Assembly: GCA_937125225.1 (NCBI GenBank)
Contig: CAKZLE010000011.1
Span: 1 to 47,642 of the forward strand
DNA length: 47,642 nucleotides
Direction of reading: 5' to 3'
From: an uncultured Spirochaetia bacterium
GTDB lineage: Bacteria; Spirochaetota; Spirochaetia; CAKZLE01
Under the pieces are notes generated by a model. That model made no database searches. It was not told the DNA's origin and worked only from the letters and a program-made list of their open reading frames with translations. The translations under genes and the position numbers were made by a program. Shown piece after piece: positions 1 through 47,642 of the stretch (within the stretch, counting starts at the first letter, position 1; each line of letters begins with the position of its first letter).

Positions 1-59
1 CTGCAGGCTCATTCTATATGGCTGCAGAGATACGGAATATCGTCTGTTCTAGCACATAG
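1..59 (+). CDS. C-terminal end of a folC-like ligase (partial)
   Basis: Frame 3 is open from the window edge to a TAG at 57-59 and encodes a tail reading [20 protein letters not shown]-(F/L)-(Y)-x-x-x-(E/D)-(I/V)-R ending is common at the C-terminus of folylpolyglutamate/dihydrofolate synthases, so folC is the best guess. Only 18 residues are visible. The stop lies 19 bases before the macro-domain ATG and just before its Shine-Dalgarno AAGGAG (63-68), as expected for the preceding gene of the same operon. It could be another protein; the identification is weak. Confidence 0.4.
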
Positions 60-78
60 CATAAGGAGTACTGCTTAC

Positions 79-627
79 ATGCATGAGATCATCAAGGATA
101 TCTGCTACAGCTGTACCGGTGACATCAGTCAGATTCATGTCGATGCCATCGTGAATGCTGCGAATTCGTCTCTACTCGGTGGTGGCGGTGTCGATGGAGC
201 TATCCATCAGGCTGCAGGTCCTACCCTATACGCCGCCTGCAGACAGATCAGAGAACAGTCCCTCCCTGCAGGACTCCCTCCAGGAGAGGTCGTCTCTACC
301 CATGCAGGAAGACTTCCTGCAGAGTATGTGATCCACACGGTCGGACCGGTATGGTCTGGTGGGGACCAGGAAGAATCTTTGATCCTTGCATCGTGTTATG
401 AACAGGCTATTATAGAGGCTCAAAGGCTCGGCTGCAGATCAATCGCCTTCCCTTCCATCTCGACGGGAGTCTACCGATTCCCCAAGAAACAGGCGACTGA
501 GATTGCCTGGAGAGTGGTTTATGAGTATATTCAACATACTGATGCTCCGATGAAGATATATCTCATCTTCTTCACAAAGCATGATGAGAAGATATTCTTA
601 CAGGCAACTCGAACCACTGGAGATTAG
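79..627 (+). CDS. Macro-domain ADP-ribose hydrolase, MacroD/YmdB type
   Basis: A single macro domain fills all 182 residues. Such proteins hydrolyse O-acetyl-ADP-ribose or remove ADP-ribose from proteins. Visible landmarks are [20 protein letters not shown] near residues 21-40 (the catalytic Asn of NAAN and the GGGGVDG loop with its Asp), AIHQAAGP, the [11 protein letters not shown] segment, YVIHTVGP and the phosphate-binding [10 protein letters not shown] around residue 125. These match the MacroD1/YmdB class rather than the transcription-factor-like or PARG-like classes. The start has AAGGAG 10 bases upstream. The gene ends 2 bases before the RqcH-like ATG, so the two are probably co-transcribed. 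Its physiological substrate cannot be told from sequence. Confidence 0.9.
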
Positions 628-629
628 CT

Positions 630-2087
630 ATGTCGCTCAACTGGCAGGAAATAGATCTTATAATCGAAGAACTCGATCTTGAGGGTGCCTTCATTCAGAA
701 GATCAGACAACCTAACTATCACTCGATACTCTTTGATATCTATTCACCAGGAAAAGGACGATACCCCCTACTCATCGAACTCAACTCATCAGGTTGCAGA
801 ATCAATCGATTGTATGAGGGGACTCCCTATAGAAAGGCGGTGAAACTACAAAGATTCGCTCAGTTACTTCGCTCTAGGGTCCAAGGTGGTCGAATCATCA
901 GTGCAGGCCAACTTGGTGCTGAGAGGATCGTGAGACTCGAACTCAGCAAGGCTGAGATCAAGACCACCCTCTACATCAGATTATGGAGTAACGCTGCGAA
1001 TATCATAGCGACAGAGTCAGATTCGAAGATTCTCGATGCCTTCTATAGAAGACCAAACAAATCCGAGGTCTCTGGTGCCCTGTTCCATGTACAGCCTGCT
1101 GAGATCACCGATAAGGCACGTATGAGATTCCCCGTCAGGGAGTCCTATCGAGCAGTAGCGCAAAAGATGAGTTTCAATGAGTTCATCGATAGTGACTATG
1201 AGACTGAGACCACAGAGAGAATGGCAGAGAGCCTTCTCTCTCAGGCTATTTTAGCCCTTCAGGGAGAATTGGCTCAGATCGAGATGCAGAGAGACAAGAA
1301 ACAGAAAGAGCGTACCAAGCTCTCCTCCTACGAGACGAACAAACATTATGGCGACCTGCTTGCAGCATTTCGCCATACGATCGTTGCTCACGAACAGTGG
1401 GTGACTGTATATGACTATGATAATGACAATCAGGAGATCAGGATACGACTCGATCCGAAAAAGAGTCCTGGAGAGAACATCGAAGCCTATTATAACTCCT
1501 TTCACAAATCAAAAGGAGCCTATGAACGACTAGAAGAGGAGTTGATCCTTCTTGATACAAGAGCTCATAAGATCGAGAAGGAACTCGCTGAGATCAAAGG
1601 TAGCGAGGAGACCACTGAGAGGTTCCTCTCCTATCTTCGTTCGATCATTTCCCGGACAGCCACCACAAAGAGCAGCAGTGATCAGAGACAAGACGTCCCA
1701 GGGCTTCAGTTCCTCTCAGGGATCTATACGATCTACGCAGGTAGAACCGCTAAGGAGAATGATGCCCTTTTAAGAAAGTGGACTCGAGGAAACGACTATT
1801 GGATGCATACCCGGGACTATCCGGGAGGTTATGTCTTCATCAAATATATTGCAGGGAAGAGTGTGCCCCTAGAGACTATCCTTGACGCGGGAAATCTGGC
1901 ACTCTATTATTCTAAGGCACGAAATGGGAGGAAAGCTGACCTCTACTACACTCAAGTAAAACATCTTAGACGAGCGAAGAGTGGTAAACTAGGAACCGTC
2001 CTTCCTACCCATGAGAAGAATATATCGATAGAACTCGATCAGAGTAGACTCGATCGGCTATTCACAGGAGGTTCGACACATGAGTAG
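630..2087 (+). CDS. rqcH: RqcH/NFACT family ribosome quality-control protein
   Basis: The 485-residue protein has the NFACT order: an N-terminal NFACT-N half (about residues 1-150), a charged helical/coiled-coil middle (about 190-350, rich in E, K, R) and a C-terminal NFACT-R domain starting near FLSGIYTIYAGRT, with GNDYWMHTRDYPGGYV in place of the usual D-x-W-F-H-x-x-D-x-P-G-(S/A)-H-V. In bacteria RqcH binds obstructed 50S subunits and recruits tRNA-Ala to add alanine tails to stalled chains. It is shorter than the about 570 aa Firmicutes proteins, mainly in the N-terminal half. It overlaps the MEMO-like start by 8 bases, implying translational coupling. alaS, hflX and rlmN elsewhere in the window belong to related translation tasks, but linkage is not tight. 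Confidence 0.85.
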   Translation: MSLNWQEIDLIIEELDLEGAFIQKIRQPNYHSILFDIYSPGKGRYPLLIELNSSGCRINRLYEGTPYRKAVKLQRFAQLLRSRVQGGRIISAGQLGAERIVRLELSKAEIKTTLYIRLWSNAANIIATESDSKILDAFYRRPNKSEVSGALFHVQPAEITDKARMRFPVRESYRAVAQKMSFNEFIDSDYETETTERMAESLLSQAILALQGELAQIEMQRDKKQKERTKLSSYETNKHYGDLLAAFRHTIVAHEQWVTVYDYDNDNQEIRIRLDPKKSPGENIEAYYNSFHKSKGAYERLEEELILLDTRAHKIEKELAEIKGSEETTERFLSYLRSIISRTATTKSSSDQRQDVPGLQFLSGIYTIYAGRTAKENDALLRKWTRGNDYWMHTRDYPGGYVFIKYIAGKSVPLETILDAGNLALYYSKARNGRKADLYYTQVKHLRRAKSGKLGTVLPTHEKNISIELDQSRLDRLFTGGSTHE

Positions 2088-2922
2088 ATCATTGACAGCA
2101 GGTATCTTCTATCCATCAGATCCACAGGAACTCAAAGAACTGCTTACCTCCAGTTTCTTGACATATACCGAGCAGCTTTCCCTACCGGGGGCTATCATGA
2201 TCCCTCATGCTGCATATGAATATGTCCTCCCACTCTATGAAGAGGCCTTCTCTCCCTACATACAAAGTGAACCTGAACGAATCATCCTCTTGGCCCCGCT
2301 ACATGCAGAGATCCTTAAAGAGGATTCACCGAAGACGATATTCATCCCCTCCTATGCTTCGATGAGCACTCCTCTCGGAGAGCTCACCATAGATCAGGAT
2401 CTATGTGAGCAGCTTGATGGTGTCCATCAACTCATCGGCTATGGTGATCACTATTTTGATGAGGAGACATCCATCGAATTAGCACTCCCACCGATTCAGC
2501 ACCTATTCGGGGATACCCCGATCATCCCGATACTCACCGGTGAAATATCTGCAAAGACCTCCTCGGTACTCTCTTCGATCATAACACCCTTAGTCGATGG
2601 TAAGACTCTTATCATCATAAGTATGAATCAATGTGGTTGGGAGAGACGGGAACTCATAGCACCTCTTCAGTCCAACCTGAGAGGTGCTCTTGAGGATATG
2701 ACTCCGGAAAAAAGACCCCATCTCATTCAGATGTACCGTGATAAGCAGATCACCTCCTGTGGTACCACGCTTCTCGATGCACTGCATCGCAGCGGTCTCT
2801 ACACCGATCACTGGCATCTATCTCAGACACATATTCCCGATTCTGATAGACTCGTAGACGATACGAGGACTACCGCATTCGCATCAGGTTATCTACCATT
2901 GGAGTTACCACATGAATCATGA
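2080..2922 (+). CDS. MEMO-family protein (AmmeMemoRadiSam system protein B-like)
   Basis: The 280-residue protein begins with (L)TAGIFYPSDPQEL, the MEMO1 signature xAGxFYPxDPxEL. Expected metal/active-site positions are present: His43 in IPHAAYEY, His75 in LAPLHAE, His124/Glu133 in GDHYFDEETSIEL and Cys227 in SCGTT. The usual SSDFSHY segment is altered to ISMNQCGW. MEMO proteins resemble extradiol dioxygenases; the bacterial and archaeal role is unknown, though they often travel with AMMECR1 and a radical-SAM gene. Neither partner is in this window. The start overlaps the rqcH-like gene by 8 bases and the end overlaps the next gene by 11, so all three are translated from one mRNA. Confidence 0.82.
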   Translation: MSRSLTAGIFYPSDPQELKELLTSSFLTYTEQLSLPGAIMIPHAAYEYVLPLYEEAFSPYIQSEPERIILLAPLHAEILKEDSPKTIFIPSYASMSTPLGELTIDQDLCEQLDGVHQLIGYGDHYFDEETSIELALPPIQHLFGDTPIIPILTGEISAKTSSVLSSIITPLVDGKTLIIISMNQCGWERRELIAPLQSNLRGALEDMTPEKRPHLIQMYRDKQITSCGTTLLDALHRSGLYTDHWHLSQTHIPDSDRLVDDTRTTAFASGYLPLELPHES

Positions 2923-4255
2923 CAGAATGATCGTACAAGACGAGAAGACGACCTATATAGGAGTCACCCCAGCCGATTTCCCCCTAGCACGTACCCTCCT
3001 ACAGGGTGGTCATGAACAGGGGACCATTATCACCGGCAAAGAAATCACCCCCTGGCAATGGCATGGTTTCAAAGAGATCGATGGGTACCGCTATATAAGC
3101 TGTGATCCTATCTCGTTAAGACCTCTTGGAACCCTCTTCGAGCTTAAGGAACAGGAGGCACTTGATCTACTCTCAAGATTAGCCCATGCGATCAGCATCC
3201 TCCCTGAGAAGGTACTGCTTACCTCGTTCTTCTCCTTTGATTCGATCTACCTGACAGATGATGGCTTCCTCTTTCTTCCCCCATCTATCTGTGATTTCCT
3301 TGAGGCCTCGCGAACAGAGGAGGAACTCTTCGAGAATAAAGTACAATGGAGCAACCCCAAATACTTCCATCAGGAGGCAGTTGCCTACCAACTCACGACA
3401 ATCGCTTATGCGATCTTTTATGAGGGAAAGAGCCCGGTAAGGGAGAGCCGTGTGAGACAAGATGCCTATCAGGCAGTCCCACTGGAACTCTATCGTCCGG
3501 ATGCAGGGGGGAAGATCGCACAGTTCTTCTCGCAGAGACTCTCAAGGAACTCCAAGATCGATGAGAACCTTCATAGCTGGATACAGACCTTTGATAGGAT
3601 CAAGGATATCAAGAGAGACCAAGAATTCAGTAATACCACCGAGAGACTCGATCAGTTCATAGAGAAACAGACGAAGAGGGCTTCTCGAAAGGAGTCTCTT
3701 CGTATCCATAAAGTGAGGAACCTGGTTCTTATGACTGTAGCTGTCATCGTCATCGGTTTCATCTACACGATCATCTCCAATGTCCTCGAACCACCGCTGA
3801 CTGCCGGTATGGAGGCCTTAGAGGTAGCGAGTTTCTACTATGATGGCTATAACAATCTAGACTCCATCTCGATGGACGATGCATTGGCTAGGGGTGTGGA
3901 CAATCCAGCGGAACAGACTCTTACCTACCTTCATGTGACGACTTCTGTCAGACAGGCCTATGAATTCGAATCAGGATTCATCCCTGCATCCCAATGGGTC
4001 GAATCAGGTATGCCTGATGTAGACCCGACCACGTTGGTCTATGGAATATCTGACCTTTCACTGAATTGGATCGATGAGGATACCCTCAAGGCAGACTATC
4101 TCCTATGGTCCCCAGTCTATGCTGATGAGGAGACTCTGCAAAGAGATGTCCCAGCTACCCCATCCCATGTGGTCGAGGAACTTGATATGGCGATAAAAGG
4201 AAAATATTGGGAGATAACCGAGATCAGAACGATCTCGAACGAAGCAGTTCAGTGA
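2912..4255 (+). CDS. Membrane protein with pseudokinase-like cytoplasmic part
   Basis: I do not recognise a named family. The 447-residue protein has one clear membrane span (about residues 269-289, LVLMTVAVIVIGFIYTIIS) preceded by basic residues, so the first 260 residues should be cytoplasmic and the last 155 extracytoplasmic. The N-terminal part has a faint Ser/Thr-kinase C-lobe pattern: FDSIYLTDDGFLFLPP (108-123) sits where the catalytic loop and following strands would be, and NPKYFHQEAVAYQLTTIAYA (148-167) looks like the activation-segment end plus helix F. There is no HRD Asp, no DFG and no evident VAIK Lys, so it would be catalytically dead. The C-terminal part starts with EVASFYYDGYNNLD, compatible with an NTF2-like fold but unproven. 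GGAG lies 8 bases before the ATG. The 3' end overlaps convergent miaA by 32 bases. Confidence 0.6.
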   Translation: MNHDRMIVQDEKTTYIGVTPADFPLARTLLQGGHEQGTIITGKEITPWQWHGFKEIDGYRYISCDPISLRPLGTLFELKEQEALDLLSRLAHAISILPEKVLLTSFFSFDSIYLTDDGFLFLPPSICDFLEASRTEEELFENKVQWSNPKYFHQEAVAYQLTTIAYAIFYEGKSPVRESRVRQDAYQAVPLELYRPDAGGKIAQFFSQRLSRNSKIDENLHSWIQTFDRIKDIKRDQEFSNTTERLDQFIEKQTKRASRKESLRIHKVRNLVLMTVAVIVIGFIYTIISNVLEPPLTAGMEALEVASFYYDGYNNLDSISMDDALARGVDNPAEQTLTYLHVTTSVRQAYEFESGFIPASQWVESGMPDVDPTTLVYGISDLSLNWIDEDTLKADYLLWSPVYADEETLQRDVPATPSHVVEELDMAIKGKYWEITEIRTISNEAVQ

Positions 4256-5150
4256 TCCTATCAGTATCTTCTGGATGTACCCAGTGAACATTCGGCAGTG
4301 ATCTGAAGAAGGTCATCTGCCGCTTGGCATATCTTCTACTGTTCTGCTTGATTCGATCTGAGATCGTCCGCAAAGAGAACTCTCCACACTCACGAGCGAG
4401 GAAGAATTCTCGGTACCCGATACCACCCATCCCGGGCCAATCAGATCTAAAGCCAGCAGAGATGAGTCTCTGAACCTCTTCGACTAACCCCTGTGAGAAC
4501 ATGAGGTCTACTCTTTTATCGATTCTCGAATAGAGCTCATCCCTCTTTCGTTCCAAACCTATGATAAGAGGATCCATCTCTGGTTCATTCGATTCGACCA
4601 TCTTAAAACTCGAGAGTGGTCTTCCTGAAGTTCTATAGACCTCTAGAGCTCGCAATATCCTATAATGATCGGCAGGATCTATCCTTGCTGCACTTATCTT
4701 ATCGACTCGATCTAGCTCAGCATAGAGCCCTTCCATCCCATGTTCATCTACTTCAAAGGCAAGCTGTGCTCGTACCTTATCATCTGAGGGAGGTGCCTGT
4801 GGAAGACCGAAAAGGAGGTGCTTGAAATAGAAGGCCGTCCCACCTGATACGATCGGAATGGAGCCTCTATGCTCTATCTCTTCGATGAGAGTATGAGATC
4901 GTCTTATGAACTCGCCAAGGGAGAACTGTTGATCTGCATCAAGAATGTCAATGAGGTGGTGGGGAACTGTTTCTAGGATTTCCGGTTCGGGTTTTGCCGA
5001 TCCGATATCAAGTCTTCGATAGACCTGTACGGAATCAGCATTTATGACCTCGTAACCTGGTGAAAAGAATTCTGACAACAGGGCGGTCTTCCCGACCCCT
5101 GTTGGTCCAAATAAGAAGATTAGCTTACTATTCTTCTTCGTTTCGCTCAT
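4224..5150 (-). CDS. miaA: tRNA dimethylallyltransferase
   Basis: MiaA transfers a dimethylallyl group from DMAPP to N6 of A37 in tRNAs reading UNN codons. The 308-residue protein has the P-loop GPTGVGKT (15-22), INADSVQVYRRLDIGSAKP with the catalytic Asp, VPHHLIDILDADQQFSLGEF, and VSGGTAFYFKHLLFGLP (usual GGTgLYxkaLl). Length is typical. The start lies inside the rpoZ coding end (23-base overlap) with no good Shine-Dalgarno, so translation is probably coupled to rpoZ. The last 32 bases overlap the convergent pseudokinase gene, so the 3' ends of the two transcripts are complementary. Confidence 0.96.
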   Translation of the reverse strand: MSETKKNSKLIFLFGPTGVGKTALLSEFFSPGYEVINADSVQVYRRLDIGSAKPEPEILETVPHHLIDILDADQQFSLGEFIRRSHTLIEEIEHRGSIPIVSGGTAFYFKHLLFGLPQAPPSDDKVRAQLAFEVDEHGMEGLYAELDRVDKISAARIDPADHYRILRALEVYRTSGRPLSSFKMVESNEPEMDPLIIGLERKRDELYSRIDKRVDLMFSQGLVEEVQRLISAGFRSDWPGMGGIGYREFFLARECGEFSLRTISDRIKQNSRRYAKRQMTFFRSLPNVHWVHPEDTDRITELLRSRSF

Positions 5151-5328
5151 ATTGTATACTGTCTGTAAGAACCTGTGCTAATGAAGCTGAGACAACTTTA
5201 TCACCCTGTTCTACGAGTTCTAACTCTTCACCGATCTTGGTGATCTTTTCAGCGTTCTTAATCGCTACACAAGTCATTTCATAACTGTTACGTTCTTTAT
5301 TGACTAATAAATCCAATGGGATACTCAC
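5128..5328 (-). CDS. rpoZ: RNA polymerase omega subunit
   Basis: A 66-residue omega protein. It has the conserved NSYEMTCVAIKNAEKITKIG segment, corresponding to the (s)RyelvxvaakRArqL core of omega, then a short acidic C-terminus. Omega helps fold and assemble beta-prime and in many bacteria forms part of a ppGpp site; rel is in this window. The start is GTG at 5328 with AAGGAG 8 bases upstream. It is transcribed with miaA from the promoter at 5361-5389. Confidence 0.8.
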   Translation of the reverse strand: MSIPLDLLVNKERNSYEMTCVAIKNAEKITKIGEELELVEQGDKVVSASLAQVLTDSIQYERNEEE

Positions 5329-5360
5329 TTAGCGGACTCCTTCTGCTTCTTAATCTGATT

Positions 5361-5389
5361 ATTATAATTGTTTAGGCGATAAATGTATA
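5361..5389 (-). promoter_or_regulatory. Promoter of rpoZ-miaA
   Basis: Reading the minus strand, a -35 TATACA (5384-5389), a 17-base spacer and a perfect -10 TATAAT (5361-5366) lie about 33 bases before the rpoZ GTG, in the gap after cmk. Read by eye; not confirmed. Confidence 0.6.
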
Positions 5390-5397
5390 GTAGAGAA

Positions 5398-5910
5398 CTA
5401 GAGCCTGGTGATCTCTTCGATGATCAAAGATACGATCTCTTGAGGTGTATGATCTTCCGTATCGATCACAAGATCAGCAACAGAGGTGTCATGATTATCG
5501 ATCCCATAGATCCTCTTGTATCGTGCACTGTCAGCACTGTCTCGTTCTCTTGTCTCGATCAGTTTCGCTTCGCTGTCTCCACCCTCTCGTCTATTGATCC
5601 TTGAGGCCCGGACCTCCTCAGAACCATCGAGGAAGACCTTGAGATCTGCCTCTTTGAGCATCCATATAGCGAGTCTAGAACCCAACACACAGTCACCCTG
5701 GCGTGCGAGTTCCACCTGATGGTTGTCGAGTTCTCTATCATAGGCATCATCGAGTTCAGCCCTTCGACGGAGTTCGGAGAACTCGAGTCCCTTATCCTCT
5801 GCCATCATACGAAAGGTGTAGTTGATCCATGTGATCTCCAACCTCTCTGCCAACATCTTACTGACCGTGGTATTACCGCAGCCGCTCTTTCCTGAAATAG
5901 CTATTCTCAC
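5398..5910 (-). CDS. CMP kinase-like protein, archaeal type, with altered P-loop
   Basis: The 170-residue protein has the size and layout of the short archaeal (d)CMP kinases (Cytidylate_kin2-like) that phosphorylate CMP with ATP. It starts MRIAISGKSGCGNTTVS: the Walker A Lys (GxxxxGK[T/S]) is Asn13. Downstream are GDCVLGSRLAIWMLKEADLKVFLDGS and a basic lid RINRREGGD followed by an arginine-rich ETRERDSADSARYKRIYG helix, as in CMP kinases. The start is GTG with AGGAG 7 bases upstream. It lies between yicC (12 bases upstream) and the rpoZ promoter. It may be an active kinase of a divergent subfamily, or one that uses neighbouring Lys8 instead. Confidence 0.7.
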   Translation of the reverse strand: MRIAISGKSGCGNTTVSKMLAERLEITWINYTFRMMAEDKGLEFSELRRRAELDDAYDRELDNHQVELARQGDCVLGSRLAIWMLKEADLKVFLDGSEEVRASRINRREGGDSEAKLIETRERDSADSARYKRIYGIDNHDTSVADLVIDTEDHTPQEIVSLIIEEITRL

Positions 5911-5922
5911 CGGTCTCTCCTG

Positions 5923-6789
5923 TTACTCGATATTCTTCAACTGTTCTCTGATATTCTCCAGATTGTCTTTCATGGAGACGACAGCCTGATTGACCTCAAC
6001 CATCACACTCTTCGAGGCTATGGTATTGATCTCCCTATTGAGTTCCTGACAGAGAAAGTCCAGACGCTTACCGATCGGTTGATCCTTTATGAGATCCACC
6101 TTGAAATGCTCTATATGGCTTGCGATCCGGCTAATCTCCTCATTTATGGTATATTTCATCAGGAGAACAGCGACCTCCTGAAGTATTCTGTTCTCATCGA
6201 ACTCCCCTCCAGTAAGCTCTTCGAACTTACTCAAGAGTGACCCCTTGATCTTCTCTTCTAAGAGGCCTGCTCTACTATTGATGAAATCGAACTGCTCCTC
6301 GAACGAGGTGAGCTGGACTGTAAGATCCTTGAGCGTCCCCTGCCCCTCTCTTAATTTGGCCTCTTCAAAATCGACAAGAGCCTTATCGAGCTGTTCTAAC
6401 AGTAGTTCCTCGTAGATCGAAGCATCCTGATTCCTGACCATCTTCATCACATCGTCTGCATGGAGAAAATGGGTCAGATGAGGCCTCTCCTCCAATCCTG
6501 CCACGTCTATGATATGCTTGAATGCAGCCATATACTTCTGTACCGCAGCATCATCTACCATGATATCCATATCACTCTCAAGTCTCTTGAGCCTGATGTT
6601 CACCTCTATGTGTCCACGGGCCGCGACCCGTTTCACACGCTCTTTCATCGCTGCCTCGAACCCGGCTAAGTAACCAGGTGCATTGAATGATATATCGAGG
6701 TAACGGTTATTATATGATTTGACATCGATGATCAGCAGTAGCTTCTCATCCTGATACTCACTGCTTCCAAAGCCGGTCATACTCTTCAT
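5923..6789 (-). CDS. yicC: YicC/YloC family endoribonuclease
   Basis: The 288-residue protein begins MKSMTGFG and has VKSYNNRYLD, both signatures of the YicC N-terminal domain, then a helical middle and the DUF1732 C-terminus: EISRIASHIEHF, PIGKRLDFLCQELNREINTIASKS and a final NIREQLKNIE. YicC proteins cleave RNA (E. coli YicC acts on the sRNA RyhB). Length is normal. AGGAG lies about 10 bases before the ATG. Only 14 bases separate it from murC, and it runs on into cmk after 12 bases, so murC-yicC-cmk look like one transcript. Confidence 0.93.
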   Translation of the reverse strand: MKSMTGFGSSEYQDEKLLLIIDVKSYNNRYLDISFNAPGYLAGFEAAMKERVKRVAARGHIEVNIRLKRLESDMDIMVDDAAVQKYMAAFKHIIDVAGLEERPHLTHFLHADDVMKMVRNQDASIYEELLLEQLDKALVDFEEAKLREGQGTLKDLTVQLTSFEEQFDFINSRAGLLEEKIKGSLLSKFEELTGGEFDENRILQEVAVLLMKYTINEEISRIASHIEHFKVDLIKDQPIGKRLDFLCQELNREINTIASKSVMVEVNQAVVSMKDNLENIREQLKNIE

Positions 6790-6803
6790 CTTGATCAGAT
6801 CTC

Positions 6804-8198
6804 CTATCTATTCTTTAGAGCCTCCAAGAGGTGCTCTCCGGTTTCTCTATTATTTCCTGCCCCCATAGTAATGAACAAATCACCATCTTGCAACAGTGTT
6901 CCTATAGTAGCGAGCCTATCGATACTCTCATCGATGAAGATCCCTCCCGGGATAGCATCGGCAAGTCTCCGTCCCCAGTCCCCAGCGGCATCAGGTTCAG
7001 ATACAGTCTCTCTCACCGTCATATAGACGGGATGAATGATCACGATATCGGCAGAGTCGAAGGATTCGACGAAATCATCATAGAGAGCCTTCGTCCTAGA
7101 TATCGTATGAGGGATGAAATCAACGATCATCCGCTTCGGTTCATAGTACTCCCTCAGGGCTGTAAGGGTCTTTGAAATCTCCTGAGGATGATGCCCATAA
7201 TCATCTACAAAACAGATATTCTGATACATCCCTATCAACTCAGACCTTCTGATGCAACCAGGATAGGATGTAGTATGGATTAGGATCTCCTGTAGCGGTC
7301 GTTTCGAGAAGAGCCTAACGGCGATGACAGCTCCTGTCATATCTTCGATCATATGTCTTCCCGGGATATGAAGCGTGAACCGTTTAGCAGAGATTCCCGC
7401 TGAGAGAGAACCTCTCTGGACTCTCAGATCCATGATCTGAAACTCTCCCACGGCAGAGAACCCATAGGGAACAGCCTTCAGATCATCTCTTTGTCCCAAG
7501 ACCTCATCAATGACCTTCACCACCTCAGGATCATCACTGTTATAGATCAAGACTCCGTTATCCGGTAATCTGAGCACGAATAGGACAAAAGCCTCATGGA
7601 CAGCCTTTAGATCCTTGAAATAGTCCGGGTGATCATGGCTGATACTCGTTAAGATGATCATATCAGGGGAGTATTCGAGAAAATGTTCCCGGTACTCACA
7701 GGCTTCGATACACAGAAGCTTCATACCTTCGAGGACCTGTCTATCTTTCCGTCCCTGAAGAGCTGTCCCATAGATAGAGAGATGAGAGATACTCTCCTCC
7801 CCCAACAGATGATCCAACATAGCTGAAGTGGAACTCTTACCATGAGTACCTGCGACTGCACAGGTATAGAACTCCTGTGACAGCATCGAGAGCATCTCTA
7901 CATAGGTTTTGACAGGAATCCCCCTATGCAGTGCATAGGAGAGCTCCTCGTTATTCTCAGCAGTATAAGCTGGGGATGCTATGACTAGATCACAATGCTT
8001 TGGGATGTTCTCCTCTGAGAATTCCTGAGCAACGGTGATACCTGCATCCTCGATGATCCGATCGGTAAAGAATCTCTGAGGGATATCACTACCGGTGACT
8101 TGAGCGCCATAGGTAGTGAGAGCAACAGCAAGGGAGGACATCCCTGTCCCCTTGATACCGATCATATGTATCTTTGATCTATCTAGTTCCTGTAACAT
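6804..8198 (-). CDS. murC: UDP-N-acetylmuramate--L-alanine ligase
   Basis: MurC adds L-alanine to UDP-MurNAc in the first peptide step of peptidoglycan synthesis. The 464-residue protein has the Rossmann-like motif MIGIKGTGMSSLA (12-24), the ATP loop GTHGKSSTS (117-125), SHDHPDYFKDL in the Mur central domain and VDDYGHHPQEI, a MurC/Mpl hallmark. Mpl, the muropeptide ligase, is the close alternative; length and the absence of a separate murC in view favour MurC. No Shine-Dalgarno precedes the ATG; a TATAAT (8204-8209, minus strand) ends 5 bases before it but has no -35 partner, so the true start is slightly uncertain. Met12 is the alternative. Confidence 0.82.
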   Translation of the reverse strand: MLQELDRSKIHMIGIKGTGMSSLAVALTTYGAQVTGSDIPQRFFTDRIIEDAGITVAQEFSEENIPKHCDLVIASPAYTAENNEELSYALHRGIPVKTYVEMLSMLSQEFYTCAVAGTHGKSSTSAMLDHLLGEESISHLSIYGTALQGRKDRQVLEGMKLLCIEACEYREHFLEYSPDMIILTSISHDHPDYFKDLKAVHEAFVLFVLRLPDNGVLIYNSDDPEVVKVIDEVLGQRDDLKAVPYGFSAVGEFQIMDLRVQRGSLSAGISAKRFTLHIPGRHMIEDMTGAVIAVRLFSKRPLQEILIHTTSYPGCIRRSELIGMYQNICFVDDYGHHPQEISKTLTALREYYEPKRMIVDFIPHTISRTKALYDDFVESFDSADIVIIHPVYMTVRETVSEPDAAGDWGRRLADAIPGGIFIDESIDRLATIGTLLQDGDLFITMGAGNNRETGEHLLEALKNR

Positions 8199-8220
8199 AG
8201 GTGATTATATCATCATTTGA

Positions 8221-8249
8221 AAAAAAAAGACTATCCATTAAGGATAGCC
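8221..8249 (-). terminator. Intrinsic terminator after the zinc-ribbon gene
   Basis: On the minus strand GGCTATCC (8242-8249) pairs with GGATAGTC (8229-8236, one G-T pair), followed by eight T's (8221-8228). It ends the 8273-8467 transcript and isolates murC. Confidence 0.85.
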
Positions 8250-8272
8250 TTTCTCATAGGTACACGTATCTT

Positions 8273-8467
8273 TTAAAGTGCTTTTAGAGCATCTTGCAGG
8301 TGTCCATTCTTCAATGCAGCATCACACTGCTTGCAAACCATGACTTTCTTCTCATTGGCTTCTCTTTCATAAAAGAGTTTGATACCTGTTCGTTTGCAAA
8401 TTGGACAAGTGCCTCGACCCCGACCAACCTGATCCAGGATCCCGGCGCCTCTATGTGCTTTAGCCAT
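8273..8467 (-). CDS. Small basic zinc-ribbon protein
   Basis: A 64-residue protein with two CxxC knuckles, Cys21/Cys24 (CPIC) and Cys45/Cys48 (CKQC), 20 residues apart, and a basic N-terminus (AKAHRGAGILDQVGRGRG). This is a C4 zinc-ribbon layout. It looks like a small RNA- or ribosome-binding protein, but I do not recognise an assigned function and would not call it a known ribosomal protein. GAGGAG lies 7 bases before the ATG. It is a single-gene transcript: its own strong promoter (8504-8532) and its own terminator (8221-8249) flank it, which suggests abundant expression. Confidence 0.75.
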   Translation of the reverse strand: MAKAHRGAGILDQVGRGRGTCPICKRTGIKLFYEREANEKKVMVCKQCDAALKNGHLQDALKAL

Positions 8468-8503
8468 AGTTAACTCCTCTCATTAGTAACAATTCTGTAT
8501 CAG

Positions 8504-8532
8504 ACTATAGTTATCAGTAACGAAAATGTCAA
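8504..8532 (-). promoter_or_regulatory. Strong promoter of the zinc-ribbon gene
   Basis: Minus strand: perfect -35 TTGACA (8527-8532), 17-base spacer, -10 TATAGT (8504-8509), about 37 bases before the ATG. Confidence 0.75.
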
Positions 8533-8591
8533 GCGAATCTACCCTTTCCTATCGAATCTTGAGACTTTATCAAAAAAAATGGAGAAAGTGC

Positions 8592-8641
8592 TTTACAAAA
8601 CGTTTCTCTTTATAGTAACATGCGAACAGCAAAACGTTTCT
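8592..8641 (+). promoter_or_regulatory. trpRB promoter with two CAAAACGTTTCT boxes
   Basis: A -35 TTTACA (8592-8597) and -10 TAACAT (8616-8621) are 18 bases apart. The 12-mer CAAAACGTTTCT, with a perfect AAACGTTT palindrome inside it, occurs at 8596-8607 (overlapping the -35 and spacer) and again at 8630-8641 (at or just past the expected start site). The repeats are 34 bases apart, about three helical turns. This is where a repressor would bind, and the gene downstream encodes TrpR. The E. coli-type CTAG operator is not seen here. Confidence 0.6.
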
Positions 8642-8666
8642 TCCTACAGAAACATCGGAGAAAAAG

Positions 8667-8942
8667 ATGGAGCAAGACCTTCATGAACTAGTAGAGATCT
8701 TCACTGAGGTCGATTCATACGAGAAGATGCAGCGCATCTTCGATGATATGTTCACCGAGAAAGAGAAGCATGACTTCGCCCTTCGCTGGCGACTCATGAA
8801 AGAGATCCACCACGGTAAACCACAAAGAGAGATTGCAGCTGATCTGGGAATCAGCTTATGTAAGATAACAAGAGGTTCCAAGATCCTCAAAGAAGAGGAT
8901 TCACTCATAAAACAATTAATAGAGGAGCATACCAATGGCTGA
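8667..8942 (+). CDS. trpR: Trp repressor
   Basis: TrpR binds tryptophan and then represses its target promoters. This 91-residue protein is all-helical and ends with the TrpR helix-turn-helix: [19 protein letters not shown] (53-71) aligns with the E. coli segment QRELKNELGAGIATITRGS. The core TxR-G-S is kept, but positions contacting DNA differ (Lys72 to Ala, Ile79 to Leu, Ala80 to Cys in E. coli numbering), so a different operator is expected. A GGAG precedes the ATG. The stop overlaps the trpB start by 8 bases. Gene order trpR-trpB recalls the chlamydial trpRBA operon, but trpA is absent. Probably autoregulated through the boxes at 8596-8641. Confidence 0.88.
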
Positions 8943-10137
8943 ACAGATAAACAACATGCCGAATGAACAAGGATATTTTGGAGAATATGGGGGATCCTAT
9001 ATCCCACCACAGCTTCAGGTGATTATGGATGAGATCACTGAATCCTATAATGAGATCAAGAATGATCCAGCTTTCATCGAAGAGTTGAAATATTTGAGAA
9101 AACACTATATTGGCAGACCATCTCCTATCTTTTATGCAGAGAGTCTGACCAAGCAGGTCGGAGGAGCCAAGATCTACTTGAAACGAGAGGATCTCAATCA
9201 CACAGGAGCTCACAAGATCAACCATTGTGTAGGTGAAGCACTCTTGGCAAAGAGGATGGGGAAAAAGAAGATCATCGCAGAGACCGGTGCTGGTCAGCAT
9301 GGTGTCGCCTTAGCTACAGCAGCAGCTCTAGTGGGTCTTGAATGTGATATCTATATGGGGATCGTCGACATCGAGAAAGAACATCCCAACGTTGCAAGGA
9401 TGCAAGTCCTTGGAGCAACCGTAGTACCAGTCACTCGAGGGACACAGACCCTTAAGGATGCCGTTGATGCAGCATTCGAAGCCTATTTGAAAGATCCAGT
9501 GACTCAGCTATATGCTATAGGATCAGTCGTTGGTCCTCATCCTTTCCCTATGATGGTCAGAGACTTCCAGGAGATCGTCGGTATCGAAGCGAAAGAACAG
9601 TTTCAGGAGATGACAGGTGCTGGACCTGATGCCCTGGTAGCTTGTATCGGAGGAGGGTCCAATGCAATCGGACTATTCACCGCATTCCTTGAGGATGATG
9701 TTGATATTTATGGGGTAGAACCGGCAGGTAAGAGCTTCAAAGAGGGAGAACATGCAGCGACTCTCACGTTGGGGAAGCCGGGCGTCCTTCATGGCTTCGC
9801 CTGCTACCTGCTACAGGATGATGAGGGACAACCCCTTCCAGTCTATTCGATCGCAAGTGGACTAGATTATCCGGGAGTCGGACCTCAACACAGTTATCTT
9901 AAAGATATCGAGAGAGTCCAATATAAGACCGCCAATGACAGCGAGGCTGTAGAGGCCTTTTATACCCTCTCAAGAGTAGAAGGGATCATTCCTGCATTGG
10001 AATCAGCCCATGCAGTAGCCTATGCGATGAAGCTGGCAAAAGAGCTTGGACCAGACAAATCGATCTTACTCAATCTATCGGGAAGAGGTGATAAGGATAT
10101 AGATTATATTCTTGCGAACTATCCACCAGAAGATTAA
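8935..10137 (+). CDS. trpB: Tryptophan synthase beta chain
   Basis: TrpB joins indole and L-serine to give tryptophan using PLP. The 400-residue protein is of the standard TrpB1 type: [12 protein letters not shown], the PLP lysine Lys94 in [20 protein letters not shown] with catalytic Glu116, the phosphate loop GGGSNAIG (239-246) and LSGRGDKD near the end. No trpA follows (a terminator and an opposite-strand gene do), so free indole must come from elsewhere, or TrpA is encoded away from here. The protein contains no tryptophan residue at all, which would let it be made during tryptophan starvation. Confidence 0.96.
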
Positions 10138-10166
10138 TCACCTAGTGCCTAAGGCACTATAGAAGA

Positions 10167-10206
10167 GACCCTTTCATACATATTTGTCATGAAAGGGTCA
10201 TTTTTT
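10167..10206 (+). terminator. Intrinsic terminator after trpB
   Basis: GACCCTTTCAT (10167-10177) and ATGAAAGGGTC (10189-10199) form an 11-bp stem followed by six T's (10201-10206). A second small inverted repeat, TAGTGC/GCACTA with a 5-base loop, precedes it at 10143-10159. Confidence 0.92.
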
Positions 10207-10209
10207 CGC

Positions 10210-11325
10210 CTAGAGGGCAAAGCCAAAGGTCAGTTGAGCCGCTATCCGGTCTCCTGTGTAGGAATCTTCAGAGTCGATCATCTGGATGATAGCCTCTGCT
10301 GGAATCGTGGCAGCAGCATCAAATTTCATAAAGGGAAGGATGGCTCCTATTCCAACAGAATAGTCTCCCTCAACCATAGAGATGCCGAATAGCAGATCAT
10401 CGATCTCTTCGATCTCCTGCTGGTAACCAAGACGAATAGCGAGCTGCATATATTCGAATAGGCGGAGATTAGTCTCCGAACCCATCGCAAAAATACGATT
10501 ATCATCATCACCAAGATCATGTACATCAGCAGCAAGTGTGAATTGGAAGACCCGGTAATTACCGAACTTGTCATAGTTATCACTCTGGTAGGCGATTCCT
10601 ACATCGAGCCCCTTTACGATATTATCAAGATCTAGTTTGATCTCGCTATCATCACCGTACATGAAGTCAAGAAATTGGTCACTATAGACACCAAGTGAGA
10701 AGTTACCGATATCGAGTAGAGCCCCTACTCCCATGCTGACATTCTCATCGGGGTCCGAACTATTATAGTCATTGAGTATAACCTCTTGAATGAAGGGAAT
10801 GATAAGACTGATCGGTTCCTCTTTAGGGAACTCAACAGGGTTATTCTTGTAATCATATTTCGTAGCTTTGATATTCGCTCCAAGAGAGATCGGTCCAAGA
10901 CCGGTAGAGAGGCCGAAGACGAGTGAGTTGAATTTCCCTACGTTAAATAGATATTCCTCATCAGTGGTCTCAATATCCATGAAGTATTTTGAATAGGCTG
11001 CAATACCCCAGTTTCTACTGGTATAGAGAAATTCGCCCTCTAGTTCAGGATTCTCGAAGATACCAGTCATTGGCTCTCCTGAAAGGATATCACCATTGAT
11101 ACTATCTTGAATATCAAGTCTGATAGACATGGTATTCCCATATTGTCTTCTCAATCCTGCAGGATTGAGATAGAGAGCATTCGAATCATCTGCCAAAGCT
11201 GTATATGCGGTACCCAGACCGGCGACTCTTGCATCAAAATGCTCTGTATCTATACTCAAGGAGTCTGCATAAGCACCTGAAAGTACCAGGAGTAGCAAGA
11301 TTCCCATTATTATCATCTTTTTCAT
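10210..11325 (-). CDS. Outer-membrane porin-like protein, FadL/UPF0164 style
   Basis: The 371-residue protein begins with a signal peptide (MKKMIIMGILLLLVLSGAYA, cleavage before DSLS). The mature start has ARVAGLGTAYTALADDSNALYLNPAGL, the N-terminal hatch pattern of PorV/FadL/TraF-like outer-membrane beta-barrels and of the treponemal UPF0164 proteins. The rest alternates aromatic/hydrophobic and polar residues as in transmembrane strands and ends LTFGFAL, a typical barrel terminus. The start is the ATG at 11325, which has GAGGTG 5 bases upstream; a longer reading frame beginning with TTG lacks this. It is likely monocistronic. Substrate unknown; fatty acids or other hydrophobic nutrients are possible. 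Confidence 0.8.
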   Translation of the reverse strand: MKKMIIMGILLLLVLSGAYADSLSIDTEHFDARVAGLGTAYTALADDSNALYLNPAGLRRQYGNTMSIRLDIQDSINGDILSGEPMTGIFENPELEGEFLYTSRNWGIAAYSKYFMDIETTDEEYLFNVGKFNSLVFGLSTGLGPISLGANIKATKYDYKNNPVEFPKEEPISLIIPFIQEVILNDYNSSDPDENVSMGVGALLDIGNFSLGVYSDQFLDFMYGDDSEIKLDLDNIVKGLDVGIAYQSDNYDKFGNYRVFQFTLAADVHDLGDDDNRIFAMGSETNLRLFEYMQLAIRLGYQQEIEEIDDLLFGISMVEGDYSVGIGAILPFMKFDAAATIPAEAIIQMIDSEDSYTGDRIAAQLTFGFAL

Positions 11326-11443
11326 GTAACACCTCAACCGTCATATATTTGACAGAAACACTCATATTGGAAACCACTATAAAATCATAAGGTTACACGA
11401 TATAGTAAAGAATGAAAAACATCTACGAGAATCGGTAAATCTC

Positions 11444-11472
11444 TTGACCATGTCTACGCAACAGGACATCAT
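11444..11472 (+). promoter_or_regulatory. Putative promoter of the patatin gene
   Basis: TTGACC (11444-11449), 17-base spacer, CATCAT (11467-11472). It would start transcription only a few bases before the ATG at 11482, which has no Shine-Dalgarno. Confidence 0.45.
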
Positions 11473-11481
11473 ACCCCTATT

Positions 11482-12720
11482 ATGCAGAAGAAGAATACGA
11501 AAGACATCTACATCCTAGCTATAGATGGTGGAGGTATCAGAGGGATAGTCCCCGTCATGATCCTCCAGGAGATGGAGAGGATCCTTGCAGAGTTAGGGGA
11601 TCCTCGGGCCGTCTCCTCCTGTTTTGATCTTATAGCAGGAACATCAACGGGAGGGCTGATCGCCCTTGCCCTTGCCGCACCACATGACCGATTGACGCTG
11701 GAGTTCGATGAGGACCCCAAAGAACTCAAAGATCGAGCGAAAGCCCATAGTCTCATCGATATGTATAAATTACGATTCATAGCAAACAGACAGATAACCC
11801 CGGAACCTCAGGAGGAAGTGGTCCTTCAGACAGATTCGCAGGTGACTGAAGAGAAAGAGGTCACAGAGCTAGAACCTCAATCAATCTTTTCCAAGCTGAA
11901 GGATTATGTGAGAAAAAGGCATAAGGCTGGTGAGAAGACCCAACTCAGTGAGTATCTCAATCTCTCTAGCATCCTCGATATCTATGAGAAACAGGGTGAG
12001 AGGATCTTCCCTAAGAGCTCCTTCAGACAGATTCAGTCGATCAGTCAGGTCTTCGGAGAGAAATATGATGTACATTCCCTCGAAGAGCTTCTCCATAGGA
12101 TCTTCGGGGATCTCATCATGCGTGATGCGACGATACCGGTACTTGTCACAACCTACGATTGTTACGGGGGGAAGCCCTTCATGATCAGCTCCTATGGAAA
12201 AGAGCAGTTCCCTATGAAGGCTGCTGCCAGAGCTACTTCAGCGGCGCCTACCTACTTCACCCCATTGACTATAACTCCGATAGATCAGGATCAGGACACC
12301 TATTGTCTCATAGATGGGGGAATAGCGGTGAACAACCCCGCCCTCGTAGCATATATCGAAGCCAAGAAACTCTTCCCCGATGCTGCACATTATCATATAC
12401 TCTCTCTTGGGACCGCATCGACGAAGTTCTCCCTAAAGAAGGATCAATATGTCGGTGGCGGTATGATCGGATGGATGGACCCTGCTAAAGGTTCCCCACT
12501 CTATCAAGCGATGAGATCGAGTCAGTATGGTCTTACCGATTATGCATTGAACTCCTTACCAGAAGTATCCTATCATAGGATGGATGGAATCTTGGGAAGG
12601 GGTCATATTCGTCTCGATGATGCAAGTGTTGAGAATATAACCCTGCTCAAGGAGCTCGGAGAGAAAATGATCGAAGAACATAGAGACCAATTGAAGAGTT
12701 TCTGTGAACAGTTGTTATAA
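11482..12720 (+). CDS. Patatin-like phospholipase
   Basis: A 412-residue serine lipid acyl hydrolase of the patatin class, using a Ser-Asp dyad. The oxyanion loop DGGGIRG (15-21), nucleophile motif GTSTGG with Ser55, and the dyad motif DGG (Asp278) in LIDGGIAVNNP are all intact, so it should be active. Residues about 68-190 form an insertion, including a charged low-complexity stretch (105-135, many E and Q). No signal peptide: likely cytoplasmic or peripheral membrane. Some patatins (CapV) are CBASS phage-defence effectors, but no cyclic-nucleotide synthase lies nearby; the next gene is a small unknown 22 bases away. No ribosome-binding site is visible before the ATG. Confidence 0.88.
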   Translation: MQKKNTKDIYILAIDGGGIRGIVPVMILQEMERILAELGDPRAVSSCFDLIAGTSTGGLIALALAAPHDRLTLEFDEDPKELKDRAKAHSLIDMYKLRFIANRQITPEPQEEVVLQTDSQVTEEKEVTELEPQSIFSKLKDYVRKRHKAGEKTQLSEYLNLSSILDIYEKQGERIFPKSSFRQIQSISQVFGEKYDVHSLEELLHRIFGDLIMRDATIPVLVTTYDCYGGKPFMISSYGKEQFPMKAAARATSAAPTYFTPLTITPIDQDQDTYCLIDGGIAVNNPALVAYIEAKKLFPDAAHYHILSLGTASTKFSLKKDQYVGGGMIGWMDPAKGSPLYQAMRSSQYGLTDYALNSLPEVSYHRMDGILGRGHIRLDDASVENITLLKELGEKMIEEHRDQLKSFCEQLL

Positions 12721-12742
12721 AGAGTAAGGAGTTTTACCACCG

Positions 12743-13138
12743 ATGCACCCGAAACAGGAAGAGCTAGAGAAGAGACTGCGAAAGATGCTAGATGAGCTAG
12801 ATGAATATCTCGAGGAGACCTATGGGGATCAGTTCATACTCCACCCGAACAGACTGAAAAAGGGAGAGGCGGCCTCGCCTCTCTATGATGGAATGTTCTC
12901 GACCTCAACGAAATTCTCTATGGGGTATGGGACAAAGAGTGGTCGTGGCTATGATATCGTCATAGATATCTCCACACTCGAATATGTGAAGAACGAGAAC
13001 CGGCAGAGGATCGAAGATGATGCTGCCCGAAAGCTAAAGACCCTGCTACCGAACTACTTCCCGAACCGGAAACTATCCATACTCAAAGAGGCGAACTATT
13101 ATAAACTCGTAGGAGATTTCTCACTAGGAATTGTGTGA
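12743..13138 (+). CDS. Unknown 131-residue protein next to patatin
   Basis: I do not recognise this family. The protein opens with a charged helix (KQEELEKRLRKMLDELDEYLEE), then FILHPNRLKKGEAASPLYDGMFSTSTKF, an SMGYGTKSGRGYDIVI segment that reads as a glycine-rich turn followed by a strand, and a second helical part ending in DFSLGIV. There is no signal peptide, membrane span or metal motif. AAGGAG lies 11 bases before the ATG. It sits 22 bases after the patatin gene on the same strand, so the two are probably co-transcribed. Its 3' end overlaps the convergent nucleosidase gene by 15 bases. Confidence 0.7.
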   Translation: MHPKQEELEKRLRKMLDELDEYLEETYGDQFILHPNRLKKGEAASPLYDGMFSTSTKFSMGYGTKSGRGYDIVIDISTLEYVKNENRQRIEDDAARKLKTLLPNYFPNRKLSILKEANYYKLVGDFSLGIV

Positions 13139-13786
13139 TACATGCTCATAGACTGCATCAAAGAGTTGTCTAGAGGCAGTATTCATGAAGCTCTTGAAAT
13201 CTTTGACCTTCTCACCTGAGATCGTATCGGAGATCACCCGGTAGACGATCGAGGGAATATGTAGCTCTTCGGCTGCCGCAAGCATACAATAACTCTCCAT
13301 ATCTGCGATCTGCAACTCCAGTTCTTCGATGATCCAGGGGTTCTTCTTTACATATTTCCCCGTTAAGAATTGATCTGCAGTCCCACACCTTACAGCCGGA
13401 AATCTATCATCGCTGAGAGATGCTCTCACATAGGTCGGTAAGACCCCATTGATCATCCCCCGTCCTAAACCGAATCGGCCGATGTTCAGATCGTACTGTA
13501 TAGCCTCTTTTACCTGAACCAGATCTCCTACAGAGAATGACTTTTCGATAGCACCTGCGACTCCGACCCCATAGACTCGATCAGGATCAAGTCTTGCGAT
13601 CAGTGAGGCTGTGTGGATGGAGGCCTGGACCTTTCCAGATCCGGTAATCCCGAGAGAAACATTACCGAAACCCTCGATCGAACCGCTTAACACAGGGAAG
13701 GGAAAGGACCTGTCTAGACGAGTCTCTTTGAGTTCATCAGAGAATGCACGGATCTCCTCAGCGAGTGCAGCAACGATCAATATCAT
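13124..13786 (-). CDS. MTA/SAH nucleosidase-like protein (PNP/UDP superfamily)
   Basis: A 220-residue phosphorylase/nucleosidase fold protein. ITGSGKVQAS and VYGVGVAGAIEKSFSVGDLV match the N-terminal and glycine-rich motifs of the family, and ADMESYCMLAAAEELHIPSIVYRVISDTISG carries the substrate Met-Glu pair and catalytic Asp (ISD). This pattern fits 5'-methylthioadenosine/S-adenosylhomocysteine nucleosidases or futalosine hydrolase relatives, which release adenine or a similar base. I cannot fix the substrate. The ATG at 13786 overlaps the pyridoxal kinase stop (TGATG), which argues for coupled translation; a TTG one codon upstream is possible. Confidence 0.8.
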   Translation of the reverse strand: MILIVAALAEEIRAFSDELKETRLDRSFPFPVLSGSIEGFGNVSLGITGSGKVQASIHTASLIARLDPDRVYGVGVAGAIEKSFSVGDLVQVKEAIQYDLNIGRFGLGRGMINGVLPTYVRASLSDDRFPAVRCGTADQFLTGKYVKKNPWIIEELELQIADMESYCMLAAAEELHIPSIVYRVISDTISGEKVKDFKSFMNTASRQLFDAVYEHVSHNS

Positions 13787-14670
13787 CAATCTACCATCTC
13801 ATAGGTACTGATGGGAACGGTATGCCTGAGGGTATCGAGAACCCTCTCCACGAGAACCCCCTCGCGATGTTCGATCTCATACCCGAATGTCGACCTGATA
13901 GCCTGCAGAACGAATTGAATAGCCCTATCGATCGCGATAGGGAGGCTATCACGCTGAAGAAGGGATCCAACTATGACACTTGCGAATATATCTCCCGTTC
14001 CGGGATATGAGGCTGGTATATAGGTACACTCTACCTTCCAGTAGCGATTACCTCTCTTATTATAGGCATAGACTGAACTCAAGGAATCTTTTCCAGTCAC
14101 CGGTACGCTCGTTATGATCACACGTTCTGGTCCCATATCAGAAAGACGTTTCAACCAGTCCTTGATCTGTTCTACCGATATATTGTCCCGATAGGGTTCG
14201 CCAAGAAGAAGTGCTGCCTCAGTGAAGTTAGGGGTGATGACATCAGCTTTGGTTATGAGATCTCTCATCCCATCGGTCATGGTAGAGTCGAAAGGACCAT
14301 AGAGCTCTCCATCATCTCCTAGAACAGGGTCGATAAGAACGAGGCGATCTTGAGGGTCTGTGAACTCATCGATAAGCCCTTTCACCAGGGATATCTGCTT
14401 CACCGACCCAAGAAAACCGGTATATATAGCTTCAAAATTCAGGTTCAGGCTCTTCCAGTGTCTCAGGACCTGTTCCATATCATCTGTGAGATCTCTGAAA
14501 TAGTAGTCTTCGAAACCACTCGTCTGAGTCGATAGAAGAGCAGTAGGAAGTGGACAGACCTGAGCACCCATCGTAGATATTACTGGAGATACGATCGTAA
14601 GGGATGATCGTCCGAATCCTGAAAGATCATGGACTGCACAGACCCTCGGAATAGGATTTCTTGACTGCAT
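13786..14670 (-). CDS. pdxY: Pyridoxal/pyridoxine kinase
   Basis: Phosphorylates pyridoxal to PLP in B6 salvage. The ribokinase-fold protein (294 residues from the chosen start) has AVHDLSGFGRSSLT at the N-terminus, TGFLGS, the LIDPVLGDDGELYGP segment, DVITPNFTEAALLLG and the anion-hole/catalytic motif SYPGTGDIFAS with the catalytic Asp. These are PdxK/PdxY hallmarks. The start at 14670 is preceded by AAAGGAG and lies downstream of a clear promoter (14698-14726), which excludes the longer reading frame to 14742. It is followed directly by the nucleosidase gene. Several PLP enzymes (trpB, dpaL, the oxoamine synthase) are encoded nearby. Confidence 0.9.
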   Translation of the reverse strand: MQSRNPIPRVCAVHDLSGFGRSSLTIVSPVISTMGAQVCPLPTALLSTQTSGFEDYYFRDLTDDMEQVLRHWKSLNLNFEAIYTGFLGSVKQISLVKGLIDEFTDPQDRLVLIDPVLGDDGELYGPFDSTMTDGMRDLITKADVITPNFTEAALLLGEPYRDNISVEQIKDWLKRLSDMGPERVIITSVPVTGKDSLSSVYAYNKRGNRYWKVECTYIPASYPGTGDIFASVIVGSLLQRDSLPIAIDRAIQFVLQAIRSTFGYEIEHREGVLVERVLDTLRHTVPISTYEMVD

Positions 14671-14697
14671 GTTGTTCACTGCTCCTTTGCTACTAAC

Positions 14698-14726
14698 AGT
14701 ATACAGCTGAGACTCCCGTATGACAA
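14698..14726 (-). promoter_or_regulatory. Promoter of pdxY
   Basis: Minus strand: -35 TTGTCA (14721-14726), 17-base spacer, -10 TATACT (14698-14703), with the ATG at 14670. It is back to back with the phosphomutase promoter. Confidence 0.7.
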
Positions 14727-14734
14727 TCACTTCA

Positions 14735-14764
14735 TTGACCAAGCAAGGTGTATGGGAGTATGCT
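14735..14764 (+). promoter_or_regulatory. Promoter of the phosphohexomutase gene
   Basis: -35 TTGACC (14735-14740), 18-base spacer, -10 TATGCT (14759-14764), about 34 bases before the ATG at 14798. Confidence 0.5.
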
Positions 14765-14797
14765 TCTCATATACTTAGAGTTTTTGGAGGCTCTCAT

Positions 14798-16684
14798 ATG
14801 ATCTATCATGATTCTGTTACCAATATTCGATTGAGTGATTCTAAGAAAGATCCTTTTGCCGATATGCCCATGTCGATGGAGACACTTACTACAGCCCTAC
14901 GACCCTATATCCTATCAGCCTCAGGTTGGAGGAATGTCTATGCTGTAGATAAGAATACTGAGAGTCTCACACCCGAGATCTCACTAGCTGACTCCTTTCT
15001 AACCGGTATCATGGCACTCTCCTTCGCACAGTTCATGGCTGAGAAACGAGAATGCAAGATTTCCGAACTAACACTTCTCATTGCATCAGATACAAGACCT
15101 ACCGGTCCTGCCATCGCAGATATCTTCATTCGAATACTGCTCGCTCTCGGGGTGACGATACGATATATCTTCATCTCAGCTGCACCTGAGGCCTTCGCAT
15201 ATAGCGGCTTATCCTTTGAACTTGATGGTTTCATCTATATCTCAGCAAGTCATAATCCGGTTGGTTATAATGGGATCAAATATGGGATCGGAGGCAAAGT
15301 CCTGGGAGCGATTGAGGCTAGTCGTCTCATCGATACGTTCAAAGGGCTTTGTGCAGACCCTCATTCCATAGAGCTGATACCATCACTATCTCAGAAGATG
15401 CCGATCGATAAATATGAAGCAGTATTAGGGAGTATCGATCAGTATAAGGCAGAGGCTATCGACCTCTACCGAATGTTCACAGGATCAGTCTCTGCAGGCT
15501 CTTTGGGGATCTGTAATCAAGATCAGATCTATAATACCATCCGACAATTCGCAGATACCACGGGAGCCGGAGTCGTCATAGATTTCAATGGCAGTGCAAG
15601 AACAAGATCGATCGACAGGGACCTGCTCACCTCCATGGGAGTCTCAGTAGAGACTATCAATGATCAACCCGGTCTCTTCGCTCACAGGATCGTCCCTGAG
15701 GGTAAGAGTCTGATTCCCTGTAAAGAGCTCCTTGAGAGCACCTACGCTTCAGACCCCTCTTACCTGTTCGGGTATCTGCCCGATTGTGATGGAGACCGTG
15801 GGAACATCGTCTATATCGATGAGACGACCGGTAAAGCAAAGATCCTGGAGGCTCAGGAGGTCTTCGCCCTTGTCGTCCTCTCAGAACTCTCCTTCATCAC
15901 CTTAGCTGATCCAGATGCAAATCATGCCGTAGTTGTGAACGGTCCAACTTCTATGAGAGTCGATCAGATCGCGAAAGCCTTTGGTGCTGAGGTCTTCAGG
16001 GCAGAGGTCGGGGAAGCTCATGCGGTCTCACTAGCAGAGAGTAAGAGAGAATCAGGTTTTGTAGTGAGAATTCTTGGTGAGGGCTCCAATGGAGGTAATA
16101 TTACCCACCCAGCAGCTGTTAGAGACCCACTGAACACGGCTCTATCTCTTTTGAAACTCATGGCCTTCAGAGGAGACTCCAATCAGGAGGGACTTTTCAA
16201 GCATTGGTGTGAGGTATCTGGACAACTCGACTCTTATCATGAGCACTTCACTCTTTCAGATATCATTGAAACCCTCCCCCTTTTCACTACGACAAGTGCC
16301 TATGAGGAGAGAGCTATCCTCAGGATCAGGTCAACAGATCAAGAAACACTCAAGAATGCTTATGAAAGACTCTTTAGCGAATACTGGGAAACACATAGAC
16401 AGGAGTTTAGTAGTTGGGGGATCAGCTCCTATCAGGAGATAAACACCACAGGGATGCAAGAGATTGTCGGTAGTGGAAAGACCGCTCGTCCAGACTCTAG
16501 TACCGGAGGTCTGAAGATACAATTCTCAGATGAGAACTCCCAACCTGTAGCTTATATATGGATGAGGGGATCTAAGACAGAACCTGTCTTCAGAGTCCTC
16601 GCAGATGTAAAGGGTTCCGATCTGAAAAAAGAGGAATGGTTATTGAATCTTCATAAAGAGCTGATCGCAAGAGCCGACAGGTAG
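14798..16684 (+). CDS. Phosphoglucomutase/phosphomannomutase family protein
   Basis: Interconverts hexose 1- and 6-phosphates through a phosphoserine. The 628-residue protein has the active-site motif ISASHNPVGYNGIKYG (phosphoserine Ser151), the metal loop PDCDGDRGN, and a sugar-recognition loop reading GEGSNGGNI where most family members have GE(x)SGH. It is longer than bacterial PMM/PGM (450-550 aa), in line with other spirochaetal members. The start has TTGGAGG 7 bases upstream; a longer frame from 14720 would overlap the promoter and is rejected. Whether it acts on glucose or mannose phosphates cannot be read from sequence. The downstream kinase and hexokinase suggest a hexose-phosphate context. 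Confidence 0.85.
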   Translation: MIYHDSVTNIRLSDSKKDPFADMPMSMETLTTALRPYILSASGWRNVYAVDKNTESLTPEISLADSFLTGIMALSFAQFMAEKRECKISELTLLIASDTRPTGPAIADIFIRILLALGVTIRYIFISAAPEAFAYSGLSFELDGFIYISASHNPVGYNGIKYGIGGKVLGAIEASRLIDTFKGLCADPHSIELIPSLSQKMPIDKYEAVLGSIDQYKAEAIDLYRMFTGSVSAGSLGICNQDQIYNTIRQFADTTGAGVVIDFNGSARTRSIDRDLLTSMGVSVETINDQPGLFAHRIVPEGKSLIPCKELLESTYASDPSYLFGYLPDCDGDRGNIVYIDETTGKAKILEAQEVFALVVLSELSFITLADPDANHAVVVNGPTSMRVDQIAKAFGAEVFRAEVGEAHAVSLAESKRESGFVVRILGEGSNGGNITHPAAVRDPLNTALSLLKLMAFRGDSNQEGLFKHWCEVSGQLDSYHEHFTLSDIIETLPLFTTTSAYEERAILRIRSTDQETLKNAYERLFSEYWETHRQEFSSWGISSYQEINTTGMQEIVGSGKTARPDSSTGGLKIQFSDENSQPVAYIWMRGSKTEPVFRVLADVKGSDLKKEEWLLNLHKELIARADR

Positions 16685-16733
16685 AGATTGTTAACAAGAC
16701 CTTTTACCCCTACCTCTCCTGAAACCTGAGTTC

Positions 16734-16763
16734 AGATGATATTCTGTAATCGCGATATCATCT
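16734..16763. repeat. 9-bp inverted repeat between phosphomutase and APH-like genes
   Basis: AGATGATAT (16734-16742) and ATATCATCT (16755-16763) are exact complements around a 12-base loop. No T-run follows on either strand. It ends 5 bases before the -35 of the next gene, so it could be an operator or a weak transcript-end hairpin. Confidence 0.7.
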
Positions 16764-16768
16764 AAGCT

Positions 16769-16796
16769 TTGAGAACAACTATGCCCGTGGTATACT
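16769..16796 (+). promoter_or_regulatory. Promoter of the APH-like gene
   Basis: -35 TTGAGA (16769-16774), 16-base spacer, -10 TATACT (16791-16796), 34 bases before the ATG. Confidence 0.6.
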
Positions 16797-16830
16797 TAGA
16801 CTATCAACAGTAACGAGTTTGGAGGATTGT

Positions 16831-17748
16831 ATGTACAGACATCTATCATCGACTGAAAAAGTCATCGAACATCAGCATCTAGAACAGATCCTAAGCGTAT
16901 ACCCTGACTTGGAGATCAACTCCAAGCATTTCAATACCGACGGTTATGCCAATGACGTCATTACCATCAACGACAAGACCATCTTCAGATTCCCGAAATA
17001 TGCTTGGGCTCTTGATGATATGTTCCTTGAGGCAGATTGCCTCAAAGTCGCAAGACTTCATACGAGTATGAGACTCCCCTCTTGGACGATCCATGAGGAT
17101 AAGTTCATCAGTTACCAGAGGATCCAGGGCTCTGCGATGCATCGCTGGCACCTGAAGAAAGAGGACCCATCCGTAATCGCCCGAGCAGCTCAGGATCTCG
17201 GAGAGTTTCTCCATGAACTTCATAGTATCCCTTCAAAAGAGCTTAAGTCACAGAAGATACACCACTCTCCAGTCTCTCATTCCTATGATGACTGGTTGAA
17301 GATGTATGATGATATCAAACAGGAGCTATTTCCCATCATGTCCTCATCGACTCAAGATTGGGTAGAGACTCTTTTCAGGACTATCATCGCAGATAATACC
17401 CTTATGGACTTCACACCGAAGCTTATCGTAGGAGAACTCACCTCATCCCATATCATCTTCGATTATGAGAAGAAGAGTATTTCAGGGATCATCGATTTCA
17501 GGACCTCAGGTCTTGCAGACCCGGCCTTCGACATCGCTTACATCTTCGAACAGTATGGAGAGTCTTTTGTTGAGATGCTTCAGGAAAGTTATCAAGGGTC
17601 GAAGAGACTTATGAAAAGAGCAAGATTCATTGCTGAGACGCTCCCTCTACAATGGGCTCTAGGTGGGATGAGAACAGGGAATCCCTACTGGTACCTTGTC
17701 GACCTTGGTAGGGAGCGAGGATTCCGGTCTGCCTATATCAAAGGTTAA
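16831..17748 (+). CDS. Aminoglycoside-phosphotransferase-fold protein with degenerate catalytic loop
   Basis: A 305-residue protein of the APH/choline-kinase fold. The N-lobe has FRFPKYAWALDDMFLEADCL, with Lys56 and Glu67 as the likely ATP-anchoring pair. The C-lobe has ISGIIDFRTSGLADPAFDIAY (219-239), equivalent to the metal-binding IDF-x-x-x-G-x-x-DPxxD. The catalytic Brenner motif, normally HGDLxxxxN/H, reads VGELTSSHI (200-208): His is Val and the catalytic Asp is Glu. So either activity is reduced or lost, or the subfamily uses Glu. The start at 16831 has GGAGG 5 bases upstream; a TTG 12 bases earlier is less likely. It converges on hexokinase with a 4-base overlap. Substrate unknown; not evidence of antibiotic resistance. 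Confidence 0.75.
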   Translation: MYRHLSSTEKVIEHQHLEQILSVYPDLEINSKHFNTDGYANDVITINDKTIFRFPKYAWALDDMFLEADCLKVARLHTSMRLPSWTIHEDKFISYQRIQGSAMHRWHLKKEDPSVIARAAQDLGEFLHELHSIPSKELKSQKIHHSPVSHSYDDWLKMYDDIKQELFPIMSSSTQDWVETLFRTIIADNTLMDFTPKLIVGELTSSHIIFDYEKKSISGIIDFRTSGLADPAFDIAYIFEQYGESFVEMLQESYQGSKRLMKRARFIAETLPLQWALGGMRTGNPYWYLVDLGRERGFRSAYIKG

Positions 17749-19049
17749 CCAAGCAAGCCTGCTATAGCAGCACCAAGAATCGGAGAGTGGTCTATAGTCA
17801 CGAACTCATAGTATCTTCCAATCTCCTTTCTCAGGAATTCATGAAGATACCATTCTGTATAACTTTTCAGATTATGGGTCATCGCAAAGGTTGTCCCGTC
17901 TGCATTGATGCACAGAGGATGACGGGGATCGATACCCTCACCAGTCTTGATCGCTGTCGCAGCAAGGTTCACTGCAGTGAGCTTTGCTGCTCGCTCTATC
18001 ATCCCGTCGAGAAGACTATAGGTGACTACAGCATCATCACTATCAGCACAACAACCAGCAAGTGCCTTGGACTGATCATAGGGGGTATGCAAAAAATCAT
18101 CCATAATGATCGTGTTCATCGATGGAAGTCTTTGAGCGAAGGCCTCTGCGAAGTGTGTGGAATACAAACCAGCATGTATCCCCTCAGTTATCACAGCATG
18201 TCCATAAGAGCCGAGATAGGCACCGGAAATGAGTTTTTCGAATTGGTAGACCGATGGGTCTTTTGTCTTAGAAAAATAACTTCTATCAAAGTCTGTCGCA
18301 GGAACGGCAAAATTACCTGATTCGATATTGATGATCTGAGAGTGTGTAGGATCGAGTCCTTTGACTCGAGTGATGTTCTCATTGGACTCAATATAGGAGG
18401 TATTCGTACCGGTACCAAGAATGAAACCGATATACCCGCTATAAGGAATATCACTTTCCTGAGCCTTACCGGCAAGTAGCGTAGCTACGGTATCATTGAG
18501 AAGTGTCAGGTTCTTCTTTTTCTCATAGCCTCTACGCGACATATCATCTAGGAGTTCTTTACCAACGAATTTTCCGATAACCTCTGGGGCTTTGATCTCT
18601 TTGGAAAAGACGATGAGTTTACCATCACGGTCACTAGTGATATCCGCTGCATAGGAAAAACAGAATCCGATCTTCTCACTACGATCGTACACAGGTTCCA
18701 CTGCATCTCCGATCTCCTTGAAGAATTCATCCGCACTCACCTCATGAGCTACACCTGGCATCCCACGCTTGGTAAAATCAGAGATAACGGCTCCTGAATC
18801 AGTTTTGAAATTCACGACAGCAGTCCTGAGGTTCGTACCTCCTGCATCGATGACTATGACATCCCTATCCTTCTCGATAGTATCTTTCAATTCTATATAG
18901 GTGGGTATCATCTTCAAAGATGAGGCATCACCTTCAAGACCTTTTTCCATCTCTTGGAGAAAACAGGAACAATATTCTGCTGTTGATACAGATACTGAAT
19001 CTACCCCAATATCTGATAAGAATCCTGAAGCCTTCTGTCGAATGTTCAT
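17745..19049 (-). CDS. Hexokinase, eukaryotic type
   Basis: Phosphorylates glucose or related hexoses with ATP, feeding glycolysis. The 434-residue protein has the hexokinase phosphate-1 motif IDAGGTNLRTAVV, an FCFSYAADIT segment in place of the usual FSFP hexokinase stretch, the catalytic Asp region LLNDTVATLLAG, and GFILGTGTNTSYIE. These are hexokinase-family, not ROK or glucokinase, signatures; spirochaetes are known for carrying such enzymes. The start at 19049 has GAGGGG about 8 bases upstream; GTG codons just before it are possible alternatives. Its own promoter is at 19090-19118. Confidence 0.9.
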   Translation of the reverse strand: MNIRQKASGFLSDIGVDSVSVSTAEYCSCFLQEMEKGLEGDASSLKMIPTYIELKDTIEKDRDVIVIDAGGTNLRTAVVNFKTDSGAVISDFTKRGMPGVAHEVSADEFFKEIGDAVEPVYDRSEKIGFCFSYAADITSDRDGKLIVFSKEIKAPEVIGKFVGKELLDDMSRRGYEKKKNLTLLNDTVATLLAGKAQESDIPYSGYIGFILGTGTNTSYIESNENITRVKGLDPTHSQIINIESGNFAVPATDFDRSYFSKTKDPSVYQFEKLISGAYLGSYGHAVITEGIHAGLYSTHFAEAFAQRLPSMNTIIMDDFLHTPYDQSKALAGCCADSDDAVVTYSLLDGMIERAAKLTAVNLAATAIKTGEGIDPRHPLCINADGTTFAMTHNLKSYTEWYLHEFLRKEIGRYYEFVTIDHSPILGAAIAGLLG

Positions 19050-19089
19050 CACATACACCCCTCTACTAAACCGGTTTACCTATTGAGAT

Positions 19090-19118
19090 ATTCTATCAAG
19101 TTTACTAGTACTTGTCTA
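19090..19118 (-). promoter_or_regulatory. Promoter of hexokinase
   Basis: Minus strand: -35 TAGACA (19113-19118), 17-base spacer, -10 TAGAAT (19090-19095). The spacer holds an 8-bp palindrome, TACTAGTA (19103-19110), that could be a regulator site. Confidence 0.55.
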
Positions 19119-19121
19119 CAT

Positions 19122-19153
19122 AAAAAAAACGAGGACCCCGGTGATTGGGGTCC
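19122..19153 (-). terminator. Strong intrinsic terminator with no upstream gene
   Basis: On the minus strand GGACCCC (19147-19153) and GGGGTCC (19133-19139) form a 7-bp stem around a 7-base loop, followed by TCG and eight T's (19122-19129). It stops leftward transcription just before the hexokinase promoter. Confidence 0.85.
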
Positions 19154-19240
19154 CGTAGAAATGAGTAATGAGTAAATATGCTCCGTTAATCAGATCCAAT
19201 TAATATTAAGGGTCTTATTAACTATCTCTGCAACGCAACT
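19122..19240 (-). ncRNA. Candidate small RNA, minus strand, about 115 nt
   Basis: A promoter-like pair (-35 TAGACT at 19269-19274, 16-base spacer, -10 TATTAT at 19247-19252) points leftward and would start RNA near 19240. The transcript would end at the terminator 19122-19153. No ORF longer than 8 codons lies between. No gene to the right is on this strand, so the terminator has no other obvious client. No known RNA family recognised. This fills the gene-free stretch 19050-19495 together with the palindromes listed separately. Confidence 0.4.
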
Positions 19241-19266
19241 ACATTCATAATATATAAAATCGAATA

Positions 19267-19288
19267 ATAGTCTACTATACTCAAGTAT
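19267..19288. repeat. Two tandem 12-bp palindromes
   Basis: ATAGT-CT-ACTAT (19267-19278) and ATACT-CA-AGTAT (19277-19288) share two bases and the same 5-2-5 architecture. They overlap the -35 of the candidate minus-strand RNA and lie 150 bases upstream of the oxoamine synthase promoter. A dimeric-regulator site is plausible. Confidence 0.6.
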
Positions 19289-19393
19289 GAGAATTTATTT
19301 ATTGGTGAAAAAACAACAATCACTGAGTTTTTTCTCGCTGTTCTTCGACATGCTTCATTCATCCGAGAATATCCTATGACTCTCTATTCAAGT

Positions 19394-19405
19394 GTGAGTA
19401 CTCAC
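19394..19405. repeat. Perfect 12-bp palindrome upstream of the oxoamine synthase promoter
   Basis: GTGAGTACTCAC is fully self-complementary; two further flanking bases on each side also match after one mismatch. It ends 33 bases before the -35 box at 19439. Confidence 0.6.
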
Positions 19406-19438
19406 TCTATGTATTTTGAGCTAAAACCAATATTTCGA

Positions 19439-19467
19439 TTGACACACAAAATTCAAATACCTAGAAT
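19439..19467 (+). promoter_or_regulatory. Promoter of the oxoamine synthase gene
   Basis: Perfect -35 TTGACA (19439-19444), 17-base spacer, -10 TAGAAT (19462-19467). Its position rules out a longer reading frame beginning at 19376. Confidence 0.75.
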
Positions 19468-19495
19468 ACTCGCATATATCAAGGAGATTAATCGT

Positions 19496-20704
19496 ATGGC
19501 AATACCAAGCCTTTTAAATAAATGTTACGCCTTCACAGAGGCAGAAGAGAGTAGACAATCAGGTGCTTATCCATTCTTCAGACCCATTGAAGGATTCTCA
19601 GGTTCGCATGTGATCATCGAAGGAAAGAGACTGTTCATGGCAGGATCGAACAACTATCTGGGATTGGCCGTCGATGACCGAGTAAAAAAGGCTGCAGCTC
19701 AAGCAGTTCTTGATTATGGTAGTAGCTGTTCAGGCTCTAGATTCATGAACGGATCACTTGATCTACATGAGAATCTAGAGAAGAGGATCGCAGCTTTCAC
19801 AAAGAAAGAGGCAGCACTCTGTTTCACAACAGGGTACCAGGCTAACCTCGGCGCTGTACAGGCACTCCTAGGTAGAGGAGATCATGTCTTCATCGATAAG
19901 AGTAGTCATGCTTCGATCTTTGATGGCCTGTTCCTTGCTACCGGTATGATGAAACAGGTGAACATGCATCGCTATGGACACTGTGACATGGAAGATCTTG
20001 AGAATAAACTGAAACGACTGCCACTAGAGACGAACAAGATCATCGTAACAGATGGAGTATTCAGTATGGAGGGGACAATTGCAGACCTCCCTACTTTGAG
20101 AACCCTTGCTGATAAGTATAATGCCGTTCTCTATCTTGATGAGGCCCACGCTTATGGAGTCATCGGAAAGACTGGAAGAGGAACAGAGGAACACTACAAT
20201 TATCAGGCTTCAGCAGATATCATCATGTGTACCTTCTCAAAATCCTTCGGATCAATCGGAGGTTTCATTGCAGGCTCATTTGAAGTGATAGATTTCATCA
20301 AACACTTCTCAAGACCCTTGATGTTCAGTGCGAGTATGCCACCGGCCAATATCGTTGCAGCTCAGACTGCTCTTGATATCGTAGAATCAGAACCTTTTAG
20401 AGTTCAGAGACTCCAGGAGGTCGCTGCCAAAATGATCAAAGGGTTCACTGATATCGGATTCAATATTGGACACACGCAGACTCCGATCATCCCGATCATC
20501 ATCGGTGACAATGAGCGTACCTTTGAGTTCTGGCACAGGCTCTTTGAAGAGAATATCTATGTCAATCCAGTCATCAGTCCAGCAGTACCACCTAATATGG
20601 CACTACTTAGGACCTCCTATATGGCTATACATAAGGATGAGGATCTTGATAAGTTTCTCAACATCGCTGAGCACCTAGGACGTAAACTCAAGCTGATACC
20701 ATAA
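19496..20704 (+). CDS. Alpha-oxoamine synthase family PLP enzyme
   Basis: The 402-residue fold-type I enzyme belongs with 8-amino-7-oxononanoate synthase (BioF), KBL and serine palmitoyltransferase, which condense an acyl-CoA with an amino acid. Landmarks are GSNNYLGLA, GSSCSGSRFMNG, TTGYQANLGA, DKSSHASIFDG with the PLP-stacking His138, DGVFSMEGTIADLP, LDEAHAYG (Asp215, His218) and the PLP lysine Lys249 in FSKSFGSIGG. The GYQANLGA/SHASIFDG context looks closer to serine palmitoyltransferase-like members than to KBL, but the substrate is not settled. AAGGAG is 9 bases before the ATG. No bio genes are adjacent, which argues against BioF. Confidence 0.82.
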   Translation: MAIPSLLNKCYAFTEAEESRQSGAYPFFRPIEGFSGSHVIIEGKRLFMAGSNNYLGLAVDDRVKKAAAQAVLDYGSSCSGSRFMNGSLDLHENLEKRIAAFTKKEAALCFTTGYQANLGAVQALLGRGDHVFIDKSSHASIFDGLFLATGMMKQVNMHRYGHCDMEDLENKLKRLPLETNKIIVTDGVFSMEGTIADLPTLRTLADKYNAVLYLDEAHAYGVIGKTGRGTEEHYNYQASADIIMCTFSKSFGSIGGFIAGSFEVIDFIKHFSRPLMFSASMPPANIVAAQTALDIVESEPFRVQRLQEVAAKMIKGFTDIGFNIGHTQTPIIPIIIGDNERTFEFWHRLFEENIYVNPVISPAVPPNMALLRTSYMAIHKDEDLDKFLNIAEHLGRKLKLIP

Positions 20705-20747
20705 CGATTGATTATTAGAAGATAATCATTAATTATCTCATCATTAA

Positions 20748-20777
20748 TTGACTACACGTATGAAAAATGTTTATATA
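20748..20777 (+). promoter_or_regulatory. Promoter of the candidate RNA upstream of 5-formyl-THF cyclo-ligase
   Basis: -35 TTGACT (20748-20753), 18-base spacer, -10 TATATA (20772-20777). TATACT at 20774-20779 is an alternative with a longer spacer. Confidence 0.5.
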
Positions 20778-20782
20778 CTATA

Positions 20783-20999
20783 TAGGTGTTACCACTATTT
20801 GATAAAAAGTATTTCACCTATTATTAAATTATTAATGAATGCATAGAGTTACTAGACCTTTAGTGTCCCCACAACACTTCTGGATCAGGTAACAACAAAG
20901 AAAGTGTATAACAAAAAGTAATTATACCTGTGTAACTTTCATGTATTTTCATGCTTTTTCTTTCCATTGACTACCCTGTTCAATCAGGGTAGTCTCTTT
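20783..20999 (+). ncRNA. Candidate structured RNA, about 215 nt, possible 6S RNA
   Basis: The 299-base gap 20705-21003 has no ORF but has a promoter at 20748-20777, an intrinsic terminator at 20969-20999 and stem-loops between them. Stem-loops: ATAGGTG (20782-20788)/CACCTAT (20815-20821); CTAGA + AGTGT (20852-20866) with ACACT + TCTGG (20874-20883); GAAAGT-GTATAA (20900-20911) with TTATAC...ACTTTC (20922-20940). The next gene is 5-formyl-THF cyclo-ligase; in many bacteria the 6S RNA gene (ssrS) sits just before this gene (ygfA/fau). Length fits 6S, but I could not draw the single long rod with central bubble typical of 6S, so the identification rests on context. A leader or attenuator for the cyclo-ligase is the alternative. 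Confidence 0.45.
20969..20999 (+). terminator. Terminator hairpin just before the 5-formyl-THF cyclo-ligase ATG
   Basis: GACTACCCTG (20969-20978) and CAGGGTAGTC (20985-20994) form a perfect 10-bp stem with a 6-base loop, followed by TCTTTATAT. It ends only a few bases before the ATG at 21004. The same bases include TTGACT (20967-20972) and TAGTCT (20990-20995) with 17 between, so they might also act as a weak promoter. Confidence 0.75.
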
Positions 21000-21003
21000 A
21001 TAT

Positions 21004-21585
21004 ATGAATAGGACCTCAGATAAACAGTTATTACGATTAGAGATCTCAAGACGTTTGGAAGGGTATTCCGAAGAGGATATCACCAGGCGAAGCAGCCAGG
21101 CAGTAGCTAGACTCATCAACTATCTTGAATCCACTACACTCCAGTTTAGCTCGATATTCTCATTTTTCTCAATGAGACGGGAGATCAGAACAATAGAGTT
21201 ACACTCTTGGGCTATGAAGAACAAGATTCCTATCGCCCTACCGAGGATCATAAAGAACAGCTCAGATATGACGTTTCACATCATAGATCCTTTTGATAGA
21301 GAACAACTCGAAAGACACCCCTTTGGCTTTTACCAACCGAAAGAATCTCTTATGTCAGCCCAGACCGAGAGTGCACTCATTCTAGTTCCTGGAATGGCAT
21401 TCAATACACGACATGAGAGGATGGGAAGAGGTGGAGGATTCTATGACCGACTACTCTCAAGAAGTGATCGAACAGCCTTGAGCATAGGTTTCTGTTTTGA
21501 GGAGCAGATTGTTACAGAGATCCCTACTGAATCACATGATAGACTAGTGGAACTTGTAGTGACACAGGAACATATCTATTCTTGA
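21004..21585 (+). CDS. 5-formyltetrahydrofolate cyclo-ligase
   Basis: Converts 5-formyl-THF to 5,10-methenyl-THF with ATP. The 193-residue protein has the family's SMRREIRTIEL segment, PFGFYQPKE, VPGMAF and the signature GRGGGFYDRLL (nucleotide/phosphate loop), then IGFCFEEQIV. There is no Shine-Dalgarno before the ATG; the start is preceded directly by the hairpin at 20969-20994. It lies at the same place relative to a candidate RNA as ygfA relative to 6S RNA in enterobacteria. Its end overlaps the convergent EIIA gene by 10 bases. Confidence 0.93.
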   Translation: MNRTSDKQLLRLEISRRLEGYSEEDITRRSSQAVARLINYLESTTLQFSSIFSFFSMRREIRTIELHSWAMKNKIPIALPRIIKNSSDMTFHIIDPFDREQLERHPFGFYQPKESLMSAQTESALILVPGMAFNTRHERMGRGGGFYDRLLSRSDRTALSIGFCFEEQIVTEIPTESHDRLVELVVTQEHIYS

Positions 21586-22103
21586 GGGGGTCTCTTATTA
21601 TCTAGATGGTCTTGAAGAAGGGAGAAATGTTGGGATAACATCATATGAAGAAATCTATTACAAGACTCTAGTTTCTCGTCTTTAAAATCTAGTTTGATAT
21701 GCTTCATCAACTCTTTTCTGACATCGACTTCTTTAATAAACCGCATGATCGCTGCTAAAGCCCTCAGATAATCGACCTGACTGAAAGGTGACGAACCGAT
21801 AACGAAAAGAAGATGTACGAGTTTCCCATCCGGAGATTGAAAATCGATTCCTTCCTCTGAGAGACCAAGGCCGACATGGACCTTTTCGATCGAGGGCATC
21901 TTACCATGAGCTATCGCCACACCTCTACCGATACCGGTAGTCTCTATGCGTTCTCTTCGCAGGACCGCTCGAGTGAATGCTGGGATATCTGTTATATCAG
22001 AAAATACGGGACAAACCTGTATGACTTCTTCTATTGCTTCAAACTTATCTGTGCTATGAACACAGCAAAGTACATCTTTATAATCTTTTTCAACTTCTTT
22101 CAC
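21576..22103 (-). CDS. PtsN-like PTS EIIA protein
   Basis: The 175-residue protein has the PTS EIIA type-2 fold with ETTGIGRGVAIAHGKMP, where His66 is the phosphoacceptor, then VHVGLGLSEEGIDFQSPDGKLVHLLFVIGSS. This matches the nitrogen-PTS regulator PtsN rather than a transport EIIA, since no IIB or IIC domain is attached or adjacent. HPr is encoded 2.5 kb away. The start is placed at GTG 22103: the promoter TTGATA-N17-TATACT overlaps the longer reading frame, and its -10 ends exactly 7 bases before this GTG, predicting a leaderless mRNA. It probably signals carbon or nitrogen status rather than importing sugar. Confidence 0.85.
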   Translation of the reverse strand: MKEVEKDYKDVLCCVHSTDKFEAIEEVIQVCPVFSDITDIPAFTRAVLRRERIETTGIGRGVAIAHGKMPSIEKVHVGLGLSEEGIDFQSPDGKLVHLLFVIGSSPFSQVDYLRALAAIMRFIKEVDVRKELMKHIKLDFKDEKLESCNRFLHMMLSQHFSLLQDHLDNKRPPQE

Positions 22104-22110
22104 ATCATAT

Positions 22111-22139
22111 AGTATAGAAAATTTGTAAGCGAATATCAA
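22111..22139 (-). promoter_or_regulatory. Promoter of EIIA gene, leaderless geometry
   Basis: Minus strand: -35 TTGATA (22134-22139), 17-base spacer, -10 TATACT (22111-22116), then 7 bases and the GTG start at 22103. Confidence 0.7.
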
Positions 22140-22177
22140 TATGTCATTATCGGTTTCACAGGTTTCTTACTTAATGT

Positions 22178-22207
22178 AAAAAAGGGTCAGTTCTATTGAA
22201 CTGACCC
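22178..22207 (-). terminator. Intrinsic terminator after nfnB
   Basis: On the minus strand GGGTCAGTTC (22198-22207) pairs with GAACTGACCC (22184-22193) around a 4-base loop, followed by six T's (22178-22183). Confidence 0.92.
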
Positions 22208-22230
22208 TGAAATCACATGATAAACCTTAA

Positions 22231-23718
22231 CTATTTTTCAGCCAACATCTTATTGATCGATTCGGCAGCCGTTCTCCCCTGCCCCATGGCAAGAATCACA
22301 GTCGCTGCACCAAGAACGATATCGCCCCCGGCAAATACACCTGGTATAGAGGTCTTACAATCCTCATCTACGATGATATTACCCCATTTGTTCGTCACAA
22401 GAGACTCTGTAGTCTGTTTGATCAGTGGGTTTGAATCGTTTCCGATAGAGACGATGACGGTATCGACATCCAGGATTGATTCACTACCTTCGATAGCGAT
22501 CGGTCTTCTTCGACCTGAATCATCTGGCTCTCCGAGTTCATATCTGAGGAGTTCAAGACCGGTAACTCTACCCTTATCATCACCGATGATTCGTTTAGGG
22601 TTATGGAGAAGGAGGAAATCGATTCCCTCTTCTTTAGCATGACCTACCTCTTCGACTCTGGCTGGCATCTCTTTTTCAGTCCTTCGATAAACTACATAGA
22701 CCTTCTCAGCTCCAAGTCTCTGAGCTGTTCTCGCTGCATCCATAGCGACGTTTCCACCACCGAGGACCGCAACAGTCTTAGAATTATAAATTGGTGTTGA
22801 GGCATTCTTTGGATCATAGGCCTTCATCAGATTACTTCGAGTCAGATACTCGTTAGCACTGAACACACCAATGAGGTTCTCACCTTCTATCTTCATGAAT
22901 TTCGGGAGACCAGCGCCACTTCCAACGAAGATCGCATCAAAGCCATCTTTGACCATCAGGTCCATGAGCTTTCTGGTTCTTCCGATCAGGAAGTTTGTCT
23001 CAACTTTCACACCCATCTGTTTCAGGTTATCTATCTCTTTAGCTACAATACTCTTAGGAAGTCTAAACTCTGGTATTCCGTAGACCATGACTCCGCCAGG
23101 TTTATGGAATGCCTCGAATATCGTAACATCATGACCAGCCTTTCTTACATCAGCTGCAACAGTGATTCCTGCAGGTCCAGATCCAACGATCGCGACCTTC
23201 TTACCTGTTGAGGGAGCGATCTCTGGCATCTTGATCGTTCCAGACTCTCTTTCAAGATCGGCAACATATCGTTCGATCCTTCCGATCGATACAGATTTTT
23301 CGACATCCTTAAGAGACTTTCCAACGGTACAATAGAGCTGGCACTGAGCCTCCTGAGGACATACACGTCCACAGATAGCAGGGAGGAGACTACTTTCCTT
23401 GATGATATCTATGGAGCCCTGGAAATCACCTTCAGCCGCTTTTAATATGAATCCCGGAATATCGATCGAAACCGGGCATCCTTTGATACAAGGAGCGTTC
23501 TTACACTGTAGACATCTAAGGGATTCTGCGATGACCTGATCTTTTGAATAACCAATCGCTACCTCTTCCATATTAGTGATTCGTACTCCCGGATCCTGTG
23601 TCGGCATCTCCTGAACAGGGATAGCTATCCTCTGTTTAGGTTTGAGAGCTGTTATATCTAAAGCACTGAGTACCTCAGCGGCTTCTTTCTGTAATTGTTC
23701 TTTTGAAGGGTGACTCAT
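22231..23718 (-). CDS. nfnB: NADPH-binding GltD-like subunit of ferredoxin:NADP oxidoreductase (NfnB)
   Basis: The 495-residue protein has an N-terminal Fe-S region CLQCKNAPCIKGCP (Cys69, 72, 77, 81) and CGRVCPQEAQCQLYC, then two dinucleotide folds: VGSGPAGITVAADVRKAGHDVTIFE (FAD) and VAVLGGGNVAMDAARTAQRLGAEKVYVVYRR (NADPH), ending in GVFAGGDIV. Alone this resembles the glutamate synthase small subunit, often called GltA. The gene directly upstream encodes NfnA, so the pair most likely forms NfnAB, which bifurcates electrons from NADPH to ferredoxin and NAD. GGAGG precedes the ATG, and only 2 bases separate it from nfnA. Terminator at 22178-22207. Confidence 0.88.
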   Translation of the reverse strand: MSHPSKEQLQKEAAEVLSALDITALKPKQRIAIPVQEMPTQDPGVRITNMEEVAIGYSKDQVIAESLRCLQCKNAPCIKGCPVSIDIPGFILKAAEGDFQGSIDIIKESSLLPAICGRVCPQEAQCQLYCTVGKSLKDVEKSVSIGRIERYVADLERESGTIKMPEIAPSTGKKVAIVGSGPAGITVAADVRKAGHDVTIFEAFHKPGGVMVYGIPEFRLPKSIVAKEIDNLKQMGVKVETNFLIGRTRKLMDLMVKDGFDAIFVGSGAGLPKFMKIEGENLIGVFSANEYLTRSNLMKAYDPKNASTPIYNSKTVAVLGGGNVAMDAARTAQRLGAEKVYVVYRRTEKEMPARVEEVGHAKEEGIDFLLLHNPKRIIGDDKGRVTGLELLRYELGEPDDSGRRRPIAIEGSESILDVDTVIVSIGNDSNPLIKQTTESLVTNKWGNIIVDEDCKTSIPGVFAGGDIVLGAATVILAMGQGRTAAESINKMLAEK

Positions 23719-23720
23719 AT

Positions 23721-24569
23721 TTAATCCTCCAACTCTTGAATAGCCATCTCTAGATGACATTCATGATGATCTTCTGCCTCTCTCGTCTTGTAGGTACCTA
23801 ATCGGAGCATCATATTGTCAAAATCGACAAGATGTCCATCAAATTCTGGTCCATCGACACAGACGAATTTTGTCTCTCCACCAACACTAACACGACACCC
23901 ACCGCACATTCCTGTGCCATCGATCATGATCGTGTTCAAAGAAACTACCGTATATACACCGTAGGGTCTTGTGGTCTCAGCACAAAATTTCATCATGATA
24001 GGAGGTCCGATAGCCACTACCATATCCGGCTTCCAAGTCTCACATAGCTCTTTGAGAGGTTCTGTGACGAGAGCCTTTCTTCCATAAGAGCCATCATCAG
24101 TACAGAGGATGAGTTCATCAGCAATCTTTGCCATATCCTCTTCCATGATCATCAGGTCTTTATTTCTTGCACCCATAATGATCTTTACTTCGTTCCCGGC
24201 CTTCTTCAAGCCCTGAGCTATCGGGTGCATAGGAGCTACACCGATACCACCACCAACACAGATGACCTTACCGAAATTCTCGATATAAGTAGGCTGTCCG
24301 AGCGGTCCTAGTAGATTCTCAATACACTCACCTACTTCGATAGCGGCAAGTCTGTGTGTCGTAGATCCGACAGTCTGGAAGATGATCGTGATAGATCCCT
24401 CTTCAGGGTCTGCATCTGCGATTGTCAATGGGATCCTCTCGCCAAAATCTGTATCGATCTGTACGATGACAAATTGACCAGGACTTCGCTCCTCAGCAAT
24501 GAGAGGTGCTTCGATCCTCATTCGGAATACTTCTTCACCAAGCTGTTCCTTATGTAATACTTTGTTCAT
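23721..24569 (-). CDS. nfnA: FAD/2Fe-2S subunit of ferredoxin:NADP oxidoreductase (NfnA)
   Basis: The 282-residue protein has a flavodoxin-reductase-like barrel (SPGQFVIVQIDTDFGERIPLTIAD, FAD binding), a NAD-binding half (GGGIGVAPMHPIAQGL) and a C-terminal 2Fe-2S motif TGMCGGCRVSVGGETKFVCVDGPEFDGH with cysteines spaced as in NfnA/sulfide dehydrogenase alpha. It partners NfnB downstream. Together they link NADH, NADPH and ferredoxin pools, typical of anaerobes. GGAGG lies 9 bases before the ATG. Confidence 0.9.
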   Translation of the reverse strand: MNKVLHKEQLGEEVFRMRIEAPLIAEERSPGQFVIVQIDTDFGERIPLTIADADPEEGSITIIFQTVGSTTHRLAAIEVGECIENLLGPLGQPTYIENFGKVICVGGGIGVAPMHPIAQGLKKAGNEVKIIMGARNKDLMIMEEDMAKIADELILCTDDGSYGRKALVTEPLKELCETWKPDMVVAIGPPIMMKFCAETTRPYGVYTVVSLNTIMIDGTGMCGGCRVSVGGETKFVCVDGPEFDGHLVDFDNMMLRLGTYKTREAEDHHECHLEMAIQELED

Positions 24570-24648
24570 TAAAAAAACCTCCGAGATCGTCCCATAACCA
24601 AACCTGCCCTTATTTTACGTATTATTGGGTGGAAGTCAATCCGGCTAT

Positions 24649-24658
24649 TTGCTATAGT
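24649..24658 (+). promoter_or_regulatory. Extended -10 promoter of HPr, leaderless geometry
   Basis: TTGCTATAGT (24649-24658) carries the extended -10 TGC before the hexamer TATAGT (24653-24658). Seven bases then precede the ATG at 24666. No good -35 is seen, as is allowed for extended -10 promoters. Confidence 0.55.
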
Positions 24659-24665
24659 GTCAAAT

Positions 24666-24953
24666 ATGGTAACGAAAAAAGCAATTATCAAGAATCAGAA
24701 TGGGATACATGTACGTCCATCCCAAACCATCAGCGTAAAGATGATGGATTATACAGGAACGGTCATAATCACATCACAAGAGTCCGAGATTGATGATACG
24801 AACACGATCAGTATCATTTCAATGGGCCTCGTCAAGAATGATGAGATCACCATCAAGGTCTCAGGTCCTCAGGAAGAGACCGTAGCAGAGCGACTGGTAA
24901 CCCTTTTCGAATATGAATATGATTTCCCCCCTAGGGAACAAAAAGAGATATAA
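24666..24953 (+). CDS. ptsH: HPr phosphocarrier protein
   Basis: HPr carries phosphate from EI to EIIA proteins. The 95-residue protein starts MVTKKAIIKNQNGIHVRPSQ, with the phosphoacceptor His15 in GIHVRP. The regulatory Ser46 region is TNTISIISMGLV, with Thr47 rather than Ser at the equivalent place, so HPr-kinase control may be absent or altered. The ATG at 24666 is chosen because the GTG at 24657 overlaps the -10 box. No EI gene is in the window. It is followed 12 bases later by the cupin and then the LOG gene. With the PtsN-like EIIA it suggests a regulatory PTS. Confidence 0.9.
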   Translation: MVTKKAIIKNQNGIHVRPSQTISVKMMDYTGTVIITSQESEIDDTNTISIISMGLVKNDEITIKVSGPQEETVAERLVTLFEYEYDFPPREQKEI

Positions 24954-24965
24954 GAGGAATTTGAT

Positions 24966-25313
24966 ATGATAAAAAGACCGGCTGAGATGAAGACTGATGT
25001 CAGAGATCAGATGAGAGGTGGCTCTGGGACTACTGAGATCTTGAATATCATCCCGAATGATGAACTCAATCATGCTCGCCTCTTCTCGAAGATCACTTTA
25101 CCAGTAGGGTCAAGTATTGGTGAACACACACACCTAAAAGAGACAGAATACTACTATATCCTTGATGGGACAGGAATCGTTGAAGAGGCTGATGGAGAGA
25201 AACCGGTCTGTAGGGGAGATGTCGTCATAACAGGTGATGGAGAGTCACATGGAATCAGGAATTCTGGAGATATTCCTTTAGTATTCATGGCTGTGATCAT
25301 CCTCGATGACTAA
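24966..25313 (+). CDS. Cupin-domain protein
   Basis: A 115-residue single-domain cupin. Motif 1 reads PVGSSIGEHTHLKETEYYYILDGTG, with two His and one Glu as metal ligands; motif 2 reads GDVVITGDGESHGIRNSG with the third His. Such small cupins bind metal and may act as isomerases, dioxygenases or sensors; function cannot be deduced. AAGAGGA lies before the ATG. It sits between HPr and LOG genes with short gaps, so the three probably share an mRNA. Confidence 0.82.
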   Translation: MIKRPAEMKTDVRDQMRGGSGTTEILNIIPNDELNHARLFSKITLPVGSSIGEHTHLKETEYYYILDGTGIVEEADGEKPVCRGDVVITGDGESHGIRNSGDIPLVFMAVIILDD

Positions 25314-25323
25314 TGGAGATAAC

Positions 25324-25890
25324 ATGTTAAAATCAGTCTGTGTATTCTGTGGCTCCAGTAGGGGCAACTCTCCGATATATGAGACCTCTGCAAAAGAACT
25401 TGCAGTGGCTCTAAGCAATAACTCTTTAGATCTCGTCTATGGAGGAAGCAACATAGGGCTTATGGGTGTTGTCGCAAGTACCATGTTGAGTCTTGGAAGA
25501 TCAGCTACAGGGGTCATACCTACAGCTCTATATGAGGCAGTCGAACAGCTAGAGGGAATTGAACTGATCGTGGTAGATACGATGCACGAGAGAAAATCAA
25601 CGATGTATGAGAAGGCTGATGCCTTCATCGCATTACCCGGTGGGATCGGAACCTTTGAAGAGCTTCTTGAAGTATATACATGGGTACAGCTAGGATATTT
25701 GAAGAAACCGGTCTCATTACTCAATATCAATGGCTACTATGATCACTTGATCGCCCAATTGCAACACAGCACAGAATCAGGGTTCATGAAACAACACCAC
25801 CTTGATTCTCTGATCATCGAGAGTGATCCAAAACTGTTGATCGAGAGACTCGGTTCCGCCTCCTATTCCTATATACCTAAGTGGCAATAA
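25324..25890 (+). CDS. LOG family nucleotide phosphoribohydrolase
   Basis: The 188-residue Rossmann-like protein has CVFCGSSRGNSP, YGGSNIGLMG and the signature PGGIGTFEEL with the MHERKSTMYEKADAFIALPGG lead-in. LOG proteins release the base from nucleoside 5'-monophosphates (cytokinin ribotides, or AMP/pyrimidine nucleotides in bacteria). In bacteria the true role may be nucleotide hygiene. Interestingly miaA, which makes isopentenyl-adenosine in tRNA, is in the same window but not adjacent. The ATG at 25324 has GGAG upstream, 10 bases after the cupin stop. Confidence 0.85.
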   Translation: MLKSVCVFCGSSRGNSPIYETSAKELAVALSNNSLDLVYGGSNIGLMGVVASTMLSLGRSATGVIPTALYEAVEQLEGIELIVVDTMHERKSTMYEKADAFIALPGGIGTFEELLEVYTWVQLGYLKKPVSLLNINGYYDHLIAQLQHSTESGFMKQHHLDSLIIESDPKLLIERLGSASYSYIPKWQ

Positions 25891-25904
25891 AAAATAATCT
25901 TTCA

Positions 25905-25933
25905 TTGCACAGCGAACGAACACCGATTATGAT
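25905..25933 (+). promoter_or_regulatory. Promoter of the GPH symporter
   Basis: -35 TTGCAC (25905-25910), 17-base spacer, -10 TATGAT (25928-25933), 33 bases before the GTG at 25966. Confidence 0.6.
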
Positions 25934-25965
25934 GAGAATGAAGTTAACGATCGAGGGGTGTGCTA

Positions 25966-27351
25966 GTGAAAGACAAGAAACAGTTTCGTAATTCTTTTGG
26001 GACTATGTGTTCCTACGGTATGGGCCGTTATGTTGCCGAGTTCCTTACCGGTGCATTTGGAGCTATCGTCTTCAAATTCTATGAGACTGAAGTAGGACTT
26101 GCTGCAGGCTATGCAGCACTGGCTACGATAATCTATTCCGTCTGGAATGCAATAAATGATCCACTCATTGGTCATATTACCTCAAAGCCGACCCCTCTCT
26201 CAAAAAGACTGGGAAGGAGATTCCCCTGGATCCTATTGGGGACGGTCGCCTGTGCACTGAGTTTCATTCTCATCTTCTCTGTTCCAGAATCTTTCAATGC
26301 AAAAGAGAATCCCCTGCCGGTTTTCCTGTGGATGGTCGTGACTATATGTCTCTATGATGGACTCTATTCGATCTGGGAGGTCAACTATCAATCGATATTC
26401 CCAGACAAGTTCAGATCTCAGGCAGAACGAACGAGGACTGCCGGTATCAGTACTGTCATTGGAGTATTAGGAATCGCCTGTGGCTTCGTCATCCCCCCTC
26501 TATTCTTCGAGTATGGAGTAAGAGAGTCCTATATAACGAGTGGTCTCGTCATTGCAGGGATTGCCATCGTAGCATCGATCCTTCTGGTCCCAGGAGTACG
26601 AGAAGACAAACAGATGATCGACCGTTTCATGAAATCTGTTAAAGAGGAAGAGACTGAAGGGTTCTTCTCACAGATGAGAAAGGCTTTCACCTATAAGAAC
26701 TTCGTCGCCTTCATCCTTCTCTACTTCTTCTACCAATCAGCGACGATGTGTATGACGAGCTCTGTTCACTATGTTGGAGATTATGTTCTTCCTGGTGAGA
26801 GTTCTGACACTACCATGATATTCGCAGGCATGCTCATCGGAGCCCTGATATCTGTCCCGATGTGGACAGCGATAGCAAAGAAGATCCAAAGTAACCAGAA
26901 GATGCTCGTCATCACAGCAATCCTCATGGGGATTTTCTCGCTGCCCATGACCTTCATCAGTTCCTATACAGGGTTCACCATCACCATGGGGCTTTGGGGT
27001 CTCGGATTCGGTGGATTCTGGCTTTTCATGCCGGGAGCCATGGCTGATGTCATCGATGAGATAGTCGTAAAAGAGAAGAAGAGGACCGATGGAATATTCC
27101 TCGGGTTCCGTGCATTCTTCGGAAGACTATCCTATGCAAGCCAGGCTATCACCTTCTGGATCATTCACAGTGTCACCGGCTTTGCCATCGATCCAAGATC
27201 TTCGGCATCATTATTGGGGATTCATCTACATATGGGACTCGTACCGACGATCTTCGTATTCTGTGGGATCATCGTTTTCGTTAAGATGAACACGCTCACC
27301 CCTTCTGAAGTCGAACTTCACAAGAGAGAACTAGAGCAGTTGGATCTTTAA
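25966..27351 (+). CDS. GPH/MelB-type sugar:cation symporter
   Basis: A 461-residue polytopic membrane protein, about 12 spans, of the glycoside-pentoside-hexuronide (MFS_2) family. The N-terminal YGMGRYVAEFLTGAF and the loop WNAINDPLIGHITSKPTPLSKRLGRRFPWI, with its Asn-Asp-Pro and Arg-rich GRRFP, are GPH hallmarks. Sugar and cation specificity cannot be told. Starts at GTG 25966 with GAGGGG 7 bases upstream. Confidence 0.85.
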   Translation: MKDKKQFRNSFGTMCSYGMGRYVAEFLTGAFGAIVFKFYETEVGLAAGYAALATIIYSVWNAINDPLIGHITSKPTPLSKRLGRRFPWILLGTVACALSFILIFSVPESFNAKENPLPVFLWMVVTICLYDGLYSIWEVNYQSIFPDKFRSQAERTRTAGISTVIGVLGIACGFVIPPLFFEYGVRESYITSGLVIAGIAIVASILLVPGVREDKQMIDRFMKSVKEEETEGFFSQMRKAFTYKNFVAFILLYFFYQSATMCMTSSVHYVGDYVLPGESSDTTMIFAGMLIGALISVPMWTAIAKKIQSNQKMLVITAILMGIFSLPMTFISSYTGFTITMGLWGLGFGGFWLFMPGAMADVIDEIVVKEKKRTDGIFLGFRAFFGRLSYASQAITFWIIHSVTGFAIDPRSSASLLGIHLHMGLVPTIFVFCGIIVFVKMNTLTPSEVELHKRELEQLDL

Positions 27352-27429
27352 CGCTAGAGAACCCTTCCCTCTTTTAACAACCTCATTTATTTAGTATACT
27401 ATTCCGATATAGATTAAGGAGACTACTTC

Positions 27430-28494
27430 ATGCTGAAGAAACTTGAAAGTCTTAAAGCACATTACGCTGAGATAGAACAAAAGATCGCAGATCCTGAGAT
27501 CATGAAAGATATGAACGCCTATAGGGACGTTATGCAGGAGCATTCTCATCTCCTTCCGATCATGGAAGAATTCGCAGCCTACAAGGAGACTGCCCAACAG
27601 ATAAACGACGCCAAGCTTCTCTTAGAAGAAGAGGACGACGAAGAGATGCTCGAGATGACACAAGAAGAGCTCAAGGAGCTAGAAGCCTCCTTAGAGCAAT
27701 CAGATATAAAACTCAAGATGCTCCTCGTACCGAAGGATCCTCTCGATGGTAAGAACATCATCATGGAGATCAGAGCCGGTACCGGTGGTGATGAGGCAGC
27801 ACTCTTTGCAGCAGACCTCTACAGGATGTATTCTCACTATGCTGAGTCCAACAAGTGGAAGACAGAGATCCTCTCCATGAACGATACGGGGATCGGAGGA
27901 TTCAAAGAGATCGTATTCTCTATCTCAGGAAAAGAGGTCTACGGAAAGATGAGATGGGAGAGTGGAGTACATAGAGTACAGAGAGTACCTACCACTGAAT
28001 CAGGTGGACGAATCCACACCTCTGCTGTCACAGTAGCGGTACTTCCTGAGGCTGAAGAGACCGATATCAAGATCAAACAGGAAGAGTTGAAGATCGATGT
28101 ATACCGATCATCAGGACCTGGAGGCCAGAGTGTCAATACCACTGACTCTGCAGTTAGAATCACGCACCTTCCCTCCGGCCTTGTTGTAACCTGTCAGGAT
28201 GAGAAGTCTCAGATCAAGAATAAAGCTAAGGCTCTGAGAGTATTAAGAGCTAGACTCTATGAACTTGAAGAGGCAAAGCTGCAAAAAGAACGATCAGAGA
28301 ATAGAAAGAGTCAGGTAGGAAGTGGAGACCGTTCAGAGAGAATCAGGACCTATAATTTCCCTCAGAATAGAGTAACTGATCATCGTATCAATCTTACACT
28401 CTATAAACTCGAACAGATTCTACAGGGTGCGATCGATGAGTTGACAGATGCATTGAAACTCAATGCAGGGGAAGAGGCTCTGAAGGAGATTTAA
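27430..28494 (+). CDS. prfA: Peptide chain release factor 1
   Basis: RF1 reads UAA and UAG and triggers peptide release. The 354-residue protein has [15 protein letters not shown], the codon-reading PxT-type loop VPTTES (around 187-192) and the catalytic GGQ (231-233) in [16 protein letters not shown]. Standard length, no frameshift as occurs in RF2. AAGGAG lies about 9 bases upstream of the ATG; a -10-like TATACT is at 27395-27400. It is followed after 2 bases by prmC, its methyltransferase. Confidence 0.97.
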
Positions 28495-28496
28495 TC

Positions 28497-29339
28497 ATGA
28501 TCACAAGAAGTGATATTCTCATGCAGGGTAAACGTCGACTGCAAGAACTAGCGATTAGTGACACCCCCTATCTTGACGCTCTAGTGCTTATGTCACACTC
28601 CTTGAATATGAGAAAAGAGAAACTACTCGCATCGTTGGAACAGCCCATCTGGGAGGTCGATGCGATTGCCTATGGGAAACTCATCACTCTCAGAGAGAGA
28701 GGTTTACCTGTAGCCTATATCATGAAGCGGAAAGAGTTCTATGGACTTGAGTTCTATGTCGATAAACGAGTACTCATACCAAGACCCGACACTGAGGTCC
28801 TCGTCGAAGCAGCTATAGAGGCGTGTCGATCAAGAGAGACCTGTAAGGTCCTAGACCTTTGTACCGGTTCAGGCTGTGTCGGGATCTCAATCAAACACAC
28901 GCTCCCCGATACGACAGTAACGCTATCTGATATCTCAGAAGATGCCTTAGCCGTCGCATCTTTGAATGCCAGAAACCTCCTCAATTGCGATCTTGAGACG
29001 GTGAAATCTGATCTTCTTGATGCTATTGAGGGAACTTTTGATATCATAGTGACGAACCCTCCCTACCTCACAAATGAAGAGTGTCGAGATAAGACTCTCA
29101 AAGCACGATCAGAACCTGATCTGGCTCTTCGATCTGGAGAGGATGGGTTCGATCATATCCGAAGGATCATCAATACGGCATACAAGACTCTCGAGAAGAA
29201 GGGAATCCTTCTCATCGAGGGAGGTTACGATCAGTTAGAGAAAACCAGGGAATTGATGATCGGCAAGGGTTATACCAATATCACCATCCTAAAGGATCTT
29301 GCAGGCCATAACAGGGTCGTCAGAGGACAGAGGAACTAG
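28497..29339 (+). CDS. prmC: Release factor glutamine methyltransferase
   Basis: PrmC methylates the Gln of the GGQ motif in RF1/RF2 using SAM. The 280-residue protein has an N-terminal helical domain, the SAM loop VLDLCTGSGCVGISIK, and the catalytic NPPYLTNEEC. It directly follows prfA, a widespread arrangement. Confidence 0.96.
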   Translation: MITRSDILMQGKRRLQELAISDTPYLDALVLMSHSLNMRKEKLLASLEQPIWEVDAIAYGKLITLRERGLPVAYIMKRKEFYGLEFYVDKRVLIPRPDTEVLVEAAIEACRSRETCKVLDLCTGSGCVGISIKHTLPDTTVTLSDISEDALAVASLNARNLLNCDLETVKSDLLDAIEGTFDIIVTNPPYLTNEECRDKTLKARSEPDLALRSGEDGFDHIRRIINTAYKTLEKKGILLIEGGYDQLEKTRELMIGKGYTNITILKDLAGHNRVVRGQRN

Positions 29340-29349
29340 ACAAAGCTAA

Positions 29350-31368
29350 ATGATAAATCTGATAGATAAGTTCAAACAGAAGATAATTGCATACTCTACT
29401 GATGATCAGAATCGTATGATTGATGCTGCTCTTTGGGCAAAGTCTCTTCATAATGATCAAAAAAGAGCGAGCGGTGAACCTTACTTCATACACCCACTGC
29501 ATGTTGCGGAGACCCTCGTCTATCTGAACCTTGATGCGGATGCAGTAGTATCAGGTTTTCTTCATGATGTCATGGAAGACACTGAGACCTCCTTCGAAGA
29601 GGTCGAGACCAGATTCGGTTATGAGGTAGCTAAACTCGTCGATGGTGTGACAAAGATCTCAATTCTTAAGGTCAAGAACAAGAGTGTACAAGAGGCAGAG
29701 ACGATTCGTAAGATGCTCTTTGCCATGTCTGAAGACATCAGAGTCATCATCATCAAACTCGCTGACAAACTTCATAATATGAATACCCTTGAATTTCTTT
29801 CTCCTCAGAGAAGAAAGGCAATTGCGAACGAATGCCTCGACATCTATGCACCTCTCGCCGATAGACTTGGTATCTCCTGGATGAAGGATGAGCTTGAGGA
29901 CCTAGCCCTCAAAGCCCTCAACCCGGAGGCCTACCAATATATCAAGGAGTTTCTCCTTGCAAAGAAGAGTGAACGTAGTGAATACCTCAAACGAGTAGAG
30001 AAAGCAATCTACAAGGGCGCTGTCGAAGAGGATATAACCGAGATCGCAGTGAGTACCCGAGCAAAACATTTCTACTCAATATATATGAAGATGAAGAAAC
30101 GGAAGAAGCAGATCGATGAGATCTATGACCTCTACGGTGTACGTATTCTCTGTGATTCAACCAACGAGTGTTATACACTCCTTGGTGTCATCCATCGTCT
30201 TTGGCCACCCATAGAGGGGCGATTCAAAGATTATATCGCTATGCCGAAAGCTAATCAGTACCAATCCCTTCATACGACGGTCATGAGTTTCAACGGAAAA
30301 CTCCTTGAGATCCAGATCAGAACGAAGACCATGCACTATACTGCTGAATATGGTGTTGCTGCTCACTGGGCCTATAAACATAAAAGTGGTAGTGGGATCA
30401 AGATCTCTCAGAATCAACTACCTATCATCAACAAGCTGAAGAAATGGGATAAACAACAGAGCAACTCCGAGACCTTCCTAGAGGAGATCAAGGAGGAGTT
30501 ACTCAAAGACTCGATCTACGTGTTCACACCAAAGGGACATATCGTAGAGTTACCTTCGAACTCTACAGCTATCGACTTCGCCTATCATATACATACAGAG
30601 GTAGGCCACCATATGATTGGAGCTAAAGCAGATGGGTCGATTATATCTCTCGGACAACCACTCAAGAATACTCAGACCATAGAGGTCCTTACGGCAACCA
30701 ATGCACGACCTCATATCAACTGGTTACGACTTGCAAGAACGACACGTGCCAAACAGAAGATACGATATTGGCTGAATAATCATGATGAGAATCTGCTCAT
30801 CGATAAGAACATCATAGCTAAAGGAAAACCTGAACAGAAACATGCTGTTCAAGAGGCAAGCCAACATCAGAAACCTGCTCATGAGGAGCTAAAAAAAGAG
30901 GATATAGTCACTCATGTCCTCGATCAGGCCAAGGTAGCCTTTCGCATTGGGGATGAGACGAATATGATGATCAGTATTGCTCAATGCTGTAGCCCGTCTC
31001 GTGGAGATGATATCGTAGGGTATATCTCAAGAGGGAGAGGAATCATCGTCCATAGACGTGACTGTAAGAATCTGAAACATATCAAAGATATTGAACATAG
31101 AAGTGTCGAAGTAGAATGGGAGACATCCTCCCCGAAGATCACTAAACGTTTTCAGGTAACGAGTAAGGTGGTATCTGATCTCTTCAGTGAGATCGAAGGT
31201 GCGGTCAGGAAATACCATGGTCATCTCATCGAGGGAAGACTCGAAGAGACCGAGAATGACAGGTTAGTCGGCAGTTTTACGATGGAGATCGATCGAAACA
31301 ATGATTACAAAAAAGTCCTCAAGAGCCTTCGATTGATCCCCTCAGTCCTTAATATCATCCCTCTTTGA
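29350..31368 (+). CDS. rel: Bifunctional (p)ppGpp synthetase/hydrolase
   Basis: The 672-residue Rel/SpoT protein has all expected domains. The HD hydrolase spans about 20-150 (HPLHVAETL, LHDVMEDT), so hydrolysis looks intact. The synthetase (235-345) contains YDLYGVRILC and GRFKDYIAMPKANQYQSLHTTV with catalytic residues present. TGS follows (VFTPKGHIVELP), then a Cys-containing region CCSPSRGDDIVGYISRGRGIIVHRRDCKNL, and a C-terminal ACT domain. Such proteins set ppGpp levels in amino-acid starvation. It lies 10 bases after prmC with no strong ribosome site; the 3' end overlaps the convergent aldo/keto reductase by 14 bases. Confidence 0.96.
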   Translation: MINLIDKFKQKIIAYSTDDQNRMIDAALWAKSLHNDQKRASGEPYFIHPLHVAETLVYLNLDADAVVSGFLHDVMEDTETSFEEVETRFGYEVAKLVDGVTKISILKVKNKSVQEAETIRKMLFAMSEDIRVIIIKLADKLHNMNTLEFLSPQRRKAIANECLDIYAPLADRLGISWMKDELEDLALKALNPEAYQYIKEFLLAKKSERSEYLKRVEKAIYKGAVEEDITEIAVSTRAKHFYSIYMKMKKRKKQIDEIYDLYGVRILCDSTNECYTLLGVIHRLWPPIEGRFKDYIAMPKANQYQSLHTTVMSFNGKLLEIQIRTKTMHYTAEYGVAAHWAYKHKSGSGIKISQNQLPIINKLKKWDKQQSNSETFLEEIKEELLKDSIYVFTPKGHIVELPSNSTAIDFAYHIHTEVGHHMIGAKADGSIISLGQPLKNTQTIEVLTATNARPHINWLRLARTTRAKQKIRYWLNNHDENLLIDKNIIAKGKPEQKHAVQEASQHQKPAHEELKKEDIVTHVLDQAKVAFRIGDETNMMISIAQCCSPSRGDDIVGYISRGRGIIVHRRDCKNLKHIKDIEHRSVEVEWETSSPKITKRFQVTSKVVSDLFSEIEGAVRKYHGHLIEGRLEETENDRLVGSFTMEIDRNNDYKKVLKSLRLIPSVLNIIPL

Positions 31369-32449
31369 GAGCAGCTTTAAGCTCTTCGAACCTGTCGAGG
31401 ATAGGCAGATGCTGAGTACAAGCCTCTTCACACTTCCTACAATTGATACAAGCATCAAGTTCATTGATACTTACACCCCAATAGTACTTGAGATGGTCTT
31501 TGACCGATTCACCATCTTTAATATACAGTAAATTCGCAGTCTCTACGAACTTCCAGACAGGAATATCGACAGGGCAGTCCTTACAATAGGTACAACCGGT
31601 ACACAATGCATTGAATTTCTCATTCGAACCTGATCGTAATATCTGGATCTCATCAGCAGTATAGGGGACAAAGCTATCCACGGAGGCAACAGCGGTGTCA
31701 ATATCATGCTTATCACGAAAGCCAACTAGTCGTACATTGATCCTCTCTTCATTGAGAAGAAAGTGGAGAGCACCATCAAGCATATTCTGATTCTCATGAA
31801 CCTTGAGGTATCCAAAGGACTCCTCATTATTGACGATAGTTCCTCCACCTAGTGGATTCATGACTACTACCCCCATCCCCTTAGCACTTGCTGCAGAGAT
31901 TCCCTCTTCACGATAACGGAAATTGATAGCTGAATAACCAAGCAGGACCCCTTCGAACAGGTCACGATCGATGACCTTCACGATCTCTGGTCCAGGTAGG
32001 TGGGTCGAGAAGGTAACATGATTGATGAGCCCTTCTTCCTGGGCTCTCATCATCGCCTCTACAGCTCCCCCGGCTATCCTTTTATCGATCTCACCAGGTT
32101 TGAGTAGGTACCAACAGTGGTAGAAGTCTATCGTATCTACATTCAGACGTCTCAAGGATCTCTCAAGATCCCTTCTCAGATCATCTGCAGTGACTTTCAT
32201 GGATTTGGTACTGACATAGAAGGGCAGTTCAGCCCTTCTCTTCAACTCTGTTATTGCTCGCCCCATGATGATCTCTGATTGATCCTCACAGTAACCAGGA
32301 GCGGTATCGAGATAGTTTATACCCTTATCATAGGCATGCGTGACGATGGCAGCCATCTCATCAGTCTTATGTGGTTCTGAGAATCTCATCCCACCGAAAC
32401 CTAGAGCGGAGACCATCTTTCCTGTCTTACCATATTCACTATATCTCAT
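31355..32449 (-). CDS. Aldo/keto reductase with C-terminal ferredoxin-type clusters
   Basis: Residues 1-260 form an AKR barrel (LGFGGMRFSEP, KGINYLDTAPGYCEDQSEIIMG, FYVSTKSMK, TIDFYHCWYLL). The C-terminus adds two cysteine clusters, CTGCTYCKDCPVDIP and CINCRKCEEACTQHLP, typical of 4Fe-4S sites. The family is common in anaerobes and annotated as predicted oxidoreductase; the substrate is unknown. The total is 364 residues. AGGAG lies 8 bases before the ATG. Confidence 0.9.
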   Translation of the reverse strand: MRYSEYGKTGKMVSALGFGGMRFSEPHKTDEMAAIVTHAYDKGINYLDTAPGYCEDQSEIIMGRAITELKRRAELPFYVSTKSMKVTADDLRRDLERSLRRLNVDTIDFYHCWYLLKPGEIDKRIAGGAVEAMMRAQEEGLINHVTFSTHLPGPEIVKVIDRDLFEGVLLGYSAINFRYREEGISAASAKGMGVVVMNPLGGGTIVNNEESFGYLKVHENQNMLDGALHFLLNEERINVRLVGFRDKHDIDTAVASVDSFVPYTADEIQILRSGSNEKFNALCTGCTYCKDCPVDIPVWKFVETANLLYIKDGESVKDHLKYYWGVSINELDACINCRKCEEACTQHLPILDRFEELKAALKEG

Positions 32450-32472
32450 TATTCTACTCCTGCTTGATTTCG

Positions 32473-33582
32473 TCAGACATTGAATCTGAAGTGCATGATA
32501 TCACCATCACGGACGATATACTCTTTACCTTCGATCCTCAGTTTTCCAGCCTCTTTCACCTTCTGTTCAGAACCAAGTGCGAAAAGGTCATCACAGTGAT
32601 AAACTTCTGCTTTGATGAACCCCTTTTGAAAGTCAGTATGGATGACAGCAGCGGCCTCAGGTGCCTTTGCCCCTGTAGGAAAGGTCCATGCCCTATCCTC
32701 ATCAGCACCAGCCGTGAAATAGGTTCTCAATCCCAAAGTCTTATATCCTGTCTCTATGAGCAGGTTCAACCCAGATTCTTCGAGACCCACTGCCTCGAGG
32801 AATTCTAGCCTCTCCTCTTCACTCTCAAGTGCTGCTATCTCAGCTTCAAGCTTTCCACAGATCATAATGACCTCTGAACCCTCATCTGAGGCTGCGACGC
32901 TCTTGACCTGCTCTACGAATTCATTACCACTCTCAAGAGCCTCTTCATCTACATTACAGACATAGATCACCGGTTTCATAGTGATAAGATGAAGGTCATG
33001 AAGCAGTGCTTTCTGATCATCTGTCAGACCTAGTGTTCGTGCAGCCTTCCCTTCACTCAGAGCACTTTGAAGACTGGTGAGTATGGGAGTGAGAACGGTT
33101 GCCTGTTTCGCCCCCTCTTTTCCGGTTCGAGCAAGTTTATCTACTCGCGAGAGTCTCTTTTCGACTGTCTCGAGATCTGCCAATGCAAGTTCGATATCGA
33201 TTGTCTCGATGTCTGATGCAGGATCGATCCTGTTGTCGACATGAGTAATATCCTCATCCTCGAAACATCTGACGACATGTACGAGCACTCCCACTTCTCT
33301 GATGTGTGAGAGGAATCGGTTACCGAGTCCCTCTCCCTTAGAAGCACCCTTTACCAATCCGGCTATATCAACGAACTCTACTACCGCAGGTATGATCTTC
33401 TTTGGTGGTATAAGTTCTACGATCTTATCTAATCTCTTATCCGGGACACTAACCATCCCGACATTAGGGTCTATCGTACAAAAAGGATAATTCGCTGCCT
33501 CTGCAGGTGCTGAGGTCAGTGCTGAGAAAATAGTAGACTTACCAACATTCGGTAATCCTACGATTCCACAATTCATTCCCAT
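32473..33582 (-). CDS. ychF: Ribosome-binding ATPase YchF/OLA1
   Basis: The 369-residue OBG-family P-loop protein has G1 [10 protein letters not shown]3 [17 protein letters not shown], the altered specificity motif [10 protein letters not shown] that favours ATP over GTP, and a C-terminal TGS-like domain ending [10 protein letters not shown]. YchF binds ribosomes and responds to stress. Divergent from hflX, another ribosome-associated NTPase, with an 87-base shared regulatory region. Confidence 0.96.
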
Positions 33583-33625
33583 AGTTTCCTATCTCCTTAT
33601 TAAAATCGATATATCCTATCACACA

Positions 33626-33654
33626 TTGACATCTTTGATAACCTCAATTAGAGT
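33626..33654 (+). promoter_or_regulatory. Promoter of hflX
   Basis: -35 TTGACA (33626-33631), 17-base spacer, -10 TAGAGT (33649-33654). The ATG at 33670 is only 15 bases past the -10 and has no Shine-Dalgarno, so the leader would be very short. Confidence 0.55.
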
Positions 33655-33669
33655 GTGACCCTATAGCTT

Positions 33670-34956
33670 ATGAAGAAAACAGAATACGGATACGACAGCA
33701 GCATGATCCCAGAAGAACATGCATTCCTCGTAATTATACGAGATCACATAGAGCCCTCTGCCTTTTCGGCATTTAGAGAGGCAGAGTTGAGCAGCCTGGT
33801 CAAGACCATGGGCATGGCCGTTACAGAGACTGAGATAGTCACCATAAAATCACCAAAAGCCCCCTATCTCATCGGATCTGGTAAGATGCATGAGATCTGC
33901 GAGAGAGCAGAGGAACTTGAAGTCGATTGTATCATCTTTGATGCAGATCTCTCTCCAAGTCAGCAGAGGAACTGGGAAAAGAATTCCGGTCGCTGTGTCA
34001 TTGACAGAAGAGAGGTCATCTTGCAGATCTTTGCAGATAGAGCCTCCACGAGGGAAGCCGTTCTACAGGTAGCACTCGCTAGACAGGAATACTCTCTCCC
34101 ACGGCTCACACGAGCATGGACTCACCTTTCCAGACAGCGAGGTGGTTCTAAGGGAACGAGAGGTGAAGGTGAGACTCAGCTCGAGATCGACCGTCGAATC
34201 GTCATGAAACATATCTCACAGATCAAGAGAGAACTCAAGAAAGTAAGAGAGCATAGGAACACCCAACGTAAACAGAGACAGGGGATCCCGGTTCCCTCTG
34301 GTTCTATCGTAGGATATACGAATGCAGGGAAGTCCTCCCTACTCAAGATGCTCACCAATGCAGATATATTAGTTGAAGATAAACTTTTCGCGACCCTGGA
34401 TCCGACAACAAGAAGGATACACCTCCCCTCAGGGACAGATGTCCTCCTCACCGATACAGTCGGTTTCGTTCAGAATCTTCCCCATGACCTCATTGATGCC
34501 TTCAGATCGACTTTGGAAGAGACAAGATACTCGGATTTCATCCTACATCTCATCGATGCCTCCCACCCGGAACCGATGACTTGCTTCGAGACGACCATGG
34601 AGGTCTTGGAATCAGTGGGTTGTGCAGACAAACCACAGATCCTCGTTATAAACAAGATGGACCTCTGTGAGGATATTCTGCATCTATCAGGACTCAAGAA
34701 CCTGGGTGTCCCAGTCGTTCAGATCTCGGTAAAGGATGAACTGGGAATAGAGGAGTTGATGCAGACAATCAGCGATACCCTGTTCTCTATCTACCCTGAA
34801 GAGGAATATCACCTACCGCATGATCGGTATGATCTACTGGCCTTCATCAAGAAGAATGGTCATATCTCAAATGAAAGTTATCTTGATGAGAAGATCATCA
34901 TCAAAGCACGTATACCTGAACGGTTCCATTCTGTTGTCAAACAGTACAAAGCTTAA
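33670..34956 (+). CDS. hflX: Ribosome-splitting GTPase HflX
   Basis: The 428-residue protein has the HflX N-terminal domain (ITIxSPxxxxLIGSGK-like: TIKSPKAPYLIGSGK), the DADLSPSQQRNWE motif, DRREVILQIFADRA, the glycine-rich RGGSKGTRGEGETQLE linker, and a G domain with GYTNAGKSSLL, DTVGF and NKMD. HflX splits stalled or heat-damaged ribosomes. No ribosome-binding site is visible. Confidence 0.96.
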   Translation: MKKTEYGYDSSMIPEEHAFLVIIRDHIEPSAFSAFREAELSSLVKTMGMAVTETEIVTIKSPKAPYLIGSGKMHEICERAEELEVDCIIFDADLSPSQQRNWEKNSGRCVIDRREVILQIFADRASTREAVLQVALARQEYSLPRLTRAWTHLSRQRGGSKGTRGEGETQLEIDRRIVMKHISQIKRELKKVREHRNTQRKQRQGIPVPSGSIVGYTNAGKSSLLKMLTNADILVEDKLFATLDPTTRRIHLPSGTDVLLTDTVGFVQNLPHDLIDAFRSTLEETRYSDFILHLIDASHPEPMTCFETTMEVLESVGCADKPQILVINKMDLCEDILHLSGLKNLGVPVVQISVKDELGIEELMQTISDTLFSIYPEEEYHLPHDRYDLLAFIKKNGHISNESYLDEKIIIKARIPERFHSVVKQYKA

Positions 34957-34979
34957 GGAACTGACGGTAGGATCTAAAA

Positions 34980-35009
34980 AAAACCCCAATTCATCATTGG
35001 GGGTTTTTT
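34980..35009. terminator. Bidirectional terminator between hflX and barrel protein
   Basis: AAACCCCAAT (34981-34990) pairs with ATTGGGGGTTT (34996-35006, one extra G). T's follow on the plus strand (35004-35009) and A's precede it (34976-34983), so it can end both convergent transcripts. Confidence 0.88.
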
Positions 35010-35024
35010 ATATAGTATTGAAAA

Positions 35025-35501
35025 CTACATATCTAATTTGTATCTTCCACCGATACCACCAGCGATTGATGCACCGAAAGGTACGATATCAAAGCTTGGT
35101 ACGATCTCAGCATATACCTCTATTGGGTATTCCTCGAAATAGTAGGAGATACCAATTGGGAAAGCTAGTCCCATACCGAATCCACTACCGAAGTTCAAGC
35201 CAAGACCAGCTCCAACATAAGGATAGAGATCCACTGTATCTATAGCGATTTCAGTATAGTTCCAAAGAAGGTTCCCTCGAACACTCAATCCGTTGGAGAT
35301 ACCAAAACCGAGTACGCCTTCCGCAGTAAGATCGAAGCCATCGATCAGATCTTCACCTAAACCGTACTTTGCAGTAACTCCAAATGGCTCACCCAAAGAT
35401 ACACCAACACTGATATCACCTTTTTCTACCATGCTGTTCCCAGCAACTGCAGGCATAAGGATCGCCAGAGTCAATAATAATACTAGTACAATCTTTTTCA
35501 T
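35025..35501 (-). CDS. Small outer-membrane beta-barrel protein
   Basis: A 158-residue protein with signal peptide MKKIVLVLLLTLAILMPAVAG and a mature region of alternating-pattern strands rich in Gly and aromatics (VGAGLGLNFGSGFGMGLAFP), ending GGRYKLDM. This size suits an 8-strand barrel. I recognise no specific family. GGGG lies before the ATG, and a promoter is at 35541-35569. Monocistronic. Confidence 0.75.
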   Translation of the reverse strand: MKKIVLVLLLTLAILMPAVAGNSMVEKGDISVGVSLGEPFGVTAKYGLGEDLIDGFDLTAEGVLGFGISNGLSVRGNLLWNYTEIAIDTVDLYPYVGAGLGLNFGSGFGMGLAFPIGISYYFEEYPIEVYAEIVPSFDIVPFGASIAGGIGGRYKLDM

Positions 35502-35540
35502 AAATTCCCCCTATAAGTATAACTTTATGTTCATGGTTAT

Positions 35541-35569
35541 ATAATACCAAGGAAATCTTCTAGGTTCAA
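35541..35569 (-). promoter_or_regulatory. Promoter of the small barrel protein
   Basis: Minus strand: -35 TTGAAC (35564-35569), 17-base spacer, -10 TATTAT (35541-35546), about 40 bases before the ATG. Confidence 0.6.
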
Positions 35570-35716
35570 CTCAAATAAAGTTCTATACCAATTATTTTTC
35601 CTTATAAAGACTCTATAACTCGACTTTTCAGTCACTCAGCATTATGATAGATAAGATCTCAGTGATTCTATAGCTTTGACATAATCAGTAAATTTATGAT
35701 ATTTACCGTAAACTGT

Positions 35717-35744
35717 TTGTATCAATCAAATATTATGGTATAGT
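35717..35744 (+). promoter_or_regulatory. Promoter of the TPR gene
   Basis: -35 TTGTAT (35717-35722), 16-base spacer, -10 TATAGT (35739-35744), 39 bases before the ATG. Confidence 0.55.
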
Positions 35745-35783
35745 TAATTCCTATACGGATAATTAAAAAAAGGAAGAGGGTAC

Positions 35784-36908
35784 ATGGTAGAAGATCAAGA
35801 TTCTAAAGACACCACTAGAATGAACCAAGAAGAGATTGAAGAGATCACTACCCTTTCAAAAAGAGGATATCAGCTGCTCAAAGAGAATCTTATCAATGGA
35901 GCAGAAGAGTATTTCAAGACTATTCTCGAAAAATATCCCACTAATAACTATGCGCTAGTAGGATTAGGGGATGTTGAACGAAAAAGAAGAAACTTCAGGA
36001 AGGCCCTTTCCTTCTACAACTCCTGTCTTAACAATTATCCGAATAATAACTATGCCCATTTTGGTGCTGCAGATTGTTACAAAGCACTTAATAAGCTAGA
36101 AGAGGCAATCTCATCCTGGAAACATTATTTAGAGAACGATCCCAATAATGTCACAGTCTTATCAAGAATTGCCGATTCTTACAGAAGATTGAAGAACTTC
36201 CCAAGTTCAAAGCAGAGCTATCTTCAGGTCCTCGATATACAACCTACCAATAATTATGCCCTTATTGGACTCGGTTATCTACACTTTGACTTTCATGAGT
36301 TCGAACTCGCGCTAAAATATTGGGAAGAGATGTATACAGTAGACCCAGATGGTGTCGATATTCGTGTTCTCACCTCTATCGGGAACTGTCACAGAAAACT
36401 CAAGACCTTTGATAACGGCTTGGTCTTCTTCAAGAAGGCTCTAGAGCTTGATTCTTTGAATTTCTTCGCACTCTTTGGCATTGCTGACTGTTATAGAGGA
36501 CTTCTAGAATATGAGAGTTCACTTGTCTATTGGCTAAAGATCCTTGAAAATGACCCCAATAACAAGATCATTCTCACTCGAACTGGAGACACCTACAGGG
36601 TCCTGAAGAAATATGATATGGCTGAAGAGTATTACAGACGTGCTCTGAAGATCAATTTTGATACCTATGCCATCCTTGGCCTGGCACTATTAAGTAAAGA
36701 ACGGGGAGATTATGAAGAGGCGATCGAACGTATCGAGAAGCTTCTGAAGAATGACCCAAAAAATCATCGATTCTACATAGAGATAAGTAAATGCTATGTG
36801 GAACTGGGAAAACCTGAGATGGCCCTTAAGACTCTCAAACAGTTCCAAAGCTTAGGAATCTTCAACATCTATATCTCAACAATGATCGATAAACTGCAAG
36901 AGAGTTAA
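35784..36908 (+). CDS. TPR-repeat protein
   Basis: The 374-residue protein is almost entirely tandem 34-residue TPR units, about nine. The phrase NNYA followed by (L/H)-x-G recurs at the start of successive repeats (TNNYALVGLGD, NNNYAHFGAAD, TNNYALIGLGY; degenerate later as LNFFALFGIAD), and YPN/DPN turns close them. There is no signal peptide, so it is cytoplasmic. TPR arrays bind partner proteins; the partner is unknown. It precedes rlmN by 6 bases and probably shares its mRNA. Spirochaetes carry several such proteins. Confidence 0.88.
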   Translation: MVEDQDSKDTTRMNQEEIEEITTLSKRGYQLLKENLINGAEEYFKTILEKYPTNNYALVGLGDVERKRRNFRKALSFYNSCLNNYPNNNYAHFGAADCYKALNKLEEAISSWKHYLENDPNNVTVLSRIADSYRRLKNFPSSKQSYLQVLDIQPTNNYALIGLGYLHFDFHEFELALKYWEEMYTVDPDGVDIRVLTSIGNCHRKLKTFDNGLVFFKKALELDSLNFFALFGIADCYRGLLEYESSLVYWLKILENDPNNKIILTRTGDTYRVLKKYDMAEEYYRRALKINFDTYAILGLALLSKERGDYEEAIERIEKLLKNDPKNHRFYIEISKCYVELGKPEMALKTLKQFQSLGIFNIYISTMIDKLQES

Positions 36909-36914
36909 AAACCA

Positions 36915-37949
36915 TTGAGTAAAACCACAGATACCAACAAATCACTGTACGGCCTATCTCCTCAGGAGATAGCTTCACTTATCCCACATGCAAAGGCTTT
37001 CAGAGGTCAACAGATCTTTGATTGGGTGCAGAAAGGGATCGAATCCTTTGACCAGATGGTCAATATCCCGAAGAACCTCAAGGATGTCCTCGAATTTGAG
37101 GGTTGGGGTCTATTCTCCTCATCTATTCTTGAAGAGCAGATTGATGAAGACGGGACAGCTAAACTTGCCATTCGACTGCATGATGGAAAGGTCCTCGAAT
37201 GTGTCCTTCTCACCGACGATAAAGGAAGAAAGACCGCATGCATATCCTCACAGGTAGGTTGTGCTATGGGTTGTACATTCTGCAGAACGGGAACCATGGG
37301 GCTCATCAGGAACCTGAAGACAGCTGAGATCGTTGAACAGTTCCACCTACTGCAGAACCGTTTTGGCAATATCTCTCATATCGTTTATATGGGAATGGGT
37401 GAACCTCTTGCTAACTTCAAGGCAGTCCAGGCATCTATCGAGATCCTTCACAATCCTCGAGGGGTTAATATGGGACTCAGAAAGATCACCATATCAACCT
37501 GTGGTATCGCTGATGGTATCAGAAAACTCGCTGTTGAAGGTCCTCATGTCAAACTCGCGATCTCTTTGGTCGCATCAGATAATGAGCTTCGAAGCTCTGT
37601 CATGCCTATCAACAACGCCTACCCTCTAGAAGAGCTCAAGAGTGCTGTCAAAGACTATCAGGAACAGACTGGTAGACGAGTTACATTCGAATATGTACTG
37701 CTAGGTGGAGTTAACGACTCAAGACGAGATGCGAACAGGTTATCTGATTACATCAGACATATGAATGCGATTGTGAATATCATCCCCTGGAATCCTGGTG
37801 CTGAACTAGATTTCAAGGCTCCCTCTGGTGAGGATGTGAGAAAGTTCACAGAGTATCTCACACAGAATGGGGTCCTTGTCACGAGAAGATATCGAAGAGG
37901 TCGTGGTGTCAACGGAGCTTGCGGTCAGCTGGCAACCAAGAACAAATAA
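36915..37949 (+). CDS. rlmN: 23S rRNA/tRNA adenine-C2 methyltransferase
   Basis: RlmN is a radical-SAM enzyme that methylates C2 of A2503 in 23S rRNA and of A37 in some tRNAs. The 344-residue protein has the radical-SAM motif CAMGCTFC (Cys116, 120, 123), YMGMGEPLANF, the KITISTCG segment and a C-terminal NGACGQL with the Cys that forms the methyl intermediate. The start is TTG at 36915, the only suitable initiator before the conserved region; no clear Shine-Dalgarno. The gene ends 6 bases before the convergent ABC ATPase gene with no terminator between. Confidence 0.95.
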   Translation: MSKTTDTNKSLYGLSPQEIASLIPHAKAFRGQQIFDWVQKGIESFDQMVNIPKNLKDVLEFEGWGLFSSSILEEQIDEDGTAKLAIRLHDGKVLECVLLTDDKGRKTACISSQVGCAMGCTFCRTGTMGLIRNLKTAEIVEQFHLLQNRFGNISHIVYMGMGEPLANFKAVQASIEILHNPRGVNMGLRKITISTCGIADGIRKLAVEGPHVKLAISLVASDNELRSSVMPINNAYPLEELKSAVKDYQEQTGRRVTFEYVLLGGVNDSRRDANRLSDYIRHMNAIVNIIPWNPGAELDFKAPSGEDVRKFTEYLTQNGVLVTRRYRRGRGVNGACGQLATKNK

Positions 37950-37955
37950 CGATAT

Positions 37956-39026
37956 CTAAAGAATGTAGACAGATTTAGGATCAAAAGAGAACTCTAGAGC
38001 TGTCTTCTCGGGATAAACCGTCTTAGCGACAGGATTGAAATCTGTCGCTTTGATGATCATACCATCAAAGTCCAGTTCATAATCCTGATTATCACCCATA
38101 TAGATACTCTTGGTGACATTTGCTTTAAAAGGTCCCTCCCCGATTATGATCGATTCTGGGCGTACGACAATTCGTACATCAGCACCAACCTCATAGGAGA
38201 CAACCTGTCTGACTTTGAAGGGAGTACCATGAATCATGAGTGTAGTATCTTCTGCACTCTTATTGGTGATCTTAGCATCTAGAATATTCGCTTTCCCGAT
38301 GAAATTCGCGACGAACTCATTACTTGGACTCTGATAGACCTCCTGAGGAGAACCCACCTGTTGGATGACTCCAAGATTCATGATCACTACCTTATCACTG
38401 ACGGCCATAGCCTCAGACTGATCATGTGTCACATAGATCGTGGTGATCCCCACCTCTTTCTGAATCTTCCTGATCTCATCTCTCATATGAACTCGTAGTT
38501 TCGCATCAAGGTTAGAGAGCGGTTCATCAAAGAGCAGAACTCCAGGCTGCATGACAAGAGCTCGTACTAAGGCGACTCTCTGTTGCTGACCTCCTGACAT
38601 CTGTGATGGTACTCGAGAGGAGAAATCATCCATCTGAACCATCTTCAAGGCCTCTTCCACCCGTTCCTTGACCTCTGAAGTTGGTAACTTCTTCAACTTC
38701 AGACCATACCCGATATTATTATAGACATTCAGGTGGGGAAAAAGTGCATAGTTCTGAAAGACCATGCCGAGATCTCTCTTATCTGGAGTGAGTGCCGATA
38801 CATCCTCATCTCCGATGATGATGGCTCCGGAGGTTGGAGGTTCGAAACCAGCAACCATTCTTAAGATCGTAGTCTTACCACACCCTGAAGGTCCTAATAG
38901 TGTTACAAACTCTCCAGGTTCAATATTGAGGTCTACCTGCTGAACAGCCTTGACCTCCCCACGGTTGGAGGTAATAAAAGTCTTTGTTAATTTTTGTAAG
39001 TGGACTCGTTTTGCAGAAGTAATCAT
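37956..39026 (-). CDS. ABC importer ATPase, FbpC/AfuC/PotA type
   Basis: The 356-residue ATPase has Walker A GPSGCGKTT (45-53), signature MSGGQQQRVALVRAL, Walker B LLFDEPLSNLDAKLR and the switch His in YVTHDQSEAM, then a C-terminal TOBE-like regulatory region of about 110 residues. It is the third gene of the importer: substrate-binding protein, permease, ATPase. The ATG overlaps the permease stop as TGATG, so translation is coupled. The family imports Fe(III), polyamines, phosphonates or hexose phosphates; see the binding protein for the choice. Confidence 0.9.
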   Translation of the reverse strand: MITSAKRVHLQKLTKTFITSNRGEVKAVQQVDLNIEPGEFVTLLGPSGCGKTTILRMVAGFEPPTSGAIIIGDEDVSALTPDKRDLGMVFQNYALFPHLNVYNNIGYGLKLKKLPTSEVKERVEEALKMVQMDDFSSRVPSQMSGGQQQRVALVRALVMQPGVLLFDEPLSNLDAKLRVHMRDEIRKIQKEVGITTIYVTHDQSEAMAVSDKVVIMNLGVIQQVGSPQEVYQSPSNEFVANFIGKANILDAKITNKSAEDTTLMIHGTPFKVRQVVSYEVGADVRIVVRPESIIIGEGPFKANVTKSIYMGDNQDYELDFDGMIIKATDFNPVAKTVYPEKTALEFSFDPKSVYIL

Positions 39027-40729
39027 CAGTATGCCTCTCCTAAATCAATATTCATTCTTTTCAGTATCAGGTTCATAAAGAACATCACAATAGCAACAAT
39101 CAGTATCAGAACGGTACAATATGCATTCGCTGCCCCATATAACCCCTGGTCAACCTGCCCCATGATCGCAGTAGTCAACATCTGCCATTTCGCAGAGATG
39201 AGGAAGATGATCGTACTTACCAAAGTCATTCCTCGAATGAAGGCATACACCATACTTGAGAAGAATACAGGACGTATAAGAGGAAGTGTCACAGAGGTGA
39301 AGACCTTACGGCTTCCAGCTCCACAGACATTGGCAGCCTCCTCTATCGAAGGATCGATCTGTTTCAAGGCCGCGATAGCTGATCGTGTTCCTACAGGAAA
39401 ACTCCTGATGACAAGAGCGATGATAAGGATAAAAGCAGTACCAGTCAGGACTAAAGGTCTCTGATTATAAGAGAGTACATAACCTAATCCAATAACTGTT
39501 CCAGGAAGAGCGATCGCCATGAGGATTGATGTCTCCATAGCACCTTTTCCAAGGAATTTCTTCCTGACGATCAAGAATGCTGCAACGATGCCAAGTATCG
39601 ATGCTATAGGCGTCGAAATGAATGCAAGGATCGTTGAATCGATGATATATTTTCGACCGATGGTGAAGACATATTTCATCCATCTCAAAGAGAAGGAGTA
39701 ATCCACACCCCAGAGCTTCACAAACGCTCCGTAAGGTACTAACGCATACATAGCGATGACTAATATCGAAATGGCCATACAGGCAATGTATACTGGTCTT
39801 GTTACGATCTTTGAATCGATGAGGATCCGCTCTTTAGCAGCTTTCCCCGTAACTGTAACATAGGATTTCTTGCCGATGACCCCCTTCTGCAGGAAGAAGG
39901 CTAGCATAGAGATCATAAGCAGGACTACAGCAAGAGCTGTTGCCCCGGAAAGGTCATAACTTCCGATTCCCTGTTGATAGATCTGGACTGCCATAGTGGT
40001 ATAGTTCCCACCTATGACGATCGCATTACCAAAGTCTGCTAAAGACTGGATGAAGATAAGCAGCGCTGCATTTGCAAGCCCTGGTACCATCAGTGGTAGT
40101 GTTACAGTCCTGAAGACCTTAGCCCGAGATGCACCAAGGACCTGTGAAGCCTCTTCGATCGATGGATCGATATTCTGCAACAGGTTCGTGAGCATCAGAT
40201 ACCCGATAGGGAAGAATGAGAGGGTCTGAGTCAGTAGCAGTCCCCAGAATCCATATATATCAGTACGGAGTCCCAAGAGATTTCTAGTGATAAGACCACT
40301 TCTTCCAAACAGGAGTATCGCGGAGAGAGAGATGACGAAAGGTGGCGAGATCATCGGTAGGATTGACAGTATCCTGAAGAACCCCTTATGGGCTATCTTA
40401 AGATAGGTAGTCGCATAGGCAAAGAGAAATGCTATGAGCGTACCTGCGATGCTGACAGCTATTCCCAGTCGGAGTGTGTTAGCGATGATATCGATGTTAT
40501 AGGAGAGTCTGAAGATCTCCGTATAATTATGTAGAGAGAAAGTCCCATCAAAGACAAGGCTCTCTTTGAGGATGGTGATCAGTGGGATCAAGATGAACAA
40601 GACCACGACTATCATCACCGTGACGATGGAGACAAATAGTACAGGGTCTCTAAAGGCAAACAGCATCTGTCGAACCTGTTCTTTGAACTTCATTTTTGAA
40701 TGGTGATTACTTTTGTTGGTTATTCCCAT
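39026..40729 (-). CDS. ABC importer permease, fused two-domain (FbpB-like)
   Basis: The 567-residue protein holds two binding-protein-dependent permease domains in tandem, about 12 membrane spans. Each half has an EAA loop: SIEEASQVLGASRAKVFRTVTLPL and SIEEAANVCGAGSRKVFTSVTLPL. This fused arrangement is typical of FbpB/AfuB importers. The start at 40729 has GGAG 7 bases upstream; earlier in-frame codons lack a ribosome site. Confidence 0.9.
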   Translation of the reverse strand: MGITNKSNHHSKMKFKEQVRQMLFAFRDPVLFVSIVTVMIVVVLFILIPLITILKESLVFDGTFSLHNYTEIFRLSYNIDIIANTLRLGIAVSIAGTLIAFLFAYATTYLKIAHKGFFRILSILPMISPPFVISLSAILLFGRSGLITRNLLGLRTDIYGFWGLLLTQTLSFFPIGYLMLTNLLQNIDPSIEEASQVLGASRAKVFRTVTLPLMVPGLANAALLIFIQSLADFGNAIVIGGNYTTMAVQIYQQGIGSYDLSGATALAVVLLMISMLAFFLQKGVIGKKSYVTVTGKAAKERILIDSKIVTRPVYIACMAISILVIAMYALVPYGAFVKLWGVDYSFSLRWMKYVFTIGRKYIIDSTILAFISTPIASILGIVAAFLIVRKKFLGKGAMETSILMAIALPGTVIGLGYVLSYNQRPLVLTGTAFILIIALVIRSFPVGTRSAIAALKQIDPSIEEAANVCGAGSRKVFTSVTLPLIRPVFFSSMVYAFIRGMTLVSTIIFLISAKWQMLTTAIMGQVDQGLYGAANAYCTVLILIVAIVMFFMNLILKRMNIDLGEAY

Positions 40730-40761
40730 TTTCATTCTCCAGAAATCAAGTGAATAAGAAT

Positions 40762-40787
40762 GATCGAGCGACACAAGTCGCTCGATC
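40762..40787 (-). other. Intercistronic hairpin between binding protein and permease
   Basis: GATCGAGCGAC (40762-40772) and GTCGCTCGATC (40777-40787) form a perfect 11-bp stem with loop ACAA. No T-run follows. It lies 8 bases after the binding-protein stop. Such hairpins commonly protect the upstream mRNA so the binding protein exceeds the permease. Confidence 0.85.
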
Positions 40788-40795
40788 TATAGACT

Positions 40796-41827
40796 CTATT
40801 TCGTTGGTGGTGTTGTCTTTGTCAGCATGTTGAATTTTTCAAGGAATGCTGATCGATTCTGACCTGCCCAGATATCATCCTGTTCGATCAGGATCGTATC
40901 TTTAAGCTGTAATACCTCTTTTGGAGGGTTAGCATTAGGGTTAGTCAGGAACTGAAGTGCATTGACAGTCTGTCCAAGTTCCTGAGCTTCAGGAGTCAGA
41001 CACCAGTCGATGAACTGTTTTGCTGCATCAAGTTCTGGAGCGCCTTTGATGATAGCAGCAGCACCGATCTCATAACCTGTACCTTCTGCTGGAGTAGTGA
41101 ACGTGATATGTTCATAACCTTCTCGCTTGAATGCGATTGCGTCATGCATATAACCGATGGAGATTCCAGTCTCATGAAGCTGGATCATTCTTCCACCACC
41201 ACTACCTGACTTAGTATACTGTCGAACATTTTCATTCAATCTCTGCAGATATTCCCATCCCTCTTCATCGCCCTTGAGCTGAAGGATAGTAACGAGTACG
41301 TTATATGCAGTACTTGATGATCCTGGATGTGCAAAAACGATCTCATCTTTGTAGATTGGGTCTAGAAGGTCATCCCAGGTCTGTGGCATTGGAGCATTCA
41401 TCTCATCAAGCCATTCCTGATCTGCTTCGAATCCGAGGTAACCACTGTAGATACCAGTCCATGCACCATTAGGATCTTTGAAAGCATCAGTGATGACTGC
41501 AGCTTCTGGAGATACATAATGTTCCAGTAATCCCAGGTTGTCAGCTTCGATGAAAGTAAGTGATCCACCACCGTACCATACACTTGCCTGTGGATTGTCT
41601 TTCTCTGCTTTGATTCGTGCGAGGATCTCTCCACCACTCATTCGTACGAAGTTGGTCTCGATACCTGTAGCTTTCTCAAATTCCTGTGCTGCCAATGCTG
41701 CATGTTCTTCCAACATTCCAGCATAGATAGTCAAAGTCTGTTTCTCTTCTGTCTGCCCTGCGGCAAAGATGCCCATAGTGGTGAATAACAGAGAGACAAC
41801 TAATAATAAAACTAAACCTTTTTTCAT
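40796..41827 (-). CDS. Periplasmic substrate-binding protein of AfuA/FbpA type
   Basis: The 343-residue protein has a signal peptide ending FAAG with no lipobox Cys, then LTIYAGMLEEHAALAAQEFEKATGI, the start of iron/AfuA-class binding proteins. The paired tyrosines of FbpA iron sites are not evident. Instead GYMHDAIAF carries a His-Asp pair (228-229) and a Glu follows at 253; from memory, hexose-phosphate-binding AfuA uses a His-Asp pair and a Glu about 23 residues later. The neighbouring regulator has a sugar-phosphate SIS domain. I therefore favour a phosphorylated sugar as ligand, with iron or phosphonate as alternatives. GGAGG lies before the ATG. Confidence 0.82.
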   Translation of the reverse strand: MKKGLVLLLVVSLLFTTMGIFAAGQTEEKQTLTIYAGMLEEHAALAAQEFEKATGIETNFVRMSGGEILARIKAEKDNPQASVWYGGGSLTFIEADNLGLLEHYVSPEAAVITDAFKDPNGAWTGIYSGYLGFEADQEWLDEMNAPMPQTWDDLLDPIYKDEIVFAHPGSSSTAYNVLVTILQLKGDEEGWEYLQRLNENVRQYTKSGSGGGRMIQLHETGISIGYMHDAIAFKREGYEHITFTTPAEGTGYEIGAAAIIKGAPELDAAKQFIDWCLTPEAQELGQTVNALQFLTNPNANPPKEVLQLKDTILIEQDDIWAGQNRSAFLEKFNMLTKTTPPTK

Positions 41828-42045
41828 AAAAAATTCCTCCTTATCTATGAAAAAACATATATGATCAGGCCTTTTCTTCAGCGCCCGACATAACCAGCAT
41901 CAACTTGACTCCCCACCCATAACAGGGAAATCGAATAATTTGAATATCACACTCAAATCAATCACATACAAGGCAAGGGAAACTTCAGAACATCTTCATA
42001 AAAAAGATCGATCTAAGAACTTTTCCTCACCCCACCTTGTCTGCT

Positions 42046-42903
42046 TTACAGACTATATAAGGATTGTGCACTCTCTGTTTGAGAGATCATATCCAGATTC
42101 TTATCTTTTCTTGCATAGAAGAGCATATAAAACAGAAGATCGAATACAGCATACTCAGTGAGCCGGGTCAAGTATTGCCCCCCCTCGAACATACTGTTAT
42201 GGACTGAGGTGACAATCGATATATCTGCCCATTTCATAATAGGTGACTTGACGAAGTTCGACATACAGATGATAGGCAGCTTTTTAGAGAATACAATTTT
42301 CAGAGCCTCATTCACTAGGATCGAATCACCCGAGTGAGAGAATGCTAAAGCTATATCACCCTTCTGCATATTTTGAGCCAACAGGAGTGTTTTTTCTGGC
42401 AGGTCGGAAGTGACCGCACGAATACCGATTCTTCCTAGTCTATAGACGAAATCATGGCATATGGGAAGAGAATTACCTGCAGCAAAGATATTGACCTGGT
42501 TGCACCTCGTTATAAGAGTTACTGCCTGTTCTAACTGGTTCATATCGATATGGTCGTAGGTATTCTTGATATTAGTGATTGAGGTCTTATAGGAGCGTTC
42601 CACTAATCCTTGAAGAGTATTACTGACCTCTTCTGGAAATTCAGACGAGATCTGGGAGTTCACTGATCGAGCTAACTCGATCTTCATATGATGAAAGCCC
42701 TTATACCCCATCTTCTTAGAAAAACGAATAATGGAGGCTTCACTGACATCACAGATGTCTGAGAGTTCTGTTACCGTCTTATCGGGAATCTCTCCGATCG
42801 ATGAACTGATGTAATCAGCAAGTCTTTGTTCCACAAGGGACCAGCCTGAGTAGTTTTTTTTGATGTGTAAAAGCAGGTCAGAACTGCTCATAGGAGAATC
42901 CAT
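42046..42903 (-). CDS. RpiR/MurR-family transcription regulator
   Basis: The 285-residue protein has an N-terminal HTH_6 domain (DKTVTELSDICDVSEASIIRFSKKMGYKGFHHMKIEL) and a C-terminal SIS domain (NIFAAGNSLPICHDFVYRLGRIG and ALAFSHSGDS), which binds phosphosugars. It is encoded upstream of, and in the same direction as, the importer, 218 bases away, and so may control it. Its own promoter contains a perfect 7-3-7 palindrome (42946-42962), suggesting autoregulation. The start is ATG 42903 with GAGGTG upstream. Confidence 0.92.
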   Translation of the reverse strand: MDSPMSSSDLLLHIKKNYSGWSLVEQRLADYISSSIGEIPDKTVTELSDICDVSEASIIRFSKKMGYKGFHHMKIELARSVNSQISSEFPEEVSNTLQGLVERSYKTSITNIKNTYDHIDMNQLEQAVTLITRCNQVNIFAAGNSLPICHDFVYRLGRIGIRAVTSDLPEKTLLLAQNMQKGDIALAFSHSGDSILVNEALKIVFSKKLPIICMSNFVKSPIMKWADISIVTSVHNSMFEGGQYLTRLTEYAVFDLLFYMLFYARKDKNLDMISQTESAQSLYSL

Positions 42904-42940
42904 CAATCACCTCATGAAATTTTATTTCTTACTGATGATA

Positions 42941-42969
42941 ATTCTATGAAAGTTTCTTTCATATGTCAA
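42941..42969 (-). promoter_or_regulatory. Promoter of the RpiR regulator with palindromic operator
   Basis: Minus strand: perfect -35 TTGACA (42964-42969), 17-base spacer, -10 TAGAAT (42941-42946). ATGAAAG-TTT-CTTTCAT (42946-42962) fills the spacer exactly. RpiR-family operators are often GAAA-spacer-TTTC palindromes. Confidence 0.75.
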
Positions 42970-43122
42970 GAAATTTTAACATTATTATTACTTCAAATAC
43001 TCACATCTGATTTCAACAATAACCATATAGTGTCTATCTTGTTATAAAGTAGTGATTTAACTATTATACGACTATATCCACATAGGAGATTCGAGATAGT
43101 TGAGTGGAAAGAAGCCTGACTC

Positions 43123-43434
43123 TTAAAGAAACTTCACGGCAGTTCCATAGACAAGGACCTCTGCAGCTCCCTGCATGATATTACTCGTTGCATACCTGAT
43201 ATTGATCACACCATCAGCTTTAAGACTCTCAGCCTCAACAACCATACGTTTAGTCGCAATCGCTCTCGCCTCATTGAGCATTTCGGAATATCCTTCAAGC
43301 TCTCCACCTACGATGGTCCTGAGTCCTGCAATAATGTCTTTACCCATATGCTTCGATTGGATCGTAGAACCCTTCACGATCGAGAGTGTCTCTAATTTCC
43401 TATCAGTGATATAATCAGTATTTACTAAGATCAT
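43123..43434 (-). CDS. UPF0145/YbjQ family protein
   Basis: A 103-residue protein with the YbjQ pattern: TLSIVKGSTIQSKHMGKDI, LRTIVGGELEGYSEMLNEARAIA, and GVINIRYATSNIMQGAAEVLVYGTAV. Function is unknown; members are small oligomeric proteins. AAGGAGG lies 6 bases before the ATG. It overlaps the end of the small membrane protein gene by 20 bases, implying a joint transcript and perhaps a joint role. Confidence 0.88.
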   Translation of the reverse strand: MILVNTDYITDRKLETLSIVKGSTIQSKHMGKDIIAGLRTIVGGELEGYSEMLNEARAIATKRMVVEAESLKADGVINIRYATSNIMQGAAEVLVYGTAVKFL

Positions 43435-43630
43435 CCGGATCCTCCTTTTCGATCTCCTTGATACGTCTGTACAGGACATAGCCCATGGAAACAATAATCG
43501 CGATCAATCCAACGGCAAGTATACCTTTGATCCATCCACTCATCGGTATCTGCAAGATCACCGAAAAATAGAGAATGACTAAAGCTATGAAGAGAAGCGC
43601 AAATATAACAGGTGCTAACATCTTGTTCAT
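43415..43630 (-). CDS. Small two-span membrane protein
   Basis: A 71-residue protein with two membrane spans (about 6-26 and 34-54) and a charged cytoplasmic tail RRIKEIEKEDPDDLSKY. No family recognised. TGGAGG lies 6 bases before the ATG at 43630; a longer frame upstream lacks a ribosome site and would start near the promoter. It is the first gene of a two-gene unit with UPF0145. Confidence 0.75.
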   Translation of the reverse strand: MNKMLAPVIFALLFIALVILYFSVILQIPMSGWIKGILAVGLIAIIVSMGYVLYRRIKEIEKEDPDDLSKY

Positions 43631-43655
43631 ACTAACCTCCAGAATATCTGTTTGT

Positions 43656-43684
43656 ATTATATAACCTTCTAGAAGAAATTGCAT
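43656..43684 (-). promoter_or_regulatory. Promoter of the small membrane protein/UPF0145 unit
   Basis: Minus strand: perfect -10 TATAAT (43656-43661), 17-base spacer, weak -35 ATGCAA (43679-43684). Confidence 0.5.
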
Positions 43685-43796
43685 GTTTTTTTTGCATTAC
43701 CCTATGCCCCCTACCCCCAGGATACGGTAAGATAAATGACTTCTATTATGGATGGGAAGGGATTTGACTCTGACAGTAGCAGCTTATAGTGATGTG

Positions 43797-44090
43797 GGTG
43801 GGGTATCTGGTTTCTGGATAATAGCGACTTATCAAGGATTTCTCCTTATAGCCAGATTCAAGATCTCTTCGTTTCGGTGACTCTTAACGGTATAGGGCGG
43901 AGTACAAAGGGAAAATCGGAGAAATCACCTCTAGAGCATAGTGGAATCTATGATGCTTAGATGCACTCAACATGAAATCTTGGAACCATTACTGAATACC
44001 CGATACTCATCCTTAAAAAGACAAGGGGTGAATAGGTCAACAGTCCTACAACCTCATCAATCCGGTAGTAGATACCGGTTCTCTTAATTC
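43797..44090 (+). ncRNA. Candidate structured RNA upstream of dpaL
   Basis: The gap 43685-44231 has no credible ORF. Within it, ATCTGG (43805-43810)/CCAGAT (43852-43857) encloses two hairpins, GATAA/TTATC (43817-43833) and AAGGA/TCCTT (43834-43847), giving a three-way junction. TTCAAGAT (43857-43864) can pair with ATCTTGGA (43977-43984, one G-U). GGTGA/TCACC (43877-43881/43925-43929) and CATAG/CTATG (43938-43952) lie inside. A terminator-like hairpin ends it at 44062-44078. The putative promoter (TTGACT 43764, TATAGT 43785) has a short 15-base spacer. I do not recognise RNase P, tmRNA, SRP RNA or a known riboswitch. Confidence 0.35.
44062..44090 (+). terminator. Terminator-like hairpin upstream of dpaL
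   Basis: CCGGTA (44062-44067) and TACCGG (44073-44078) form a 6-bp stem with a 5-base loop, followed by the interrupted T-rich run TTCTCTTAATTC. No gene upstream on this strand would use it. Confidence 0.6.
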
Positions 44091-44170
44091 TTTAAAACTT
44101 AGTTACATCATTAACACTTATGTATATATCAAATTTTATATCTTTTTTTACGTTTTTCATATGTTTTATA

Positions 44171-44199
44171 TTGATTTTTTTATTTTTTAGATGGATTAT
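44171..44199 (+). promoter_or_regulatory. Putative promoter of dpaL
   Basis: -35 TTGATT (44171-44176), 17-base spacer, -10 GATTAT (44194-44199), in a very A+T-rich stretch (44088-44215). The Shine-Dalgarno AGAAGGAG is at 44216-44223. Confidence 0.45.
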
Positions 44200-44231
44200 T
44201 AAAAACAGAGAATGTAGAAGGAGATTAGATC

Positions 44232-45479
44232 ATGAATAATACAAAACCAGATATTTCTTGGGTGGTTGCAGATAGAACAGAAAAAGATGTCTCATTGAGT
44301 AAGGAGATGTTCCCTATATCCAGATCACGTGAGGCTCGAAAGTTTCATAGACAGATTCCCGGCTATAAGATGAGCCCGCTGAGATCTCTTCCCAATCTCG
44401 CACATCTCTTCGGTGTTGGAGGAATCTGGGTAAAGGATGAGTCCTGTAGGCTGGAGCTTAATAGCTTCAAGGTCTTGGGAGGATCATTTGCGATCTATCG
44501 ATTCATTCAGGAGAGGCTCTCCCTACCCGCAGAAAGACTGACCTATGAGTACCTCACCTCCTCCGAGGTGAAAGAGGCGCTTGGTGAGATAACCTTCGCT
44601 AGTGCGACAGATGGTAACCATGGAAGGGGAATCGCCTGGGCATCCAAAACCTTAGGCTTCAACTGTGAGATCTATGTTCACTCAGAGACTAGCCAGCGCA
44701 GGATCGATGCGATCAAAAACTATGGCGCTAACGTCAAAGTCATCGAAGGGAACTATGATGATGCAGTACGACAGATCGTTATCGATGCTGAGAAGCATGG
44801 CTGGGAGATCGTAAGTGACACCAGTTGGGATGACTACACAGAGATTCCCGCATGGATCATGCAGGGTTATACCACTATGATGGCTGAGATCCAGGAACAG
44901 TTGAGCGGACAGGGGATCATCAAACCGACCCATGTCTTCGTTCAAGCTGGAGTCGGAGCTCTCGCTGCAGCAGTCATCGGTTACTATCACAGTCTATTTG
45001 GAAACGATGCACCAAAATGTATCGTCGTGGAACCAGAAGATGCCGCATGTATCTATGAGAGTGCCCGCCATAAGGATGGGAAGATCCATAATGTCGAAGG
45101 AGACCTCAACACCATCATGGCAGGACTTGCCTGTGGGGAACCAAGCCCAATCGCCTGGGATATCCTCAAAGAGACTGCCGATGCTTTCGTATCAGTGCCA
45201 GACTATGTGGCAGCAAAAGGTATGAGAATCTATGCGACCCCTTTGAAAGATGATCCATTCATCATTAGTGGTGAGAGTGGAGCGGTGACCCTGGGAGCAT
45301 TGGTAGCCATACTTAAAGAGAGAGGTGTCGAAGAGTTGAGAGATTGCCTCAAGATCGACAAGAACTCTGAGATACTCTTCATCAATACCGAAGGTAATAC
45401 TGACCCGGTCCTCTTCAAACAGATCATCTGGGAAGGAAGTAACCCGGTACCGAAAGAGTATTGGACTGATCAGGACTAA
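44232..45479 (+). CDS. dpaL: Diaminopropionate ammonia-lyase
   Basis: Degrades 2,3-diaminopropionate to pyruvate and ammonia with PLP. The 415-residue fold-type II enzyme has YKMSPLRSLPNLAHLFGVGGIWVKDES, the PLP lysine Lys80 in NSFKVLGGSFA, SATDGNHGRGIAW, NYDDAVRQ, SDTSWDDYTEIPAWIMQGY and FVQAGVGALAAAV. These match YgeX/DpaL rather than threonine dehydratase. It stands alone with its own promoter and terminator, so it probably serves amino-acid use as a carbon/nitrogen source. Confidence 0.92.
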   Translation: MNNTKPDISWVVADRTEKDVSLSKEMFPISRSREARKFHRQIPGYKMSPLRSLPNLAHLFGVGGIWVKDESCRLELNSFKVLGGSFAIYRFIQERLSLPAERLTYEYLTSSEVKEALGEITFASATDGNHGRGIAWASKTLGFNCEIYVHSETSQRRIDAIKNYGANVKVIEGNYDDAVRQIVIDAEKHGWEIVSDTSWDDYTEIPAWIMQGYTTMMAEIQEQLSGQGIIKPTHVFVQAGVGALAAAVIGYYHSLFGNDAPKCIVVEPEDAACIYESARHKDGKIHNVEGDLNTIMAGLACGEPSPIAWDILKETADAFVSVPDYVAAKGMRIYATPLKDDPFIISGESGAVTLGALVAILKERGVEELRDCLKIDKNSEILFINTEGNTDPVLFKQIIWEGSNPVPKEYWTDQD

Positions 45480-45572
45480 GGAAGAGATCATCAAATAGAT
45501 CAGAACACTTTGTCTTTACTGTGTCCCAATCTTAAGATAGCTGATACCTAAATTCCTAGTACTAAAACAGAA

Positions 45573-45608
45573 CAGACCACTGATCTCTCAGTGGTCTGCT
45601 CTGTTTTT
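45573..45608. terminator. Terminator between dpaL and alaS
   Basis: CAGACCACTGA (45573-45583) and TCAGTGGTCTG (45588-45598) form a perfect 11-bp stem with loop TCTC; CTGTTTTT follows on the plus strand. It may also serve alaS from the other side, though the A-run there is short. Confidence 0.9.
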
Positions 45609-45623
45609 GGGTATGTAGACAGG

Positions 45624-47417
45624 TCAGTCTTTTATCAAGACAGCCTTGATTCGTCTTACTCCTGCAGAAGAAGACTGCTCTTTCTTTATCTTGAAACGTC
45701 CCATAGTCCCAGTCTTCTCGACATGTGGTCCACCACAGACCTCTTTGGAGAAATCACCGATGGTGTAGACTTTGACCTGTTCACCATATTTACTATCGAA
45801 AAAAGCAAGGGCCCCAGCAGCCTTAGCCTCTTCAAGAGTCATGATCTCCATGGTAACGGGAAGATCTTTTTCAATCTGCTCGTTGATGACCTTCTCGATC
45901 TCATCGAGTTGCTCTCGTGTCACCTTCTCAGGATGGATGAAATCGAACCGCAGTCTTTCTGCTGTGATATTACTACCCTTCTGTTGAACGTGATCTCCGA
46001 GCATATTCCGCAAAGCCTTATGCAACATGTGGGTAGCAGTATGAAGAGAGGTGGTCATATCTGAATGGTCAGCTAGTCCACCTTTGAAGTTCTTCTCTGC
46101 TCCGGCACGAGACGCCTCCTGATGTTTAGCGAAAGCCTTATCGAAGCCTGACTTATCAACCGTGAAATCATGCTCTGCAGCAAGTTCTTCAGTCAATTCG
46201 ATGGGAAAACCATAGGTATCATACAGTTTAAAAGCGATTCTTCCTGGGATGATCCTGTTCTTACCCTTAAGGAGGTTCGGTAGGATCTTCTGGAACTCAT
46301 GTTCACCTTTCTGAAGAGTCGTAGAGAAGCGATCCTCCTCCTGGGTCAACTCTTTATCGATCGTCTCGGCATTGGTGAGGAGAATAGGATATGCCTCTTG
46401 ATACACCTCAAGGACATAAGAGACGAGAGAGGCGAGGAACGTTCCTTCGATACCGATCTTCCTTCCATGTCTTATGGCTCTTCTGATCAGTCTTCTCAGG
46501 ATATAACCCTGTCCTAGGTTCGATGGAGTGATCGATTTCTCGTCACCTAATAGGAATACAGAGGTCCTGATATGATCTGCAATGATCCTGATAGAGGTAT
46601 CAACGCCATCATCGCTACCATAGGTAGTTCCTGATAACTTCTCGATCGCACCGATCAGGTCGGTGAAGAGTTCCGTCTCATAGACTGATCCCTTATTCTG
46701 CAGCATCGCTATGGTTCTCTCGATTCCCATACCAGTATCTACACAAGTCCTTTCCATCTCTAGGAAAGAACCATCAGCTTGCTTATTGTACTGCATGAAG
46801 ACATCATTCCAGATCTCAAAGTACTTCCCGCAATGACATCCAGGTCCACAATCAGGTGAACATACAGGCTTTCCGGTATCGATGAACATCTCAGAGTCGG
46901 GACCACAAGGTCCGGTCTCTCCGGCAGGTCCCCACCAGTTATCCTTTCTCGGCAGAAAGAATATTCTATCCTCAGGTATTCCAAGGCTCTTCCAGAGCTC
47001 TGCAGACTCATTATCACGTGGAACCTCTGCATCACCAGCGAATACGGTGACAGAGAGTCTATCCACATCGAAGCCCAACCACTGTGGAGAGGTCAGGAAC
47101 TCATAACTCATTCTAATAGCCTCTTCCTTGAAGTAATCCCCAAGAGACCAGTTACCAAGCATCTCGAAGAAGGTAAGATGGCTATCATCACCGACGGCCT
47201 CTATATCACCGGTACGGATACACTTCTGGTAGTCAGTCAGTCTCGTCCCGGAGGGATGAGGTTCACCGAGAAGATACGGTACTAAGGGGTGCATCCCTGC
47301 AGTAGTGAATAAGACTGTAGGATCGTTCTCAGGGATCAGTGATTGTCCTGAGATCTGGGTATGATTCTTTGATACAAAGAAATCGATATATTTTTTACGT
47401 AACTCATGTGCTTTCAT
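45624..47417 (-). CDS. alaS: Alanyl-tRNA synthetase, short form
   Basis: The protein of about 597 residues has the class II catalytic core (MHPLVPYLLGEPHPSGTRL, KCIRTGDIEAVG, HLTFFEMLGNWSLGDYFK, DNWWGPAGETGPCGPDSE), the tRNA-recognition helix region and the editing domain with HTATHMLH and CGGPHVEKTG. It ends at about residue 597 after the editing domain, so the C-Ala/oligomerisation domain of the usual 870-residue enzyme is missing, as known in Treponema and Borrelia. The ATG at 47417 lies 7 bases after the -10 TACTAT of a TTGACA-N17 promoter, with no Shine-Dalgarno. The in-frame TTG at 47453 is part of that -35 box, so I reject it. Confidence 0.96.
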   Translation of the reverse strand: MKAHELRKKYIDFFVSKNHTQISGQSLIPENDPTVLFTTAGMHPLVPYLLGEPHPSGTRLTDYQKCIRTGDIEAVGDDSHLTFFEMLGNWSLGDYFKEEAIRMSYEFLTSPQWLGFDVDRLSVTVFAGDAEVPRDNESAELWKSLGIPEDRIFFLPRKDNWWGPAGETGPCGPDSEMFIDTGKPVCSPDCGPGCHCGKYFEIWNDVFMQYNKQADGSFLEMERTCVDTGMGIERTIAMLQNKGSVYETELFTDLIGAIEKLSGTTYGSDDGVDTSIRIIADHIRTSVFLLGDEKSITPSNLGQGYILRRLIRRAIRHGRKIGIEGTFLASLVSYVLEVYQEAYPILLTNAETIDKELTQEEDRFSTTLQKGEHEFQKILPNLLKGKNRIIPGRIAFKLYDTYGFPIELTEELAAEHDFTVDKSGFDKAFAKHQEASRAGAEKNFKGGLADHSDMTTSLHTATHMLHKALRNMLGDHVQQKGSNITAERLRFDFIHPEKVTREQLDEIEKVINEQIEKDLPVTMEIMTLEEAKAAGALAFFDSKYGEQVKVYTIGDFSKEVCGGPHVEKTGTMGRFKIKKEQSSSAGVRRIKAVLIKD

Positions 47418-47424
47418 GGGATTG

Positions 47425-47453
47425 ATAGTAAGCAAGGATAGCCGTATTGTCAA
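47425..47453 (-). promoter_or_regulatory. alaS promoter, leaderless geometry
   Basis: Minus strand: perfect -35 TTGACA (47448-47453), 17-base spacer, -10 TACTAT (47425-47430), 7 bases, then ATG at 47417. Confidence 0.7.
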
Positions 47454-47560
47454 CTGTTATCGACGTTTTAGAGCACTTCACAGAGTAATTATTCTTCATA
47501 GAACACCAATGCCGGTATCCTCAAAGAAGAGGACACCAGCATAGATTGATCAACGAGTCC

Positions 47561-47641
47561 CTATCTCATATGCAGATGTACAGAGGAGGTCCTGAAAGCT
47601 CTTGGAAGAGCGAGGATCCTCGGGTTATCGCCGACATACTT
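47561..47641 (-). CDS. Possible C-terminal end of an unidentified gene (partial)
   Basis: The minus strand is open from the window edge to a TAG at 47561-47563 and would encode 26 residues ending RTSSVHLHMR. Codon use resembles the neighbours, but the piece is too short to identify, and the plus strand here is also open from an ATG at 47573. Between this stop and the alaS promoter (47454-47560) I see only an imperfect inverted repeat, TATCCTC/GAGGACA, without a T-run. Confidence 0.3.
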   Translation of the reverse strand, partial: KYVGDNPRILALPRAFRTSSVHLHMR

Positions 47642-47642
47642 C

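Follow-up and report, generated by a model that had tools for sequence, protein, structure and literature searches.

6S RNA folds as a long rod whose large central bubble imitates open promoter DNA; it binds to sigma-70 RNA polymerase and serves as the template for product RNAs, and its gene is usually present once per genome, sometimes twice. In other bacteria, ygfA follows 6S RNA within one transcript. RsaE/RoxS and LhrC are examples of small regulatory RNAs of another kind, in which C-rich loops are exposed. The 6S RNA gene (ssrS) adjoins ygfA, on its upstream side, in many bacteria (PMC4064990). The locus described here resembles the ssrS-ygfA arrangement in having an intergenic RNA of ~200 nt with its own putative promoter directly upstream of a cyclo-ligase gene (ygfA), the C-rich-loop small RNAs in a predicted promoter of its own, discrete length, intrinsic terminator, and exposed CCCC/CU-rich stretches, and the THF and THF-II riboswitches in that a structured, leader-like RNA with a terminator precedes a folate gene. 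It differs from 6S RNA (RF00013) in lacking any model match, in a predicted three-way junction instead of a rod, and in the presence of a true 6S RNA elsewhere in both genomes that carry it; from the C-rich-loop small RNAs in that neither a sequence relation nor a target was found; and from the THF riboswitches in that neither an Rfam match nor an antiterminator was found.

The window (the whole 47,642-nt stretch of DNA analyzed, from an uncultured Spirochaetia bacterium) holds this RNA in the intergenic stretch between the aminotransferase and cyclo-ligase genes (20705-21003), with the following features:

19496-20704, plus strand: upstream gene, a PLP-dependent aminotransferase of class I/II (oxoamine-synthase-like; PF00155, E 6.1e-59)
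20748-20776, plus strand: putative sigma-70-type promoter of the RNA, with hexamers, TGn, and spacer length common to the relative
20783-20820, plus strand: predicted 5′ hairpin of the RNA, not conserved in sequence, the 5′ hairpins of the relative being unrelated
20837-20948, plus strand: P1, predicted closing helix of a three-way junction, 13 of 13 pairs kept in both genomes
20857-20883, plus strand: P2, predicted hairpin with the invariant C-rich motif GTCCCCACAAC (20865-20875) and two compensatory pairs
20886-20930, plus strand: P3, predicted hairpin (CAGG.../...CCTG) around the invariant 21-nt purine-rich motif AAAGTGTATAACAAAAAGTAA (20901-20921)
20946-20968, plus strand: invariant pyrimidine-rich stretch TTTTCATGCTTTTTCTTTCCATT, identical in both genomes
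20969-20994, plus strand: intrinsic-terminator hairpin, a perfect 10-bp inverted repeat (GACTACCCTG-TTCAAT-CAGGGTAGTC, then TCTTTATAT)
21004-21585, plus strand: downstream gene, 5-formyltetrahydrofolate cyclo-ligase (PF01812, E 1.2e-32)

The neighbors named in the original prediction, an oxoamine synthase and a 5-formyl-THF cyclo-ligase, were borne out by the PF00155 and PF01812 matches, and its further description of a promoter followed by ~215 ORF-free bases with stem-loops also held. The putative promoter comprises TTGACT (20748-20753), a 17-nt spacer, and TTATAT (20771-20776) with a TG at 20768-20769, and the related genome shows the same arrangement, with identical hexamers, TGn, and equal spacer length (L003:1412-1440). 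A simple promoter scan left out TTGACT-17-TTATAT due to its weak -10 box. We infer a transcription start at ~20783, and no ORF of at least 50 a.a. was found inside 20783-20998 on either strand; one 56-a.a. mechanical ORF on the minus strand (20949-21119) overlaps the end of the RNA region. We also noted a near-consensus promoter, TTGACA-17-TAGAAT, preceding the aminotransferase gene (window 19439-19467), an arrangement seen in the relative as well (L003 about 75-104).

At the other end of the RNA, the 10-bp hairpin predicted to lie just before the cyclo-ligase gene is exact, and the start codon of the gene falls 10 nt past the stem. The U tract is weak and interrupted (TCTTTATAT), both arms are identical between the two genomes, and the pair probability is about 0.98 or more in each of the two RNAs. 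A search for an antiterminator, which is blind to ligand- or pseudoknot-driven switching, gave nothing convincing, the best pairing of the 5′ arm with anything upstream reaching -4.5 kcal/mol (-6.1 kcal/mol when the arm was extended) versus -17.2 kcal/mol for the hairpin itself; the lack of a strong competitor suits default termination. Two strong terminator-like hairpins on the minus strand (window 19132-19154 and 22183-22208) carry clear T runs, whereas the U tract at 20969-20994 is interrupted. The 9-mer ATTGACTAC occurs twice, at the -35 box of the RNA (window 20747-20755) and in the terminator 5′ arm (20966-20974), and TTGACT-17-TAGTCT in the terminator could act as a weak promoter, from which the cyclo-ligase mRNA would begin with almost no leader.

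When the full-length RNAs of the two genomes were folded separately, both were predicted to form P1 enclosing P2 and P3, plus the terminator, with P1 present in the MFE fold of each, while the consensus fold of the two RNAs contained P1, P2, and the terminator. P1 pairs 20837-20844 with 20941-20948 and 20848-20852 with 20932-20936, although in the window RNA its partner is ambiguous, given that GTAAC at 20889 offers GTTAC a second partner (0.6 versus 0.4). The two compensatory pairs of P2 (U-A/C-G and C-G/U-A) surround a loop that is the same in both genomes. P3 has a probability of 0.9 in the relative and about 0.3 in the window RNA, with AAAGTGTATAACAAAAAGTAA identical in both, and a possible 6-bp pseudoknot (20899-20904 with 20954-20959) is kept in both genomes, one pair changing from A-U to G-U. 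The RNA of the relative without its 5′ region prefers a different fold. The folding energy of the window RNA gave z = -4.0 with the terminator and -0.96 without it (-1.5 in the relative). Versions of the structure slid out of place were all far worse, with 37–54% of cells paired versus 100% in place. In the covariation analysis that had been proposed as a check, the compensatory changes in P2 are no more than suggestive of the modelled fold: the test, weak with two sequences only, was equaled by 113 of 500 shuffles.

The second copy of the RNA lies in a Spirochaetia MAG of a different genus, which is the sole other member of the family in the genome set. The RNA region shares 80–81% DNA identity with this relative over 178–182 bases (E about 1e-37 to 2e-39), and when 20640-21120 was used as the query, it aligned solely over 20826-21007, leaving both flanks, including the spacer 5′ of the RNA, unaligned. 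GTCCCCACAAC and AAAGTGTATAACAAAAAGTAA are the same in both genomes, as is, one loop base excepted, the whole run that starts with CATGTATTTTCATG and closes with the terminator. The neighborhood is syntenic throughout, with the orthologue of the aminotransferase at the same place (77% protein identity) and both known copies of the RNA preceding the cyclo-ligase gene, the protein of which is only 39% identical between the two genomes. The 6S RNAs of the same two genomes share 76% identity; the region thus matches 6S RNA in conservation, next to a cyclo-ligase at only 39%, which argues for a constraint like that on a housekeeping RNA. Our view that the element exceeds chance is based on this conservation, folding energy alone being weaker evidence, and judged from sequence the region is very probably a real, structured RNA gene.

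In a set that holds one genome of the genus and two of the family, and is thus thinly sampled, BLAST over 395 class genomes revealed no further members, other matches being short (E 0.001 or worse), and neither did a covariance model over 148 relatives (outside the family, E above 0.1 only). The surroundings of the cyclo-ligase gene in 28 class relatives contained no further copy, and the only Rfam matches there were three tRNAs. A DNA pattern of the two loop motifs matched the known relative and two unrelated organisms among genome contigs, and had no match among viral contigs. At gathering scores, no Rfam family matched anywhere in the window. With E up to 10, rli36 was rejected as a chance match (23.9 bits versus a cut-off of 50), as was a weak minus-strand match to uxuA RNA, which fell far short of its cut-off. 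A misplaced tmRNA, RNase P RNA, or SRP RNA was likewise rejected, as all three lie elsewhere in both genomes.

We lean, with some reserve, towards a lineage-restricted, independently transcribed non-coding RNA gene that ends before the cyclo-ligase gene, acts in trans, and leaves the cyclo-ligase to be expressed by read-through; in favor of this are a putative promoter of its own, the discrete length, and a terminator that no strong competitor opposes. RNA polymerase would start near 20783 and stop at the terminator (20969-20994), and the resulting RNA of ~215 nt would fold as a three-way junction (P1-P3) preceded by a 5′ hairpin. Once free, the RNA may act in trans, offering the invariant C-rich loop of P2, together with its purine-rich and pyrimidine-rich stretches, as candidate sites to which another RNA or a protein could bind, and the cyclo-ligase would be expressed via read-through, like ygfA downstream of 6S RNA elsewhere, without any relation to 6S RNA. 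The element does carry what marks a small RNA gene, in that it has a predicted promoter and terminator of its own and no coding frame. The complement of the pyrimidine stretch reads as an SD-plus-ATG-like sequence (GGAAAGAAAAAGCATG), and among the best 30 complementary sites with at most three mismatches, no target was common to both genomes. The place right before a metabolic gene speaks against a free small RNA, fitting a leader that acts in cis nearly as well.

Such a leader of the cyclo-ligase gene, the main alternative, would act in cis as either a new riboswitch or a protein-dependent attenuator, its junction core responding to a folate or one-carbon signal and thereby adjusting read-through at the terminator just ahead of the start codon; we regard it as possible rather than probable. 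We keep it in consideration because the start codon follows the terminator so closely, because the U tract is interrupted, and because neither arm of the terminator varies, as if the arms had a second role; the 3′ arm (AGGG) may also mask the ribosome site. Invariant loop motifs surrounding a junction would likewise suit a sensor, as would the position of both known copies before the cyclo-ligase gene, though the synteny of the whole neighborhood means that this shared position says little. The far weaker pairing of any upstream partner than of the terminator hairpin also weighs against a leader, as do the absence of an Rfam riboswitch match and the absence of the element before other genes and in the other genomes searched. 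That the element represents an undescribed class of riboswitch or regulatory RNA controlling the cyclo-ligase, with a pseudoknotted junction core formed from AAAGTGTATAACAAAAAGTAA and CTTTTTCTTTCC, seems to us unlikely.

We give very little credence to the idea that a short minus-strand protein accounts for the conservation. Read in reverse complement, 20950-20965 (GGAAAGAAAAAGCATG) does resemble a ribosome site plus start codon in the window and the relative alike (GGAAAG-AAAAAGC-ATG, then MKIH..Y.G..TFCYTL), but the frames, as read by eye, stop at different lengths (about 30 versus 22 codons), every codon difference in their common part alters the residue, which is unlike the differences in a coding gene, and the conservation continues through the terminator, beyond the frame.

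The original prediction of a divergent 6S RNA or another RNA fared differently in its two halves, with the second upheld by the conserved, structured RNA common to a second genome. As to the first, the single 6S RNA of this genome lies on another contig (G000:C26:76439-76620, equivalent to L034:6440-6621), which is among the findings that the prediction had said would count against it. It scores 47.8 bits against an Rfam cut-off of 46.4, so annotation pipelines could miss the gene, and its orthologue in the relative (L068:1496-1672, 73 bits) has the same gene order, which we take to be rpmI-rplT-zapA-like-6S-TPR protein from sequence recognition of the genes. A divergent or second 6S RNA acting on RNA polymerase from a place before ygfA, suggested by the length of ~215 nt and by a linkage that is real in many bacteria (PMC4064990) but fails here, is rejected as scarcely credible, since the 6S model had no match in 20600-21100 even at E up to 10, both RNAs are predicted as a multi-branch junction plus terminator without a long rod and central bubble (a misfit to the canonical rod that had already been recognized), and each of the two genomes has its 6S RNA elsewhere, adjoining zapA.

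On the sequence comparisons made here, the element is a structured RNA, new and of narrow distribution, that matches no known family, conserved like 6S RNA and yet found in one spirochaete family alone, at a spot that annotators habitually label 'ssrS'. Should it regulate in cis, the folate pathway would gain an RNA switch; if it acts in trans, it would be a new small RNA of uncultured spirochaetes.
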